Assembly (NCBI GenBank): GCA_021821085.1
Contig: JAKACV010000012.1
Coordinates: 1-57,948 of the forward strand
DNA length: 57,948 nucleotides
DNA from: Bacillota bacterium
Lineage (GTDB): Bacteria > Bacillota > Bacilli > Alicyclobacillales > SLC66
Reading direction: 5' to 3'
The position numbers were made by a program, and so were the translations under genes. Shown one piece after another: positions 1 to 57,948 of the stretch (the first letter of the stretch is position 1; the number at the start of each line of letters is the position of its first letter). The notes under the pieces are model-generated. The model had not been told where the DNA came from, ran no database searches, and saw nothing but the letters and a program-made list of their open reading frames with translations.

Positions 1-216
1 TCCCTGCAAGGGAGTGTCGAGTTGGCTCCGCTCATCGGACTTGCAGATTGTATTGTAGATCTTGTGGAGACAGGTCGAACTCTTAAAGAGAATGGTCTCG
101 TGGTACTCTCGCAAGTTGCGGAGGTCTCTGCTCGACTTGTTGCGAATCGACGAAGTTATCAACTGCGTGCGGCGGAGGTTGATGATGTCGTGACCCGACT
201 TCGCATGGAATGGTGA
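1..216 (+). CDS. hisG: ATP phosphoribosyltransferase HisG, C-terminal end (partial)
   Basis: The window opens inside this gene; only the last 71 codons are present, read in frame from base 1. The segment contains the family's C-terminal signature with [20 protein letters not shown], part of the PRPP-binding catalytic core of HisG, followed by a short helix ending in RLRMEW. HisG catalyses the first step of histidine synthesis, joining ATP and PRPP. The TGA stop lies 12 nt before hisH, so the genes are surely co-transcribed. In B. subtilis hisD and hisB lie between hisG and hisH; they are absent here. Whether this is the short HisZ-dependent form cannot be judged from the tail alone. Confidence 0.9.
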
Positions 217-228
217 GGTGATCAATAC

Positions 229-849
229 GTGATTGCAATTGTGGATTATGGTGTAGGGAACTTGCGCAGCGTGGAAAATGCATTCACCCACATAGGGGAG
301 TCTGTGTGCACGACGTCTGATCCGGAGATTCTCTTACAGGCGGACGGGGTCGTACTACCTGGAGTAGGAGCGTTTGGCGATGCGATGCAACAGTTGAAAA
401 TCCGCAATTTGATCCATCCAATTAAGCAGTATGCAAAGGACGGGAGGCCGCTCTTAGGTATATGTCTTGGCATGCAGATGCTATTTGAAATGAGTGAAGA
501 GCATGGGGAACATGTGGGACTTGGATTGCTTTCCGGACATGTGACCAAGATGCAGGGTCACTACAAAATACCGCATGTGGGCTGGAATCAACTTCAAATG
601 AAACAGGAACATGCAGTGGGGAAGGGAGTTTCTACCGGTGATTATGTGTATTTTGTACACAGTTACTATGTAGTACCGAGTAATCCCCAGGTAGTTCTTG
701 CTTCGACTGATTATCATCAGGCAATTCCGGCAATTGTTGTTCAGAATCGTATCTTTGGTATGCAGTTTCATCCTGAGAGAAGTTCTACAACCGGATTGCA
801 GCTTCTCAAGAACTTTGCACAGTATAGCGCTACATTGGACCGGAGGTGA
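229..849 (+). CDS. hisH: Imidazole glycerol phosphate synthase, glutamine amidotransferase subunit HisH
   Basis: Glutaminase subunit of IGP synthase: it releases ammonia from glutamine and channels it to HisF. 206 residues, the usual length for HisH. The class I amidotransferase triad is visible: Cys in GICLGMQMLFE (about residue 79), and His and Glu in the late FHPERSS motif. The oxyanion-strand region reads LPGVGAFGDAM near residue 45. The start is GTG, preceded by a GAGGTGATC ribosome binding site that overlaps the hisG stop. The stop TGA lies inside the ribosome binding site of hisA, so translation is probably coupled. Confidence 0.95.
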   Translation: MIAIVDYGVGNLRSVENAFTHIGESVCTTSDPEILLQADGVVLPGVGAFGDAMQQLKIRNLIHPIKQYAKDGRPLLGICLGMQMLFEMSEEHGEHVGLGLLSGHVTKMQGHYKIPHVGWNQLQMKQEHAVGKGVSTGDYVYFVHSYYVVPSNPQVVLASTDYHQAIPAIVVQNRIFGMQFHPERSSTTGLQLLKNFAQYSATLDRR

Positions 850-855
850 ATGTTC

Positions 856-1593
856 GTGATCATTTTACCTGCAATCGATTTGTATGAGGGGAAGGCTGTC
901 CGGTTGCTTCAGGGGGATTATGCGAAGCAACAACATTATGGCGATCCTCTTGCGGCGGCTAAACGTTATGAAGATGCGGGAGCAACTCATGTTCATCTGG
1001 TCGATCTTGGTGCAGCTCGTTCTGGTACATTCGATAAAGCTACGCTCATACTCGTACAACAAATTATTTCCACAACTAATTTAATGGTAGAAATCGGTGG
1101 TGGCATTCGCGCGCAAGAGGATCTCGATCGCTTTTATGATGTGGGGGTTTGGCGTTGCGTTTTGGGTACGGCAGCAGTTCGCAATTTGGAATTTGCCCAT
1201 GAGATGATTGAAACTTATCATGATCATGTCATGATTGGAATTGATGTGAAAGATGGATATGTTGCGAGTTCTGGGTGGACGGAGAAGGAAACCATGACTG
1301 CAGAACACTTTGGAAGAGTTCTCAAGCAATTTGGTCTGCAAGAGTGTATTTATACTGATATTTCTAAAGATGGGATGTTGTCAGGGGTCAATCTTGCAGG
1401 TGCGCTCGCCTTAGTGGAGTCGACTCAACTTAAGGTGATCGTATCAGGTGGTGTAAGGGACATTCAGGACATTGAGGCGATCTTGGCGAAACAAGATGAG
1501 GGACTCTCGGGTGTGGTGATTGGGAAGGCACTATATGAGGGGCAATTGTCATTGACTGATGTCTTCGCTACTGTGCGTGGCAAGGAGGCGTAA
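856..1593 (+). CDS. hisA: Phosphoribosylformimino-5-aminoimidazole carboxamide ribotide isomerase HisA
   Basis: TIM-barrel isomerase converting ProFAR to PRFAR in histidine synthesis. The N-terminus [16 protein letters not shown] with catalytic Asp in PAID, the VEIGGGIR phosphate-binding loop and the late VSGGVRD loop are all present. An ATG at 850 is in frame but lies directly against the GGAGGTGA ribosome binding site (842-849); the GTG at 856 has 9 nt spacing and gives the family's normal MIILPAID start, so I chose it (245 aa). The second catalytic Asp lies in YTDISKDG. Two nucleotides separate the stop from hisF. Confidence 0.95.
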
Positions 1594-1595
1594 TT

Positions 1596-2372
1596 GTGTT
1601 ATCGAAACGGATTATTCCTTGTTTTGATGTGGCAAACGGTCGCGTAGTGAAGCATGAGTCGTTTTTTGCAAATCCGCGCGATGCCGGGGATCCGGTGGTG
1701 CTTGCGGCACTTTATGATGCGCAAGGTGCGGACGAACTTGTTTTACTTGATATTACGGCAACGCATGAACAACGCGGCATTTTACTTGACATCATCCGTC
1801 AGACTTCAGCGCAGGTTTTCATTCCTTTTACTGTTGGTGGTGGAATCAAACACCTAGATGAAGTTCGTGAAGTACTACTGGCTGGTGCTGATAAGGTTTC
1901 ACTCAATTCTGCAGCGGTGCGAGATCCGTCTCTCATTACCGAGGTGGCGCGACGTTTTGGTTCACAATGTGCCGTAGTTGCGATTGATGCCAAGTGGTCA
2001 GATGAGTTGCATGACTATGAAGTGGTCATTAGCGGTGGGCGGATTCATACGGGCAAGAGTGTTGTAAAGTGGGCAAAAGAAGCGGAACAACAAGGGGCTG
2101 GGGAGATTCTATTGACCAGTTTTGATCAGGACGGGCAACGCAATGGATATGATCTTCATTTGACAAAACAAGTAGCAACAAGCGTTTCAATTCCTGTGAT
2201 TGCGTCTGGAGGCGCTGGTGCAAAAGAACATTTTTATGATGTGTTGACGCAAGGTGAAGCAGATGCGGCACTAGCTGCAAGTGTATTTCACTTTAAAGAA
2301 ACATCGATCGGCGAAGTGAAACGAGAATTGCAAAGAAAAGGAGTGAATGTACGTGAGCCGCTTATCCCTTGA
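1596..2372 (+). CDS. hisF: Imidazole glycerol phosphate synthase cyclase subunit HisF
   Basis: Cyclase subunit that uses HisH-derived ammonia on PRFAR to make IGP and AICAR. 258 residues. The catalytic Asp pair is visible: [10 protein letters not shown] (Asp11) and VAIDAKW (about residue 130), with phosphate loops VGGGIKH and [11 protein letters not shown] start behind AAGGAGG. The stretch after the conserved VVK is unusual: it reads [14 protein letters not shown] where family members normally have a Gly and one residue fewer (for example KGTNFENLRD in Thermotoga). The gene overlaps hisIE by 20 nt. Confidence 0.95.
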
Positions 2373-3030
2373 TACACAGAGCGATCTTTCGCAGATTCAA
2401 TATAATGAACAGGGATTAGTTCCTGCGATTGTACAAGATGTACAGACAGGACAGGTTTTAATGCTTGCCTATATGAATGTAGAATCGCTCTCGACCTCTT
2501 TAAAGACTGGTCAGACGTGGTTCTATAGTCGATCGCGCGATGAACTTTGGCATAAAGGTGAACAGTCAGGGAACACACAAACCATCGTTCAGGCATTTTA
2601 TGATTGTGACGCAGATACGTTATTATTTCACGTGGTTCCTGCGGGCCCTGCTTGTCATACAGGTGAAATTTCTTGCTTTGTCGGGGTTGACGAAGCAAAG
2701 GTAAATGATACGCCTTGGTTAGAAGCAAGGAATGATGAGCAACGTCCTGCGGATGTTTTGTACCTGCTAGAACAGCGTGTGGCAAATCGTGCTAGCGAAA
2801 TGCCGGAAGGCTCTTATACCACATATTTATTTACAAAAGGCATTGATAAAATTCTTAAGAAAGTCGGTGAAGAAACAGCAGAGGTGATTATCGGTGCAAA
2901 AAATCGAAATTCAGATGAAGTGCAATATGAAGTAGCAGACTTGATTTACCATCTTATGGTGATGTTGCGAGAACAAAATGTACCACTCAGTGCTGTCTTG
3001 TCAGAGCTCGAACATCGATATACGACATGA
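2353..3030 (+). CDS. hisIE: Bifunctional phosphoribosyl-AMP cyclohydrolase / phosphoribosyl-ATP pyrophosphatase HisIE
   Basis: Fusion of the two enzymes of steps 2 and 3 of histidine synthesis. Residues about 15-120 are the HisI cyclohydrolase with the metal-binding DCDADT motif and the CHTGEISCF cysteines; residues about 130-225 are the HisE pyrophosphohydrolase with the all-alpha MazG-like motif [13 protein letters not shown] and EVADLIYHL. An in-frame ATG at 2347 sits only 3 nt from AAGGAG (2338-2343); GTG 2353 has 9 nt spacing and is preferred. The gene starts inside the 3' end of hisF, implying coupling. Last gene of the operon, followed by a terminator. Confidence 0.93.
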
Positions 3031-3071
3031 ACTGGAGAAGGAATATGACAACGCTTTCACGCGACTTGTCA

Positions 3072-3096
3072 GGCCAACCTCGTTGGTCTTTTTTTT
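3072..3096 (+). terminator. Rho-independent terminator of the his operon
   Basis: Inverted repeat GGCCAAC-ctc-GTTGGTC followed by eight T residues, 42 nt after the hisIE stop. About 190 bp of AT-rich DNA then precedes the transporter operon; no confident promoter could be picked there. Confidence 0.85.
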
Positions 3097-3285
3097 GTAG
3101 GCAACTTCTTGTAGTGGTTAATATTGATAGAGAATAAGGCGGTTAAATGTGATAACATATCATTTGCATAAGTGTTTATTCAATGCTTTTAATTTCAGGT
3201 AATTATAAGAAATTATTTCGATCGTCAAATTATTGCACATTGGTAGCGAATTTGTTAGTCTAATTGACGAAATCGAGGTGATCAT

Positions 3286-4266
3286 ATGTCGACATTACTC
3301 GAAGTCTCGGGAATAACCACGAGCTTCAAAACAGCAAACGGATTTCTACCTGCTATCGAAGATGTAAGTTTTGCCATCGAAAAGGGTGAAACACTTGGGA
3401 TTGTAGGAGAGTCTGGGTGTGGTAAAAGCGTTACGTCGCTGTCGATTATGCAGTTACTCACAGCGAATGGAAAGATAGAATCCGGATCGATTAAGTTTGA
3501 CGGTAAAGAATTAGTCGGCTTGAAAGATGGCGACATGCGTAAAATTCGCGGTAACGATATCGCGATGATCTTTCAGGAACCTATGACTTCCTTGAATCCA
3601 GTCCACAAGATTGGCCGGCAGATTGGGGAATCGCTGCGCATTCACAAAAACTATAACAATGCGCAGGCGCAAGAGAAGGCAGTCGAATTGTTGCAGTTAG
3701 TAGGGATTCCACGTGCAGAGGAGATTGTGGAAGAGTATCCACATCGTCTGTCAGGTGGCATGAGACAGCGTGTCATGATTGCCATTGCCATGGCGTGCAA
3801 TCCCAAACTTCTGATCGCCGATGAACCGACGACTGCACTGGATGTCACGATTCAGGCTCAGATTTTAGATTTAATGCGAAAACTAAAAGTCGAGCTTGAT
3901 ATGGCTATTTTGCTGATTACGCATGATCTTGGTGTTGTGGCGGAGATGTGTGATCGCGTGGTTGTCATGTATGCTGGAAAAGTGGTTGAGCAGGGGAGCG
4001 TGAGGGAAATCTTCCGTCATCCTTCACATCCCTATACGATGGGCTTGCTCAATTCGATTCCGCGACTTGAAGGTCGGCAGGAACGGTTGTCTTCCATCCC
4101 AGGAAATGTACCGAGCTTAGAATTGATGCCAGCAGGTTGTCGCTTCGCATCACGTTGTGCCTTTGCCACAAAGCGCTGCGTTACAGAAGAACCGTCACTT
4201 TTGTCTATCTCCGAAGAACACGATGCACGCTGCTGGCTCGTGGATGAAAAGGGGGTAGCCGTATGA
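3286..4266 (+). CDS. oppD: Peptide ABC transporter ATP-binding protein (OppD/DppD type)
   Basis: One of two ATPases powering a peptide (or nickel/opine-type) importer. Walker A GESGCGKS at residues 41-48, signature LSGGMRQR near 155, Walker [13 protein letters not shown] near 175-186 and switch His in LITHDLG. The C-terminal oligopeptide-transporter extension carries four cysteines spaced C-x5-C-x6-C-x17-C (from about residue 285), a pattern linked to a [4Fe-4S] cluster in some homologues; that role is inference here. ATG start behind GAGGTGATC. It overlaps the next gene by 4 nt (ATGA), so the two ATPases are translationally coupled. Whether di- or oligopeptides are carried cannot be told. 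Confidence 0.92.
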
Positions 4267-5240
4267 AGAGTGGTGATGCGTTGTTGCAAGTTCGCGGCTT
4301 AGAGAAGTATTTCCCAATTAAAAAAGGCGTTATGCGGCTGACGAGTGGGAATGTGCGAGCAGTGGATGGAGTTAGTTTTGATGTGAGCGCAGGTGAGACG
4401 TTTGGACTTGTTGGCGAGAGCGGATGTGGGAAGTCCACAACAGGCAGAAGTATCCTTCGCCTCATTGAACCAACAGGTGGAGACATCATTTTTGATGGGA
4501 AAGATGTTCGTAAATTGGGGCGCTCAGAAATGCGCAAAATGCGTCGCGAGATGCAAATTGTTTTTCAGGATCCTTACGCATCGCTCAATCCACGCTATAC
4601 GGTTCGTCAAATCTTAGAAGAACCGATGATCATTCACGGCCTTCATGGTGGAGCGGCGGAACGCAAGAAAAAGGTCATTGATCTGCTTGAGACAGTGGGC
4701 CTTTCTGGAAGTCGGATGGATCGCTATCCACACGAATTTTCTGGGGGGCAACGCCAACGGATCGGGATTGCCCGAGCACTCGCTGTCAGTCCTAGACTCA
4801 TTATTGCAGATGAACCCGTTTCTGCACTTGACGTTTCGGTACAATCGCAGGTGTTGAATTTATTGAACGATTTGCAAAAAGAGTTCGGTATTGCTTATGT
4901 ATTTATCGCGCATGACTTGAGTGTTGTAAAACATATTAGCAATCGAATTGGCGTGATGTACCTCGGCAAGTTAGTTGAATTGGCGTCAGCTGAAGTATTA
5001 TATGATAAACCGTTTCACCCTTATACGCAGGCCTTACTCTCTGCTGTTCCAATTCCGGATCCTGAGATTAAGCGGGAACGCATTATTTTGCAGGGAGATT
5101 TACCGAGCCCATCTAAACCGCCGACAGGATGTTATTTTCATCCGCGTTGTAGAGATTGTATGGACATTTGTAAGACGACTGCTCCTGAATGGAAGGAAGT
5201 TGAACCCAATCGGTTTGTGGCCTGCCATTTGTATCATTAA
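4263..5240 (+). CDS. oppF: Peptide ABC transporter ATP-binding protein (OppF/DppF type)
   Basis: Second ATPase of the importer, 325 residues. Walker [11 protein letters not shown] at 51-60, [15 protein letters not shown] near 158, Walker [15 protein letters not shown], and switch His in FIAHDLSVV. The C-terminal oligo_HPY region keeps the family's FHPRC and VACHLY ends. Starts on the ATGA overlap with the upstream ATPase and is followed 18 nt later by the permease gene, with CGGAGGTG in the gap. Clearly same operon. Confidence 0.92.
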
Positions 5241-5258
5241 ATCGAACGGAGGTGTGAC

Positions 5259-6173
5259 ATGTCACAAACGATGATGCCCCCATCAACTGAACTGACACAG
5301 ACTTTGGCTCATCCGCAAGGGAAGATCCAGAGTAAGTTTGTGCGTATACTGAAAGCCTATCCGCTTGTCTTTGTTGGCGGGTTGATGGTTTTAACTTTGA
5401 TTTTTGTCGCCGTTTTTGCGGATAAGTTGGCACCTTTCAGTCCTGATTTTCAGTTTCCGAATGGACTTGCTTCAAATGGTGCGCCGCTGGCTCCCAATCA
5501 TACATTCATTATGGGTACGGATGATTTAGGGCGAGATGTGTATAGTCGGTTGCTATTTGGAGCGCGTATTTCACTTGAAGTTGGCGTATTTGCAAGTTTA
5601 ATCAGTTTGTTTATTGGGACGTCACTTGGCATTATATCTGGTTACTATGGTAAATGGATTGATAGCATTATTATGCGAATTACGGATATCATGCTGGCTT
5701 TTCCGTTTATTCTCTTTGTCGTTGCACTTGTTGCCGTATTAACACCTTCTGTAAGTAATATTTTTATCGCTATTGGGGTTCTTGGTTGGGCGAGTACTGC
5801 GCGTATTGTACGTGCACAGGTGCTTGCTGTAAAGGAGTTTGAGTACGTACAAGCTGCACGTGCGCTTGGCAGTCGACAATTCCGAATCTTGTTTCGTATT
5901 ATTTTGCCAAATATTATGGCTCCGGTTATTGTTCTAACGACGCTTGCTATCGGGAACAACATGTTGCTCGAATCAACACTCAGTTTTCTTGGTATCGGAG
6001 TACAGCCTCCTACTCCAAGTTGGGGTAGCATGCTGGCCGAAGGACAACAGGTTTTCGAGTATGCGCCTTGGCTACTCTACTATCCTGGCCTTGCCTTGCT
6101 ATTTTCGGTACTAGGATTTAATCTTCTAGGGGACGGTTTGCGAGAACTGTTCAATCCACGCCGTGTCCGGTAG
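5259..6173 (+). CDS. oppC: Peptide ABC transporter permease (OppC/DppC type)
   Basis: Inner-membrane permease, 304 residues, with a cytosolic N-terminal tail of about 35 residues, a first membrane helix (YPLVFVGGLMVLTLIFVAVF), the family's MGTDDLGRDVYSRL periplasmic motif, and about five more helices. The EAA loop that contacts the ATPases reads YVQAARALGSRQFRIL (about residues 197-212). The C-terminus GDGLRELFNPR is typical of OppC/DppC rather than OppB. ATG start after CGGAGGTG. A weak hairpin (about 6193-6223) lies between it and the binding-protein gene. Confidence 0.92.
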   Translation: MSQTMMPPSTELTQTLAHPQGKIQSKFVRILKAYPLVFVGGLMVLTLIFVAVFADKLAPFSPDFQFPNGLASNGAPLAPNHTFIMGTDDLGRDVYSRLLFGARISLEVGVFASLISLFIGTSLGIISGYYGKWIDSIIMRITDIMLAFPFILFVVALVAVLTPSVSNIFIAIGVLGWASTARIVRAQVLAVKEFEYVQAARALGSRQFRILFRIILPNIMAPVIVLTTLAIGNNMLLESTLSFLGIGVQPPTPSWGSMLAEGQQVFEYAPWLLYYPGLALLFSVLGFNLLGDGLRELFNPRRVR

Positions 6174-6274
6174 AGAGAAGTGGACAAGCAGTCGGTGTGG
6201 AATCTTCGTATGGAGATTACACTGCTCTGGGAAGAGTATAGGTAATCTGGTTTAGTCACTAAGGGGGTACACAG

Positions 6275-7939
6275 ATGAAAGTCAGCAAGATGCGTATGTT
6301 GGGCGTTGTTGCCTCGATGACAATGCTCGGAACTGCGCTCGCAGGATGTGGAACGCAATCCGCAACGACGTCACAAGGCGGCACGACCGCAAGTGGAGGT
6401 AGCACACAACCGGTTTATGGGGGAACCTTAACACTCGATCTGTTAAGTCAATTTCCACATCTTGATCCGGCGAAAGCATATGACACTACTTCAAATGAAG
6501 CGGTGGAACAGTTTTATAATACGTTGGTTACCTATCAGGGAACTACAAATAAAATAATTCCTGACTTGGCGACCTACACCATTTCAAATGGTGGCAAGGT
6601 GTATACATTTCACATCAAAAAGGCGAAGTTTTGGAACGGAGACCCGGTTACGGCGCAAAGTTTCATCACGGAGTTTGAACGTGTACTGAACAACAACATG
6701 CAATCAGGTGGACAAGGCTTTGTCGATCCGTTGATTCAGGGTTCAGCAGCGTATGTATCTGGCATGGCAAAAACAGTTTCGGGACTTACGGCAATTAACA
6801 ACAGTACACTACAGATTACCTTAATGCACCCAAGCGCTACGTTCTTGTACGTGTTGGCCATGCCGTTTTTCTCGGCTGTGGATCCATCGTATATCGCTGC
6901 GCATTCAGAGTCTTATATCGACACGCATCCGATGGGGACTGGTCCTTTTGAACTTTCGTCCTACACGCCAGGCAAAGACTATATCTTGACGAAGAACCCT
7001 AATTATTTTGTGAAGGGAATTCCATACCTGAACAAAGTTGTATTTAATATTAACAATTCGCCAAGTGCTGTTTTGTTCCACTTTGAACAAGGGCAAACAG
7101 GGATGGTTTCTTGGAATCAAGGCGGCATACCGACAGAAGATTATTTGCCGCTTAGCAATAATCCAAAATACTCCGGTGATATCGTTAAAAAAACTGAGGT
7201 TGCAACAGACTATTTTGGGTTAAACACGACAATGGGACCTACTGCGAATGTGGCTGTGCGCCGTGCACTTGAGTACGCGGTGAATAAACAAGTGATCGTG
7301 CGGATTTTAGACGGGCTTGCGATACCGGCAAACCAAATTATTCCGCCCAGTATGCCATCTGGTTATGAACAACATCTACCAACAAATGCACAGTATACCT
7401 ATGATCCGGCCCTTGCGAAAAAACTGCTTGCAAAAGCAGGCTATCCACAGGGATTTAGCACGACGATTTACACCGACAACAGCAACCCAACCGATTTGAA
7501 AATGGCTGAAGCTGTGCAGCAAATGTTTGCTCAAGTTGGGGTCAAAGCACAGATAAATCAATCGTCGTGGAATACATTTCTCTCAAGTAATGAGACAGGT
7601 AAACAAAACATGTTTACTCTTGCGTGGCTCGAAGACTTCCCGGATCCTTCTGATTTCTTGAACACCTTGTTCAATTCAAATCAAATTCCGGTAAACAATT
7701 CGACTAACTACAGCAATTCGCAAGTCGACGCATTGTTGAATCAAGGGGCGCTGATGCCCGCAGGTACTGCTCGAGATAACGTGTATAAGCAAGCGCAAAA
7801 TATCATCATGGCGCAGGCGCCATGGATTCCACTTGTGTATCCTGTGTATGCAGCGGCTGTGCAACCATGGGTGAAGGGTTTTTATATTAATCCGAACCTA
7901 ATGGATCCTTTGCAGTACATGTGGATTGCTAAACAGTAA
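6275..7939 (+). CDS. Peptide ABC transporter substrate-binding lipoprotein, copy 1
   Basis: Extracytoplasmic solute-binding protein of family 5 (SBP_bac_5). Signal peptide of about 24 residues with lipobox TALAGC, lipidated Cys25, then a Ser/Thr/Gly-rich linker and the YGGTLTLDL start of the binding fold. 554 residues, normal for the family. Internal family features include WNGDPVTAQSF and RRALEYAVNKQ. Its closest relative is in this window (9185-10852); by eye the two are mostly identical. It lies between the C-type and B-type permease genes, an unusual order, and is followed by a very stable hairpin. RBS AAGGGGGT precedes the ATG. Confidence 0.9.
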   Translation: MKVSKMRMLGVVASMTMLGTALAGCGTQSATTSQGGTTASGGSTQPVYGGTLTLDLLSQFPHLDPAKAYDTTSNEAVEQFYNTLVTYQGTTNKIIPDLATYTISNGGKVYTFHIKKAKFWNGDPVTAQSFITEFERVLNNNMQSGGQGFVDPLIQGSAAYVSGMAKTVSGLTAINNSTLQITLMHPSATFLYVLAMPFFSAVDPSYIAAHSESYIDTHPMGTGPFELSSYTPGKDYILTKNPNYFVKGIPYLNKVVFNINNSPSAVLFHFEQGQTGMVSWNQGGIPTEDYLPLSNNPKYSGDIVKKTEVATDYFGLNTTMGPTANVAVRRALEYAVNKQVIVRILDGLAIPANQIIPPSMPSGYEQHLPTNAQYTYDPALAKKLLAKAGYPQGFSTTIYTDNSNPTDLKMAEAVQQMFAQVGVKAQINQSSWNTFLSSNETGKQNMFTLAWLEDFPDPSDFLNTLFNSNQIPVNNSTNYSNSQVDALLNQGALMPAGTARDNVYKQAQNIIMAQAPWIPLVYPVYAAAVQPWVKGFYINPNLMDPLQYMWIAKQ

Positions 7940-7968
7940 GTAATCATTTGATTTATCTTACAGTGACC

Positions 7969-8000
7969 CGTTTGGCTTGAGTTTTTGCTCAAGCCAAACG
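7969..8000 (+). promoter_or_regulatory. Perfect 13-bp hairpin between binding-protein and permease genes
   Basis: CGTTTGGCTTGAG pairs perfectly with CTCAAGCCAAACG around a 6-nt loop (TTTTTG). No T-run follows; the next gene's AGGAGGTG begins 11 nt later. Such a structure without a U-tract is more likely to protect the upstream binding-protein mRNA from 3' exonucleases, or to attenuate read-through, than to be a full terminator. This is inference from structure and position. Confidence 0.7.
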
Positions 8001-8023
8001 AATCCTAAATAGGAGGTGCCTAT

Positions 8024-8941
8024 GTGATTGCTTATATTATTCGTCGCATTGGTGGCTCGATCGTCGTGTTGATTGGGATTTCGATTATTACATTTTCTCT
8101 GGCCTATCTAGTGCCAGCAAATCCAGCCCGCGCGATTGTAGGTCCACACGCTTCAGAAGCACTTGTGTTACAAGTTGAGAAGCAGTTAGGCTTAAATCAA
8201 CCTTTACCCATTCGTTATGTGCATTATATGGAGAACCTTCTTCAAGGCAACTTAGGAACATCTTACGTTCTTGATCAACCTGTAACGACATTAATTGGGC
8301 AACGCGCAGGTGCAACCGCGCAATTGGCTGTTACGGCTTGGATAGGAGAATTGCTTATTGGTCTTCCAATCGGTATTATTTCAGCCTTATACGATCGTAA
8401 AGCGGTTGATCATGTAGTCAGTATATTTGCGCTTATTGGTATTTCATTGCCAGTCTTTTTTGTTGGACTTGAGCTGATGTACTGGGTTGGATTTAGGCTT
8501 GGATGGTTACCTGTTGGTGGATCGGGAGGATTCACTTTTGTCATTTTACCTGCCCTCACCTATGCAATTACAGGTGCAGCATATTATGCGCGGCTACTTA
8601 AATCGTCTATGATTGATGTGATGAACTCTGATTATATCCGGACGGCAAAAGCGAAGGGTGCCAGTCCGAATCGTGTCATTTTACGTCATGCACTGCGTAA
8701 TGCGATCATTCCTGTCATGACATATGGTGGAATTGATATTGCCAGTTTATTTGGTGGGGTTGTCGTAATCGAGGATGTATTTGGTTATTCAGGAATCGGA
8801 CAGTTGACAGTGCAGGCGATTAATAACCTCGATGTTCCAGTCATTATGGGTACTGTGTTGTTTGCTGCGCTGTTTGTGGTTCTGTTTAATCTTTTGGTAG
8901 ACGTGTTATATGGTATCGTAGATCCACGCATCACCTATTAA
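8024..8941 (+). CDS. oppB: Peptide ABC transporter permease (OppB/DppB type)
   Basis: Partner permease of the importer, 305 residues. The N-terminus YIIRRIGGSIVVLIGISIITF and the early LGLNQPLPIRYVHYMENLLQGNLG segment (split by membrane contacts) are typical of OppB/DppB. The EAA loop reads YIRTAKAKGASPNRVI (about residues 205-220). The C-terminus ends in VDVLYGIVDPRI. GTG start 5 nt behind AGGAGGTG; the ATG two bases earlier runs straight into a stop. Located after the binding protein and before a terminator, so it is the last gene of the first transcription unit. Confidence 0.92.
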   Translation: MIAYIIRRIGGSIVVLIGISIITFSLAYLVPANPARAIVGPHASEALVLQVEKQLGLNQPLPIRYVHYMENLLQGNLGTSYVLDQPVTTLIGQRAGATAQLAVTAWIGELLIGLPIGIISALYDRKAVDHVVSIFALIGISLPVFFVGLELMYWVGFRLGWLPVGGSGGFTFVILPALTYAITGAAYYARLLKSSMIDVMNSDYIRTAKAKGASPNRVILRHALRNAIIPVMTYGGIDIASLFGGVVVIEDVFGYSGIGQLTVQAINNLDVPVIMGTVLFAALFVVLFNLLVDVLYGIVDPRITY

Positions 8942-8966
8942 TAATTTGTGTGGCGCCTAAATGGCA

Positions 8967-9015
8967 AAGGTGTATGAAGCCATCTGTGTTGGTTTCGTAC
9001 ACCTTCTTGTTTTTG
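8967..9015 (+). terminator. Rho-independent terminator after the permease gene
   Basis: AAGGTGTA pairs with TACACCTT, extended inward through TGAAGCC/GGTTTCG with wobble pairs, followed by CTTGTTTTTG. It separates the first transporter unit from the second binding-protein gene. Confidence 0.75.
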
Positions 9016-9085
9016 AGAATAAATAATAGAATTCAGAGAAATCACAGTTTTATTTATGGAATGTACCTTTATTTTATTTTCTGAC

Positions 9086-9114
9086 TTGACTAGTTATAAA
9101 AATAAACATAACAT
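9086..9114 (+). promoter_or_regulatory. Putative sigma-A promoter of the second binding-protein gene
   Basis: TTGACT at 9086-9091, 17-nt spacer, TAACAT at 9109-9114, about 70 nt upstream of the ribosome binding site at 9171. Together with the preceding terminator this suggests copy 2 is expressed on its own. Confidence 0.4.
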
Positions 9115-9184
9115 AGTGCTAGAATCATATTACACTTTCATTACAATTTCACACAGTCGTTACAATTCAGAAGGAGGACAATTA

Positions 9185-10852
9185 ATGAAACGGAATAAAC
9201 TGCGTTTGCTCGGAGTCGTCGCTTCTATGGCGATGCTTGGTACTGCCCTTGCTGGATGCGGCACCCAAACGGCAACATCACCATCAGCTTCTGGTACAAC
9301 TACGTCGAGCAATCAGCCGGTGTATGGTGGAACATTGACGATGGACTTGTCCAGTCAATTTCCACACCTTGATCCGGCAAAGGCGTATGATACGACTTCT
9401 GACGACGCTGTTGAGCAGTTCTATAATCAACTAGTCACCTATCAGGGTGCAACGAATAAGATTATTCCTGATTTAGCAACCTATACAGTGTCTGGTGGTG
9501 GAAAAGTATACACGTTCCATATTAAAAAGGCGAAGTTTTGGAATGGCGATCCTGTCACGGCACAAAGCTTTATTACCGAATTTGATCGCGTGCTCGAGAA
9601 TAGTATGCAATCAGGGGGGCAAGGTTTTGTCGATCCGTTGATTCAAGGGTCTGCAGCCTATGTGGCCGGTCATGCGAAGACAGTTTCCGGGTTAAAGGCA
9701 CTTAATCAAAATACGCTGCAAATTACGTTACTGCATCCTAGTGCCACATTCTTATATGTGTTAGCTATGCCATTCTTCTCGGCTGTAGATCCCTCTTATG
9801 TGGCTGCGCATCCTGAGCCCTACATTGATACACATCCGATGGGGACAGGCCCATTTGAATTGGCCTCTTATACGCCAGGTAAAGATTATATCTTGAAGAA
9901 AAATCCTAATTACTTTATTAAAGGGATTCCATACCTGAATAAGATCGTTTTTAATATTAACAATTCACCAAGTGCTGTGTTGTTTCACTTTGAGCAAGGT
10001 CAGACAGGGCTGATTTCGTGGAACCAAAACGGGATTCCGCCTGAGGATTACCTCCCGCTCATGAACAATCCAAAGTATAGCGGCGATGTTGTGAAACAAA
10101 CTGAGGTGGCTATCAATTATCTTGGATTGAATACCAAAGTTGGGCCTACAGCAAATGTGAATGTACGGCGTGCGCTTGAACATGCAGTGAACAAACAAGT
10201 GATCGTACGGATTTTGGATGGGCTTGCTGTTCCCGCAAATCAGATCATCCCACCGAGCATGCCGGCTGGTTATGAGTCGACTTTGCCTGCGAATGCGCAG
10301 TACACCTATGACCCGGCGCTTGCCAAGAAATTGCTTGCAAAAGCGGGGTATCCAACTGGATTTAGTACGACAATTTATACGGATAACACTAGTCCGACAG
10401 ACTTGAAGACGGCTGAAGCTGTGCAGCAAATGTTTGCGCAAGTAGGCGTACATGCTACTGTCAATCAAACGTCTTGGAACACATTTTTGACTAACAATGA
10501 AACAGGGAAACAAGGTATATTTACGCTTGCGTGGTTCGAGGATTTCCCAGATCCATCCGACTTTTTGAATACACTGTTTAATTCGAATGAAGCTCCAGTG
10601 AACAATTCAACGAATTACAGCAATCCTCAAGTTGATGCGTTGTTGAATGAAGGAGCGACCATGCCTGCTGGTACCGCACGTGATAACGTGTATAAGCAAG
10701 CACAAAACATCATCATGTCGCAAGCGCCGTGGATTCCACTCGTGTATCCAGTTTATGATGCGGCGGTACAACCTTGGGTTAAAGGATTTTACATCAATCC
10801 AAACTTGATGGATCCATTGCAAAACATTTGGATTGCTCCGCATAGCTCTTGA
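9185..10852 (+). CDS. Peptide ABC transporter substrate-binding lipoprotein, copy 2
   Basis: Family 5 solute-binding lipoprotein, 555 residues, a close paralogue of the 6275 gene. Signal peptide with lipobox TALAGC and Cys25, the same linker type and the same fold motifs (WNGDPVTAQSF, YTPGKDYIL, RRALEHAVNKQ). A longer reading frame is open from 9056, but ATG 9185 has AAGGAGGA 6 nt upstream and starts exactly at the signal peptide, so it was chosen. The DNA differs from copy 1 at many third positions, so the duplication is not very recent. It probably shares the single permease/ATPase set, giving a second ligand specificity or expression mode (inference). Confidence 0.9.
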   Translation: MKRNKLRLLGVVASMAMLGTALAGCGTQTATSPSASGTTTSSNQPVYGGTLTMDLSSQFPHLDPAKAYDTTSDDAVEQFYNQLVTYQGATNKIIPDLATYTVSGGGKVYTFHIKKAKFWNGDPVTAQSFITEFDRVLENSMQSGGQGFVDPLIQGSAAYVAGHAKTVSGLKALNQNTLQITLLHPSATFLYVLAMPFFSAVDPSYVAAHPEPYIDTHPMGTGPFELASYTPGKDYILKKNPNYFIKGIPYLNKIVFNINNSPSAVLFHFEQGQTGLISWNQNGIPPEDYLPLMNNPKYSGDVVKQTEVAINYLGLNTKVGPTANVNVRRALEHAVNKQVIVRILDGLAVPANQIIPPSMPAGYESTLPANAQYTYDPALAKKLLAKAGYPTGFSTTIYTDNTSPTDLKTAEAVQQMFAQVGVHATVNQTSWNTFLTNNETGKQGIFTLAWFEDFPDPSDFLNTLFNSNEAPVNNSTNYSNPQVDALLNEGATMPAGTARDNVYKQAQNIIMSQAPWIPLVYPVYDAAVQPWVKGFYINPNLMDPLQNIWIAPHSS

Positions 10853-10886
10853 ATTGTCAAGTTGACGGTATGAACTATTGAAAAGA

Positions 10887-10934
10887 GAAAGAGAGTGCAC
10901 AAGCCCTTGTGAACTGGGAAGTGCGCTCTCTTTC
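10887..10934. terminator. Shared hairpin terminator between binding protein 2 and argS
   Basis: GAAAGAGAG (10887-10895) pairs with CTCTCTTTC (10926-10934), with extra pairing of TGC/GCG inside. On the minus strand it is followed by a pyrimidine-rich CTCTTTTC stretch; on the plus strand the T-rich tract is poor. It lies between the two convergent stops. Confidence 0.6.
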
Positions 10935-10938
10935 TATG

Positions 10939-12693
10939 TTAAATTTGTGCGGGGTGCAAGATGCCGAGTAGATCGAGTGCCGATCGAATCGTCAGGCGCG
11001 TTGCATCAGTGAGGGCTAGACGTACCGTTTTTACACCGGGTTCTGCACCTAAAATCGGACAATCGTGGTAAAAACGATTAAATGCTTGCGACACGTCTAG
11101 AATTTGCTTCGCGATTAGTGACGGATCAGATTCCACTATTGCTCGGTATCGCATGTTTGGATATAGACTCAGTTGTTTTGCCAATTGCCATGTTGCGTCA
11201 TCGATTACCGCATGGTTGGATAGAGAGGTTGCATCATGTGTAAGTGCGAGCGCCTCGGTGATCACCACCGCTTCTTTTGGTGATTCATTGTCTCGTAACA
11301 CAGTCGCTTTGCGTAAAACGGAACATGCGCGTGCATGAGTATACTGTACATAGGGGCCTGTTTCGCCATCAAAGGCTACTGCTTGATCTAAAGAGAACTC
11401 AATGTCGTGTAAGCGATGTGTCTTTAGATCGTTAAATATGACAGCCCCTACACCGATCGCCTGCGCAATTTCTTGCGCATTCGCGAGATCAGGGTTTTTC
11501 TCTGAAATGATGACTTGCGCTCGATGAATCGCCTCGTCTAACACCTCTTGTAACCGGACGACCTGTCCTTTACGTGTGGACATCTTTTTGCCGTCAATTT
11601 TCATCAGTCCAAACGCGACATGCTCACAGTCTTTTGCAAAGGAATAGCCCATGCGTTCAAGTACATGGAAAAGTTGGCGAAAGTGTAGACGTTGCTCACC
11701 TCCCACAACATACATGAGACGAATGGCGCCTAACGATTTATGGCGATAAAGTGCTGCTGCTAAATCGCGAGTGGCATAGAGTGTGGCGCCGTCCGATTTA
11801 CGAATGAGGCATGGGGGGAGAGAGAATTGATCAAGTAAAACAACATCTGCTCCTTCACTTTCCACAAGCAGGTGGCGCTGTGCAAGTTCCGTTACAACGG
11901 CATCCATCTTGTCATTGTAAAAGCTCTCTCCAAGTACATGGGTAAAGGGAGTGCGCAGGAGTTCATACGTGCGATTAAACTCATCGAGACTTACTTTGAC
12001 AATCCAGCGCCAGAGCTCCGTCGCAGCCTGGTCGCCGTCTTCTAGTTGTTTGAATGCAGCACGAGCCGCATCCTCAAGTTCTGCGTGTTCCTTTTCCTCT
12101 TCGTGAAATCGCACATAAAGTTGATTGAGTTCATGAATTGGGTTTTTTCTAATTATATCTGCATCGCCATAAAGATGATAGGCGACAATCATCTTTCCAA
12201 ACTGTGTACCCCAATCTCCCAAGTGATTGATGCGTAGGGTAGTGTAACCAGCTGATTCGAGTAAGTTTGCCAGAGCCGTTCCAATAATTGTCGAGCGTAA
12301 ATGGCCCATGGAGAATGGCTTTGCGATATTTGGCGATGAGAGATCAATGGCGACGATTTGACCTGCTCCTTCAGAACTCGTGAAAAAGGACTGATCTCTG
12401 GCGAGCGCATCGAGCCACATGGATACTGCAGCCAGGCGGTTCAAATGGATATTCACATAAGGTCCGGTGGCTTCTGCTCGCAGTACAATAGGAGCTTTCT
12501 GGAATATTTCGACAAGGTCAATAGCGATACTCTGCGGACTTTTTTTCAATTCTTTCGCCAGGCGAAAGCACGGTAGCGCTAAGTCACCGAGTGATGGATC
12601 TGGCGGTATTTCCAACCATTCCGTGAGGGATGTTTGGCCAACCATCGCATATTCAGCCAAATCTCTTAGGATCCATTCTTTGATGCCATACAC
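10939..12693 (-). CDS. argS: Arginyl-tRNA synthetase
   Basis: Class I aminoacyl-tRNA synthetase charging tRNA-Arg. An N-terminal Add-1-like domain (LEIPPDPSLGDLALPCF) is followed by the HIGH-equivalent FSMGHLRS near residue 128, the KMSK-equivalent KKMSTRKG near 368 and a C-terminal DALR-type anticodon domain (FNRFYHDCPIL). The open frame extends back to 12813, but a TATAAT box at 12736-12741 puts the transcript start near 12729. GTG 12693, with AAAGGGG upstream, is the first sensible start, giving 584 residues. Monocistronic, convergent with the second binding-protein gene and divergent from the TPR gene. Confidence 0.93.
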   Translation of the reverse strand: MYGIKEWILRDLAEYAMVGQTSLTEWLEIPPDPSLGDLALPCFRLAKELKKSPQSIAIDLVEIFQKAPIVLRAEATGPYVNIHLNRLAAVSMWLDALARDQSFFTSSEGAGQIVAIDLSSPNIAKPFSMGHLRSTIIGTALANLLESAGYTTLRINHLGDWGTQFGKMIVAYHLYGDADIIRKNPIHELNQLYVRFHEEEKEHAELEDAARAAFKQLEDGDQAATELWRWIVKVSLDEFNRTYELLRTPFTHVLGESFYNDKMDAVVTELAQRHLLVESEGADVVLLDQFSLPPCLIRKSDGATLYATRDLAAALYRHKSLGAIRLMYVVGGEQRLHFRQLFHVLERMGYSFAKDCEHVAFGLMKIDGKKMSTRKGQVVRLQEVLDEAIHRAQVIISEKNPDLANAQEIAQAIGVGAVIFNDLKTHRLHDIEFSLDQAVAFDGETGPYVQYTHARACSVLRKATVLRDNESPKEAVVITEALALTHDATSLSNHAVIDDATWQLAKQLSLYPNMRYRAIVESDPSLIAKQILDVSQAFNRFYHDCPILGAEPGVKTVRLALTDATRLTIRSALDLLGILHPAQI

Positions 12694-12735
12694 AGGTTGG
12701 TTCGCCCCTTTATCTCTTTCATAATATATCCTTTC

Positions 12736-12764
12736 ATTATAGACAAAACGATTCTGGACAGCAA
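12736..12764 (-). promoter_or_regulatory. Promoter of argS
   Basis: Read on the minus strand: TTGCTG, 17-nt spacer, perfect TATAAT, about 45 nt upstream of the chosen GTG start. Confidence 0.55.
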
Positions 12765-12794
12765 TTTTAGGTGTGGAATGCTGCTTTTGACGGC

Positions 12795-12824
12795 ATGACA
12801 ATGAAAACAACACTGTGATATACT
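12795..12824 (+). promoter_or_regulatory. Promoter of the TPR gene with extended -10
   Basis: ATGACA at 12795-12800, 18-nt spacer, TATACT at 12819-12824 preceded by TGA (extended -10 TGn). About 55 nt upstream of the ATG, with AAGGAGG between. Divergent from the argS promoter. Confidence 0.6.
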
Positions 12825-12879
12825 TCGCTTAACAATAACTTTAATTTACTCTCAGAAGGCAAGTTAAGGAGGCTACTTC

Positions 12880-14562
12880 ATGGAAGAACGGGAGAAAAAC
12901 TCGAAAATTGTACCGTTTGAGCCAGATGCTGCCTTTTTCTTTGAGCGAGGAGTTCGATTTCTCAATCGACACGATTTGTCTCGTGCATTAAAATCGTTTG
13001 AGCGTGCGGTACAATGTGAACCAAGTAATGCGGTGAATCATTGCAATTTGGCTGGCGTCTTATCGGAATTGGGTGATTTTGAGAAATCAAACGAAATTCT
13101 ACAAAGCGTTTTAACGGATCTCGCGCCAGACATGACGGAATGTTATTTCTATATGGCCAATAATTATGCAAACCTTGGGGAATATGAGTTAGCGGAAGAA
13201 CATGTCGTTAAATATTTGGAAGTTGATCCAACGGGAGAGTTTGCACCGGATGCTGATGAGATGCTTGATGTTCTCATTCATGAATTTGGTGGTGGAGACA
13301 TCCTGCGTGAAAGTAGGCGTAAACAACAGGAGTCAAGTAAAGAACACGATCTTGCTCGAAATTTATTAGAAGAAGGGAAGTTTCATGAAGCAAGTGCATT
13401 GCTTGCGAAAGAAATTGAGTTGCAGCCAGATGCGGTAGCTGCGCGCAATAACCTTGCGTTGGCCAAGTATTACCTGGGCCACATTGATGCTGCGATTGAA
13501 CTTACACGTGAAGTTCTTGAGTTAGAATCGAAAAATGTTCATGCATTGTGTAATCTTGCTGTATTTATTCGACACCGTGGTCAGCATGAGGAATATCGTC
13601 AATTGATTTCGCTTTTGACGAAGTTAATGCCCCTCCAATTTGATCAAGGATACAAGTTGGCGACAACATTGGGTATTTTAGGTGAGCATCAAGCTGCCTA
13701 TCGTATTTTTTTGCAACTCGTGCAGTTTGGCGATCGGCATGATCCAACTCTATACTTTGCATTGGCGGCAGCAAGCGCAAATTTAAATCGCTTCAAACAA
13801 TCGCGACAGTGGATGATGGAGGTACAAGCGCTTGATCCAGAGAGCGGAATCGCCGATTATTATTTGCAGGAAATTGACCGTGCGATTGAAAAGGGTGATC
13901 GGGTGCTCCTTAGCTATAGCTACCAACTTCCATTTCATTTACGATCGAACCTGAATTCGCAGACACGGACAGGGACATTTGCTAAAATTGGCGCGTGGGC
14001 AAAGGATCCTACGGTTCGTTCTTCCCTGTATTTTGCCTTGTTTAGAGGTCCGCGGGCAACGAAACGCGAAGCACTTCAAGCATTAGTTGTACTGCATGAT
14101 GCGGAGACGATTCATATTTTACGCGACTTTGTCCGTGATCCTACTCAGGGTGAAGACATGGTGTGGAATGGGCTGTTTGTATTGCAGTCCATGCACGTGA
14201 CAGGAGCGGTGGAGGCATTTGTAGGAGGTCAATTGGTCACGTTGCAGTTGCCTGCGCGCGACGAACGAATGTTCTCGTGGAATGCGATATTGGAAGCTGT
14301 GTATCATGAAGTGGAGGAAGCGCTACTCGTGCGGGATACGGATTTGGTCGATCTTGCCTACGAAATTTGGATTCGTTATTTGATGAATGTTTATACGGAT
14401 TTACCGAAAATCGTAAAACGCAGAGTGTGGTCTGCTGCCTTGGAATATGTGGTTCGCCGGACCTCAGGGAGAACAGAGCCTCAAGCGATTGTGGCGAGTC
14501 GTTACGAAGTCTCCGTCAAGGCGCTCGCGAAGGCCGCACAAGCCATTACGATGACACTATAA
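12880..14562 (+). CDS. Tetratricopeptide-repeat protein (YvcD-like)
   Basis: 560-residue soluble protein. Residues about 15-130 and 140-330 consist of degenerate 34-residue TPR units, with typical N-L-A and Y-L-G positions (NHCNLAGVLSELGDFEKSNE, ARNNLALAKYYLGHIDAA). The C-terminal 200 residues form a helical, HEAT-like region with no recognised motif. B. subtilis has a TPR gene, yvcD, at the same place between his and the rapZ block, which supports orthology. No signal peptide or membrane helix. Function unknown; TPRs suggest a scaffold for protein partners. The stop codon lies inside the 5-bp target duplication of the repeat that follows. Confidence 0.8.
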   Translation: MEEREKNSKIVPFEPDAAFFFERGVRFLNRHDLSRALKSFERAVQCEPSNAVNHCNLAGVLSELGDFEKSNEILQSVLTDLAPDMTECYFYMANNYANLGEYELAEEHVVKYLEVDPTGEFAPDADEMLDVLIHEFGGGDILRESRRKQQESSKEHDLARNLLEEGKFHEASALLAKEIELQPDAVAARNNLALAKYYLGHIDAAIELTREVLELESKNVHALCNLAVFIRHRGQHEEYRQLISLLTKLMPLQFDQGYKLATTLGILGEHQAAYRIFLQLVQFGDRHDPTLYFALAAASANLNRFKQSRQWMMEVQALDPESGIADYYLQEIDRAIEKGDRVLLSYSYQLPFHLRSNLNSQTRTGTFAKIGAWAKDPTVRSSLYFALFRGPRATKREALQALVVLHDAETIHILRDFVRDPTQGEDMVWNGLFVLQSMHVTGAVEAFVGGQLVTLQLPARDERMFSWNAILEAVYHEVEEALLVRDTDLVDLAYEIWIRYLMNVYTDLPKIVKRRVWSAALEYVVRRTSGRTEPQAIVASRYEVSVKALAKAAQAITMTL

Positions 14563-14719
14563 GAGGTTGTTCAAAAAGGGGCGAGAACTCTGCGGCGCAG
14601 GGCTTCGGCTTGTGCTGGACATGCGTGCTCATGTACCACCTATCGTACACTCCGCGCGCATGTCCAGACTTCACCAAACCCCTGCTTGCATCTTACCTCA
14701 ACCCTTTTGGAACAGACAC
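14563..14719 (+). mobile_element. 157-bp palindromic MITE-like repeat, copy 1
   Basis: Element flanked by TATAA on both sides (14558-14562 and 14720-14724). The ends GAGGTTGTTC and GAACAGACAC are inverted repeats, imperfect in the last bases. Arms match in boxes at 14563-14585/14697-14719, 14597-14608/14674-14685, 14615-14625/14657-14667 (CTGGACATGCG) and 14632-14636/14645-14649 (TGTAC), around CACCTATC. The last five bases (GACAC) differ from the GGCTC end of the other copies and match the left flank instead. It lies between the TPR stop and selB. No coding capacity of its own is supported. Confidence 0.85.
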
Positions 14720-14742
14720 TATAAGAGGATCGGTGGTTACGC

Positions 14743-16647
14743 GTGGATTTCGTGATTGTGGGTACGGCTGGACATATCGACCATGGTAAAACTGCGTTGG
14801 TTAAAGCGCTTACGGGAATTGATACGGATCGAACACGCGAGGAAAAAGAGCGGGGCATTTCCATTGAACTTGGATTTGCCCCGCTCTTATTGCCAACGGG
14901 ACAACGCATTGGGATTGTAGATGTACCTGGTCATGAGCGATTTATTCGCAATATGTTGGCGGGTGCTGGCGGGATGGACCTGATTTTACTTGTGATCGAT
15001 GCGCGTGAAGGCATGATGCCACAAACGCGTGAACATGTGGATATTTTACAAATGCTTGAATTAACTGAAGGGATCGTGGTTGTTACAAAAGTGGATCTTG
15101 TGGACGATGAATGGCTTCTACTTATGCATGAGGAAATTCGCTCACAGCTGAGAGGCACATTTTTGGAGAACAGTCCGCTAGTAGATGTCTCTGCCCTGAC
15201 AGGTCAAGGATTAGATGAGTTGCGTGTCGTCATTGCAAAGTCAATTTCACACGTTCAGCCCAAATCAAGTGTGGGTGCACTTAGGCTACCACTTGATCGC
15301 GTATTTACTGTCACGGGATTTGGAACCGTTGTAACAGGCACGGTGTGGCGAGGACAAGTGCATGTGGGTGATATGATGGAACTGTTACCTGCCAAAGAAC
15401 AGGTGCGTATTCGGTCAATTCAAGTGCATGGAGAACAAGTGCAAACGGCTGTAGCCGGTCAGCGGGCTGCCGTGGCTTTTACAAGTGTACGTACGGATGT
15501 GAGACGGGGGATGACACTTGCTGAACCAAAGGTTCTGAACCCAAGCCGTTTACTTGATGTGCGTATACGCGTATTGCCAGATAGCCCATTTGCTTTGCAT
15601 CATCGGACGCGTGTGCGCTTTTACAACGGAACCGCAGAAGTGATTGGACGGATGTTGCTCCTGCGCGATCAAGAAGTACTTGCTGGGGAGGAGGGACTCG
15701 CACAAATCCTGTTAGAGCAACCTGTGGTGGTTGAAGCACGAGACCACTTTGTCATCAGAAGTTTCTCACCAATGCATACGCTTGGTGGCGGGGTTGTCAT
15801 TGATCCACATCCTGTTCGGCTACATCGTCGTCATAGTGAGGCTGTTTTTGAGCAGTTGATGCGACGTGAAGGTGGCAGTTTGCATGAACGAGTGCTCGAT
15901 GCGATCATATCAGATCCTGAACTATCTTTGGTCGATTTAGCAAGTCTAACGGGAGCCTTGCAAGAGGAAGTAGAAGCGACTCGAATGGAGCTTGTTGCGT
16001 TTGGAGAGGTTATCTGCTATGAAGGCCAATTGTGGATTCCGACAAGTCGGATGGCAGCATGGGCAAGTGAATTTCTAGTAGGTTTAGATGATTACTACAG
16101 AAAAAATACATATGATGTATGGATGCCAAAATCGGTCGTCTATCAAATGCTAAAGGCGCTTGGTGTTCCAATGCGAGTGCAGGATGTTTTGTTGCAGGAT
16201 TTATCGGAGAATGGTCATATTGTTGTGGAGACAGAACGCGTGCAAAAAGAGGGACGGCAAGTTTCGCTATCGCTTGAAGAAAAGAAGATCAGTTCTCTAA
16301 TTATGGACCAGATGAAAGAACATCCTTTTTCCCCACCAACCGTTCAAGAACTTGAGAAAGATTATAAAGGGCAAGAGAAGAGGGTACGGCAAGTTCTTCA
16401 TGCGCTTGTGCAGGCAGATGAAGTCACTTTTCTTAACCAAGAGATCTTTTTGTCTCCACGCGCATTGCTTCATGTTGAAGCGGCAGTGCGCGAATTGTAC
16501 GACGAGCAAGGACCGTTTACGGTTGCAGATGTTCGAGATCAATTAGCGACGAGCCGCAAATTTGCAGTGGCTATCCTTGAATATTTTGATCGCCAGAAAA
16601 AAACACGCCGCAATGGAGATGTGCGTGTGTATCTTCGCCGTGGATGA
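14743..16647 (+). CDS. selB: Selenocysteine-specific elongation factor SelB
   Basis: Translational GTPase delivering Sec-tRNA to UGA codons bearing a SECIS element. G1 motif GHIDHGKT at residues 10-17, G3 DVPGHE near 59, G4 TKVD near 115, then EF-Tu-like beta domains, and a C-terminal half with four winged-helix domains that bind SECIS RNA (the stretch from about 380 to 634 has the expected size). 634 residues, full length. GTG start with GGTGG 6 nt upstream. SelA, SelD and tRNA-Sec are not in this window, so selB is orphaned here. It is followed 38 nt later by aroA, and the pair is bracketed by inverted repeat copies. Confidence 0.93.
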
Positions 16648-16685
16648 ACCTGACAATATCAAGTAGTTATTAGGAGAGAGTAGGC

Positions 16686-17987
16686 ATGAAGGACACATCA
16701 GAAGAGACGGTATATGAAGTCCCGATTTGTCGTCACCCCATCAGAGCGCAGGTGATTGTGCCAGGGTCAAAGTCGATTACGAATCGGGCGCTGCCGATGG
16801 CAGCTTTGGCAAACGGGAAGACTCGATTGCGTGGTGCTTTATTTTCGGACGATAGTCGCTATTTCATTCAATCACTACGCAGGTTGGGATATCATGTCGA
16901 GACAGACGAACTGATGAAAGAAGTCATTATAGATGGGGCTGGAACTGATCCACTTGAACATGAGCGGGGCCTTGATTTATTTGTTGGCAATTCGGGAACA
17001 AGTGCCCGTTTTTTATCTGCATTTGTGAGCCTCGGTAAAGGTCGTTATCGTATTGATGGCGTTCAGCGCATGCGGGAACGACCGATTGCTGCCCTATTGT
17101 CTGCATTGCGTGACCTTGATGTGCAGATCCACGACGAATTAGGTACCGGATGTCCTCCCATTTTGATTGAAGCAAACGGATTACGTGGTGGGAGAGTAGA
17201 GATGAACGGGAAAGATAGCAGCCAATTTGTGTCGGGTTTATTGATTGCGGCTCCTTATGCAAAAGAACCGATCTCGATTGTTGTGCAGGGAGAGTTGGTG
17301 TCTGCGCCGTATGTGGAGATGACATTAGCAATGATGAGGCAATTCGGTGTGCAGGTCGAAAAAAAGGGGAATATATTCCACGTGATTACAGGGGACTACC
17401 TTGCACAAGATTATGCCATTGAACCAGATGCATCTGGGGCTTCCTACTTTTTAGCGGCGACTGCGATTTGCGGAGGACAGGTCAGGATTATGGGCCTCGG
17501 ACAACAGTCGCTGCAAGGGGATGCAAGGTTTGCGCACATCCTTGCGGATATGGGATGTACAGTTCGGTATGAGAAGGAGTATATTGAACTGCTTGGACCA
17601 GTCGATGGGCTTAAAGGCATCGATATTGATTTGTTTGCTATGTCCGATATGGTGCCCACGTTAGCCGCGATTGCACCATTTGCTAAGGAAAAGGTGCGCA
17701 TCCGAAATGTGGCCAATGTTCGCATCAAAGAAACAGATCGCATTCGCGCGTGCGTTACGGAACTTCGTCGCTTTGGTGTTACGGTTACAGAATTTGAAGA
17801 TGGGATGGAAATAGAGCCGTGTGCGCAATTGCAGGAAGGTGTTACTGTACATACGTATGATGATCATCGTATGGCTATGGCTTTTGCCATCACAGGATTA
17901 AAAGTTCCGGGAACGCGCATCGCCAATCCAGCTTGCACGGCAAAAACGTACCCTGAATTTTTCCGGCATCTAGAAAATATAGTGTAG
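16686..17987 (+). CDS. aroA: 3-phosphoshikimate 1-carboxyvinyltransferase (EPSP synthase)
   Basis: Shikimate pathway enzyme joining shikimate-3-phosphate and PEP. 433 residues, with VPGSKSITNRAL near 27, NSGTSARF near 101, KDSSQFVSGLL near 178, catalytic Asp in MSDMVPTLA, and RIKETDRI and TYDDHRMAMAF late. The position of E. coli Pro101 is Phe, so the active-site loop is not the classic class I NAGTAMRP. ATG start behind GGAGAG. Downstream is the inverted repeat copy 2, which could act as its terminator. Confidence 0.93.
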   Translation: MKDTSEETVYEVPICRHPIRAQVIVPGSKSITNRALPMAALANGKTRLRGALFSDDSRYFIQSLRRLGYHVETDELMKEVIIDGAGTDPLEHERGLDLFVGNSGTSARFLSAFVSLGKGRYRIDGVQRMRERPIAALLSALRDLDVQIHDELGTGCPPILIEANGLRGGRVEMNGKDSSQFVSGLLIAAPYAKEPISIVVQGELVSAPYVEMTLAMMRQFGVQVEKKGNIFHVITGDYLAQDYAIEPDASGASYFLAATAICGGQVRIMGLGQQSLQGDARFAHILADMGCTVRYEKEYIELLGPVDGLKGIDIDLFAMSDMVPTLAAIAPFAKEKVRIRNVANVRIKETDRIRACVTELRRFGVTVTEFEDGMEIEPCAQLQEGVTVHTYDDHRMAMAFAITGLKVPGTRIANPACTAKTYPEFFRHLENIV

Positions 17988-18008
17988 TGAAACAACTGAA
18001 ATTTTATA

Positions 18009-18165
18009 GAGCCTGTTCCAAAAGGGTTGAGGTAAGATGCAAGCAGGGGTTTGGTGAAGTCTGGACATGCGCGCGGAGTGTACGATAGGTGGTACATGAG
18101 CACGCATGTCCAGCACAAGCCGAAGCCCTGCGCCGCAGAGTTCTCGACCCTTTTTGAACAACCTC
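18009..18165 (-). mobile_element. 157-bp palindromic MITE-like repeat, copy 2 (inverted)
   Basis: Reverse-oriented copy, flanked on the plus strand by TTATA (18004-18008 and 18166-18170), that is TATAA in element orientation. Same box structure as copy 1. It shares with copy 1 the TTTTGGAAC variant in the right arm, where copies 3 and 4 have TTTTTGAAC. It lies 21 nt after the aroA stop. Confidence 0.85.
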
Positions 18166-18280
18166 TTATAGTAATTTCCAGTCATGAGATCTTCATACGC
18201 TTGTAATAGCTATGCAATCTCGATGACGTATGATCTTCTTGTAGCACATTTGACCCCCTTTTGATGATTGTATCTGCGTG

Positions 18281-18316
18281 ACGAAGGCAATGGCCTTTCG
18301 TTGCGTCTTTTTTTTT
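18281..18316 (+). terminator. Possible terminator before the ROK kinase gene
   Basis: ACGAAGG pairs with CCTTTCGT with one bulged base. A run of nine T residues follows after a 6-nt gap, so the geometry is not ideal. It would end transcripts coming from selB-aroA. Confidence 0.45.
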
Positions 18317-18322
18317 GTGGCA

Positions 18323-18331
18323 TGTTACAAT
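18323..18331 (+). promoter_or_regulatory. Extended -10 promoter of the ROK-rapZ-yvcK-whiA unit
   Basis: TGT followed by TACAAT (18326-18331); TTGCGT lies 19 nt upstream. The predicted transcript start near 18338 excludes the long upstream frame as coding. Confidence 0.5.
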
Positions 18332-18379
18332 AAAGGTATCACCATGTCAATGGTTGGCATGGGATTCGTCGAGGGGGAA

Positions 18380-19321
18380 ATGGTCTTGCGTGTTTCGGTT
18401 GGCATTGATTTGGGTGGAACGTTTATTAAAGGTGCACTTATCGATGAACAGGGGAATCTTCTCGTAAAAGATGAGGTGCCAACAGAAGCGAGCAACGGAG
18501 CTCAGTGGATTTTAAAACGAATCGAAGAATTGACGCTACAACTCATCGTACAAAGTAGCACGAAACGCAGTGAAGTCGTGGGATTGGGAATTGGCATACC
18601 GGGATTTATTGACCCAAGTCGCGGACTTGCAGAAGAAGTGATCAATATTGGATGGCATGATGTACCGGTGATTGCGCCTTTGCAAACGGCACTTGATATG
18701 CCTGTGTATATGGAGAATGATGCGAATCTTGCGGCGTTAGGTGAAGCTTGGGTCGGGGCAGGGCGTGGATATCGCAACGCATTGTGCATCACCTTAGGTA
18801 CAGGCGTTGGCGGTGGTGTTATTATTAATGGAAAAGTATTGCAAGGAGAAAGCCATATGGCTGGTGAAATTGGGCATTTTGTGCTTGACCCAGATGGGGC
18901 ACCATGTAATTGTGGGCATCGGGGTTGTCTTGAGACCGTTTCATCCGCTACGGGTGTTGTTCGTCTGGCACGTGAGAGAATCGAACAAGGTGAACAAACT
19001 GAGATCCAAAAAGCGAATCTTACAGCAGCAACTGTATTTGCTGCAGCAGATCGTGGCGATCGAGTAGCACAAGCGATTGTGCACGAAGCTGCAGAGACGC
19101 TTGGGAGAGGATTGGCAATTGCCGCGAATCTGATTAACCCAGATGTCATTGTGATTGGCGGCGGGATGGCGCGTGCGGGAGAAACGTTGTTTACTCCGGT
19201 GCGTCTTGCATTTCAGGCATATGCTCTACGTCGTGTCGCTCAAGCGGTGACTCTTGTGCCAGCGTCACTTGGTAACGATGCAGGAGTTGTAGGAGCGGGC
19301 AAATTGGCCTTGTATCCGTAA
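18380..19321 (+). CDS. glcK: ROK-family sugar kinase, probable glucokinase
   Basis: Phosphorylates glucose or a related sugar with ATP in the cytosol. N-terminal ATP-binding GIDLGGTFIKG (residues 8-18), catalytic Asp in ENDANLAALGE, GTGVGGGVI phosphate loop, and the ROK zinc-binding signature CNCGHRGCLE near 176-185. About 313 residues, right for glucokinases of this family. Start uncertain: ATG 18380 and TTG 18386 are both in frame behind GAGGGGG, and ATG 18344 is possible just after the promoter. It sits 16 nt before rapZ. Substrate specificity is inferred from family only. Confidence 0.85.
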   Translation: MVLRVSVGIDLGGTFIKGALIDEQGNLLVKDEVPTEASNGAQWILKRIEELTLQLIVQSSTKRSEVVGLGIGIPGFIDPSRGLAEEVINIGWHDVPVIAPLQTALDMPVYMENDANLAALGEAWVGAGRGYRNALCITLGTGVGGGVIINGKVLQGESHMAGEIGHFVLDPDGAPCNCGHRGCLETVSSATGVVRLARERIEQGEQTEIQKANLTAATVFAAADRGDRVAQAIVHEAAETLGRGLAIAANLINPDVIVIGGGMARAGETLFTPVRLAFQAYALRRVAQAVTLVPASLGNDAGVVGAGKLALYP

Positions 19322-19337
19322 AAGGAGTGGCAGATAT

Positions 19338-20219
19338 ATGGGTCAAGGCGTGCGGATGCTAATTATCACTGGAATGTCCGGGGCTGGAAAAACAGTCGCC
19401 GTGCAATGTCTTGAGGATTTGGGTTTTTTTTGCGTCGACAATTTACCACCCGCATTGATCCTGAAGTTTAGTGAGTTAGTACGCCAATCGGATGGGGCGA
19501 TTAAACGTGTAGCACTTGTCTGCGATCCGCGCGGTGGTGAATTTTTCAAGACGCTGTTTGCGGCGTTAGAAGAACTGGAAGAACAATCGAGTGTCGATTA
19601 TCAAATTCTTTATTTAGAAGCAGACGATGAGGTGTTGGTACGACGGTATAAAGCATCTCGGCGTAGGCATCCGATGGCCCCTGAGCATGGTCGCATTGTC
19701 GATGGGATCGCGCGGGAACGTGGGATGCTGCGGGAAGTTCGAGAGCGTGCAGATGTCGTGATCAATACCACTCGATTAAAACCTGCAGAATTAAAAGAGA
19801 TCTTAGCCAAGCGCTATGGTGTTGCCGGCAGGGGAGATAAATTGACTGTAAATGTTCTGTCTTTCGGTTTTAAATATGGGCTACCCATTGATGCAGATCT
19901 CATTTTTGATGTGCGTTTTTTGCCAAATCCGTATTATGTTGAGATGTTGCGTCCACACACAGGGCAGGATCCTGATGTCTATGACTATGTCATGCAGTGG
20001 CCTGCAACGAGAGAGTTTTTGGGGAAATTGCTTGAGATGATCGACTTTTTATTGCCGCAATACACCAAAGAAGGAAAGTCGCAAATTGTAATTGGAATCG
20101 GTTGTACAGGAGGGAGGCATCGCTCAGTGGCGATTGCTGAAAGGCTGCGTGAGCACTTGCAAAAGTCGTATGCGATCACCGTGTCACATCGGGATCTTAG
20201 CAAGGAAGGTGAGCGATGA
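19338..20219 (+). CDS. rapZ: RNase adapter / nucleotide-binding protein RapZ (YvcJ)
   Basis: P-loop NTPase of the RapZ/YvcJ family, 293 residues. Walker A GMSGAGKT at residues 12-19; family motifs FFCVDNLPP, RRHPM, and the C-terminal IGIGCTGGRHRSV. In E. coli RapZ guides RNase E to GlmZ; the Gram-positive role is less clear and linked to competence in B. subtilis. AAAGGAG precedes the ATG. Its last codon overlaps yvcK by 4 nt (ATGA), as part of the conserved rapZ-yvcK-whiA cluster. Confidence 0.95.
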   Translation: MGQGVRMLIITGMSGAGKTVAVQCLEDLGFFCVDNLPPALILKFSELVRQSDGAIKRVALVCDPRGGEFFKTLFAALEELEEQSSVDYQILYLEADDEVLVRRYKASRRRHPMAPEHGRIVDGIARERGMLREVRERADVVINTTRLKPAELKEILAKRYGVAGRGDKLTVNVLSFGFKYGLPIDADLIFDVRFLPNPYYVEMLRPHTGQDPDVYDYVMQWPATREFLGKLLEMIDFLLPQYTKEGKSQIVIGIGCTGGRHRSVAIAERLREHLQKSYAITVSHRDLSKEGER

Positions 20220-21376
20220 GGAAGAGTCTCAATAAATGGTCATGGTTAATTTTATCTCTTGGCATCGGGATTCTCATCGGTAATGATACGGCCTTAGCGC
20301 ATGGGCTCAAGTGGTGGCTTGTGGGGATTTTCTGTGTTGTCGTTGGCGGGGTGATTTTGCTTCTTTTGCAGTTGCGGGATCGAACTCGTGAAAAATTGGT
20401 GCAGCGACAGTTAGCTCGTCGACCACATGTGGTCGTGATTGGCGGAGGAACAGGGCAGCCGGTTTTACTCCGGGGATTGAAGGCGAAGGATGCTGAAATT
20501 ACGGCGATTGTCACGGTTGCTGATGATGGAGGGAGTTCTGGACGCTTGCGAACAGATCTATACATGCCGCCGCCAGGAGATATTCGCAACTGTCTTATCG
20601 CTCTCGCCGATACGGAACCACTGTTAGCAGAATTGCTGCAGTATCGTTTTGATTCGGGTACAGAGCTATCTGGACACAGTTTTGGAAACCTTTTTTTAGC
20701 TGCGATGACGCATATCACGGGCGACTTTGAAACGGCTGTGAAAGAGACGAGTCGCGTTCTCGCTGTACGAGGTCGAGTGCTACCGGCAGCTCGACGTGCA
20801 ATTACGCTGTCAGCCACGTTTGCAGATGGTTCGAAAGTGGTTGGTGAATCGCAGATCCCACTTCAGCAAAAACGGATTCTAGAGGTCGAATTAATTCCCA
20901 ATGACGTTGATCCGTTACCCGAAGCGCTCGATGCGATTGCGGAAGCGGACGCCATTGTGATTGGGCCTGGCAGTTTGTATACGAGTATTTTACCCAATTT
21001 ACTTGTTCCGGGAATCTCTGATGCAATACGTCGATCCCCTGCAAAAGTCATCTATGTGTGTAATGTTATGACGCAGCCGGGAGAAACGGATGGATTTACT
21101 GCATCTCAGCACGTTCAGGCCATTTATGATCATGTTGGAGATCGTTTTTTTGACATTATTATTGTGAATTCAGCTCCGATTCCACAATCAGTGATTGATC
21201 AATATGAGTCAAAGGGCTCTTATCCTGTACTTGCAGATGTTGAAAAGTTGCATGTGCTAGGTGTGACGGTCATTGCGCGAAACTTCTTGCATTACGCGAT
21301 GTATGCAAGACATGATGCAGATATGATTGCGATGCAAGTACTATCTTTAATTGGACGTGAACATAAATTGAAATAG
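20216..21376 (+). CDS. yvcK: Gluconeogenesis factor YvcK/CofD-like, with N-terminal membrane anchor
   Basis: YvcK family protein needed for growth on gluconeogenic carbon sources and for cell-wall homeostasis in Bacillus; it binds UDP-sugars. The fold begins at VVVIGGGTGQPVLLRGLK (near residue 72), followed by TVADDGGSSGRLR and PPPGDIRNCL. Compared with the B. subtilis protein (about 317 aa) this one has some 65 extra N-terminal residues with two hydrophobic helices (about 9-28 and 33-52), which should tether it to the membrane. Coupled to rapZ by a 4-nt overlap. Confidence 0.93.
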   Translation: MRKSLNKWSWLILSLGIGILIGNDTALAHGLKWWLVGIFCVVVGGVILLLLQLRDRTREKLVQRQLARRPHVVVIGGGTGQPVLLRGLKAKDAEITAIVTVADDGGSSGRLRTDLYMPPPGDIRNCLIALADTEPLLAELLQYRFDSGTELSGHSFGNLFLAAMTHITGDFETAVKETSRVLAVRGRVLPAARRAITLSATFADGSKVVGESQIPLQQKRILEVELIPNDVDPLPEALDAIAEADAIVIGPGSLYTSILPNLLVPGISDAIRRSPAKVIYVCNVMTQPGETDGFTASQHVQAIYDHVGDRFFDIIIVNSAPIPQSVIDQYESKGSYPVLADVEKLHVLGVTVIARNFLHYAMYARHDADMIAMQVLSLIGREHKLK

Positions 21377-21399
21377 GAGTAAAGATGAGGTGAGTGAAG

Positions 21400-22350
21400 T
21401 TGTCATTTGCCGCACAGACGAAAAAAGAACTCACTCAACTTAAGAGTAAAAAGTGCTGTGAATCGGCTGAATTAATAGCCTTTGTGCAACATTGTGGGAG
21501 AATTAACGAGGATATGGATCCGGCTGTGTTAGAATTGGCAACAGAAAATGCAGCGATCGCACGTCGCATGTATGGATTGTTAAAGGCTGAGACTGGACAT
21601 GGGCTTGAGGTGCTTGTGCAACGTAAAATGCGGTTAAAGAAAAATAATGTTTATATTATTCGAATGCGCAACGAGATATTTGTGTTATTAGATCGTTTGA
21701 GCATTCTGTCGCCCGAGCGCGTGATTCGAATGAAGGTTCCGGATGCGATTCGCGAGAGTTTATGTTGTAAAAAAGCATATTTGCGAGGAGCCTTTTTAGC
21801 GAGTGGTTCCTTGAATGATCCTGATAGTCATTCGTACCACCTTGAAGTGTATTGCAAATCGGCTGATCATGCAGGGGAACTTTTGCAGTTGTTCACTGAC
21901 TTTCATTTGCATGCGAAGAAAACACAGAGAAAAAAAGGGTACATCGTCTATCTTAAAGAGGGCGACAAAATTGTTGAATTTCTTGGGTTGGTGGGAGCGC
22001 ATCAGGCGTTATTGCATTTCGAAGAGGTTCGTATTGTGAAGGATATGCGCAATCAGGTGAATCGTCTTGTGAACTGTGAAACTGCCAATTTAAATAAGAC
22101 GATTTTAGCGGCAGTGCGTCAATTGGATAATATTCGTTTAATTGAGCGCGATTATGGATTTGATCGCTTGCCGCTGAAACTACGGGTAGTTGCAGAGAAA
22201 AGAATGCAGTACCCTGATATTACACTTCAGGAATTATGCGGAGTGCTTCCCGACAAAGTCAGTAAATCGGGTCTCAATCATCGTTTGCGAAAATTAGATG
22301 ATATTGCACAAAGAATTCGTGCAGATCGCGGAATCTTTGAGGAATCGTAG
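21400..22350 (+). CDS. whiA: DNA-binding protein / sporulation regulator WhiA
   Basis: LAGLIDADG-like N-terminal domain plus C-terminal helix-turn-helix, 316 residues. Features include the early SFAAQTKKELTQL and CRIN-like HCGRINED segments, KKAYLRGAFLASGSL in the LAGLIDADG region, and the C-terminal HTH with LPDKVSKSGLNHRLRKL. In B. subtilis WhiA affects cell division and chromosome segregation. GTG 21394 abuts the GAGGTGA site, while TTG 21400 has about 6 nt spacing and gives the family's MSFA start, so TTG was chosen. Follows yvcK in the conserved order. Confidence 0.93.
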   Translation: MSFAAQTKKELTQLKSKKCCESAELIAFVQHCGRINEDMDPAVLELATENAAIARRMYGLLKAETGHGLEVLVQRKMRLKKNNVYIIRMRNEIFVLLDRLSILSPERVIRMKVPDAIRESLCCKKAYLRGAFLASGSLNDPDSHSYHLEVYCKSADHAGELLQLFTDFHLHAKKTQRKKGYIVYLKEGDKIVEFLGLVGAHQALLHFEEVRIVKDMRNQVNRLVNCETANLNKTILAAVRQLDNIRLIERDYGFDRLPLKLRVVAEKRMQYPDITLQELCGVLPDKVSKSGLNHRLRKLDDIAQRIRADRGIFEES

Positions 22351-22367
22351 CATGGTTAGAAACCGTC

Positions 22368-22376
22368 TGGTATAAT
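22368..22376 (+). promoter_or_regulatory. Extended -10 promoter upstream of crh
   Basis: TGG followed by perfect TATAAT (22371-22376); no clear -35. It lies 59 nt before the crh ATG and gives crh its own transcript start. Confidence 0.6.
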
Positions 22377-22434
22377 GTGATAATAACGCGAGAAACGAAA
22401 TGGTTTGGAACTTGAGAGCTAGGGGGTTACGATC

Positions 22435-22692
22435 ATGGCGGAGAGAACCGTGACCGTGAATTTACGGATGGGCTTGCAGGCGCGCCCAGCTGCTTTGTTT
22501 GTCCAAGAGGCGAACAAATTCAGTTGTGAAGTGATGTTGGAAAAAGACGGTAAATCAGTAAATGCAAAGAGTATTATGGGTGTGATGTCGCTTGTGATTC
22601 CGCATGGAGCAGAGATTATCTTAAAGGCTCAGGGAAATGACGAGGTTCAAGCAGTTGAACGGTTAGCTGTGATGGTGAGCGCAGAAGAGTAG
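22435..22692 (+). CDS. crh: Catabolite repression HPr-like protein Crh
   Basis: 85-residue HPr homologue. The catalytic His15 of HPr is Gln15 here (MGLQARPAA), so it cannot carry phosphate from PEP in sugar uptake, while the HPr-kinase site Ser46 is kept (NAKSIMG). That combination defines Crh, which when phosphorylated on Ser46 acts as a co-repressor with CcpA. Its place after whiA matches B. subtilis. ATG start behind AGGGGGT. A second, true HPr should exist elsewhere in the genome. Confidence 0.93.
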   Translation: MAERTVTVNLRMGLQARPAALFVQEANKFSCEVMLEKDGKSVNAKSIMGVMSLVIPHGAEIILKAQGNDEVQAVERLAVMVSAEE

Positions 22693-22779
22693 ACGTCGAG
22701 CAGTGCTAATTGTTTTGCCTGTCTCATAGAGTATGCTATGACATTGCATAGGAACTCGATGAGACTGGAGGCGGGGATA

Positions 22780-23274
22780 TTGGGCTTGCATGTCGGTAAT
22801 TGGAAAATCAAGAGACGAGGATCAAGGCGGCCGCAGGTGTTTGTTATCTTGTTGGTCGGTGCGATAATCGTCTTTTTACTATGGGTTGTTCTTGCTGCAA
22901 ATCCATTTCAAACGACGAATCCCTTCTTGCGCCAGACAACCATCGGTCAATCGGTTCTTGGAGATTGGCGCTATGGTGGAACGGATATGACTGGTCAGAT
23001 GAAGTTTTATGATGCCTATCAGTCTGTGCTAATTCCATCGACCGCGACGACATTTGCGGCAGATGGGCAGTTCGTTACGATAGACGGCCATACGTCAACC
23101 ACCATCACGTTTGAACCTTCATATGAATCAGAGACACTTGGGCCTACGGTTTTCGTTTGGATTGGGCTGTTTGTGGCAGCAGGAATAGTTGCGTTTCGAC
23201 AAGGGAGAAGGCATATGGGTAAACAAAAGCAGCAGTTTTCGCATCGTCGAAAAACGATTCGATTTAGGAAATGA
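22780..23274 (+). CDS. Small membrane protein of unknown function
   Basis: 164 residues. A basic N-terminus (KIKRRGSRRPQ) is followed by one strong membrane helix (VFVILLVGAIIVFLLWVVLA), an outside loop of about 80 residues rich in Thr/Gly/Asp, a second helix near 120-140 (TVFVWIGLFVAAGIVAF) and a very basic C-terminal tail (RRKTIRFRK). Start TTG 22780 lies 8 nt behind GGAGG; the frame is open from 22738 without a ribosome binding site. I do not recognise the family. It sits between crh and a Tag-like gene. Confidence 0.7.
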   Translation: MGLHVGNWKIKRRGSRRPQVFVILLVGAIIVFLLWVVLAANPFQTTNPFLRQTTIGQSVLGDWRYGGTDMTGQMKFYDAYQSVLIPSTATTFAADGQFVTIDGHTSTTITFEPSYESETLGPTVFVWIGLFVAAGIVAFRQGRRHMGKQKQQFSHRRKTIRFRK

Positions 23275-23384
23275 ATTATTTTTCGCAAATATATGCGATA
23301 TAGCTACTTTCGCTTCTCTCCATCATCGCTTCTTTGATTGCGGGACTGTACGCTTCTCTCAAATGAATGAGGAGAGATGAAAAG

Positions 23385-23810
23385 ATGCAGTCGACCACGA
23401 AGGTGTGGAATGGATCAGATGAGGCGTTTTTTGAATTGTTGACGAAATTTATTTTTTATGCAGGATTTAGTAAAAGGGTTGTCAATCGGCGATGGGTTGC
23501 TTTTCAAGATGCCTTTTGCGCGTTTCAAATTGGTCGTGTCGCTTCTTTTGATGAGGTACACGCAGAATGGCTCGTCCGACAAGACTCAGGAATCATCCGA
23601 AACACTCGTAAAGTACACGCTACGATTGTCAATGCGCGTGTGTGCATGGAGTTAGTTGCTCGGTATGGATCTCTTCAGGAGTTTGTGAATAGGGTTTGCT
23701 CACAATCCCCTTCTGATGGACAAACGCGTTTACGCAAGACGTTTTCATTGGTGGGCGAAAGTACGGCGCTTGCATTATGGCGAGAACTGCATGAAGAGCA
23801 TGTTGAATAA
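23385..23810 (+). CDS. Divergent DNA-3-methyladenine glycosylase I (Tag)-like protein
   Basis: 141 residues resembling Tag: an AFFELLTKFIFYAGFS helix, RRWVAFQDAFCAFQIGRVA, DSGIIRNTRKVHATIVNAR (Tag has AGIIRHRGKIQAIIGNAR) and a final helix. Tag enzymes excise 3-methyladenine from DNA and are about 185 residues. This one lacks the N-terminal zinc-ligand Cys region and the C-terminal Cys/His end. Aligned by eye, the catalytic Glu (E. coli E38) is replaced by Phe and the base-stacking Trp (W46) by Lys. It may be an inactive or repurposed member. ATG 23385 is behind GGAGAG. Confidence 0.65.
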   Translation: MQSTTKVWNGSDEAFFELLTKFIFYAGFSKRVVNRRWVAFQDAFCAFQIGRVASFDEVHAEWLVRQDSGIIRNTRKVHATIVNARVCMELVARYGSLQEFVNRVCSQSPSDGQTRLRKTFSLVGESTALALWRELHEEHVE

Positions 23811-23849
23811 AAGAGTGTGAAGCGCACCTCCAATGAAACGCATTTGATC

Positions 23850-23879
23850 TTGTAAGTTATTGTGCTCCCTTGGTATGAT
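23850..23879 (+). promoter_or_regulatory. Promoter of the Xaa-Pro peptidase / niaR unit
   Basis: TTGTAA, 18-nt spacer, TATGAT (23874-23879) with TGG in front (extended -10), 38 nt upstream of the ATG. Confidence 0.5.
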
Positions 23880-23916
23880 CAAAGAGACAAGTGAGAAGAT
23901 CAAAGGGGACTGAACG

Positions 23917-25011
23917 ATGGCCCAGTGGAAGCGATTGATTCCTGAGCTGGAAAACAACGGGTATACTCATATGATTATGGCACCTGGTGCCAGTTTTACG
24001 TATTTGACGGGGATGGGAGCACATCAAAGCGAACGTCTTACACTTTTTGGGATAAGTGTAGATGGGCGTGCGGCGTTACTTTTACCAAAACTTGAGGTAA
24101 ATGGAGTTCCCCAAACACTTCAAGCCAGACTGTTCAGCTATGCGGATGAAACGGGATCGGACGATGCATTGCGAGAATTCACAAATGAACTTGCGCTTAC
24201 TGCTATGAGTTCAGTTGGCATCGAAGCCGACCATTTGCGGCTTTTTGAAGCAAATGCTCTGCGCAATGCAGGAATTGAACAACTTATTCCTGCGGATGCT
24301 ATGCCGATGGGGTTGCGACTCATAAAAGATTCGCGCGAGCTTGCACTCCTGCAAACTGCTGCGACCATTGTTGATGCAGCGCTTACATCGACACTTCCGT
24401 TGGTAAAGATAGGGATGACTGAATTTGAAGTGGCGGCGGAACTGGAATACCAGATGAGAAAGTTTGGATCAGAGGGAACTCCATTTGGCACAATCGTTGG
24501 CTCTGGACCACGAGGGGCCCTGCCGCATGGAGGGCCGACGAGTAAACAGATTGAACAGGGGGAGCTTGTTGTTCTCGATTATGGGGCAATCTGTGCAGGA
24601 TATGCTGCAGATACGACAAGGACAATTGCTTTTGGTGAGCCTAGCAATGAGGCACGCAAAGTATACAACATCGTAAAGCAGGCACAGGAGACCGCGGTAA
24701 GTGGGGTCGTCGCTGGGATCACTGCAGAACAAGTGGATGCGTTAGCTCGGGACGTCATTTCCGTGGCTGGATATGGCGAGTATTTTACGCATCGAACCGG
24801 TCACGGACTTGGTCTTGATGTTCATGAATACCCGAGTATTATGAAGGGGAATTCTCTAGTATTGACCCCTGGTATGGTATTTACTATAGAACCGGGTGTT
24901 TATTTATCTGGACAATTTGGAGTGAGGATTGAAGACGATGTGGTGATCACAGAGGGTGGTTGTCACGTGTTAACGCGATTTACAAAAGATCTTGTTATCG
25001 TTGATGCCTGA
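23917..25011 (+). CDS. Xaa-Pro aminopeptidase-like M24 metallopeptidase
   Basis: Cytosolic peptidase releasing N-terminal residues before proline, or a dipeptidase of the same fold. 364 residues: creatinase-like N-terminal domain (1-135) and pita-bread M24 domain. The metal ligands are visible: Asp in VLDYGAICAGYAADTTRT (two Asp, about 220 and 231), His in HRTGHGLGLDVHE (about 292), Glu in TIEPGVYL (about 325) and Glu near 340 in GVRIEDD. It resembles B. subtilis YqhT. ATG with GGGGA upstream. niaR follows after 30 nt, likely in the same transcript. Confidence 0.88.
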   Translation: MAQWKRLIPELENNGYTHMIMAPGASFTYLTGMGAHQSERLTLFGISVDGRAALLLPKLEVNGVPQTLQARLFSYADETGSDDALREFTNELALTAMSSVGIEADHLRLFEANALRNAGIEQLIPADAMPMGLRLIKDSRELALLQTAATIVDAALTSTLPLVKIGMTEFEVAAELEYQMRKFGSEGTPFGTIVGSGPRGALPHGGPTSKQIEQGELVVLDYGAICAGYAADTTRTIAFGEPSNEARKVYNIVKQAQETAVSGVVAGITAEQVDALARDVISVAGYGEYFTHRTGHGLGLDVHEYPSIMKGNSLVLTPGMVFTIEPGVYLSGQFGVRIEDDVVITEGGCHVLTRFTKDLVIVDA

Positions 25012-25041
25012 TGGATAGTAGGAGGTGAAGGAGACTGGTTC

Positions 25042-25566
25042 ATGGAACGGCGTGATGAGTTAATGCGAATTTTACAGGGGAGTGAAGAACCTCTCACAGG
25101 TGCTGATCTTGCGCAGCGTTTTGGGGTTACGAGACAGGTGATTGTTCAAGATATTGCTGTTTTGCGCGCCAAAGGTTTTGCTATTGTTGCGACGCCCCAA
25201 GGCTACTTTCAACCAAAGGTCTATCCACATCATCGTTCTGGTCGAGTCTTTCGTTCGATTACCATTAATCATGCGCCAGAGCAAACGGAAAAGGAATTAT
25301 TGACCTTTGTCGACGCAGGTGTAGAAGTTCTTGATGTTTCGGTAGATCACCCCATCTATGGAGAATTTGTTGCAAGCCTCATGTTCAGTTCTCGTAGGGA
25401 TGTGCTACACTTCACAAAAGCTGTGGCTGATCATAATGCGCCTTTGCTGCTCAGTTTATCGGGTGGAATTCATCGACATACGCTCGCTGCAAAAGAGGAA
25501 GTGATGATCGATGAGGCAATCGAAACCTTGAAAAATGAAGGATTTACAATTTTGGATGACCACTAA
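25042..25566 (+). CDS. niaR: Niacin-responsive transcriptional repressor NiaR
   Basis: 174 residues: an N-terminal winged helix (LTGADLAQRFGVTRQVIVQD, residues 17-36) and a C-terminal 3H domain named for three conserved His, seen in VDHPIYGE and GGIHRHTL. NiaR (YrxA) represses NAD synthesis and niacin transport genes when nicotinic acid is bound to its metal site. AGGAGGTGAAGGAG precedes the ATG. No NAD genes are adjacent, so its targets must lie elsewhere or include itself. Confidence 0.9.
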   Translation: MERRDELMRILQGSEEPLTGADLAQRFGVTRQVIVQDIAVLRAKGFAIVATPQGYFQPKVYPHHRSGRVFRSITINHAPEQTEKELLTFVDAGVEVLDVSVDHPIYGEFVASLMFSSRRDVLHFTKAVADHNAPLLLSLSGGIHRHTLAAKEEVMIDEAIETLKNEGFTILDDH

Positions 25567-25857
25567 GTGTCTGCTTAGTTATGTGATGCACAGCATGGAG
25601 GCATAGCGAGGTGGTCAGCAAACGAATTCGGCTGTTTCTTACCCTTTGGCACATTTGATTTTCCAATATTGAGAGTTTATCTGCTGTGGACTTTGGGCAG
25701 AGTATCCAAACGGCTAGCAGGACCAAGTAGTTCTTCTGGCCCATGGGGAGGGGATGCCTCGGATGCAAAGAGGAGAATTTCTGTTTGTGGCATGATGGGC
25801 AAACTCTCGGTGCTGCTACGCCTACGCCTACGTCTGAGATACCACTTGGTTCAATGG
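25567..25857. other. Unexplained 290-bp intergenic region upstream of the pyc promoter
   Basis: No gene with a ribosome binding site, no riboswitch family and no terminator that I recognise. Visible features are a short tandem repeat of CTACGC at about 25815-25832 and a hairpin that brackets TTGGTTCAATGGTTCAA, with GATACC/GGTATC arms reaching to 25868. A 75-codon open frame from 25669 lacks translation signals and shows no protein family. Confidence 0.4.
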
Positions 25858-25886
25858 TTCAAGGTATCAGAGTATTATGATATAGT
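25858..25886 (+). promoter_or_regulatory. Promoter of pyruvate carboxylase
   Basis: TTCAAG, 17-nt spacer, TATAGT (25881-25886) preceded by TGA (extended -10), 40 nt upstream of the GTG start. Confidence 0.5.
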
Positions 25887-25925
25887 ATCTTTGTAGAAAA
25901 GCTTTTATCTCAAGGGGGACGTGGC

Positions 25926-28900
25926 GTGGCGTTTAGAAAAATTTTAGTCGCAAATCGAGGTGAGATTGCGATTCGTATTTGTCGCGCCTGTACTGAACTC
26001 GGTATTCGGACAGTCGCGATTTATGCGAAGGAAGATAGTTTATCTCTTCATCGATATAAAGCGGATGAAGCCTATTTAATCGGAGAAGGGAAGGGACCGA
26101 TCGAAGCGTATTTGGATATCCCTGGGATTATTGAAGTCGCAAAACGGCATGACTGTGATGCAATTCATCCTGGTTATGGTTTTTTATCAGAGAATGCAGA
26201 ATTTGCAAAAGCGTGTGCGGAGAATGGGATTCGCTTTATTGGACCTACGCCAGACCAGCTTGAGTTGTTTGGCAACAAGGTATTTGCTAGAAAAGCGGCT
26301 GTGGCCGCGGGAGTGCCCATCGTTCCGGGAATTGATCACGCCATTTCCATAGATGAAGCAAAGAATTTCGCTCGCGATGTAGGGTACCCACTGATGTTGA
26401 AAGCGATCAGTGGCGGCGGCGGCCGTGGAATGCGCGTAGTACAAAGTGATGAAGAATTATCTGAGGCATTTACGCGGGCAAGTTCTGAAGCGCAGACATC
26501 TTTTGGAGCTGCACAAGTTTATGTAGAGAAACTTGTGCAAGATCCGAAACATATTGAGGTTCAAATTCTTGGAGATCAATTCGGGAACTTAGTCCATTTA
26601 TATGAACGTGATTGTTCAATTCAGCGGCGGCACCAAAAGGTAGTTGAAGTGGCGCCCTCTGTTTTATCAGATTCTATAAGATCAGAAATTTGCGAGACGG
26701 CAATAAAACTCATGAAGAGTGTTGGCTACACAAATGCCGGGACTGTTGAATTTTTATTAGGAACGGATGGAGATTTTTATTTCATTGAAGTAAATCCACG
26801 GATTCAAGTAGAGCACACTGTAACAGAGTTGATTACCGGCATCGATTTGGTGCAAGCGCAAATTATCGTAGCGCAAGGACTCCCGTTATCTGATGAGCGA
26901 ATTGGAATTTATACGCAGGCCGACATCTCCGTTCGTGGTTATGCGATTCAGTGTCGATTAACAACCGAAGATCCACAGAACAATTTTACCCCTGATACGG
27001 GACGGATCGTAGCTTACCGCTCAGCAACGGGGTTTGGAGTTCGACTAGACGGCGGCAACGGATATAGTGGTGCGCGGATCACTCCTTACTATGATTCACT
27101 TCTAGAAAAAATATCGGTGTGGGCGTTGACTTTTCCAGGCGCAGTGGCAAAAATGCGTCGGTCCTTGGCAGAATATCGCATTCGCGGAGTAAAAACGAAC
27201 ATCCCATTTTTAGAGAATGTAATTCATCATCCACAGTTCCAAAGTGGCAAATACACCGTCAATATGATTGAAAACCATCCGGAATTATTTGCTTTTTCAA
27301 AGCGTCAAAATCGCGCTAATCGACTTCTCAGCTACATCGCAGAAGTGACCGTGAATGGCGGCGAAGGAGTGAAAACAGGGGCTAAGAAGCCACATGTGGA
27401 CCTACCACAGTTGCCCCGTTATGGGATTCATACACCTGTGAGAAAAGGTACGCGAGATGTGTTACATGAGCGCGGAGTCAACGGACTGATTGAATGGATG
27501 CGCGAAGATGGGAGACTTTGGTTAACTGATACGACTTTACGTGATGCACACCAATCGTTGCTTGCAACGCGTATGCGCACATATGATTTACTTAAGATTT
27601 CTGATGTTATTGCGCATGAATTCCCGCAATTATTTTCTCTGGAAATGTGGGGTGGGGCAACCTTTGACACTGCGATGCGATTTTTGAAGGAAGATCCATG
27701 GGAGCGTCTTGCTCAGATGCGAGAGCGCATCCCGAATATTCTCTTTCAAATGTTGTTGCGTGGGGCAAATGCGGTGGGATATCGCAATTATCCTGATAAC
27801 GTCGTCACGCGTTTTATCGATGAAGCGGCAGTCGCCGGGATTGATGTGTTTCGTATATTTGACTCTTTAAATTGGTTGCCAAATATGCAGTTGTCCATTG
27901 AGAGAGTTCGCAGTCAAGGCAAAATTGCAGAGGCTGCGATTTGTTACACAGGCGACATACTTGATGAGAATCGTACGAAGTTCACGTTATCTTACTACGT
28001 TGACCTAGCCAAAGAATTAGAGCGTGCTGGTGCGCATATTCTTGCGATCAAAGATATGGCCGGGCTGCTAAAACCGTATGCCGCATATCAGCTGGTGAAA
28101 GCGTTAAAGGAGCATGTGGGGTTACCCATTCACCTACATACGCATGACACAGCTTCTACGGGTGTGGCAACGATTATTAAAGCGGTTGAGGCAGGCTTAA
28201 ATATCGCAGATGTAGCTGTCGGGTCAATGTCTGGATTAACGTCACAACCGAATTCTACAGCAGTTGTTGCGGCGCTTGCGGATTCGGCGCGAGATACACG
28301 AGTAGAGATGTCAAAATTAACACTTGTAAGTACTTATTTTGGAGGAATACGTGCTCTCTACGCACCATTTGAAAGTGATGCACGCGAAGGAGTTTTGGAT
28401 GTTTATGATCACGAGATGCCTGGTGGTCAATATACAAATTTACAAAAACAAGCTGAATCACTCGGTTTAGGGGATCGTTTTGATGAAGTAAAGCGTGCTT
28501 ACCGTGATGTGAATGATTTACTCGGTGATATTGTCAAAGTTACCCCATCTTCAAAAATGGTTGGTGATTTTGCGCTGTTTATGGTGCAAAATCGTTTGTC
28601 GTCAGGAGAATTGCGCCGCCGAGCTTACGATTTTGATTATCCTGCTTCTGTCATCGATTACTTTATGGGATACATGGGGCAGCCTCCTGGCGGTTTTCCA
28701 GAATGGTTGCAAAAAGCAGTACTAAAGGATCGTGTTCCGTTAACCGTTCGTCCTGGTGCATTACTCGAAGATGTTGATTTTGACGCTCTGACAAATGAAT
28801 TGAATGGTAAGGTCAAGCGTATCATTACAACTCGTGATGTGAGTTCGTATGCGCTTTATCCTCAGGTTTTCTTGGATTTTATGCAGGCGCATGAACGCTA

Positions 28901-29357
28901 TGGAGATCTATCTAAACTTGATTCCGGGACCTTTTTTTACGGATTGCGTCCGGGTGAACAAGTGGAAGTTGAAATTGCTTCAGGTAAAACGTTGATTATT
29001 AAATTAATCTCCGTGTCTGCGGTTCGGGCGGATGGTCACCGCATCGTATTTTTTGAATTGAACGGTCAGCCGCGGGAAATTGAGATCATGGATCGGCAAG
29101 AGGCGAAAACCATTGTAGGACAGCGTAAGGCGAATCCCACAGATGATCGAGAAGTGGGTGCTTCGATGTCAGGTACTGTGGTGAGCATCATGATCGAAGA
29201 GGGTGAGCAAGTGAATGCAGGTCAATTTTTAGTGGTAACAGAAGCGATGAAAATGGAGATGCAGGTTCAGGCCCCTCGAAGTGGGCGTATTAAAGAAATT
29301 TGTATAAAAATCGGAGATCCTGTACAAGCTGGGGATTTATTGTTGCGATTAGAATAA
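25926..29357 (+). CDS. pyc: Pyruvate carboxylase
   Basis: Biotin enzyme making oxaloacetate from pyruvate, bicarbonate and ATP, for anaplerosis and gluconeogenesis. 1143 residues in the complete single-chain order: biotin carboxylase (1-450; KILVANRGEIAIRI, ATP-grasp GGGGRGMRV near 162), carboxyltransferase (about 530-830; LTDTTLRDAHQSLLATR), allosteric/tetramer region, and biotinyl domain at the end with the biotinylated Lys in EAMKME near 1107. GTG start with CAAGGGGGAC upstream. Monocistronic between its promoter and a strong terminator. Its co-location with yvcK and crh fits a carbon-metabolism neighbourhood, but no shared regulation is visible. Confidence 0.96.
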   Translation: MAFRKILVANRGEIAIRICRACTELGIRTVAIYAKEDSLSLHRYKADEAYLIGEGKGPIEAYLDIPGIIEVAKRHDCDAIHPGYGFLSENAEFAKACAENGIRFIGPTPDQLELFGNKVFARKAAVAAGVPIVPGIDHAISIDEAKNFARDVGYPLMLKAISGGGGRGMRVVQSDEELSEAFTRASSEAQTSFGAAQVYVEKLVQDPKHIEVQILGDQFGNLVHLYERDCSIQRRHQKVVEVAPSVLSDSIRSEICETAIKLMKSVGYTNAGTVEFLLGTDGDFYFIEVNPRIQVEHTVTELITGIDLVQAQIIVAQGLPLSDERIGIYTQADISVRGYAIQCRLTTEDPQNNFTPDTGRIVAYRSATGFGVRLDGGNGYSGARITPYYDSLLEKISVWALTFPGAVAKMRRSLAEYRIRGVKTNIPFLENVIHHPQFQSGKYTVNMIENHPELFAFSKRQNRANRLLSYIAEVTVNGGEGVKTGAKKPHVDLPQLPRYGIHTPVRKGTRDVLHERGVNGLIEWMREDGRLWLTDTTLRDAHQSLLATRMRTYDLLKISDVIAHEFPQLFSLEMWGGATFDTAMRFLKEDPWERLAQMRERIPNILFQMLLRGANAVGYRNYPDNVVTRFIDEAAVAGIDVFRIFDSLNWLPNMQLSIERVRSQGKIAEAAICYTGDILDENRTKFTLSYYVDLAKELERAGAHILAIKDMAGLLKPYAAYQLVKALKEHVGLPIHLHTHDTASTGVATIIKAVEAGLNIADVAVGSMSGLTSQPNSTAVVAALADSARDTRVEMSKLTLVSTYFGGIRALYAPFESDAREGVLDVYDHEMPGGQYTNLQKQAESLGLGDRFDEVKRAYRDVNDLLGDIVKVTPSSKMVGDFALFMVQNRLSSGELRRRAYDFDYPASVIDYFMGYMGQPPGGFPEWLQKAVLKDRVPLTVRPGALLEDVDFDALTNELNGKVKRIITTRDVSSYALYPQVFLDFMQAHERYGDLSKLDSGTFFYGLRPGEQVEVEIASGKTLIIKLISVSAVRADGHRIVFFELNGQPREIEIMDRQEAKTIVGQRKANPTDDREVGASMSGTVVSIMIEEGEQVNAGQFLVVTEAMKMEMQVQAPRSGRIKEICIKIGDPVQAGDLLLRLE

Positions 29358-29384
29358 GAATTTAAAAAAATATCAGGAATAGAG

Positions 29385-29433
29385 AAACCAGAAGCGTGTG
29401 GGAGTTTTATCTCCCACACGCTTCTGGTTTTTT
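29385..29433. terminator. Strong bidirectional terminator, pyc / permease
   Basis: Perfect 20-bp inverted repeat (29385-29404 with 29411-29430) around TTTTAT, ending in six T residues on the plus strand and with an A-rich start (29365-29372) that gives a U-rich tail on the minus strand. It separates the convergent pyc and amino-acid permease genes. Confidence 0.95.
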
Positions 29434-29453
29434 GTGCATATTCATTTTCAATC

Positions 29454-31040
29454 TTAGATATTGACAGATAGTTCAATATCCTCTTCAGTCTCTTCAATTC
29501 CAAGATCAGGTTTTTGTAAAGCACTTGCGATGCCCCAGTAGAATGCAGCAAAGGAAATGATAATGACGACAATTTGATCCCAAGGATTTGCAATTAATCC
29601 AGTGCCGCCGAACGCTTTCGATCCAAAATACGATAAGGCAAACATGACGACGTAATAAATGATAAGCCACCAAGTAGACTTCAACTGAACGTTAAAAGGA
29701 ATTTTGTCGGTTGGCATGATCTTCGCCATAGCCAAATAGGCCAGAAATACGGCGAGTTGAGTTCCGATGAGCCATGAATCGATGTTCCATCCCGTCCAGT
29801 AGATGATGAGTGACGCAATCACAAATGCGAGTGGAGCAATAACTGACATGCCACCGAGGCGGAATGGTCGAATCATATCAGGGGCAGTTTTGCGAAATGC
29901 AGCCGCAGAGACAGGTCCAATGATATACGTCATGACCGTTGCAGATGAAACGACGCCAACTAATGCGCCCCATGTCGGGAACGGTAAGGTCCAAAATAAT
30001 GAGAGTAAGAATGACAACCACAGTGCGGGGCGCGGGACGCCCGTCGTGGGATGAATGCGTGTCATTGATTTGAAAAAGGTTCCCGTGCGCGCCCAAGCGA
30101 ACAAGACCCGAGCGGTTGAAGAAAGGTAAATATTTGCGGTTCCACTTGGAGAGATCACAGCATCTGCAAAAAGAATGGTCGAAAGCCATCCCATGCCAAG
30201 GGCGATCGCGAGATCAGCAAACGGTGCATTGTAGCTGAGACTTGCCCAGCCTTTTGAGAGTGCACTTGTCGGCATAGCACCGATGAATACAATTTGCAGT
30301 AAAATATAGAGAACAGCGCCAATAGAAATGGCTAAGATGATTGCAATCGGCACTGTGCGTTGTGGATTTTTGGCTTCTCCAGCAAAATCAACTGCTTGGC
30401 GAAAACCCAGAAAGGCGAAGACGATACCTGCCGTTGATACAGCAGACTCAATTCCCGTAAAGCCGCCTGGTGCAAATCCATGTACTGTAAAGTTGCTGAC
30501 GTGAAAATTTGTAAACATGACGATAATTGTGAGCGCCGGCACGACAAATTTCAAAGCTGTAATAAATGAGTTAATCTTACCGAAGATGTTAACGCTCCAA
30601 TAGTTTACGAGAAAGAAGAATAACAGCAGAAAGGCTTCGACAAACCACCCGAGTACAGTTGGATTACCGGATGCAGTGCCAAGCGCCGTCCACCAGTGTT
30701 GTGCGTATTGACGCATGGCTTCAGCTTCAATTCCAGCCACGCTGGAGTATGCGATAAGTGCGGCAAATCCCATAAGATAGCCAATGAGTGGTCCGTGCGA
30801 ATAGTCTGGATACCGAATAATTCCACCGGCACGTGGTAGTGCGCCCCCGAGTTCTGCATAGACAAGACCAATGAGCATGACTGCAATAGCGCCGATGACC
30901 CATGCAATCCATGCCGAAGGGCCAGCGTCAATCGCCCCTTGTTGTGCTGCAAACAGCCATCCAGATCCTATAATGGCACCAAGGCCAAGAAAAGTAAGAT
31001 CCACTAACGACAGCTGTCGTTTAAGCTTACCTTGTTGCAT
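29454..31040 (-). CDS. APC-superfamily amino-acid permease
   Basis: 528-residue membrane transporter with about 12-14 hydrophobic helices. The helix 1 motif GLGAIIGSGWLFAA and the helix 6 region AGIVFAFLGFRQAVDFAGEA are typical of the amino acid-polyamine-organocation superfamily. Long C-terminal extra helices and an acidic tail (EETEEDIEL) resemble B. subtilis YveA-like aspartate permeases, but the substrate cannot be read from sequence. ATG start with TAGGGGGAAA upstream on the minus strand. Upstream, a small palindrome TTAGA-AAAA-TCTAA lies at 31077-31090. Confidence 0.85.
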   Translation of the reverse strand: MQQGKLKRQLSLVDLTFLGLGAIIGSGWLFAAQQGAIDAGPSAWIAWVIGAIAVMLIGLVYAELGGALPRAGGIIRYPDYSHGPLIGYLMGFAALIAYSSVAGIEAEAMRQYAQHWWTALGTASGNPTVLGWFVEAFLLLFFFLVNYWSVNIFGKINSFITALKFVVPALTIIVMFTNFHVSNFTVHGFAPGGFTGIESAVSTAGIVFAFLGFRQAVDFAGEAKNPQRTVPIAIILAISIGAVLYILLQIVFIGAMPTSALSKGWASLSYNAPFADLAIALGMGWLSTILFADAVISPSGTANIYLSSTARVLFAWARTGTFFKSMTRIHPTTGVPRPALWLSFLLSLFWTLPFPTWGALVGVVSSATVMTYIIGPVSAAAFRKTAPDMIRPFRLGGMSVIAPLAFVIASLIIYWTGWNIDSWLIGTQLAVFLAYLAMAKIMPTDKIPFNVQLKSTWWLIIYYVVMFALSYFGSKAFGGTGLIANPWDQIVVIIISFAAFYWGIASALQKPDLGIEETEEDIELSVNI

Positions 31041-31309
31041 TCTATTTCCCCCTAATCCCCATAGTAAACGTACAATTTAGAAAAATCTAATCAGATAATC
31101 GAATAGAATATTCCGACACCTTTCTTTGCCTATCGCAAGTGATCTCCTTTCTTTAGTAACATACGTCTATTTTTCTAATGGACGCCTCATCCTAATCATT
31201 AAAACTTTCCGACTGTTAAGTCGTTTTTTATATATTGGTCATAATAACATAGAATTCTTTTCGTGTGTTGAAGATTCTCTGCAAAATTTGTCGGGAATTT
31301 GTGGCTTCT

Positions 31310-31338
31310 TCGACAACTCTTATGAATATAGCTATACT
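31310..31338 (+). promoter_or_regulatory. Promoter of the cob operon
   Basis: TCGACA (31310-31315), 17-nt spacer, TATACT (31333-31338). It starts a leader of roughly 240 nt before cobU. The remaining 31091-31309 between the divergent genes is AT-rich, with nothing recognisable. Confidence 0.65.
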
Positions 31339-31344
31339 GTCATA

Positions 31345-31586
31345 GAATGCAAGTCCGCAACGGGGAGAGCATCTCTTCTCCACCTGCCATCTGCGTCTCA
31401 GCAGTTGTTTTTTTATGGAAGCAAACGGACAAGTGAGGAATTTTTTATCTACATGCGGGCTGGAAATGGTAAGAAAAGATAGGGTTCGGATGTTTTCGCT
31501 GGCCGTTAGCTCTTTACTAGTAGGGACGACTTTACAGGGTTATCTCGTCTTTCCATGCAGAAAAAAGAGGAGGTTGAGATCACTTC
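31345..31586 (+). promoter_or_regulatory. Long structured leader of the cob operon, without a clear B12 box
   Basis: A 240-nt untranslated leader is where a cobalamin riboswitch would be expected. Only weak resemblance is seen: GCAAGTCCGCAACGG at 31349-31363 and ACCTGCCATCT near 31382 recall parts of that riboswitch, but the GCCACTG B12 box and the GGTGAAA core are missing. A hairpin (GGGGAGAG/CTTCTCC, about 31362-31381) and a T-run at about 31408-31414 could form a terminator-like element. AGGAGG (31570-31575) serves cobU. Confidence 0.4.
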
Positions 31587-32168
31587 ATGCATTTTATTAT
31601 AGGTGGCGCTCGCAGTGGAAAAACAGCATATGCAGAACGAATCGCGTTAACAACCGCTGCAAAGTTGCAACTCCCGGTTACCTATATTGCAACCGGAGTG
31701 GCGACGGATTTAGAGATGGAGGCACGGATCAAGCGTCATCGAGAATTACGGGTGGCTGAATTTCAATTGCGTGAATTTCCAAGGAATCTGGATGAACAGT
31801 TGTCGACCCTGAATCCGCGCGAAAGTGGCATTTTGCTCATTGACTGTCTCTCGACATATCTTGGTACGGCTAGTTATGATCAAGGGGACGAAATGACGGA
31901 GGAATCTCTTCTTGATGTGGCTCTTGCTCTGCTTGCCGCCATTGAACAGTATCCGTGGCCCATTATGGTTGTGTCAAATGAAGTGGGCATGGGTATCGTT
32001 CCGCTCTATGAGAGTGTGCGAGTGTATCGCGATGTGCTTGGTAGAGCCAACGCACGTTTTGCTGAGATTGCGAATGATGTGACGTGGCATATGGCAGGCT
32101 TTGCACTCTCTTTAAAGCGGGATGGGGTTCTGTCACCCTGCTGTGAAAAGTGGGCTGATGGACGGTGA
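31587..32168 (+). CDS. cobU: Adenosylcobinamide kinase / adenosylcobinamide-phosphate guanylyltransferase CobU
   Basis: Activates adenosylcobinamide to GDP-cobinamide in nucleotide-loop assembly of B12. 193 residues; P-loop GGARSGKT at residues 6-13, the His of RIKRHRELR used for GMP transfer, and VSNEVGMGIVP near 130. ATG start behind AGAGGAGG. First gene of the cobU-cobS-cobC-cobT-bluB operon; its end overlaps the likely cobS start. Confidence 0.93.
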   Translation: MHFIIGGARSGKTAYAERIALTTAAKLQLPVTYIATGVATDLEMEARIKRHRELRVAEFQLREFPRNLDEQLSTLNPRESGILLIDCLSTYLGTASYDQGDEMTEESLLDVALALLAAIEQYPWPIMVVSNEVGMGIVPLYESVRVYRDVLGRANARFAEIANDVTWHMAGFALSLKRDGVLSPCCEKWADGR

Positions 32169-32934
32169 CCAGATGCTAGATGGAGCATATCGGCAGGCAA
32201 AGGCGTTTGTGCTCGCGGTACAATTTCTGACTCGATTCCCCACGCCGCATATTTTTGATGTGGACGCACAAGATGTGGATCGAAGTTACGCGTACTATCC
32301 TGCTGTTGGGGCTTTGCTTGGTGGGACATATGTTTTTTTTGCGCTACTCATACATATTTTTTATGCATCCTCTTTGCTGCTTGCTGTACTATTGGCTGGG
32401 TTACAGATTTATCTCACAGGCGGGTTACATGTGGATGGACTCATGGATACAGCTGATGGATTATTGAGTTATCGTTCACGAGAACAAACGCTCAACATCA
32501 TGAAAGATAGCCGCGTTGGAGCCATGGGTGTGATGGTGTTTGCAGTTACACTGCTAGTACGCATTGCCGTATATCAAAGTTTGTCATTGCCATCGCTGAT
32601 TTCGCTTCTTTTTATCACCCCTTTTTATTCGCGGTCTGCACTATTAGTGCTCTTGCGTTTTACGCATCCCGCACGAACCGAGGGCCTAGGGCGACAGGCT
32701 GTGGGAAAGACGAATCTGAGTACGATTGTACTTGCAAATGGGATCGTTTTGCTGCTCGTTTTTGCATTGCTTCACTGGATAGGACTCATCGGTCTTATCG
32801 TGGCTAGTTTGTTGATCATTCGCTTTGTGCGAACTTGTAAGCGGCGAATCGGAGGCATGACTGGTGATACGTTTGGAGCCGCAATTGAACTGCTTGAAGT
32901 GACTTTGGCGCTTGTGATTGCGCTACGTCCATAA
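32158..32934 (+). CDS. cobS: Adenosylcobinamide-GDP ribazoletransferase (cobalamin synthase) CobS
   Basis: Integral membrane enzyme joining GDP-cobinamide and alpha-ribazole(-phosphate). About 258 residues, with five or six membrane helices. Family motifs: VQFLTRFP near the N-terminus, YYPAVGALLG, GGLHVDGLMDTADGL near 92 with the metal-binding Asp residues, and KDSRVGAMGV. ATG 32158 overlaps cobU by 11 nt; ATG 32173 is an equally possible start, and neither has a strong ribosome binding site. It remains intact although its substrate-making partner cobT is broken. Confidence 0.9.
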   Translation: MDGDQMLDGAYRQAKAFVLAVQFLTRFPTPHIFDVDAQDVDRSYAYYPAVGALLGGTYVFFALLIHIFYASSLLLAVLLAGLQIYLTGGLHVDGLMDTADGLLSYRSREQTLNIMKDSRVGAMGVMVFAVTLLVRIAVYQSLSLPSLISLLFITPFYSRSALLVLLRFTHPARTEGLGRQAVGKTNLSTIVLANGIVLLLVFALLHWIGLIGLIVASLLIIRFVRTCKRRIGGMTGDTFGAAIELLEVTLALVIALRP

Positions 32935-32947
32935 TGAGGTGTCTGTG

Positions 32948-33544
32948 GTGCAAAGAGAGGTGATATTTGTTCGCCATGCGCAAACAGTGGCCAATGTAGA
33001 ACGGAAATATCTTGGGCACTTAGATTCGCCAGTAACTACCGTCGGGGTCATGCAAGAGCAGCAACTGTGTGAGGCGCTGCGCAATGAGCCTGTTGTTTCG
33101 GTGTATGGCAGTGATCTACCGCGAGCGGCGAATCTGGCGCATCGTATCGCGGGGTATCATCATATTAAAGCAGAGCTTAGCGCGCAGTTGCGGGAGATGC
33201 ACTTTGGCGTTTTTGAGGGGTTGACTTATGAGGAAGTGATGATGCGTTATCCGAAGGCTGGTGACGCATTTTATGCTGATTCGCTCTATGTCGCACCACC
33301 TGCTGGAGAGTCCGCGCTAGACGTGTTATGTCGCTTCTATCTCTTTATGTCCTTATTGATCGAAAATCCTGTAATGCATCGACAGGGTGTACATGTTGTG
33401 GTGACACATGGAGGACCGCTGCGGTTATTTCTTGCGTTAACTCAGTATGGAGATCCAAAGCGACATTGGGAAGTTAAGGTTGAACATGGTGCGGCGATTC
33501 GTTGTGCGGTTTCTGTTATCGAACGTGTGCTACTGCCGTTTTGA
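32948..33544 (+). CDS. cobC: Histidine-phosphatase family protein, probable alpha-ribazole phosphatase CobC
   Basis: 198-residue phosphoglycerate mutase-like phosphatase. Catalytic His in FVRHAQTVAN (residues 7-16), second Arg/Glu region around GSDLPRAANLAHRI and EMHFGVFEGLTYEE, and the second His in VTHGGPLR. In a cob operon the expected role is dephosphorylating alpha-ribazole 5'-phosphate or cobalamin 5'-phosphate. GTG 32948 is 6 nt after GAGGTG (32936-32941). CobC-type enzymes cannot be separated from other phosphatases by motif alone; the assignment rests on context. Confidence 0.8.
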   Translation: MQREVIFVRHAQTVANVERKYLGHLDSPVTTVGVMQEQQLCEALRNEPVVSVYGSDLPRAANLAHRIAGYHHIKAELSAQLREMHFGVFEGLTYEEVMMRYPKAGDAFYADSLYVAPPAGESALDVLCRFYLFMSLLIENPVMHRQGVHVVVTHGGPLRLFLALTQYGDPKRHWEVKVEHGAAIRCAVSVIERVLLPF

Positions 33545-33564
33545 AGAAGTGGAGGGATTGTGAA

Positions 33565-34092
33565 ATGATAGAAAACAAATATCAAACATGCGTTGGTGCA
33601 GTTCTCGATCAGATCGAACGCTTAGATTTTACTGCGATGGAGCAGGCGAAAGAGTGACTAGATCACATGACAAAGCCTAAAAGGAGTCTCGGTCAATTAG
33701 AGACATGGATGATTCAGGCGACAGGTATTCAAAGTGCGGTGATTCCGCGCTTTGATCAAGCGCATGTTGTTATCATGGCCGGGGACCATGGCGTAGTAGA
33801 AGAAGGCGTCTCAGCTTATCCAAGTGACGTTACCGCTCAGATGTTCCTGAATTTCTTGCGTGGCGGGGCAGCTGTTAATGCGCTGTCACGTCAAGCAGAG
33901 GCGCATGTTCATATTGTTGATATAGGAGTAAAAGGTGTGCTTGATCATTCACTGTTGATTTCGCGAAAAGTTCGCCATGGGACTCGAAATTTTTGCCGAG
34001 AAGAAGCTCTGACTGCGGCGGAAGTATGGGCGGCGCCTGCAACTGGAGTGGAGATAGGTGAAGCATTGGCGCAAGAGGAGCGTGCAAGCTGA
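33565..34092 (+). pseudogene. cobT: cobT pseudogene (nicotinate-nucleotide:DMB phosphoribosyltransferase), nonsense plus C-terminal loss
   Basis: ATG 33565 behind GGAGGGATTG begins a CobT-like frame, but codon 31 is TGA (33655-33657). The frame continues unchanged after it with the family's LDHMTKPKRSLGQLE, where relatives have RLD..TKP.GSLG; the TGA therefore replaces a conserved Arg codon, consistent with CGA to TGA. Downstream motifs MAGDHGVVEEGVSAYP, TAQMFLNFLRGGAAVN and VDIGV are intact. The protein then ends after GVEIGEALAQEE, at about half the normal 350 residues, lacking the C-terminal catalytic Glu. Two independent lesions make a functional product unlikely. Confidence 0.88.
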
Positions 34093-34455
34093 GCCAGGCC
34101 TCGACTACGCACAAAATGAACTGCAGTTTACAGAGATAGAGCGTGAAGCTGTATATAAAGCGATCTACTTGCGTCGAGATATTCGTCGGTTTGTCGACAC
34201 ACCTTTACCAGAAGATGCGATTATGCGCATTTTAAATGCGGGCCATCATGGTCCATCTGTTGGGTTAGTATCTATCAAAAACCTGATGTGCAGGAGATTT
34301 TGCACATTCCGCCACATGTTACACCCGTCGGATTATTAACACTTGGATTTACCGATGAGTGGCCGCAACAGCCTATTTTGAAGACATCAGGATGGAGAGA
34401 TCGCGTACCTTTTACGGACGTACTGTATCGCGATCATTTGGGGACGCCTGTATAG
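34058..34455 (+). pseudogene. bluB: bluB pseudogene (5,6-dimethylbenzimidazole synthase), internal deletion and frameshift
   Basis: The N-terminal part of BluB is read from about 34124: FTEIEREAVYKAIYLRRDIR and ILNAGHHGPSVG (to about 34263). The C-terminal part, YQKPDVQEILHIPPHVTPVG to TDEWPQQPILKTSGW and the end at TAG 34453-34455, is in another frame starting near 34273. Roughly 100 residues in between, including much of the flavin site, are missing. BluB makes the lower ligand of B12 from FMN. No start with a good ribosome binding site is visible. Confidence 0.85.
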
Positions 34456-34482
34456 AGCTTGCAGGTGTGCGGTCTGGTTTCA

Positions 34483-35277
34483 TCATTGTGTATTTCTAGC
34501 AGAGGAGGCGATGGTGACAGCTTGTCGCCCCATTTGAATCCAGCTTTGACGAAAGGATGAAATCTGCACAAATTGGATGGAAGCGGTAAGGGGATTATTG
34601 ATGACGACTTTTGTTTGAGTGTATCCGACAAGCAGAACCGTATGTTCCGCTAAGGTTGTGTGCACGGGTCCTGTAGGACTTGTCCAGGTCATCCAATTCG
34701 TTACGGGACGGAGTGGAATGGTCGTCCATACGATGACTGGCCTTCCACTCTTGACAACTTGCAACAGGTGATTCCAGTCAGTACCTGTTAGATCAAGCGC
34801 TTGATGAGGCTCGTAGCGCGCGAGTAGAAGTGCTAGCGGATGATGAAATACGCCAAAACCAGGACCTCTGCCAGAAATGCTCCCGACAAAACCTTCATTT
34901 GGATTACCCCAACGGATGATTTGACCATCGCGATTCGTAGTGAGTGGAGTCGTATCGTGCGTAATTTGCTGTGCGAGTGTGAGCTTCGTTACATGAATGT
35001 GTTCGTACTGCAAAAGCATGGCAAGACTCGTTACCTCACACCCGTTTTTGAGTTGCGGTAATTGTCCGATAAGTGGGGCATGTAGTAGAACCGAGCCGCG
35101 AATGGTTCGTGCTAAAACCCTTTGTTTGCCCAAAGGTAGAATCCTCGGTTGCTCAAGGGCTGTATGCGAGGTGGTTCGACCACTGTGGGATGGAAGCGGA
35201 ATGCATAAAATGAACAAAGGACTCATGATCATCACAGCAAATTGAACTCGTAAGTAGTGTTTTAACCAATGGAACAT
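34483..35277 (-). CDS. Secreted C39-like cysteine peptidase (YvpB-type)
   Basis: About 264 residues with an N-terminal hydrophobic segment (VMIMSPLFILCIPL) that looks like a signal peptide or anchor. The peptidase_C39_2 fold is indicated by NGCEVTSLAMLLQY (catalytic Cys near residue 80), an H in LAEHTVLLVGY, and a following N in VVINNPL. Substrate unknown; relatives are wall-associated hydrolases or bacteriocin-like processing enzymes. Start uncertain: ATG 35277 has no good ribosome binding site; TTG 35316 has GGAGGG but only about 3 nt away. Convergent with the broken cob genes. Confidence 0.72.
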   Translation of the reverse strand: MFHWLKHYLRVQFAVMIMSPLFILCIPLPSHSGRTTSHTALEQPRILPLGKQRVLARTIRGSVLLHAPLIGQLPQLKNGCEVTSLAMLLQYEHIHVTKLTLAQQITHDTTPLTTNRDGQIIRWGNPNEGFVGSISGRGPGFGVFHHPLALLLARYEPHQALDLTGTDWNHLLQVVKSGRPVIVWTTIPLRPVTNWMTWTSPTGPVHTTLAEHTVLLVGYTQTKVVINNPLTASIQFVQISSFRQSWIQMGRQAVTIASSARNTQ

Positions 35278-35404
35278 GTAGATCGAGCTTGCGCAGGTGA
35301 ATGCGTAGGGCCCCAATTCCCTCCGTCAACGTATAAATTTCAATGTACACTCTATACTACACTACTCCACTTCATTCGAAAAGAATGGGGGGTAAAAGAT
35401 TTTG

Positions 35405-36850
35405 CTATCGACCACTAAATCGCGCGCGTAGGCGCTCAATCGAGTTAGTTGAACCCATCAAGTGAACAACATCAAATTGTTCAAGTACGGTATGCCCACG
35501 CGGGATGATTTTCTCTTCGCCGCGTTCGATAGAGATAAATAAAATATCTTGAGGCAGCAAGAGTCTTCGCATAGGCGTATGGCTAAAGCGCGGGGAGAGG
35601 ACATCCACTTCATCGATAATCCAACCTTCTGGTAAAAAATCAGATGGCAGTGATTTGGTATTATGCCGAGTTTTCACGCGCGTTTGCATACCGACGAGTC
35701 GAGTAAACACGCCAGGGGAGATCAGACAGGTGATAATTGCGAGAAGAATGAGTCCATTGGCAAGTCCGGCAGGAATAACTCCAATTTGTTGGCCTAATTT
35801 ACTTGCGACGATGGTCAGACTTAACTGGGATCCAAGCAAAAATCCAGCCGCCACGCGTTCTTTGGTACTGAATCCTTTCATCCACCAGAGTGTAGAAACC
35901 ATTTTATTTACATACATTCCAATAAAAATTACACCTAAGCTAATCCAAAAATACATATTTCCAATTAATGACGACAAATTAAAGGTTAAACCGACGTTGA
36001 CAAAAAAGATTGGCAGGAAAAATCCATATCCAATGGAGTTCAGTTTTTGTGTTAATTCAGAGTGTTTTTCAGATAATAAACTAATAATGGCTCCGGCTAA
36101 AAAGGCGCCTACGACAACTTGTGTACCGAGTAACTGCGCGAGTGCAAGGAAGATGAGGATGAGCGCAAAGGAACCGCGCAATCCAAGTTCGCTTGTCGCA
36201 TTTTCTACAGCACCAAACAGTCGAATACCTTTCACTGCCTTTAGAATACGGTAGACTGCGACAAAGACGAATAGAAGTACAAGGACAAGTAGAACGCTTG
36301 CCGCATTGCCTGAAGTATGCCACGTTGTGTAGGCAGCTACGAAAATTAAGGTCATAATGTCGGCAAGCAATGCATACACCAAAATTTCTTGACCGAAGGC
36401 GACAAGAAGCCACCCTTTTTCTTTTAGCGCAGGTGTTACAATGCCGATCGAAGTCGTGCTTAAAATAAATGTGAGGAAGAGAGGATGTTGGACAAGATGC
36501 AGGCCATAAAGTGTGTAGGCAATCATACCTGAGACGACCATGGCGGTGATAAAAAAGAGGATGCCCTTTAACCAAGGCGCACGTTCATTCCGATTTCCAC
36601 GCTGTAAAATAAGGTCAAAGTCAATCTCTAAGCCAGATAAAAACATGAGATAAGAGAATGCAAGGTCGGATAGAAAGTTCACGTAGTGAGTACTTTGAGT
36701 AAGGTGGAAACCGCTTGGTCCAACCACAATTCCTAGAAGAATCTCAATTACGATCGCAGGAACAAAACCGCGCGTTAAACGATACGATGCCCAGGGGGAG
36801 AAAAATGCAATAACTGTTACAAAAAGTAGTGAATAGTAAGTGCTGTACAA
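35405..36850 (-). CDS. CPA2-family cation/proton antiporter with C-terminal TrkA-C domain
   Basis: 481 residues: about 12 membrane helices of the Na+(K+)/H+ exchanger fold (residues 5-385), including EILLGIVVGPSG and FLSGLEIDFDLI, the unwound-helix region GTQVVVGAFLAGAIIS and FFLPIFFVNVGL. The last 80 residues form a soluble RCK-C/TrkA-C domain (DILFISIERGEEKIIPRG) that binds a regulatory ligand. Likely pH or K+/Na+ homeostasis. TTG start 8 nt after AGGAG on the minus strand. Single gene, divergent from the next one. Confidence 0.88.
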   Translation of the reverse strand: MYSTYYSLLFVTVIAFFSPWASYRLTRGFVPAIVIEILLGIVVGPSGFHLTQSTHYVNFLSDLAFSYLMFLSGLEIDFDLILQRGNRNERAPWLKGILFFITAMVVSGMIAYTLYGLHLVQHPLFLTFILSTTSIGIVTPALKEKGWLLVAFGQEILVYALLADIMTLIFVAAYTTWHTSGNAASVLLVLVLLFVFVAVYRILKAVKGIRLFGAVENATSELGLRGSFALILIFLALAQLLGTQVVVGAFLAGAIISLLSEKHSELTQKLNSIGYGFFLPIFFVNVGLTFNLSSLIGNMYFWISLGVIFIGMYVNKMVSTLWWMKGFSTKERVAAGFLLGSQLSLTIVASKLGQQIGVIPAGLANGLILLAIITCLISPGVFTRLVGMQTRVKTRHNTKSLPSDFLPEGWIIDEVDVLSPRFSHTPMRRLLLPQDILFISIERGEEKIIPRGHTVLEQFDVVHLMGSTNSIERLRARFSGR

Positions 36851-36895
36851 GATTTCAACTCCTATGATCGTTGTCTATTCGCTCTTGTTCTATCA

Positions 36896-36904
36896 TGTTA
36901 TTAT
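36896..36904 (+). promoter_or_regulatory. Extended -10 box placed for a leaderless transcript
   Basis: TGT followed by TATTAT (36899-36904); the ATG of the next gene is at 36911, 7 nt downstream of the box, where transcription would start. No ribosome binding site precedes that ATG. Confidence 0.45.
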
Positions 36905-36910
36905 GAACAT

Positions 36911-38065
36911 ATGGATAAGACCACCATATATCAAGTCTCGATTTTGCTTCTTTGTAGTCTGCTGGCACTTTCTATCTGGATAATGTCACCAATCTCAGTA
37001 CAAGCTCAAACACTTAGCCTAGAACATTTGCAAGAAGATTATCGTCAAGCTCAAGTGCGTAGTCAACAGTTAAATGCACAAATTGCAACACTTGATTTAG
37101 CGCAACAACAAGTTTCTGACAAACTGTCGGCTACTGAGCAGACGCTCGTTTATGGGCAGAAACGACTAGCGCAGCAAACGCAAATCGTCGCCTCTCTTCG
37201 CGCAAGGGTGCGGCGTGATCAAGTGATAACAGAGAAGTTTACGCACAAGGTTCAGTTTGCAGAAGTACAGCTGCGGCATTTCGTGCAATTTTGGTATGAA
37301 CAAGGATCGTTGCCCTATATTGACGTGTTGTTTGGTGCACATAGTTTTTCTGACTTTCTTTACCGATTATCCGCGATGACCATGTTGATGCAACAACAAA
37401 AACAACTTTTTGTGAAAGATAGCGGATATGTTAGAGCTTTTCACTCCCTTCTGATTCGTGAACAAAAGGACGAGCGGCAGGCACAAACGATTTTTGTGAA
37501 CATTATAGCAGAACAGGAGAAAATTGCAGCTGCGTCTAAAAAGGAACGACAAGTCATTGCACACGTTGAAATGCTAAAAAGCGTAACAAAGACAAATCGT
37601 TCACAACAAATCGTACGGATGCAACGATTGGCTTCGCAAATTTCTGCTGTAGAAGTGGAACAGGCGCGGATTGCTGCGCAGCAAGCTGCAAAAAAGGCGA
37701 AGGCACCCCAAATCGCTTCTGCAAGCGTGATATTAAATCAATCCACTATCACGAACGATCTTGAAATGGCGGTGGCAGATACAGGGGTCTCACGGTCATG
37801 GGTGCCCTGGCTATTGTTACTGGTTCGATACGAGAGTGGAGGGAATCCATCTGCACAAAGTCCGGTGGCAGTTGATGGTGAACACGCGTCAGGGTTACTG
37901 CAAATGTTGCCATCCACATTTGCGAGCTATGCGTTGCGTTCGCATAATAATATCTGGAGTCCAGTGAGCAATGCGATAGCGGCCATTCGCTATATTCAGG
38001 CGAATTATGGCGTTCCATGGAATATTCCTGGCATTCGCAATGAATTGACCTATAGGGGGTATTAA
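36911..38065 (+). CDS. Secreted coiled-coil protein with C-terminal lytic transglycosylase (SLT) domain
   Basis: 384 residues. Signal peptide or anchor at 9-31 (VSILLLCSLLALSIWIM, then VQAQ). Residues about 35-250 are heptad-rich and Gln/Arg-rich, like the coiled coil of PcsB/CwlO-type hydrolases, including a FVQFWYEQGSLPYIDVLFG segment as in that family. Residues about 290-384 form an SLT domain: catalytic Glu in VRYESGGNPSAQSP, then GLLQMLPSTF, NAIAAIRYI and the NYG end. PcsB/CwlO usually carry CHAP or NlpC/P60 instead, so the combination is unusual. Probable septal or lateral wall remodelling; it directly precedes a class A PBP. No ribosome binding site. Confidence 0.8.
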   Translation: MDKTTIYQVSILLLCSLLALSIWIMSPISVQAQTLSLEHLQEDYRQAQVRSQQLNAQIATLDLAQQQVSDKLSATEQTLVYGQKRLAQQTQIVASLRARVRRDQVITEKFTHKVQFAEVQLRHFVQFWYEQGSLPYIDVLFGAHSFSDFLYRLSAMTMLMQQQKQLFVKDSGYVRAFHSLLIREQKDERQAQTIFVNIIAEQEKIAAASKKERQVIAHVEMLKSVTKTNRSQQIVRMQRLASQISAVEVEQARIAAQQAAKKAKAPQIASASVILNQSTITNDLEMAVADTGVSRSWVPWLLLLVRYESGGNPSAQSPVAVDGEHASGLLQMLPSTFASYALRSHNNIWSPVSNAIAAIRYIQANYGVPWNIPGIRNELTYRGY

Positions 38066-38112
38066 GTTATCGTTTATTTTTTGGTGTTTCTGTGATAATT
38101 TCCGTTAAAACT

Positions 38113-38141
38113 TTGCAGAACTATGAGACCTCTATTACAAT
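38113..38141 (+). promoter_or_regulatory. Promoter of the class A PBP gene
   Basis: TTGCAG, 17-nt spacer, TACAAT (38136-38141), 34 nt upstream of the ATG with GGGAGGATAGG between. Confidence 0.65.
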
Positions 38142-38174
38142 GTTAAAGTCGCCAGCAGTAGAGGGAGGATAGGT

Positions 38175-40598
38175 ATGGATAAAAAGGGGAAAGCAGCAAC
38201 CAAACGCCCCTCTTCAAGATCAGAGAAACAAAGATCTCGAAAGCGTGTGCCAAGATGGGTGAAGGTTGCCTGGATTGGAAGTTTTAGCGCATTGGTGTTT
38301 GCCGCATTGGTTGTTGGCTTTGTCTGGTTTTTCGCAACACCGCAGGTGAATTTATCTAAATTGGATCAGTCAAGTACGCCGACAGAAGTATTTGATCGAT
38401 ACGGACAACTGGCCTTTAAGATTCAACCTGCTGGAATCCAACAGGTTCCGCTCAAAGAGATTCCGCTCAACTTGCAACGGGCGCTAATCGCAACTGAAGA
38501 CGCAGGATTTTATCATAACTTTGGTTTTAGTCTCAGAGGGTATTTTCGCGCTGCCTTTCATGACATTTTACATCATAGTACGGGTCAGGGAGCAAGTACG
38601 ATTACACAGCAGTTGGCGAAGTTTGTGTATCTAAATGACAATAAGACGTTAGGGTACAAGTTGGAAGAGTTACTGCTTTCGATACAAATTTCAAGGGAGT
38701 ACAGTAAGAATCAAATTCTTGACATGTATTTTAATCATGTGTACTTCGGGAATGGTTCTACAGGAATTGCCCAAGCCGCCTACACGTATTTTGGTCTAAA
38801 GCCGACGCAAATGAACAAGATGACGCTAGCCCAGTCCGCACTGTTAGCTGGACTGCCGCAGGCGCCTTCGCTCTATGATCCGCTTGTGAATCCAAAGCTT
38901 GCACTGCAGCGGCGCAATGAAGTTTTGCAACGTATGGAAGAACAAAAATACATCTCTTATACAACGATGGTAACGACGCAAAAAGAGCCACTGCAATTGC
39001 ATCCAAGTACGAATAATTTGTTTCAAATCCCACCTCAATATGATTATTTTCGGGATTATTTGTATCAAGAGTTAAATCAATTGCATCTTAGTACACAATT
39101 ATTGTCACAAGGTGGCGTAAAGATTTATACGTCACTTGATCCACAGTTACAGTTGTCAGCTTATAACGTGATTAATAACTCAGCCTACTATCCGACGCCG
39201 TTGTCGACTGCAACTGAGGAGATTCAAGGAGCGGCTGCTTTTGTCGATCCCCATACGGGCGGTATTATGGCGCTTGAAGGTGGTCGACAAAATCAATACA
39301 CATATGGTGGTTTTGATTATGCGGTTGCCACCCAGCGCTCCCCAGGATCGGCGATGAAACCGCTCGTCGTGTATGGACCAGCGATTCAGACGGGTCAGTG
39401 GAATGCGAGTTCTGCACTAAAGGATGGGACGAACAATCAACTGACGTTTGGCAGTTATACAGTAAGCGACTGGGAGAATCATCCTACCGCCAATGGGTAT
39501 GTGACCATGCGTTGGGCGCTTGCGGAATCTTGGAATACGCCTGCAGTTTGGCTTCTTAATAAGATTGGAATTCAAACAGGGGTCAATTTTGCGCAAAAGG
39601 CAGGAATCAATCTGTCTAGTTCAGCCAATCAGAACCTGACTATTGCACTTGGGAACATACATCCGGGGATTTCACCGCTTACGTTAGCGGATGCTTACGC
39701 TGCATTTGATAATAATGGAGTGCGACTTCCGGCACATGCCATTGATCGAATCGTCAATGCACAAGGTCAAGTGATTTATCAGAGTCAGGCACAGCCTGTG
39801 ACTGTGATGTCACCCTCTACAGCCACACAGATGGTCGCGCTGCTGCGCAATAACGTGGTGAATGGGATTGTGTCGGGTGCCGCTGTACCTGGTCACGAAG
39901 TGGCTGGTAAAACTGGATCAGTCGCGTATACGAACACCTCGCACACAGATAGCGACTTGTGGGTAGCTGCGTTTACACCAAATGTTGTGGGAGCCATCTG
40001 GCAGGGATATCCAAATACTTCGTTGGCAAATAGTTTACCGCAGTGGTCAAGCAGTTTTCCGCCACGCGTATTTTCTGCTATTTTGAGTCAAGGATTGCCG
40101 TCAACTGGGAGTTCATTTGGGGTTACTCCTGCGGCAGGCCCTGATTTTCCTGGTGTTGTACCTGGATCGACAAGTACAGCGAAAAAAAAGGGAAAGGGCA
40201 AAAGCATTTCAACAGGAACCCCAAGCACGTCTGGTACTTCTAGCACGACACCAAGCAGTAGTTCTACTTCAGGGAGCAAAACCACGCCTTCGGGTAGCAC
40301 AACTGGTTCCGGGACTTCATCAACAAGTTCAAGCACGCCTTCTGGTTCGAGTCAAAGCTCGAGTCCGAGCGGCTCCGGTACTTCAAGTTCTGGCAGTGGA
40401 ACGCCAAGTGGAACAGGAGGCACTGGTACTCCCCCCTCTACAAGTAATGGCGGTGGTAGTGGACCACCGCCCGGAATCGGATCTGGTCAGGGTAGTGGGA
40501 CTTCTTCATCCGGCACGGGAACATCAAGTAATCCAAGTAGCAGTTCTGGCGGCACGTCGACTGGTACGAGTACGCCAACGACTGGAACTGTCAATTAG
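38175..40598 (+). CDS. Class A penicillin-binding protein (transglycosylase/transpeptidase)
   Basis: 807 residues. Basic cytosolic tail, one anchor helix (about 34-56), GT51 glycosyltransferase domain (TEDAGFYHNFGF near 106 with the catalytic Glu, GASTITQQLAKF near 138), then the transpeptidase with SxxK as SPGSAMKPL (Ser near 392), a SWN motif in ESWNTPAVW and KTG in AGKTGSVAYT near 578. From about residue 660 the protein ends in a 150-residue Ser/Thr/Gly/Pro low-complexity tail without folded-domain features. It builds peptidoglycan at the outer face of the membrane. Own promoter and terminator. Confidence 0.93.
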   Translation: MDKKGKAATKRPSSRSEKQRSRKRVPRWVKVAWIGSFSALVFAALVVGFVWFFATPQVNLSKLDQSSTPTEVFDRYGQLAFKIQPAGIQQVPLKEIPLNLQRALIATEDAGFYHNFGFSLRGYFRAAFHDILHHSTGQGASTITQQLAKFVYLNDNKTLGYKLEELLLSIQISREYSKNQILDMYFNHVYFGNGSTGIAQAAYTYFGLKPTQMNKMTLAQSALLAGLPQAPSLYDPLVNPKLALQRRNEVLQRMEEQKYISYTTMVTTQKEPLQLHPSTNNLFQIPPQYDYFRDYLYQELNQLHLSTQLLSQGGVKIYTSLDPQLQLSAYNVINNSAYYPTPLSTATEEIQGAAAFVDPHTGGIMALEGGRQNQYTYGGFDYAVATQRSPGSAMKPLVVYGPAIQTGQWNASSALKDGTNNQLTFGSYTVSDWENHPTANGYVTMRWALAESWNTPAVWLLNKIGIQTGVNFAQKAGINLSSSANQNLTIALGNIHPGISPLTLADAYAAFDNNGVRLPAHAIDRIVNAQGQVIYQSQAQPVTVMSPSTATQMVALLRNNVVNGIVSGAAVPGHEVAGKTGSVAYTNTSHTDSDLWVAAFTPNVVGAIWQGYPNTSLANSLPQWSSSFPPRVFSAILSQGLPSTGSSFGVTPAAGPDFPGVVPGSTSTAKKKGKGKSISTGTPSTSGTSSTTPSSSSTSGSKTTPSGSTTGSGTSSTSSSTPSGSSQSSSPSGSGTSSSGSGTPSGTGGTGTPPSTSNGGGSGPPPGIGSGQGSGTSSSGTGTSSNPSSSSGGTSTGTSTPTTGTVN

Positions 40599-40639
40599 AG
40601 CAATGAAAGAAACGCAATGTAGAGTATTGTACAAAGTTA

Positions 40640-40677
40640 AAAGGAGCGGTCCTTTTTCAAGGCACCGCTCCTTTTTT
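40640..40677. terminator. Terminator between PBP and hemQ genes
   Basis: AAAGGAGCGGT pairs perfectly with ACCGCTCCTTT, and the T-run extends to 40677 on the plus strand. It serves the PBP gene and may also serve the convergent hemQ. Confidence 0.92.
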
Positions 40678-40691
40678 ACGCCCAATAAAGA

Positions 40692-41441
40692 TCAGACGTG
40701 AAGCAGGGTGGAGAGCGCTTCGTCATTCACTGCGTATCCGACATAAAATGCGCCAAATTCAGCGTAGCGTGCGCTGACTTCATCAAAACGCATTTCATAC
40801 ACAAGTTTTTTGAATTCAAGCGGATCATTTGCATAAAGAGTCACACCCCACTCCCAGTCATCTAAACCTATTGAACCAGTGATGATCTGCGTTACTTTTC
40901 CTGTATATTTTCTACCAATCATCCCGTGACTGCGCATGAGCTGTACTCGCTGTTCCATGTTTAACATATACCAGTTATCTTCGCCAGAACGGCGTTTATT
41001 CATCGGATAAAAGCAGATATTGTTCATCATCTTCAAAAGCTCAGGCCGCAAACGGGGCAAGAGTTGTGGATCCTCTTCGGGAGACACATCTGGTTTTGAT
41101 AAATAACTACTTAATTCGACGATCGAGATATAGGAATAGGGTTTCGTCAAAAAGGCGGCAAACTTCGTTTTATCAAGCTCTGTTTCGCTATCAATAAGGT
41201 CATGTAGCGTTGGACGAAAATGTACAAACAAAAGATCTGCTTTGTGTCCCGCAATCGTGTACACGCCAAATCCGCTTGTGCGTTTTTGGTCAAATGAGCG
41301 ATATGTTGCATTGTAAGTTTGAAGCTCCTGTAGAGCTTCCTCGCGCTCGGTTTTGGTTGCAGCTTTCCATGCACTCCAGTTTATCGTGCGAAAGTCATGC
41401 AATGCATACCAACCTTCAATGGTTTGTGTAGGTTCTGCCAT
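40692..41441 (-). CDS. hemQ: Coproheme decarboxylase HemQ (chlorite dismutase-like)
   Basis: Last enzyme of the coproporphyrin-dependent haem route of Gram-positives, turning coproheme into haem b. 249 residues with the duplicated ferredoxin-like fold. The catalytic Tyr lies in ICFYPMNKRRSGEDNWYML near 144, and the proximal His in LMRSHGMIGRKY near 171. ATG 41441 has AAGGAGAG upstream; the frame extends further without support. ctaB, which uses haem b, is 14 kb away. Confidence 0.92.
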   Translation of the reverse strand: MAEPTQTIEGWYALHDFRTINWSAWKAATKTEREEALQELQTYNATYRSFDQKRTSGFGVYTIAGHKADLLFVHFRPTLHDLIDSETELDKTKFAAFLTKPYSYISIVELSSYLSKPDVSPEEDPQLLPRLRPELLKMMNNICFYPMNKRRSGEDNWYMLNMEQRVQLMRSHGMIGRKYTGKVTQIITGSIGLDDWEWGVTLYANDPLEFKKLVYEMRFDEVSARYAEFGAFYVGYAVNDEALSTLLHV

Positions 41442-41589
41442 AACTTGAATCTCTCCTTTGCGACAACGATCTTGCAGTCTGTACGGCAATTAGAACTAGT
41501 CTAAGCGTACCTCATGCCTCTGTCAGAAGCAATGGACAGCTAGGAATGATAATTGTAAAATATATCTAGTTAATGTAAAAAAACGTTGT

Positions 41590-41616
41590 AATTTGACGAA
41601 CAACAATTTGACGAAC
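41590..41616 (+). repeat. Two 12-bp direct repeats upstream of the flagellar gene promoter
   Basis: AATTTGACGAAC occurs at 41590-41601 and again at 41605-41616, a 15-bp period, immediately upstream of the -35 box at 41623. Placement suggests a protein-binding site. Confidence 0.7.
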
Positions 41617-41622
41617 TGCGCA

Positions 41623-41652
41623 TTGACTATGTTGCGTTCGATGTGCTACAGT
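41623..41652 (+). promoter_or_regulatory. Promoter of the flagellar rod/hook gene
   Basis: TTGACT (41623-41628), 18-nt spacer, TACAGT (41647-41652) preceded by TGC (extended -10). This is a sigma-A type promoter; no sigma-D (motility) consensus was seen. Confidence 0.6.
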
Positions 41653-41744
41653 TTTAATATATTACGTGATTTATCGTAATTTTATGGTTGCAAATAAATA
41701 CATATATAGGTTGGAAAGTAGATTGTAGAAGGTGAGGATTGTAC

Positions 41745-42629
41745 ATGCCTATTGCGCTCGATTCTGCGACATCGGGGATGAATGCATTTCAACAAATGAT
41801 GGACGTGATCGGCAACAACATTGCCAACGTCAATACAGTAGGATATAAATCCGCATCGACCACGTTTGAGGATTTGCTAAGCCAGACGCTCAGCAATGGT
41901 TCGGCGGGAAACAGCACCGGGATAGGTGGCACGAATCCAGTGCAGGTTGGACTAGGGACGCAAGTAGCCTCGATCACGTCCAACTTTGCTGAAGGTTCTT
42001 TGCAAAATACGGGGAGCCCAAACGATTTGGCGATCAATGGCACAGGGTTCTTTATTGTCAGTCCAAGCACTAGTGGCGGACAGTTGTATTACACGCGTGC
42101 AGGAAATTTTCATGTGGATTCAAATGGAAATTTGGTAAATGCGAACGGGTATTATCTGATGGGGATTAACGAAAGTACGGGTACGACTGCGCCGGCTCAA
42201 CCCGCAGCATCTTCGACCACGCCAACTCTTTCTGCGGTGAACGTAACACAACCAGGTAATCCTGGAGTTGTTGGCAACTACACGATTGGTCCAAATGGGC
42301 TTGTTACAGTTAATGGGGCGACGTCAGGAACGAGCAATCAGTATTATTATATTCCGCTGGTGAGCGTGTCTAATGCAAATGGCTTGGTAAAAGAAGGAGG
42401 CAATCTGTACGGGGCATCGTCCGCAGCTTCTCCTGCAGGCACACCGCAATATGGGTTTGGTACATCAGGTGTTTTTGGTGGAATCCAACAAGGTGCCTTA
42501 GAAGGTTCGAATGTGAATTTGACGAAAGAGATGAGCAATATGATTGTTGCTCAAACCGGGTATGAATCTAATTCGAAGGTGATCAATACAGAGAGTCAAA
42601 TGAATCAATTTATGTTGCAGCAAGTATAG
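41745..42629 (+). CDS. Flagellar hook/basal-body rod family protein (FlgE/FlgF/FlgG-like)
   Basis: 294 residues. N-terminal flagellar rod motif SGMNAFQQMMDVIGNNIANVNTVG (split across about residues 10-33), then the FlgE/F/G core with GTGFFIVS and YYTRAGNFHVDSNGNLVNANG, and the C-terminal motif EMSNMIVAQTGYESNSKVIN. It forms the axial rod or hook, exported through the flagellar type III system. Length is shorter than FlgE and near FlgG. No other flagellar gene is nearby. ATG 41745 has GGTGAGG 7 nt upstream. Confidence 0.88.
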   Translation: MPIALDSATSGMNAFQQMMDVIGNNIANVNTVGYKSASTTFEDLLSQTLSNGSAGNSTGIGGTNPVQVGLGTQVASITSNFAEGSLQNTGSPNDLAINGTGFFIVSPSTSGGQLYYTRAGNFHVDSNGNLVNANGYYLMGINESTGTTAPAQPAASSTTPTLSAVNVTQPGNPGVVGNYTIGPNGLVTVNGATSGTSNQYYYIPLVSVSNANGLVKEGGNLYGASSAASPAGTPQYGFGTSGVFGGIQQGALEGSNVNLTKEMSNMIVAQTGYESNSKVINTESQMNQFMLQQV

Positions 42630-42670
42630 AGACTGACTTGTTTGTTGTTCATATGTAATTACAAAGAGGA

Positions 42671-42720
42671 GTAAAAGAAGTCGAACTGTGGGTATGAGCC
42701 ATGTGTTCGGCTTCTTTTAC
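42671..42720 (+). terminator. Hairpin terminator after the flagellar gene
   Basis: GTAAAAGAAGTCGAAC pairs with GTTCGGCTTCTTTTAC (one wobble) around an 18-nt loop. T-richness lies inside the stem rather than after it. The stretch 42721-42866 beyond it shows no gene. Confidence 0.65.
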
Positions 42721-42866
42721 TCTATCGGGAAATTCCATCAGCAACTTGCACGGTTATCAGAAGGTGATGTGATGCATGAGACGCCACCGCCGAGACGCTG
42801 ACTTTTCGCTCAAGTAAGCAGCAGATGGGAAGTTTGAACAGCATGAGTTAACGCATTTTTAGGTAG

Positions 42867-42894
42867 TTGCAACTCATTTGTACTGTGCTATTAT
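42867..42894 (+). promoter_or_regulatory. Promoter of the MFS transporter gene
   Basis: TTGCAA, 16-nt spacer, TATTAT (42889-42894) preceded by TGC (extended -10). A small leader hairpin, ACCCCG/CGGGGT, lies at 42919-42941. Confidence 0.55.
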
Positions 42895-42962
42895 TTTAGA
42901 GTACGAAATATCCTCTTGACCCCGTGCCATTGGTTCGGGGTTTGGCATTGGAGTGGAGTTAT

Positions 42963-44162
42963 ATGAATTGGAAACGAACGCTATGGATTCTTTGGGCGGC
43001 TAATTTTATCGTAATGGCAGGAACTAGCCTCGTCGTTCCATTTCTTCCGTTATATATTGAGACGCTTGGAGTGCATCAGTTATCCGCCATGGAACAATGG
43101 TCAGGCTGGATTTTTTCTGCCCAATTTGTCACGGCATTCATTTTTCAACCGATCTGGGGGAGTTTTGCTGATCGACACGGCAGGAAAATCATGCTATTAC
43201 GAGCAGGCATCGGAATGGGAATTGTGACGGCGCTTATGGGATTGGTCGTAGCTCCTTGGCAATTGTTGCTCTTGCGGCTTGTCAATGGTATCTTCGCTGG
43301 ATTTATTTCCATGGCCGTTTCACTTCAGGCCTCTGTCACTCCGGATGAATACTCGGGACGTGCGCTTGGTATGTTACAGACAGGAAGTATTGCAGGGGCA
43401 TTGATCGGCCCGGTGGTGGGTGGTGTTCTTGCAGAGGCGTTTGGATTTAATGGGGTATTTTATTTTACCGGTATTCTGTTGATCTTAGCAAGTGTCGTTG
43501 TAATGGTATTTGTAAAAGAAAACCGTACAAACTTTCAAAAAACTGGGGAGAAGGCCAAGCGTGAGTGGAAGGCATTGTTGCCACTTATGCCCGTATTTAT
43601 TGCTTCAATTGTCACACAGGCAGGCATGATGAGTATTGAACCTATTGTTACGTTGTATGCCAAAACCATTTATCACGGGCGACATTTAGCTATTATGGCG
43701 GGGCTTGTGGTCGCTACATCAGGGGTTGCCAATCTGATCGGTGCACCGACACTCGGGCGTCTCGGTGATCGCATTGGCCAGCGCAAGGTTCTTATTCTTG
43801 CGCTTATTATGGCTGCTGTTACTTATTTGCCACAAGCATTGGCGACAGGTATTGGGGTGCTCCTGGTAGGACGGTTTTTATTGGGTCTCTTTATTGGGGG
43901 GATGATTCCATCACTCAATGCACTAGTCAAGAAAATGGCGCCTCAAAATATGCAAGCCACCGCATTTGGAGTAAATTCTTCCTCCCTATTTCTCGGCAAT
44001 TTGATTGGGCCGTTGCTAGGGAGTTCCATTGCGGCAGCTTACACGATTCGCGATGTATTTTATGTGACGATGTCTATTTTAATTGCTAATGCACTCATTC
44101 TGATTTGGAATCGCAGTCTTGATCACGCGGATCGTGATCATCCTGTGAATCAGAGAGTGTAA
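42963..44162 (+). CDS. MFS multidrug-type efflux transporter
   Basis: 399 residues, 12 membrane helices. Helix 1 begins ILWAANFIVMAGTSLVVPFL; the loop 2-3 signature GSFADRHGRKIMLLRAGI and antiporter motif C GSIAGALIGPVVGGVLAE in helix 5 mark the drug:H+ antiporter DHA1 group. A second loop signature, GRLGDRIGQRK, opens the second half. ATG 42963 has GGAGTGGAG upstream; the frame is open from 42924 but without a site. It ends 2 nt before the convergent lgt stop, with no room for a terminator. Confidence 0.88.
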   Translation: MNWKRTLWILWAANFIVMAGTSLVVPFLPLYIETLGVHQLSAMEQWSGWIFSAQFVTAFIFQPIWGSFADRHGRKIMLLRAGIGMGIVTALMGLVVAPWQLLLLRLVNGIFAGFISMAVSLQASVTPDEYSGRALGMLQTGSIAGALIGPVVGGVLAEAFGFNGVFYFTGILLILASVVVMVFVKENRTNFQKTGEKAKREWKALLPLMPVFIASIVTQAGMMSIEPIVTLYAKTIYHGRHLAIMAGLVVATSGVANLIGAPTLGRLGDRIGQRKVLILALIMAAVTYLPQALATGIGVLLVGRFLLGLFIGGMIPSLNALVKKMAPQNMQATAFGVNSSSLFLGNLIGPLLGSSIAAAYTIRDVFYVTMSILIANALILIWNRSLDHADRDHPVNQRV

Positions 44163-44164
44163 TG

Positions 44165-44986
44165 TCATTCAGTGAGAGATGTCGAGTTAGATGTTGTATT
44201 GCCGTTTGCCTTCCGTCTACGTTCATCCAACCACAGCCAAATACCCGCAATAAGGCCTGCAAGTACCATGGGGATTGCGGTCCATTGCGCTGCATCCCAA
44301 TGGAAGAGGAAGCGCGGGCTATCGCCTCGTAACATTTCAAGAAAGAAGCGCACGATGTTATAACTAATCATATAGTAGACAAAGAGCCATCCTGTTGGCC
44401 ATTTCTTGAGTTTCAACATCATGAGAATCGCAAACAGAATAATGTCAGCTTGTCCCTCCCATAACATGGCAGGCCATAAGGGATGGTTGCCGTACTGTTC
44501 TCGTGCCAGCGTCCCAATCGGATAGAGAACCCCAAAATTGCTGCCGGTGGGCGAACCATATGCACTTCCGTTCATGAAATCGGCATCGCGTCCAATACTT
44601 TGTCCGAGCAAAATCCCTGGAGCGGCCATGTCCGCAAGCAACCAAAACGGAATTTTTTTAATCTTAGCAAAAATCCAACCCGTAACGATTGCACCCACAA
44701 TTCCCCCTTGAATGGAGAGTCCTCCATTCCATACGGCAATGATTTGCCCTGGGTGTTGCGAGTAAAATGCCCAGTCGAAGAAAAAAACTTGCCAAATGCG
44801 AGCGCCGATAACTCCACCAAAAAAGAGTAGGGGTCCAAGGTCAAGCCAAGCTGGGATATATTGTTCTTTTTTTTCTGTCTTAATTACATAGATGGTAAAG
44901 CCGAGTCCTAAAATAAAAGCGGCAAGAAAAATGGTACTGTACGAACGTATAGGAAACCATCCAATGTGAAACCAATACTTATGCAA
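44165..44986 (-). CDS. lgt: Prolipoprotein diacylglyceryl transferase
   Basis: Membrane enzyme transferring diacylglycerol from phosphatidylglycerol to the lipobox Cys, as needed by the binding proteins of this window. 273 residues with seven hydrophobic helices: FHIGWFPIRSYS near the start, WNGGLSIQGGIVGA in the middle, then the signature region SIGRDADFMNGSAYGSPTG. Against the E. coli GR.GNF.NGE signature, Asn146 is Asp and Glu151 is Ser. TTG 44986 is 7 nt from AAGGAGG. Upstream in the same direction are the thioredoxin-like and peroxiredoxin genes, separated by a terminator. Confidence 0.88.
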   Translation of the reverse strand: MHKYWFHIGWFPIRSYSTIFLAAFILGLGFTIYVIKTEKKEQYIPAWLDLGPLLFFGGVIGARIWQVFFFDWAFYSQHPGQIIAVWNGGLSIQGGIVGAIVTGWIFAKIKKIPFWLLADMAAPGILLGQSIGRDADFMNGSAYGSPTGSNFGVLYPIGTLAREQYGNHPLWPAMLWEGQADIILFAILMMLKLKKWPTGWLFVYYMISYNIVRFFLEMLRGDSPRFLFHWDAAQWTAIPMVLAGLIAGIWLWLDERRRKANGNTTSNSTSLTE

Positions 44987-45046
44987 AAGGCAACCTCCTT
45001 GCTTAATATACTTACATGCCACATGGGTGCAAGATAAATTTGATCG

Positions 45047-45078
45047 ATAAAACCCACCAAGGCATGCGCCTCGGTGGG
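45047..45078 (-). terminator. Terminator of the peroxiredoxin/thioredoxin-like operon
   Basis: On the minus strand CCCACCGAGGC pairs with GCCTTGGTGGG around GCAT, followed by TTTTAT. It lies 19 nt after the thioredoxin-like stop and before lgt. Confidence 0.85.
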
Positions 45079-45097
45079 CAACAGGTTGCATGTACGT

Positions 45098-45541
45098 CTA
45101 AGCAAACAACTCTTCTAACCTTTTCCCCACGTTTTGCAATCCCTTATCTCCTGCGGCGCGAAACTTTAAGTTGCCATCATTGTCAAAGAGAAAATAAGCG
45201 GGAACAAATTCATTTTGATATAACTCGGCAACAGCATGCATGTTGTCGACACCAATGAGTTGAGTCATTCCGTACGTTTTGATGTCCTCATGAACCTTTT
45301 GAACTTCCGTATCTGACTCGTAACGCGGCATATGAATAGAGACGAGTTGTAATCCCTTTGGTACATAGATGGCACGATAGCGAGATACTTCAGACATGGT
45401 TTCATGACAGATATGACATGAAACGGCCCAAAAATGAATCAGGATAGGTCGTCCAATGGAAAGTGATGGTGCGGCGTCTACGCCGATCCACTCTGTGGCG
45501 CCATGAAGACCTGGGAATGGAGTTCCAACGCGCATCGGCAT
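45098..45541 (-). CDS. Thioredoxin-like (TlpA/ResA-type) protein
   Basis: 147 residues with thioredoxin fold. The redox motif is C-H-I-C (Cys42-Cys45, in FWAVSCHICHETM), unlike the WCxPC of typical ResA or TlpA. The cis-Pro region reads NEFVPAYFLFDNDG. No signal peptide, so it is probably cytosolic. It starts 12 nt after the peroxiredoxin stop with AAGGTGG in between, so both are one transcript; it may reduce the peroxiredoxin or act on other disulfides (inference). Confidence 0.82.
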   Translation of the reverse strand: MPMRVGTPFPGLHGATEWIGVDAAPSLSIGRPILIHFWAVSCHICHETMSEVSRYRAIYVPKGLQLVSIHMPRYESDTEVQKVHEDIKTYGMTQLIGVDNMHAVAELYQNEFVPAYFLFDNDGNLKFRAAGDKGLQNVGKRLEELFA

Positions 45542-45553
45542 GGTTATACCACC

Positions 45554-46087
45554 TTACAGTGTTTTTTGTCCAGGTTTCCAGTTGGCAGGGCAAAGTCCAC
45601 CCGTTTGCAGCGCTTCAAGCACGCGAAGGGTTTCATCGACGCTGCGACCGATGTTCAGGTCATGAACGACTTGATATTTTAGAACGCCTGCGGGATCAAT
45701 GATGAATAAGCCGCGTAGTGCGACTCCTTCTTCTTCAATAAGTACATCGTAATCTCGACTCACTTGTTTGGTCATATCTGCGCCAAGTGGGAAGCGAATC
45801 TCACCAATGCCGTTTTTATCCCGTGGTGTATTGATCCATGCTTTGTGGCTGTGAACACTGTCTGTGCTTACCCCGAGAATTTCTGCGTCAAGATCAAAAA
45901 ACTCTTGTGCACGATCACTCATCGCCGTGATTTCAGTTGGGCAAACAAAGGTGAAATCCATTGGATAGAAAAACATGACTAACCATTTCCCGCGATAATC
46001 AGATAACTTTACGCGGGTGGACAAATTGGTTAAATCCTTTGTGGAAAGCATGTCGAAGTCAGGTGCTTTATTTCCTACGAGCGGCAT
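45554..46087 (-). CDS. 2-Cys peroxiredoxin (AhpC/Prx1 type)
   Basis: Thiol peroxidase reducing H2O2 and organic hydroperoxides. 177 residues; peroxidatic Cys49 in FTFVCPTE, conserved Arg region near 118, and resolving Cys166 in GGLCPANW close to the C-terminus. ATG 46087 has AAGGAGG 9 nt upstream; a longer frame (to 46120) crosses that site and is rejected. No AhpF is adjacent, so reduction may come from the neighbouring thioredoxin-like protein or general thioredoxin. Confidence 0.93.
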   Translation of the reverse strand: MPLVGNKAPDFDMLSTKDLTNLSTRVKLSDYRGKWLVMFFYPMDFTFVCPTEITAMSDRAQEFFDLDAEILGVSTDSVHSHKAWINTPRDKNGIGEIRFPLGADMTKQVSRDYDVLIEEEGVALRGLFIIDPAGVLKYQVVHDLNIGRSVDETLRVLEALQTGGLCPANWKPGQKTL

Positions 46088-46126
46088 ATGTAAAACCTCC
46101 TTGGCAAAAGTTACAGGCACAATGAT

Positions 46127-46152
46127 GATGCGGCGTTTAAATACGTCGCATC
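46127..46152 (-). promoter_or_regulatory. Leader hairpin of the peroxiredoxin mRNA
   Basis: GATGCG and CGCATC (46127-46132, 46147-46152) pair, extended inward by G/T wobble and CGT/ACG around TTAAAT. It lies in the 5' untranslated region between the promoter at 46176-46204 and the ribosome binding site. Confidence 0.5.
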
Positions 46153-46175
46153 ACTGGCATGTCTATGCACTGTTG

Positions 46176-46204
46176 ATGATAGCATCACACTGTGTGAGAA
46201 TCAA
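46176..46204 (-). promoter_or_regulatory. Promoter of the peroxiredoxin operon
   Basis: Minus strand: TTGATT, 17-nt spacer, TATCAT preceded by TGC (extended -10). No convincing PerR box was recognised around it. Confidence 0.6.
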
Positions 46205-46318
46205 CATGATGAACTTTATTGAATGGATTCTTCGTGCAAACTTTCTAAATAATGGGATGCCACCGTCGGTTCTCATGTTGATTCGGTACAGTTGGTTTCG
46301 TGGTGGTTCAAGAGAGCG

Positions 46319-46717
46319 CTATGAAGGGGAGACCAGTTGTGTGTTGAATTTTGCTTCGTTGTCGATGTGTGTGAGGAGCTGATTGTGTTCATCGACCATA
46401 ACGACGACGGGGTGCAATGACTTTCGTTCTTCTTCGCTGTATTGGCCATAAGACATGATAATCACAAGATCCCCAGGTTCTGCCAATCGTGCTGCCGCAC
46501 CGTTTAGACCAATTTGTCCTGAATCGATTACGCCAGGGATCACATACGTATCGAAACGAGCACCGGTATTAACGTTTACGATTTGTACTAACTCGTTCTC
46601 GAGGATATCGGCCGTATCCATCAATCGTTGATCAATTGTGATACTTCCCATATAGTGTAGATCGGTTTGGGTGACCGTAGCACGGTGAATCTTGGATTTT
46701 AAAAGTGTTCGAAGCAT
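46319..46717 (-). CDS. panD: Aspartate 1-decarboxylase proenzyme PanD
   Basis: Makes beta-alanine for pantothenate and CoA. 132 residues; self-cleavage occurs at Gly24-Ser25 in HYMGSITID, giving the pyruvoyl group on Ser25. Lys9 and Tyr22 are also at their family positions, and GAAARL contains the usual helix start. ATG with AAGAAGG upstream. Monocistronic here; panB and panC are not adjacent. Confidence 0.94.
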
Positions 46718-46761
46718 GAATTGATGCCTTCTTTCGTGTACTCACTTCAGATAACGGCAAT

Positions 46762-46770
46762 AGTATAGCA
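46762..46770 (-). promoter_or_regulatory. Extended -10 promoter of panD
   Basis: Minus strand TGC then TATACT (46767 down to 46762), 45 nt upstream of the ATG; no clear -35. Confidence 0.5.
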
Positions 46771-46884
46771 CAACGTTGATGGATATCAGGGTGAGGACAA
46801 ATGCAGTAGTGAAAAGTAGACTAAAGTGACATGAGATGATCAATTCAACATTATCGTTACTGAAACTTGGTGATTGACTAATGA

Positions 46885-47241
46885 ACATATACAGAAGGAG
46901 AACTGTGGTTGCCATTGTCTATAAGAGGTTGCTCAAAAAGGGTCAAGAACTCTGCGGCGCAGGGCTTCGGCTTGTGCTGGACATGCGTGCTCATGTACCA
47001 CCTATCGTACACTCCGCGCGCATGTCCAGACTTCACCAAACCCCTGCTTGCATCTTACCTCAACCCTTTTTGAACAGGCTCTATAAGTATGGGGATTTCT
47101 GCAGTGCAAGCGAAACATATACAGGCAGTTCCTTTGGTGTTACAACAAACGGAGGAAGCGATGTATGAGGCCAAGCGGACTGGGAAGGACCGATTGGCAA
47201 TCCGCGAGAAAGATCCTTTACGCTTTGCCTTTTACAAATAA
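46885..47241 (+). pseudogene. GGDEF-domain remnant interrupted by repeat copy 3
   Basis: Right of the repeat, one frame reads SMGISAVQAKHIQAV (from 47086) and later EEAMYEAKRTGKDRLAI before TAA 47239-47241. This is the C-terminal end of a GGDEF (diguanylate cyclase) domain: the SIGIS strand and the ADEALYEAKR helix. Left of the repeat, the same frame reads TEGELWLPLSI (46891-46923) after a TGA at 46882. Removing the element plus one TATAA joins them as LPLSISMGIS, the expected strand. No upstream GGDEF sequence remains, so the gene was truncated too. The end overlaps the CoA-binding gene by 24 nt. Confidence 0.75.
46925..47081 (+). mobile_element. 157-bp palindromic MITE-like repeat, copy 3
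   Basis: Flanked by TATAA at 46920-46924 and 47082-47086. Arms 46925-46998 and 47007-47081 around CACCTATC. It carries small changes (GCTCAAAAAGGG at the left end, TCAAG in place of TCGAG) and the TTTTTGAAC right-arm variant. Inserted within GGDEF coding sequence. Confidence 0.88.
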
Positions 47242-47640
47242 ACTGTGCATGACCATGATACACCGATCCATAATCATCGTTTTACCAGCCTTTATGGCCA
47301 TTTCAGCAGCTTCTTCACTGTAAATGCCTTGTTGCGCCCAGATCACCTTACACGCTGTCGGGAGCGCCTCTCGAACGATATCAGGCAGCGCTTCGCTACG
47401 GCGAAAAATATTGATAATATCATAGGGGACAGAGATTTCTTGAAGATTCTTGTATGCAGTTTCACCTAAGACGGATGTGATATTTGGATTTACAGGGATG
47501 ATGCGATACCCGCGACTTTGCATCTCCTGTGCAACGGCGTAACTTTCGCGATCAGGTTGATCAGATAACCCGATCACTGCAATGGTCTTTGCAGACTTTA
47601 AAATAGAAGCAATTTCCTCAGGACTTGGATTTTCAAACAT
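47218..47640 (-). CDS. CoA-binding domain protein (YccU-type)
   Basis: 140-residue Rossmann-fold protein of the CoA_binding_2 family. Early TIAVIGLSDQPDRESYAVA holds the nucleotide loop; a middle IIPVNPNITSVLGE is followed by VIWAQQGIYSEEAAEMA, where the family shows a conserved WxQxG. The end contains MDRCIMV. CoA binding is inferred from fold relatives; no enzymatic role is established. ATG with AAAGGAGG upstream on the minus strand. Its 3' end overlaps the GGDEF remnant. Confidence 0.85.
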   Translation of the reverse strand: MFENPSPEEIASILKSAKTIAVIGLSDQPDRESYAVAQEMQSRGYRIIPVNPNITSVLGETAYKNLQEISVPYDIINIFRRSEALPDIVREALPTACKVIWAQQGIYSEEAAEMAIKAGKTMIMDRCIMVMHSLFVKGKA

Positions 47641-47762
47641 AAGAATGTCCCTCCTTTACCCTGAAGTATACCATTCGTTGTTCTCCCTATCATGATACTC
47701 TCTCTCTACTTCGTATCGGGCTGCACAGATGATCCATTCATCGTATGAAGAAAGTGGGAATC

Positions 47763-47771
47763 TGTTATAAT
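47763..47771 (+). promoter_or_regulatory. Extended -10 box abutting repeat copy 4
   Basis: TGT followed by perfect TATAAT (47766-47771). The TAATA target duplication (47768-47772) is part of the box itself, so the insertion falls just after it and the predicted transcript start (about 47778) lies in the element. Confidence 0.6.
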
Positions 47772-47772
47772 A

Positions 47773-47930
47773 GAGGTTGTTCAAAAAGGGTCGAGAACTC
47801 TGCGGCGCAGGGGCTTCGGCTTGTGCTGGACATGCGTGCTCATGTACCCCCTATCGTACACTCCGCGCGCATGTCCAGACTTCACCAAACCCCTGCTTGC
47901 ATCTTACCTCAACCCTTTTTGAACAGGCTC
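47773..47930 (+). mobile_element. 158-bp palindromic MITE-like repeat, copy 4
   Basis: Flanked by TAATA at 47768-47772 and 47931-47935. One extra G in the second box (GCAGGGGCTT) makes it 158 bp, and the central loop is CCCCTATC instead of CACCTATC. The right end GAACAGGCTC is the consensus form. It lies between a -10 box and the thiolase gene. Confidence 0.88.
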
Positions 47931-47954
47931 TAATAGGGTGAAAACTACGAAAAA

Positions 47955-49136
47955 ATGATGGGAAGTGAGCATGTGTTTGAAGCTGTGATTGTCGATGCGG
48001 TGCGCACGCCGATTGGAAAACGAAATGGAGCGCTGAAGGACACTCATCCAGTAGATCTACTTGCGCATGTTTTGAAGACACTTCTAGGCCGACACCCACT
48101 TTCACCAGAACGTGTTGATGATGTCATTGTGGGCTGTGTAGATCAAATGGGTGAACAAGCAGTGAACATTGGTCGTAACGCGTGGTTATCGGCAGGATTG
48201 CCTGAATCGGTTCCCGCAGTGACACTCGATCGACAGTGTGGTTCTAGTTTGCAAGCGCTTCACTTTGCAGCACAGGGAATTATGTCTGGCGCGTATGATC
48301 TTGTCGTAGCGGCGGGTGTTGAATCGATGACACGTGTGCCGATGTTGCAGACGTTTAGTGAGGATAGCACGCCACTTACAGCAGATCTTATGCGACGTTA
48401 CGGGTTAGAGTCAGGTTGGTTCAATCAGGCCGTCGGTGCAGAGATGATTGCAAATCAATATGGATTAAGCAGGACAGCACTTGATGAATTTGGGTATCGC
48501 AGTCATCAATTAGCGTATGAAGCGCAAAAACGAGGGAATTTTGAGCAGGAGATTATTCCTGTTCCTATTCATAAAGATGGTCAGTCTACATGGTTCAGGG
48601 AAGATGAAGGGATTCGTCCGGAGACCAGTATTGAAAAAATGGCGACACTAAAACCCGCTTTTCCAGGGCTTGATTTGATTACCGCAGGAAATGCAAGTCA
48701 GATCTCTGATGGCGCAAGTGCAGTGCTAATTGCATCCGTGGAGACTGCAAGGGAATTGGGATTAAAACCGCTTGCTCGTTTTGTTTCGTTTGCCGTTGTC
48801 GGTGTAGACCCTGTAACAATGCTAACTGGCCCCATTCCAGCCACGCAAAAGGTACTGCGGCGCGCAGGATTGAGCAGTAGTGATATCGATCTGTTCGAGG
48901 TCAACGAGGCATTTGCATCGGTAGTACTTGCTTGGCAAAAGGAGATTTCGGCCCCGTTGGATCGTGTCAATGTAAATGGTGGCGCTATTGCACTTGGTCA
49001 CCCACTGGGTGCAACAGGCACGCGGATTACGTCGACTTTACTCAGCGCGTTGCGTCGAGAGCAAAAACGCTATGGACTTATGGCAATCTGTGAAGGTGGC
49101 GGTATGGCAAACGCAACGATTATTGAGCGACTTTAG
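47955..49136 (+). CDS. Acetyl-CoA acyltransferase (thiolase)
   Basis: 393-residue degradative/condensing thiolase. Acylated Cys in TLDRQCGSSLQALH near 95, ISDGASAVL and NEAFASVV, the catalytic His in NGGAIALGHPLGATGTR, and the second Cys in CEGGGMANA. ATG 47955 has only a distant AGGGTG; GTG 47973, giving MFEAVIVDAVRTPIGK, has GGAAGTGAG close by and may be the true start. First gene of an operon with an acyl-CoA dehydrogenase and a CoA-transferase, pointing to beta-oxidation or catabolism of a branched or aromatic acid. The chain-length preference is unknown. Confidence 0.9.
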   Translation: MMGSEHVFEAVIVDAVRTPIGKRNGALKDTHPVDLLAHVLKTLLGRHPLSPERVDDVIVGCVDQMGEQAVNIGRNAWLSAGLPESVPAVTLDRQCGSSLQALHFAAQGIMSGAYDLVVAAGVESMTRVPMLQTFSEDSTPLTADLMRRYGLESGWFNQAVGAEMIANQYGLSRTALDEFGYRSHQLAYEAQKRGNFEQEIIPVPIHKDGQSTWFREDEGIRPETSIEKMATLKPAFPGLDLITAGNASQISDGASAVLIASVETARELGLKPLARFVSFAVVGVDPVTMLTGPIPATQKVLRRAGLSSSDIDLFEVNEAFASVVLAWQKEISAPLDRVNVNGGAIALGHPLGATGTRITSTLLSALRREQKRYGLMAICEGGGMANATIIERL

Positions 49137-49168
49137 GCGTTTGAACCTACAGTGAGGTGGGGTTCTTA

Positions 49169-50314
49169 GTGCAGCATCCATATTTGACAGAAGAACATCT
49201 TGCATTCCGGCGTGCACTTCGGAGATTTCTTGACAAAGAGGCCGTCCCCTTTTATGAACAATGGGAAAAAGATGAGCTTGTCCCGCGCTCGTTTTGGGAT
49301 AAATTAGGTGAAAATGGCTTTTTGGCGTCTGCTATCCCTGAAGAATTTGGAGGAGCAGAGGCCGACTTTTCCTATTCTGTGGTGATTGATGAAGAACTGG
49401 AGCGGGTTGGTTCAGGTTTGTCTGGGATCTCTCTCCACAGTGATATTGTGGTTCCGTATTTGTTGGCGTATGGAACAGATGAACAAAAGCAAAGATGGCT
49501 TCCGGGATGTGCGTCTGGTGCCATCATTACAGCGATTGCCATGACTGAACCAGGGGCCGGATCGGATCTTGCCGGCGTTCGTACAACCGCTATTCGCGAC
49601 GGTCATGAATATGTGTTGAATGGGCAAAAAACCTTTATCACAAATGGCATTCAGTCCGATCTCGTGCTCGTCGTTTGCAAAACAGGCTCAGCGGCATATC
49701 CTCCTCATCAGGGGATGAGCCTGATATGGGTGGAACGTGGCACGCCAGGGTTCACACGTGGCAGACAACTCCGCAAGATCGGACAGCACTGTCAAGATAC
49801 GGCAGAGTTGGTATTTGATCAATGTCACGTTCCAGTTAGTCATTTGCTTGGTGAGGAAGGTAAAGGATTTCAGTATTTAACAGAGAAATTACAGCAGGAA
49901 CGGCTTGTGGTGGGTATTGCGGCACAAATCACAGCAGAAGAAGTACTTCAGGAAACCATAAACTACGTGAAAAGCAGAGAAGCGTTTGGTCAATCTATCA
50001 GCAAATTTCAAAATACTCGCTTTACCTTGGCTGAATTGTCTACAAAAGTTCGCATTAATCGAACGTATCTTGACCAGTTGATTGCACGTCACTTGGCACA
50101 TGAGGTAATTGTAGAAGATGTCTCAATGGCTAAGTGGTGGTTGACAGATGTCGCAAAGGACGTTGTGAATTCCTGTCTCCAATTGCATGGCGGATATGGA
50201 TACATGGAGGAGTATAGCATTGCAAGGAGATATCGTGATGTTGTGGTGATGTCGATCTATGCAGGTACGAATGAGATTATGAAGACGATTATTGCAAAGC
50301 ATTTGGGTTTATAG
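49169..50314 (+). CDS. Acyl-CoA dehydrogenase
   Basis: FAD enzyme introducing a trans-2 double bond into acyl-CoA. 381 residues: an N-terminal helical domain, AMTEPGAGSDLAGVRTTA and FITNG flavin-contacting motifs, and a C-terminal helical domain with LQLHGGYGYMEEY and the YAGTNEIMK end. In this group the catalytic base varies in position; E in the final GTNE region is characteristic. GTG 49169 is 7 nt after GAGGTGGGG; GTG 49157 lies inside that site. The gap to thiolase is 32 nt. Confidence 0.92.
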   Translation: MQHPYLTEEHLAFRRALRRFLDKEAVPFYEQWEKDELVPRSFWDKLGENGFLASAIPEEFGGAEADFSYSVVIDEELERVGSGLSGISLHSDIVVPYLLAYGTDEQKQRWLPGCASGAIITAIAMTEPGAGSDLAGVRTTAIRDGHEYVLNGQKTFITNGIQSDLVLVVCKTGSAAYPPHQGMSLIWVERGTPGFTRGRQLRKIGQHCQDTAELVFDQCHVPVSHLLGEEGKGFQYLTEKLQQERLVVGIAAQITAEEVLQETINYVKSREAFGQSISKFQNTRFTLAELSTKVRINRTYLDQLIARHLAHEVIVEDVSMAKWWLTDVAKDVVNSCLQLHGGYGYMEEYSIARRYRDVVVMSIYAGTNEIMKTIIAKHLGL

Positions 50315-50339
50315 CAATGTGAGGGAAGGTGAAGTTCTT

Positions 50340-51422
50340 GTGTTGTTGGAAGGCCTGATTGTGGTAGATTTCACGCAATTACTTCCTGGTCCCTATGCGA
50401 CTCTACGGCTCGCTGACTTAGGTGCGCATGTCATCAAGATTGAACCGCCAAACGGGGATCCGGCACGCACATTAAGCTCGGACAGAGCTCCAGCCGGTGT
50501 CGTTTTTCTTGCAAATAATCGCAACAAGGAGAGTGTCAGGCTTGATCTGTTGCAAGACGAGGATGTAAAGACGGCACAACGTTTGATCGCTGAGGCTGAT
50601 GTGGTGATTGAAGGCTTTCGTCCAGGAGTGGCACAACGACTCGGTGTTGGTTATGAGCAGGCTATACGTCTCAATCCACGAATTATTTATTGCTCATTGA
50701 CTGGCTATGGTCAAATCGGAGAAGCCCGGAAACTGGCTGGCCACGATCTGAATTATATGGCTGCGAGTGGCATGTTATCGCATATAGTAGATGCTGATGG
50801 TCATCCTGTTGTGCCGCGCTTTCAATTGGCGGATCATCTTGGAGCTCTTGGTGCAACCGAAGCGATCTTGGCTGGCTTGTATCAAAGAGAGCATTCTGGT
50901 GTAGGATGTTATCAAGATATCAGTATGACAGATATTTTGATGGGAATGATGACTACTCATGCGCTCGTATCCCAGTTTTATGGACATGATGCTGGGATTA
51001 CATCTCTGTCAGGTCATGTAGTTTGTTATCGAATATACGAGACGAGTGATCAGCGTTTTGTCAGTCTGGGTGCACTTGAGTTAAAGTTTTGGCGGAATTT
51101 TTGCCATGCCGTGGCTCATCCAGAGTGGATTGATGCACACATGAGTCCCGCTATTGAAAAAAATGCGGTCTATGTGAAGCTGCGCGATCTATTTAAGACA
51201 CAAGACCTTGTCTACTGGACTGCGCTCGGCACACAAGCAGATTGTTGCATGCAGCCCGTGTTAACCGTTTCAGAGGCACTCTCTAGTTCGCGCGCCAAGG
51301 AAACGGGCGTTTCATTTCTGATGGATACAGTGGCTTTTGGGCAATTGCGACAGGTGCGGACAATGGCTGGAGGTGCAACTACCCACTTTGACACATCCAA
51401 TCAAAGACAACCACCTACTTGA
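50340..51422 (+). CDS. CaiB/BaiF-type (family III) CoA-transferase
   Basis: 360 residues. LPGPYATLRLADLGAHVIKIEPP at the N-terminus, NRNKESVRLDL, the nucleophilic Asp in AGHDLNYMAASG near 136, and QLADHLGALGATEAIL. The family moves CoA between acids, or racemises 2-methylacyl-CoA; which one applies is not visible. GTG 50340 is 7 nt after AGGTGA and 25 nt after the dehydrogenase stop, so it is the third gene of the operon, probably activating the substrate degraded by the other two (inference). Confidence 0.88.
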   Translation: MLLEGLIVVDFTQLLPGPYATLRLADLGAHVIKIEPPNGDPARTLSSDRAPAGVVFLANNRNKESVRLDLLQDEDVKTAQRLIAEADVVIEGFRPGVAQRLGVGYEQAIRLNPRIIYCSLTGYGQIGEARKLAGHDLNYMAASGMLSHIVDADGHPVVPRFQLADHLGALGATEAILAGLYQREHSGVGCYQDISMTDILMGMMTTHALVSQFYGHDAGITSLSGHVVCYRIYETSDQRFVSLGALELKFWRNFCHAVAHPEWIDAHMSPAIEKNAVYVKLRDLFKTQDLVYWTALGTQADCCMQPVLTVSEALSSSRAKETGVSFLMDTVAFGQLRQVRTMAGGATTHFDTSNQRQPPT

Positions 51423-51440
51423 AAGAGTGAGTGGTTGTCT
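51405..51440. terminator. Hairpin at the end of the thiolase operon
   Basis: AGACAACCAC pairs with GTGGTTGTCT across 16 nt. It overlaps the last codons of the CoA-transferase and has no T-run, so it is at best a weak terminator. It lies before the convergent lrgB. Confidence 0.45.
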
Positions 51441-51494
51441 GAATGAACGCAGAAGTCACCGCGAATGTAGCAGATACGTTTGCAGTGACTTCAC

Positions 51495-52193
51495 TTACGT
51501 AGTCATGCCTAACCATTCATGCAGGAGTGGGACGCCAAGTGGTGCTACGGCGAGAGTAAAGAGTGCAGCCAAGATCATTGACAAACTTGAAATGGTTCCT
51601 TCTAGTCCTCCGATTTCAAAAGCGCGAGACGTTCCGATCCCATGAGCCCCAGTTCCATACAACGTGCCTTGTGCAAGTGGCGAACGAATTCCTAGCACAC
51701 GGATGAGTATAGGCGCTACGATAAGGCCTACAAGTGCTGTTAAAATGACAAACACAGCTGTCATAACGGGAATTCCACCAATTTCCTTCGCCACGTCCAT
51801 GGCGATTGGAGTGGTGATCGATCGTGGGGCAAGACTGTTGATCACAGGGAGATTCAAATGGACGACGGTAGCCAGAATGACTGAAGAAGTAACGGCAGTA
51901 ATGACGCCTGCAAGAATCCCTGTAAAGATTTCTAATGCATGTTTTTTTAAGATGGACAAGTGCTTGTAAAGTGGAACAGCGAATGCCACTGTTGCTGGTT
52001 TAAGTAATTCGGTTAACCAGATGGCACTTTGGTTATACGTGCCATACGAGATGTGGAACAGGACAAGTATAAGTACGAGAACAATAAGACTTGTTAAAAT
52101 AGGAGAGAAAAGGATAAAAGAAAAACGGCGGTAGAATCGTTTTGTGATAAAATACACAATGATGGTTAGTCCAAATCCGAGTAAAGTTAACAT
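51495..52193 (-). CDS. lrgB: LrgB/CidB-family membrane protein
   Basis: 232 residues, about six to eight helices, with the LrgB signatures LLKPATVAFAVPLYKH, SITTPIAMDVAKEIGGIP and GTGAHGIGTSRAFE. Together with LrgA it is described as a holin/antiholin-like or metabolite (pyruvate, glycolate) transport system at the plasma membrane. It overlaps lrgA by 7 nt, so translation is coupled. Confidence 0.92.
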   Translation of the reverse strand: MLTLLGFGLTIIVYFITKRFYRRFSFILFSPILTSLIVLVLILVLFHISYGTYNQSAIWLTELLKPATVAFAVPLYKHLSILKKHALEIFTGILAGVITAVTSSVILATVVHLNLPVINSLAPRSITTPIAMDVAKEIGGIPVMTAVFVILTALVGLIVAPILIRVLGIRSPLAQGTLYGTGAHGIGTSRAFEIGGLEGTISSLSMILAALFTLAVAPLGVPLLHEWLGMTT

Positions 52194-52567
52194 GATCGCG
52201 TGGTCTGCCTTTCTTCTTTTTTGCGGGTGAGTCGATCGGTAATGAAACCCGTGACGGTCATGACAAGGACAGTGCTGATTGCAATGACGAAGAGAATACG
52301 CAAACCTTCACTTTCCATTAAATGTTCATATTGAACAATTCCAACGGCTGAGGGTACGAAAAGTAACAGGAGATTTGCAAGTAAAAAGGAGGCTCCTATT
52401 TCTAACCATTCGATCTGGATTATTTTTAGGATAAGTAAGATAAAGACAATAAAGAAGCCAATGATGCTTCCGGGCAAATGGATGTGTAGTTTTTTAGCAA
52501 GTAAGTCGCCAAGCATCGAAAAGAGAATAAGTACTATGATTTGGATGATGCCTTTCACTAATTTCAA
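52187..52567 (-). CDS. lrgA: LrgA/CidA-family holin-like membrane protein
   Basis: 126 residues with four membrane helices; conserved LPGSIIGFFIVFILL and FVPSAVGIV. Partner of the downstream lrgB. TTG start 9 nt after GGAGAG on the minus strand. No LytSR-like regulator is adjacent. A TATAAT at about 52620-52630 (minus strand) may be its -10. Confidence 0.9.
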   Translation of the reverse strand: MKLVKGIIQIIVLILFSMLGDLLAKKLHIHLPGSIIGFFIVFILLILKIIQIEWLEIGASFLLANLLLLFVPSAVGIVQYEHLMESEGLRILFVIAISTVLVMTVTGFITDRLTRKKEERQTTRSC

Positions 52568-52683
52568 TACAGGACTCTCCTCGTTTCTGCATACCAGAAT
52601 ATCGTTCTAAAATATGGTCACTTTATTATATCTCTCTGGTCGCTGAAGGGGAATGTAAATTTATAACAGGGAGGTAATAACGC

Positions 52684-53076
52684 ATGTCGGTATCACTACT
52701 TTCACACATAGATCGTTCTTATGTCATGATAGGTGCACTTTTTGCCTTTTTGTCTGTTGCATTGGGTGCGTTTGGCGCTCATGCGCTGCGTACTCGCGTT
52801 AGTTCTGAGAAATTTGCTGTATATCAAACTGGTGTACAGTATCAAATGTACCATGCATTGGCACTTGTTGTGCTCGCGATTGTTATTCCATATGTAAGTA
52901 ACCAAGAAATAGCTGTATGGGCAGGGAGTTTTTTTATTATTGGAATTGTTCTTTTCTCGGGAAGCTTATACTGGTTGACGTTCGGGGGAAAGCGTGCACT
53001 TGGAGCGATTACGCCATTTGGTGGATTGGCCTTTCTTATAGGTTGGCTCTTGCTGTTTATCAGTGCCTTTGGATAA
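52684..53076 (+). CDS. DUF423 membrane protein (YwdK-type)
   Basis: 130 residues with four hydrophobic helices. The family hallmark GAFGAHAL lies near residue 28, followed by YQTGVQYQMYHALALV, and TPFGGLAFLIGWLLL near the end. Function unknown across the family. ATG with GGGAGG upstream. Divergent from lrgA. Confidence 0.88.
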   Translation: MSVSLLSHIDRSYVMIGALFAFLSVALGAFGAHALRTRVSSEKFAVYQTGVQYQMYHALALVVLAIVIPYVSNQEIAVWAGSFFIIGIVLFSGSLYWLTFGGKRALGAITPFGGLAFLIGWLLLFISAFG

Positions 53077-53188
53077 GGAACTCTGATGTGAAAGCTACCC
53101 GCTTCTTGCATGTGTTGTTCGCTGATTGCGCACACTAGAGATGGCGCGTTGTGCCGTGATGTGCCAATTGGATAGGGGGATACAGGCG

Positions 53189-54295
53189 ATGAATCTTGAA
53201 GCGATTACAGTTCAATCGATGTTACAGCGTATGAGCCGTGGAGAGGCATTTACAATACTAGATATTCGCTCGAAAAGTGAGTTTCAAAATTGGCAACTAA
53301 AAGGAATGTCACTTCAAGGTGTGAATATTCCCTATTTTGATTTTAAAGAGAATGAGGTAAACGATCGATTATTACCAGAAACGAGTCACGTTGTTTTAAT
53401 ATCTGTGTATGATCGCGCGGTAGAGCGAGTGGCTTCTGTGTTGCAGAGGAAAGGTTATCGGGTATCTCATCTTCAAGGTGGGCCATTTGAATGGGATGAT
53501 TTTTATATTGAAACTACCATTTTTGTTAATCCAAGGATGAAACTGATGCAAATTCATCGATTAGCTTCAGGTTGTTTGTCTTATGTACTCATTACTGCAA
53601 ATCAAGCGATTATTGTAGATCCTTCACGTCATATTGAACAATACTTGACTATCGCAGAGCGGGAGCATGCAAAAATCACATATATTATCGACACTCATGT
53701 GCATACAGATCACATATCGGGAGCGCTTGCGTTGTTGTCTCGGACCAATGCTCGTTATTTGATTGCCCATGGCGAAGTAAGACAATCTGAACTTCCGGTG
53801 CACTTCTTAAAACAAGGGACGATGCATATTGGCTCGATTGATTTACATGTAATGATTCTTGATACAGAGGGAGAGACGGGGGGGAGCACACTGTTTGTAG
53901 TGGAGAATTTGGTGATGCTCTCAGGCGATGTACTAACAGTTGGTGAAGTCGGAATTGCAGATTTACAAGGTAGTGCTCAAGAATGGGCGGACAAATTATT
54001 TAACGTGGTTCTACGTGAATTGAAAAATTTGTCTGATGACGTGGTGGTATTACCTGCACATTTTGCTGATATTCAAGCGGTAAACGCTGGAGGGTATGTT
54101 GGTGCAGTGCTTGGGGATCTGAGACTTGGGGCCGAGGCGATGGCTCGCTCTAAAGTTTTGACTTTTTTTGATCGGCCTAAGGGATTCGTGGCAGCGTTAC
54201 ATCCGGTTTCGGAGGAGATTCGCGATGTGAACTTAGGTGTGCAAAGTGCAGATAGGACTCAAGCCGAGTATCTCGAGCGAGATATTCGCTTGTGA
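53189..54295 (+). CDS. Rhodanese-metallo-beta-lactamase fusion, persulfide dioxygenase-like
   Basis: 368 residues. Residues 1-105 form a rhodanese-like domain (FTILDIRSKSEFQNWQLKG) whose active-site loop reads VLISVYDRAVER, without the catalytic Cys. Residues about 115-340 form an MBL domain with metal-binding THVHTDHISGA near 169-178, SGDVLTVGEVG and LPAHFAD. ETHE1/BlaH-type enzymes oxidise persulfides, usually with the two domains in varied order. The missing Cys argues that the rhodanese part is structural or regulatory. ATG 53189 lies 8 nt after AGGGGGA; a longer frame from 53126 lacks a site. Confidence 0.85.
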   Translation: MNLEAITVQSMLQRMSRGEAFTILDIRSKSEFQNWQLKGMSLQGVNIPYFDFKENEVNDRLLPETSHVVLISVYDRAVERVASVLQRKGYRVSHLQGGPFEWDDFYIETTIFVNPRMKLMQIHRLASGCLSYVLITANQAIIVDPSRHIEQYLTIAEREHAKITYIIDTHVHTDHISGALALLSRTNARYLIAHGEVRQSELPVHFLKQGTMHIGSIDLHVMILDTEGETGGSTLFVVENLVMLSGDVLTVGEVGIADLQGSAQEWADKLFNVVLRELKNLSDDVVVLPAHFADIQAVNAGGYVGAVLGDLRLGAEAMARSKVLTFFDRPKGFVAALHPVSEEIRDVNLGVQSADRTQAEYLERDIRL

Positions 54296-54301
54296 TACAA
54301 T

Positions 54302-54338
54302 AACCTTCAAACGCATTGATGCTGGAAGAAGGTTTTTT
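54302..54338 (+). terminator. Terminator after the rhodanese-MBL gene
   Basis: AACCTTC pairs with GAAGGTT, with an inner GCAT/ATGC stem, followed by a run of T (54333-54338). The lipL start region follows. Confidence 0.8.
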
Positions 54339-54379
54339 ATTTGTTGTATAGTGAGGGAAGTTTACACAAGGGAATATTG

Positions 54380-55168
54380 TTGTCACAGGCGCGGACGCTA
54401 TATCAGACAAGCGTCCTTTTGCCGTTGTTAGAACAAGAGGCAATTGCGCTCTATAGTCGTACATTACATCTGCCTGTCTTGCATTTTTGGCGACACGATC
54501 GGGCGCTTCTGCTTGGGTCGCGCGATGTGACATTACCGCAAGTTGAACAGGCGATCATGGGACTTGCTCATCAAAAAGTGAGAGTTGCGGTGCGACCCTT
54601 TGGGGGTCTGGCCGTTGCACTGGACTCAGGAGTTGTTAATATCTCTCTTGTTTTACCTGATCCACCGTCATTGGATCATACGTTTTTGTTGTTTTCGGAA
54701 TGGTTGCGAGAAGTGTGTAGTGATTATGGGAATGTGACCATCGGAGAAGTGGAAGGAGCCTACTGTCCTGGTCGCTTTGATTTGGCGATTGATGACGTGA
54801 AGTTTGCTGGCATTGCACAACGGCGTATTCAAGATGTTGCTATTGTGAGCGCATTTGTCAATGTGGTCGATGCAGGAATGAGGCGTGAAGAACTTGTGAG
54901 CATGTTCTATCGTACTGCGGTCGCGCACAACCAATTGTCTCCGGCCTTTATTCCTGTGTTAGAACGAGGGAAGGTCGGAAACTTACATAAGGAAGTTCAG
55001 AGTTCCGTAGAAGCGTCGGTACATCATTGGGTGACTCATATAATTAATCATATGGGATCACAAGGTTTGCGGGTATTTCCATGCCCAGAGACTCCTCTCG
55101 AGTATTATCGCCAAGCGTATCAGCGATTGATTGGACGGCTACACCTGGAGGAATGGACTACTGACTGA
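54380..55168 (+). CDS. lipL: Octanoyl-[GcvH]:protein N-octanoyltransferase LipL
   Basis: Biotin/lipoate ligase fold protein that moves octanoyl groups from GcvH to E2 subunits in the Bacillus lipoate pathway. 262 residues: RPFGGLAVALDSGVVNISL near 74-92, the catalytic Cys in GAYCPGRFDLAI near 129, and KFAGIAQRR with the conserved Lys. The Cys-Pro-Gly motif separates LipL/LipM from LplA. Start TTG 54380, about 7 nt after AAGGGAA; TTG 54377 is also possible. The frame is open upstream but enters the preceding terminator. Confidence 0.87.
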   Translation: MSQARTLYQTSVLLPLLEQEAIALYSRTLHLPVLHFWRHDRALLLGSRDVTLPQVEQAIMGLAHQKVRVAVRPFGGLAVALDSGVVNISLVLPDPPSLDHTFLLFSEWLREVCSDYGNVTIGEVEGAYCPGRFDLAIDDVKFAGIAQRRIQDVAIVSAFVNVVDAGMRREELVSMFYRTAVAHNQLSPAFIPVLERGKVGNLHKEVQSSVEASVHHWVTHIINHMGSQGLRVFPCPETPLEYYRQAYQRLIGRLHLEEWTTD

Positions 55169-55193
55169 CTAAAATATGCGACAATTTTGCGGG

Positions 55194-55224
55194 TTGACGC
55201 TACCCGTTATGTTCGTGGTATATT
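55194..55224 (+). promoter_or_regulatory. Possible promoter upstream of ctaB
   Basis: TTGACG and TATATT with TGG in front (extended -10), but a long 19-nt spacer, about 140 nt before the start. Confidence 0.35.
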
Positions 55225-55364
55225 TGTACTATAAAAAGCGTTTTCTTGCACGATAATAGTAGTCTAAATGGACTACGCGGTGTACAATGACATCGTTATG
55301 GTTGATTCAGATAGATGCTTATTACGAGTATGATGGAAATGAAACATGTTGGGAGGTGAATACA

Positions 55365-56294
55365 GTGGAACAACCACTTAGTTTTGTTGGCGATTCAACA
55401 AGTAGCGCGCCACTAGAATTGACGAATACGTCGTTTCGTGAAATATTTTTAGACTATGCAAATATTATAAAACCAGGAATAACAATGTCGAACATGATGA
55501 CTGCTTTCACTGGATTGTGGCTAGCGGCTCAGGGGCGACCAGCGTTTGGTTTGACATTTGTTACGCTAGCTGGAAGTGGTCTTGTCGTGATGTCTGGTTG
55601 TGCATTTAATAATTATTTAGATCAAGATATTGACCAATTTATGGCTCGTACTCAAGATCGACCATTGCCGAATTCGCGCATTCCAGCTTGGAGTGTATTG
55701 TTGCTAGGTACTGTCTTGGGCATATTTGGAATTTCCGTCTTGGGTATCTTAGCTAATACTTTATCTGCTGTGATGGCACTGATTGGTTTATTCTTTTATG
55801 TTGTCGTCTATACTGGTTTGACGAAACGCACCACGACGCTAAGTACAGTGATTGGCGGAGTATCGGGGGCGATGCCGCCGCTCATTGGCTGGACTGCTGT
55901 AACTGGATCTTTAGGTATATCGGGCTGGCTGCTGTTTATCTTTATGTTTCTCTGGCAACCGCCGCATTTTTTGGCTTTAGCGATGCGGCGCGTGAAGGAT
56001 TACGCAGCGGCAGGGATTCCGTTGCTTCCAGTGCTATATGGATTTTCTCTAACGAAGCGTCAAATCGTCATTTGGACAGCTACGCTTATCCCGGCCTCTT
56101 TAATGCTTACGATCGTTCATGCGGAGGGTTGGATTTACTTCTTTACAGCACTTATTTTTGGTGGAATATGGCTTATAAAGGGATTGAAAGGTTTTAAGGC
56201 AAAGGACGATATTGCTTGGGCGACCGACATGTTCAAGTTCTCGCTGATTTATTTAATGGTCTTATCGATTGTCATGGTGATTAATGTGAAATAA
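55365..56294 (+). CDS. ctaB: Protoheme IX farnesyltransferase (haem O synthase)
   Basis: Integral membrane UbiA-family prenyltransferase adding farnesyl to haem b for cytochrome oxidase. 309 residues, nine hydrophobic helices. First Asp-rich loop in NNYLDQDIDQFMARTQDRPL near 85-105, and the second conserved loop RVKDYAAAGIPLLPV near 208-222. N-terminal KPGITMSNMMTAF is typical. GTG 55365 is 6 nt after GGGAGGTGA; an upstream open frame from 55287 has no site. ctaA and oxidase genes are not in the window. Confidence 0.93.
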   Translation: MEQPLSFVGDSTSSAPLELTNTSFREIFLDYANIIKPGITMSNMMTAFTGLWLAAQGRPAFGLTFVTLAGSGLVVMSGCAFNNYLDQDIDQFMARTQDRPLPNSRIPAWSVLLLGTVLGIFGISVLGILANTLSAVMALIGLFFYVVVYTGLTKRTTTLSTVIGGVSGAMPPLIGWTAVTGSLGISGWLLFIFMFLWQPPHFLALAMRRVKDYAAAGIPLLPVLYGFSLTKRQIVIWTATLIPASLMLTIVHAEGWIYFFTALIFGGIWLIKGLKGFKAKDDIAWATDMFKFSLIYLMVLSIVMVINVK

Positions 56295-56327
56295 CATTCT
56301 CAAGTAACATCTATCATAAAAAGGCTG

Positions 56328-56360
56328 ATTCACCTGATACAGAGGTGGATCAGCCTTTTT
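56328..56360. terminator. Bidirectional terminator between ctaB and the M20 peptidase
   Basis: An 18-bp stem with one mismatch: AAAAAGGCTGAT and CACCT pair with AGGTG and ATCAGCCTTTTT. Runs of A and T at both ends let it work in both directions for the convergent genes. Confidence 0.92.
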
Positions 56361-56366
56361 GCCATT

Positions 56367-57737
56367 TCACACTGTTTCTAGGTGTTCGTAGTAATACACG
56401 AGGGTTCGAAGACCTTTATCGAAGTTTTCGAGTGAAAAGTGTTCATTTGGGGCATGAAAGTTTTCATCTGGCAATCCAAATCCCATTAATACAACAGGAA
56501 TATGGAGAATTCGATCAAACACCTCAACAATTGGAATGGAACCACCCATACGCATGTAAAAAGGTTTTACGCCGAAGCCTACTTCGTAGGCAGTGGCGGC
56601 ACTTTGAATGGCGGGCGAGTCAAAACGCGTGACAAAAGGTCGGCCCGTATCATATCTAGTAACCTTTGTGGTCACACCGACTGGAGTATGCATTCGCACA
56701 TGTTCTTCGATGAGATCAAGAATATGGATAGGATCTTGATTATTGACAAGTCGACAGGTGATTTTGGCATGTGCTCGAGCGGGAATGACAGTTTTTGTGC
56801 CTTCTCCTTGAAAACCGCCATAGACTCCATTGAGTTCTAACGTTGGCCGAGCCATATAGCGTTCAACTGTGGAGTATCCCGATTCCCCAAAGAGGGCGGG
56901 AAGTTCCAATTGCTTTTGGTACTTTGCATCGTTATGTGGTAGTACGGCGAGTGCTTCACGTTCATTGCTTGTGAGCGGAATGACGTCATCATAAAAACTC
57001 TTTACTGCCACTGCGCCGTCTGCTGTATGTAGACTCGCTAGAAGTTCGACGAGTGCATGCAAGGCATTTGGCACGGCTCCCCCGTATAACCCGGAATGCA
57101 GATCCGATTTTGCAGCTTGAACATCGATTTGCAATGCACATAAACCGCGTAACCCATAACAAATCGCTGGGGCATCTGGGCCTAGCATTGTCGTATCAGA
57201 GATGAGTAGAATGTCAGCTGCAAGCAAATCCTTTTGCTTATCGACAAATTCAGGTAAGTGTGGACTGCCGATTTCTTCTTCGCCCTCGATACAAAATTTA
57301 ACATTCACTGGGAGTTGTTTGGTTGTCTTTAGCAGCGCTTCAATCGCCTTAATATGCATAAATACCTGACCTTTGTCGTCAGATGCTCCGCGCGCGTATA
57401 TTTTGCCGTCGCAGATGGTTGGCTCGAAGGGGTCATTGTCCCATAACTCTAGTGGATCCACCGGTTGAACATCGTAATGTCCATAAACTAAAATAGTTGG
57501 TTTTTCTGGGGCATGGAGATAATCTGCATACACTACAGGATTGCCTTTTGTTGGCATAAGCGCAACATGTTCTAAACAAGCCTCCGTTAAGGCATCCGCC
57601 ATCCAGTTTGCGGCATTTGTCATATCCTCTTTGTGGGCGGAGAGGGCACTGATGCTGGCAATGCGCAATAAAGAACTCAACTGTTCGAGATGGTGTATTT
57701 TTTCTTTGGAAAAATGTTGTTTGATGTGTTCATTCAA
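56367..57737 (-). CDS. M20-family dipeptidase/carboxypeptidase
   Basis: 456-residue zinc peptidase. First metal His in VYGHYDVQPVDP near 86, bridging Asp in RGASDDKGQ, catalytic Glu pair in IEGEEEIGSPHL near 151-155, Asp in LLISDTTM, and late His in ENFHAPNEHFS; the lid domain with FSGYST-like GESGYSTVERY lies in the middle. It resembles dipeptidases such as CNDP/DapE-like PepV relatives. TTG 57737 lies 8 nt after AAGGAGG. The frame extends to 57785 across that site. A dipeptidase may process peptides imported by the transporter earlier in the window (inference). Confidence 0.9.
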   Translation of the reverse strand: MNEHIKQHFSKEKIHHLEQLSSLLRIASISALSAHKEDMTNAANWMADALTEACLEHVALMPTKGNPVVYADYLHAPEKPTILVYGHYDVQPVDPLELWDNDPFEPTICDGKIYARGASDDKGQVFMHIKAIEALLKTTKQLPVNVKFCIEGEEEIGSPHLPEFVDKQKDLLAADILLISDTTMLGPDAPAICYGLRGLCALQIDVQAAKSDLHSGLYGGAVPNALHALVELLASLHTADGAVAVKSFYDDVIPLTSNEREALAVLPHNDAKYQKQLELPALFGESGYSTVERYMARPTLELNGVYGGFQGEGTKTVIPARAHAKITCRLVNNQDPIHILDLIEEHVRMHTPVGVTTKVTRYDTGRPFVTRFDSPAIQSAATAYEVGFGVKPFYMRMGGSIPIVEVFDRILHIPVVLMGFGLPDENFHAPNEHFSLENFDKGLRTLVYYYEHLETV

Positions 57738-57822
57738 CGAGAAAACCTCCTTATTTAATTTTTTTTTGTAAAGTCTGTGCAGCATTGCTTTGATTCCCTA
57801 TAGTTATACCACTTATCTAATA

Positions 57823-57948
57823 GAGGTTGTTCAAAAAGGGGCGAGAACTCTGCGGCGCAGGGCTTCGGCTTGTGCTGGACATGCGTGCTCATGTACCACC
57901 TATCGTACACTCCGCGCGCATGTCCAGACTTCACCAAACCCCTGCTTG
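57823..57948 (+). mobile_element. Palindromic MITE-like repeat, copy 5 (cut by window end)
   Basis: The left flank carries TAATA at 57818-57822, and the first 126 bp match copy 1, including the GGGGCGAG variant. The right end and its target duplication lie outside the window. It sits upstream of the M20 peptidase, pointing away from it. Confidence 0.85.

Follow-up and report, generated by a model that had tools for sequence, protein, structure and literature searches.

A family of palindromic 157-bp mobile elements in Bacillota with IS1182-like ends and a conserved fold that probably works as RNA

The window analysed here, a 57,948-nucleotide stretch of the genome of a Bacillota bacterium, carries five copies of a palindromic element of 157 bp (Table 1). 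Upstream of the first copy is a TPR gene, whose stop codon it follows, and selB (14743-16644), the gene for the selenocysteine elongation factor SelB, comes directly after it. The second lies between an EPSP synthase gene and a ROK gene and the third between panD and a CoA-binding gene, and the fourth and fifth lie upstream of a thiolase gene and an M20 peptidase gene, respectively. Elsewhere in the window, two related genes for SBP_bac_5 solute-binding proteins (6275-7936 and 9056-10849) have in common a 300-bp stretch that is 74% identical, and no tRNA gene was found in the window by ARAGORN.

Table 1. Copies of the element in the window, their flanks and the landmarks of selected copies
Feature	Position	Strand	Remark
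Element copy 1, 157 bp	14563..14719	+	R2 match; right end GACAC
Element copy 2, inverted	18009..18165	-	R2 match
Element copy 3, 157 bp	46925..47081	+	R2 match
Element copy 4, 158 bp	47773..47930	+	R2 match; one inserted G
Element copy 5	57823..57948	+	R2 match; interrupted by contig end
Copy 1 left target-site duplication TATAA	14558..14562	.	includes stop codon of upstream TPR gene
Copy 1 right target-site duplication TATAA	14720..14724	.	flank
Copy 2 target-site duplication TTATA (+ strand reading)	18004..18008	.	flank
Copy 2 target-site duplication TTATA (+ strand reading)	18166..18170	.	flank
Copy 3 target-site duplication TATAA	46920..46924	.	flank
Copy 3 target-site duplication TATAA	47082..47086	.	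flank
Copy 4 target-site duplication TAATA	47768..47772	.	flank
Copy 4 target-site duplication TAATA	47931..47935	.	flank
Copy 5 left flank TAATA, presumed target-site duplication	57818..57822	.	right side beyond contig
Copy 3 left terminal inverted repeat, consensus GAGGTTGTTCAAAAAGGG	46925..46942	+	
Copy 3 right terminal inverted repeat GAGCCTGTTCAAAAAGGG	47064..47081	-	
Conserved internal loop, side 1	46947..46952	-	GAACTC on +, GAGTTC on likely RNA strand
Conserved internal loop, side 2	47053..47058	-	TCTTAC on +, GTAAGA on likely RNA strand
Copy 3 apical hairpin, motif CTCAyGTA..TACryTCCG	46990..47016	-	likely RNA strand CGGAryGTA..TACrTGAG
Copy 1 apical hairpin	14628..14654	-	same motif as copy 3

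The original prediction had placed five copies of an interrupted palindrome at these positions. A search with R2, a covariance model built from 29 Bacilli sequences, returned exactly these five in the window at E values up to 10, and the palindrome proved to be real: the copy at 46925 folds far better than its shuffles on both strands (-73.6 kcal/mol, z -9.1, on the + strand and -89.7 kcal/mol, z -10.0, on the - strand), with none of 200 shuffles folding as well. The borders of the element, GAG...CTC, are identical in the copies of its own genome and were also found in other genomes; in copy 1, the two last bases of the right end are off consensus. Perfect 5-bp direct repeats flank four of the five copies, and the fifth has a left flank only.

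The expectation of dozens to hundreds of copies per genome was borne out by a genome-wide count. In the 2.85-Mb genome, assembled in 107 contigs, a 24-nt core with at most three mismatches had 94 matches, 47 on each strand, and the reversed pattern had none. This number is a lower bound, since two more copies with a variant centre later turned up on contigs C69 and C87. Several contigs of this genome (C28, C48, C57, C71, C76, C100, C107 and others) start or end inside copies of the element, and the window's own contig likewise ends within one; thus, the assembly has been broken at the element and copy numbers are minimal. Perfect A/T-rich 5-bp duplications were present at 60 of the 69 own copies having both flanks, and in these 60 cases the first position was T in 51, the fourth was A or T in all and the fifth was A in 55. 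Among the matches listed for other genomes, 61 of 83 elements with the terminal-repeat pattern were also flanked by 5-bp duplications. In addition, copies 1 and 2 are missing from the syntenic DNA of two congeners (G016 and G017). When positions 12900-18600 of the window were compared with these genomes by blast, the collinear matches skipped both copies: the first skipped stretch measured 26 bp in G016 against 161 bp in the window and 17 bp in G017 against 152 bp, and the second measured 89 bp against 206 bp and 29 bp against 205 bp, respectively. The duplications, the fixed borders and the empty sites of the congeners show that the unit transposes as DNA. The 157-bp palindrome is therefore confirmed as a MITE, that is, a non-autonomous DNA transposon, with terminal inverted repeats at fixed borders, a duplication of constant length and empty sites in relatives.

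A number of copies depart from this plan. A 47-bp version in L132 (G013:C133, 1474-1520) consists of the ends and a few bases between perfect TTACA flanks, its core lost or never present; nothing is drawn from it here, because a deletion in situ explains it equally well as transposition. Very short elements of 35-96 bp with similar ends were observed in several genera, all of them lacking perfect duplications (L088, 1013-1108; L183, 1501-1535; L191, 1473-1518; L198, 1464-1518; L199, 1471-1518), and a solo 20-bp end has TATAA at both flanks (L128, 1501-1520; G000:C92:106421). Larger variants include a 280-bp element with an extra long hairpin inserted in one arm and TTTGA flanks on both sides (L133, G011:C248), a G015 subfamily (L166, L041, L165 and L164) whose left loop has gained a small additional hairpin, AATGGCGCAGGTATGCGCC, and a tandem array in which four units, all containing the apical motif and all matched by R2, recur every 185 bp (L376, G061, 1457-2126). 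In the own genome, the two ends of one copy are swapped relative to the interior (L009, 1060-1216), and two copies have the same end at both sides (L020, 1509-1665; L085, 956-1112); these three copies are cases of arm exchange or inversion inside the palindrome.

To identify a candidate partner, DDE_Tnp_1 proteins were searched for in six genomes and 30 of the loci were scanned for the ends of the element. The own genome contains an IS of 1638 bp with an intact transposase of 441 aa, ends GAGCGTGTCCGGAAAGC and the duplication TATTA, and its ends are a variant of the MITE ends. A truncated relative in the same genome (361 aa, 56% identical to the intact transposase over 353 residues) has the left end of the MITE, GAGGTTGTTCAAAAAG, exactly (16 bases), preceded by CTTATA. 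No intact IS with the exact MITE ends could be identified among the eight DDE_Tnp_1 matches of the own genome. In other genomes, the IS copies of G147 end in GAGCCTGTTCAAAAAG and GAGTCTGTTCAAAAAG and those of G033 and G056 mostly in GAGCGTGTCCGAAAAG. The presumed driver has the domains DUF772 and DDE_Tnp_1, and its best NCBIfam family is IS1182; as the two scores, 109.3 and 60.5 bits, stay under the curated equivalog cut-off of 270 bits, we call it IS1182-like only. Because the MITE has ends akin to those of the IS and the same duplication length, the element is most likely moved in trans by such an IS1182-like DDE transposase. Tn3-type ends of 38 bp, considered on account of the 5-bp duplication, were rejected: such ends start with GGGG, which is lacking here, and the partner is a DDE_Tnp_1 protein.

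The transposase itself was sparsely distributed. A protein like that of L250 was found at E <= 1e-20 in only 4 of 22 genomes tested, and none at this threshold in the element-bearing genomes G016, G011, G013 and G015, of which G016 and G011 are rich in the element; thus, the driver may have been lost, be more divergent or be a different one. That nothing close to the IS1182-like transposase was found in 18 of these 22 genomes would suit a mover unrelated to IS1182 that was missed by our search, but such a mover appears unlikely: the relic in the own genome carries the same 16-base end, similar ends recur in G147, G033 and G056, and L262 has the same 5-bp duplication length. An interior derived from the IS by deletion is a trait of classical deletion MITEs, although not of all MITEs. 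Here, neither R2 nor R1, a covariance model built from 19 interiors, had a match to the MITE interior in the tested IS loci; as far as these models can see, the interior is not an IS remnant and no derivation by deletion could be observed.

What the interior preserves was analysed in an alignment of 20 diverse sequences representing six sequence types (A, B, C, D, D' and E). RNAalifold predicted 40 pairs, 25 of which showed compensatory double changes. Paired cells made up 91.7%, compared with 75.6% in shuffled alignments and 26-46% when partners were slid, and covariation was 0.437 against 0.154 in the control; compensatory changes, a mark of structured RNA, therefore go beyond the controls. 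The stems were only 51% identical, against 84% for the ends. The original prediction had described the unpaired spacers as conserved, which holds for the loop beside the ends (95%) and the apical region (79%), whereas identity between genera falls to 49% in the middle loop and 44% in the terminal loop. The end-adjacent loop, GAACTC / TCTTAC, is conserved in the 20-sequence set and not phylum-wide; the apical motif is conserved phylum-wide. Two variable pairs of the apical stem were Watson-Crick in 96% and 97% of 74 distinct strings taken from all fetched loci, as opposed to 52% and 34% in shuffled controls; the search pattern had placed some constraint on the first position and none on the second. 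A wider alignment gave 84% paired cells against 55%, a value biased toward the structure since the alignment was fitted to a model. Both A4 and A5 are such model-fitted alignments and lean to the structure of the model, and A4 excludes the sources of five antisense-matched elements. Unpaired positions were more variable than the ends in every tested subfamily except A (six of seven).

Selection and very recent spread had been offered as alternative reasons for the likeness of the copies, and each applies at its own scale. Within the own genome, the copies hardly differ, and variation is equal at paired (1.1%) and unpaired (1.2%) positions, which indicates recent spread. Between genera, stems change and yet pairing and certain loops persist, which indicates selection. 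Thus, the interior is shown to be a folding unit conserved under selection on its base pairing, and it takes the form of a long rod in which two internal-loop motifs recur.

The two strands of the element were not equivalent in this respect. The reverse strand, on which the right end comes first, folded into the more stable structure in 200 of 205 distinct copies and in all 39 rows of a phylum-wide alignment, and consensus energies agreed in four alignments; in subfamily P, the reverse-strand fold was better in just 11 of 16. When single-sided stem changes were counted as distinct events in seven subfamilies, A-C cases on the + strand exceeded G-U cases (85 vs 51, p 0.0045), also without the ends (71 vs 37, p 0.0014). 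It should be noted that these p values are indicative, since the copies have common ancestry and the events are not fully independent. On the reverse strand, the A-C cases read as G-U. No such excess was present in subfamily B (12 A-C vs 13 G-U). At unpaired positions the corresponding transitions leaned the opposite way (0.28 vs 0.40 per site), and a mutation bias therefore fails as an explanation. Furthermore, 232 of 311 unpaired consensus positions are purines on the reverse strand, and two G-U pairs of that strand are kept in 19 of the 20 aligned sequences. By eye only, the purine-rich loops look K-turn-like. A translation signal on this strand (GGAG, a hairpin and AUG/GUG) was considered and dropped, as no conserved frame could be seen to follow it. 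Since such strand asymmetry fits a structured RNA and not a symmetric DNA palindrome, the sequence data support, without proving it, that the working form is an RNA read in the right-to-left direction.

Two explanations that need no RNA were weighed against these observations. The palindrome could act as DNA only, as in a plain MITE whose arms are transposase sites or form a cruciform. The terminal repeats do co-vary as two transposase sites would, being TGTTCAAAAAG in most subfamilies and TGTCCGAAAAG in D'. However, subfamilies A, B and C, which have the same ends, differ in their stem boxes and yet stay paired, the unpaired motifs of the two arms are unlike each other (GAACTC on the left, TCTTAC on the right), and the strong strand asymmetry would be unexpected in a symmetric DNA structure, all of which makes a DNA-only role decidedly unlikely. 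The other explanation assigns the covariation to replication template switching, to which palindromes are prone, with one arm copied onto the other and no selection involved. Although L020 and L085, with one end twice, and L009, with its ends swapped, indicate that arm exchange occurs, this process should homogenise the internal loops, which instead stay unpaired and arm-specific across genera. One-sided wobble intermediates exist and lean to one strand, and across the phylum the pattern of the short apical stem with its loop is retained; template switching as the source of the covariation is thus hardly credible.

The distribution of the element was examined at several taxonomic levels. DNA-level matches placed it in 7 of 18 genomes of its family, and the strict end-to-end pattern in 6 of 59 genomes of its order, all six from its own family. 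R1 had matches at E <= 0.01 in 17 of 398 genomes of the class, the weakest of which, in G129, may be due to chance. Among named genomes, the end-to-end pattern occurred in at least 17 named Bacilli genera and in three MAGs (80 loci listed); culturable carriers include Terrilactibacillus laevilacticus, Pseudalkalibacillus decolorationis and Priestia abyssalis. A loose form of the apical motif was found in 65 of 83 elements among the matches listed, which implies that some elements with these ends have another core. In a 398-genome sample of the phylum, CTCAyGTA…TACryTCCG, the apical motif, had 251 matches in 20 genomes, compared with six matches when the pattern was reversed; of these 20 genomes, 15 lie outside the class and 17 contain more than one match. 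R2 matched at least one locus at E < 1e-3 in all 15 out-of-class genomes, where loci had been preselected by the apical motif, itself worth ~21 bits (second match in L391). Since this motif both chose the loci and scores by itself, we claim the whole rod for only nine of the 15, in which it was clearly matched (above 44 bits); the remaining six had weaker matches of 24 to 38 bits. The ends of the out-of-class copies vary, some being GAGGATGTTCAAAAAG or GAAGATGTTCGAAAAG and others unrelated. One copy lies in a 16S-23S rRNA gene spacer (L383, G614, match 1456-1570, - strand).

We also analysed the genomic surroundings of 64 own copies on the basis of crude gene calls. Between co-directional genes, 19 copies ran along the likely RNA strand and 11 along the other strand, and no clear orientation bias could be observed. 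Copies were found between convergent genes in 17 cases, between divergent genes in 6 and inside an open frame in 11, and the median distance was 43.5 bp to gene 3' ends (64 ends) and 113.5 bp to 5' ends (42 ends). Closeness to 3' ends and the share of convergent sites are what would be expected if the folded element were useful to its hosts in place, as a terminator or as an mRNA-stabilising 3' end of the kind proposed for the pneumococcal SPRITE; moreover, both ends read CCCTTTTTG, which gives a stem followed by T residues in either direction. On the other hand, neutral avoidance of promoters and genes would yield the same placement, the 11 copies called inside open frames fit such a use poorly, and a scan for terminators and promoters found nothing at the copies beyond chance, leaving them unflagged as terminators. 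With two of the window copies also missing from congeners, a host function in place appears very unlikely.

As had been predicted, no named repeat family was recovered in the searches run: no Rfam family matched the window at gathering score or 29 loci of several subfamilies at permissive E values. A self-cleaving ribozyme, a riboswitch or another catalogued RNA was rejected, the low-E Rfam matches being microRNA hairpins that we took as chance. A REP/RAYT-type repeat was ruled out by the terminal repeats and the duplications. A phage or plasmid origin was likewise set aside, as the own element had no plasmid match and a Bacillaceae-type copy had no plasmid or phage match; the L190 type had two partial matches in Paenibacillus plasmids, both without annotation. 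The exact core pattern had no match in genome-contig and viral-contig collections, which may omit near relatives. The four exact 16-base end strings did not occur in the literature searched, and, among the matches listed, the papers containing at least two of five 9-base core strings appear unrelated to the element; this literature included only a minority of subscription papers, and the element may have been described before. The outcome named beforehand as speaking against a new repeat was a match to a described IS, MITE or RNA family. It applies in part: the element does have the anatomy of a MITE and IS1182-like ends, but no described MITE or RNA with this interior was found in the searches run.

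Among known repeats, the host range and ends of ERIC, BIME and Correia elements differ from those of the element. They are palindromic and intergenic like it, a likeness of description and not of sequence, and they are able to affect transcripts (PMC3049150). In the Bacillus cereus group, bcr1 is described as a MITE-like repeat of ~150 bp in tens of copies, with a 5-base TTTAT motif, which is transcribed in UTRs, folded and restricted to that group (PMC6542083, PMC3446304, PMC2267715). Together with bcr2 and bcr3, bcr1 resembles the element in being a small, folded, mobile repeat that is transcribed or could be; the element is set apart by its phylum-wide occurrence, conserved loops and strand signal, on description and not on sequence. 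In Streptococcus pneumoniae, RUP, with its IS630-like ends, is regarded as mobilised in trans, copies of BOX are expressed, and BOX, RUP and SPRITE are all virtually confined to S. pneumoniae and S. mitis (PMC3049150). These three are also small interspersed folded repeats, and, compared by description only, they are unlike the element in ends, partner IS and breadth. We therefore file the element as a new, structure-bearing MITE family, with its nearest candidates (bcr1, BOX, RUP and SPRITE) compared by description only.

Our main reading, to which we give a probability of about 75%, is that the element is a non-autonomous transposon driven by an IS1182-like transposase, whose interior is a selected fold working as RNA from right to left. 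Judging from the similar ends and the common duplication length, an IS1182-like DDE transposase would recognise the MITE ends in trans and insert the element into A/T-rich TWNWA sites, giving rise to the 5-bp duplication. Selection would favour the persistence and spread of the element lineage instead of a site-bound function in the host; this is probable because the fold is common between species, whereas the insertion sites are not. With regard to the role of the fold, read-through transcripts would fold into the rod and a conserved cellular RNA-binding factor would recognise its purine-rich loops, and binding of the factor might shield the transcript or make insertions beside genes tolerable. 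Recognition of the folded read-through transcript by such a factor is the likeliest role we can suggest, although we advance it only tentatively. That the RNA or hairpin takes part directly in transposition seems doubtful by comparison, and a trans-acting regulatory RNA quite unlikely. It is also conceivable, though less likely than not, that the elements form a phylum-wide lineage of selfish structured RNA with IS1182-type ends, in which the right-to-left fold is needed for amplification or persistence and has outlived changes of the ends; the binding partner of the fold would then be the transposase, the transcription machinery, or a protein of the ribosomal or K-turn type.

MITEs are usually seen as inert leftovers of IS. 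Here, among genera of Bacilli, a MITE interior has retained both its pairing and its fixed loops, and the apical hairpin is kept phylum-wide; there can be more than 90 copies in a genome. If active as RNA, the element would add a mobile RNA family, unmatched by Rfam release 15 and sited beside genes in many Bacillota, and would provide a tractable system for learning whether the persistence of a DNA transposon benefits from an RNA fold.
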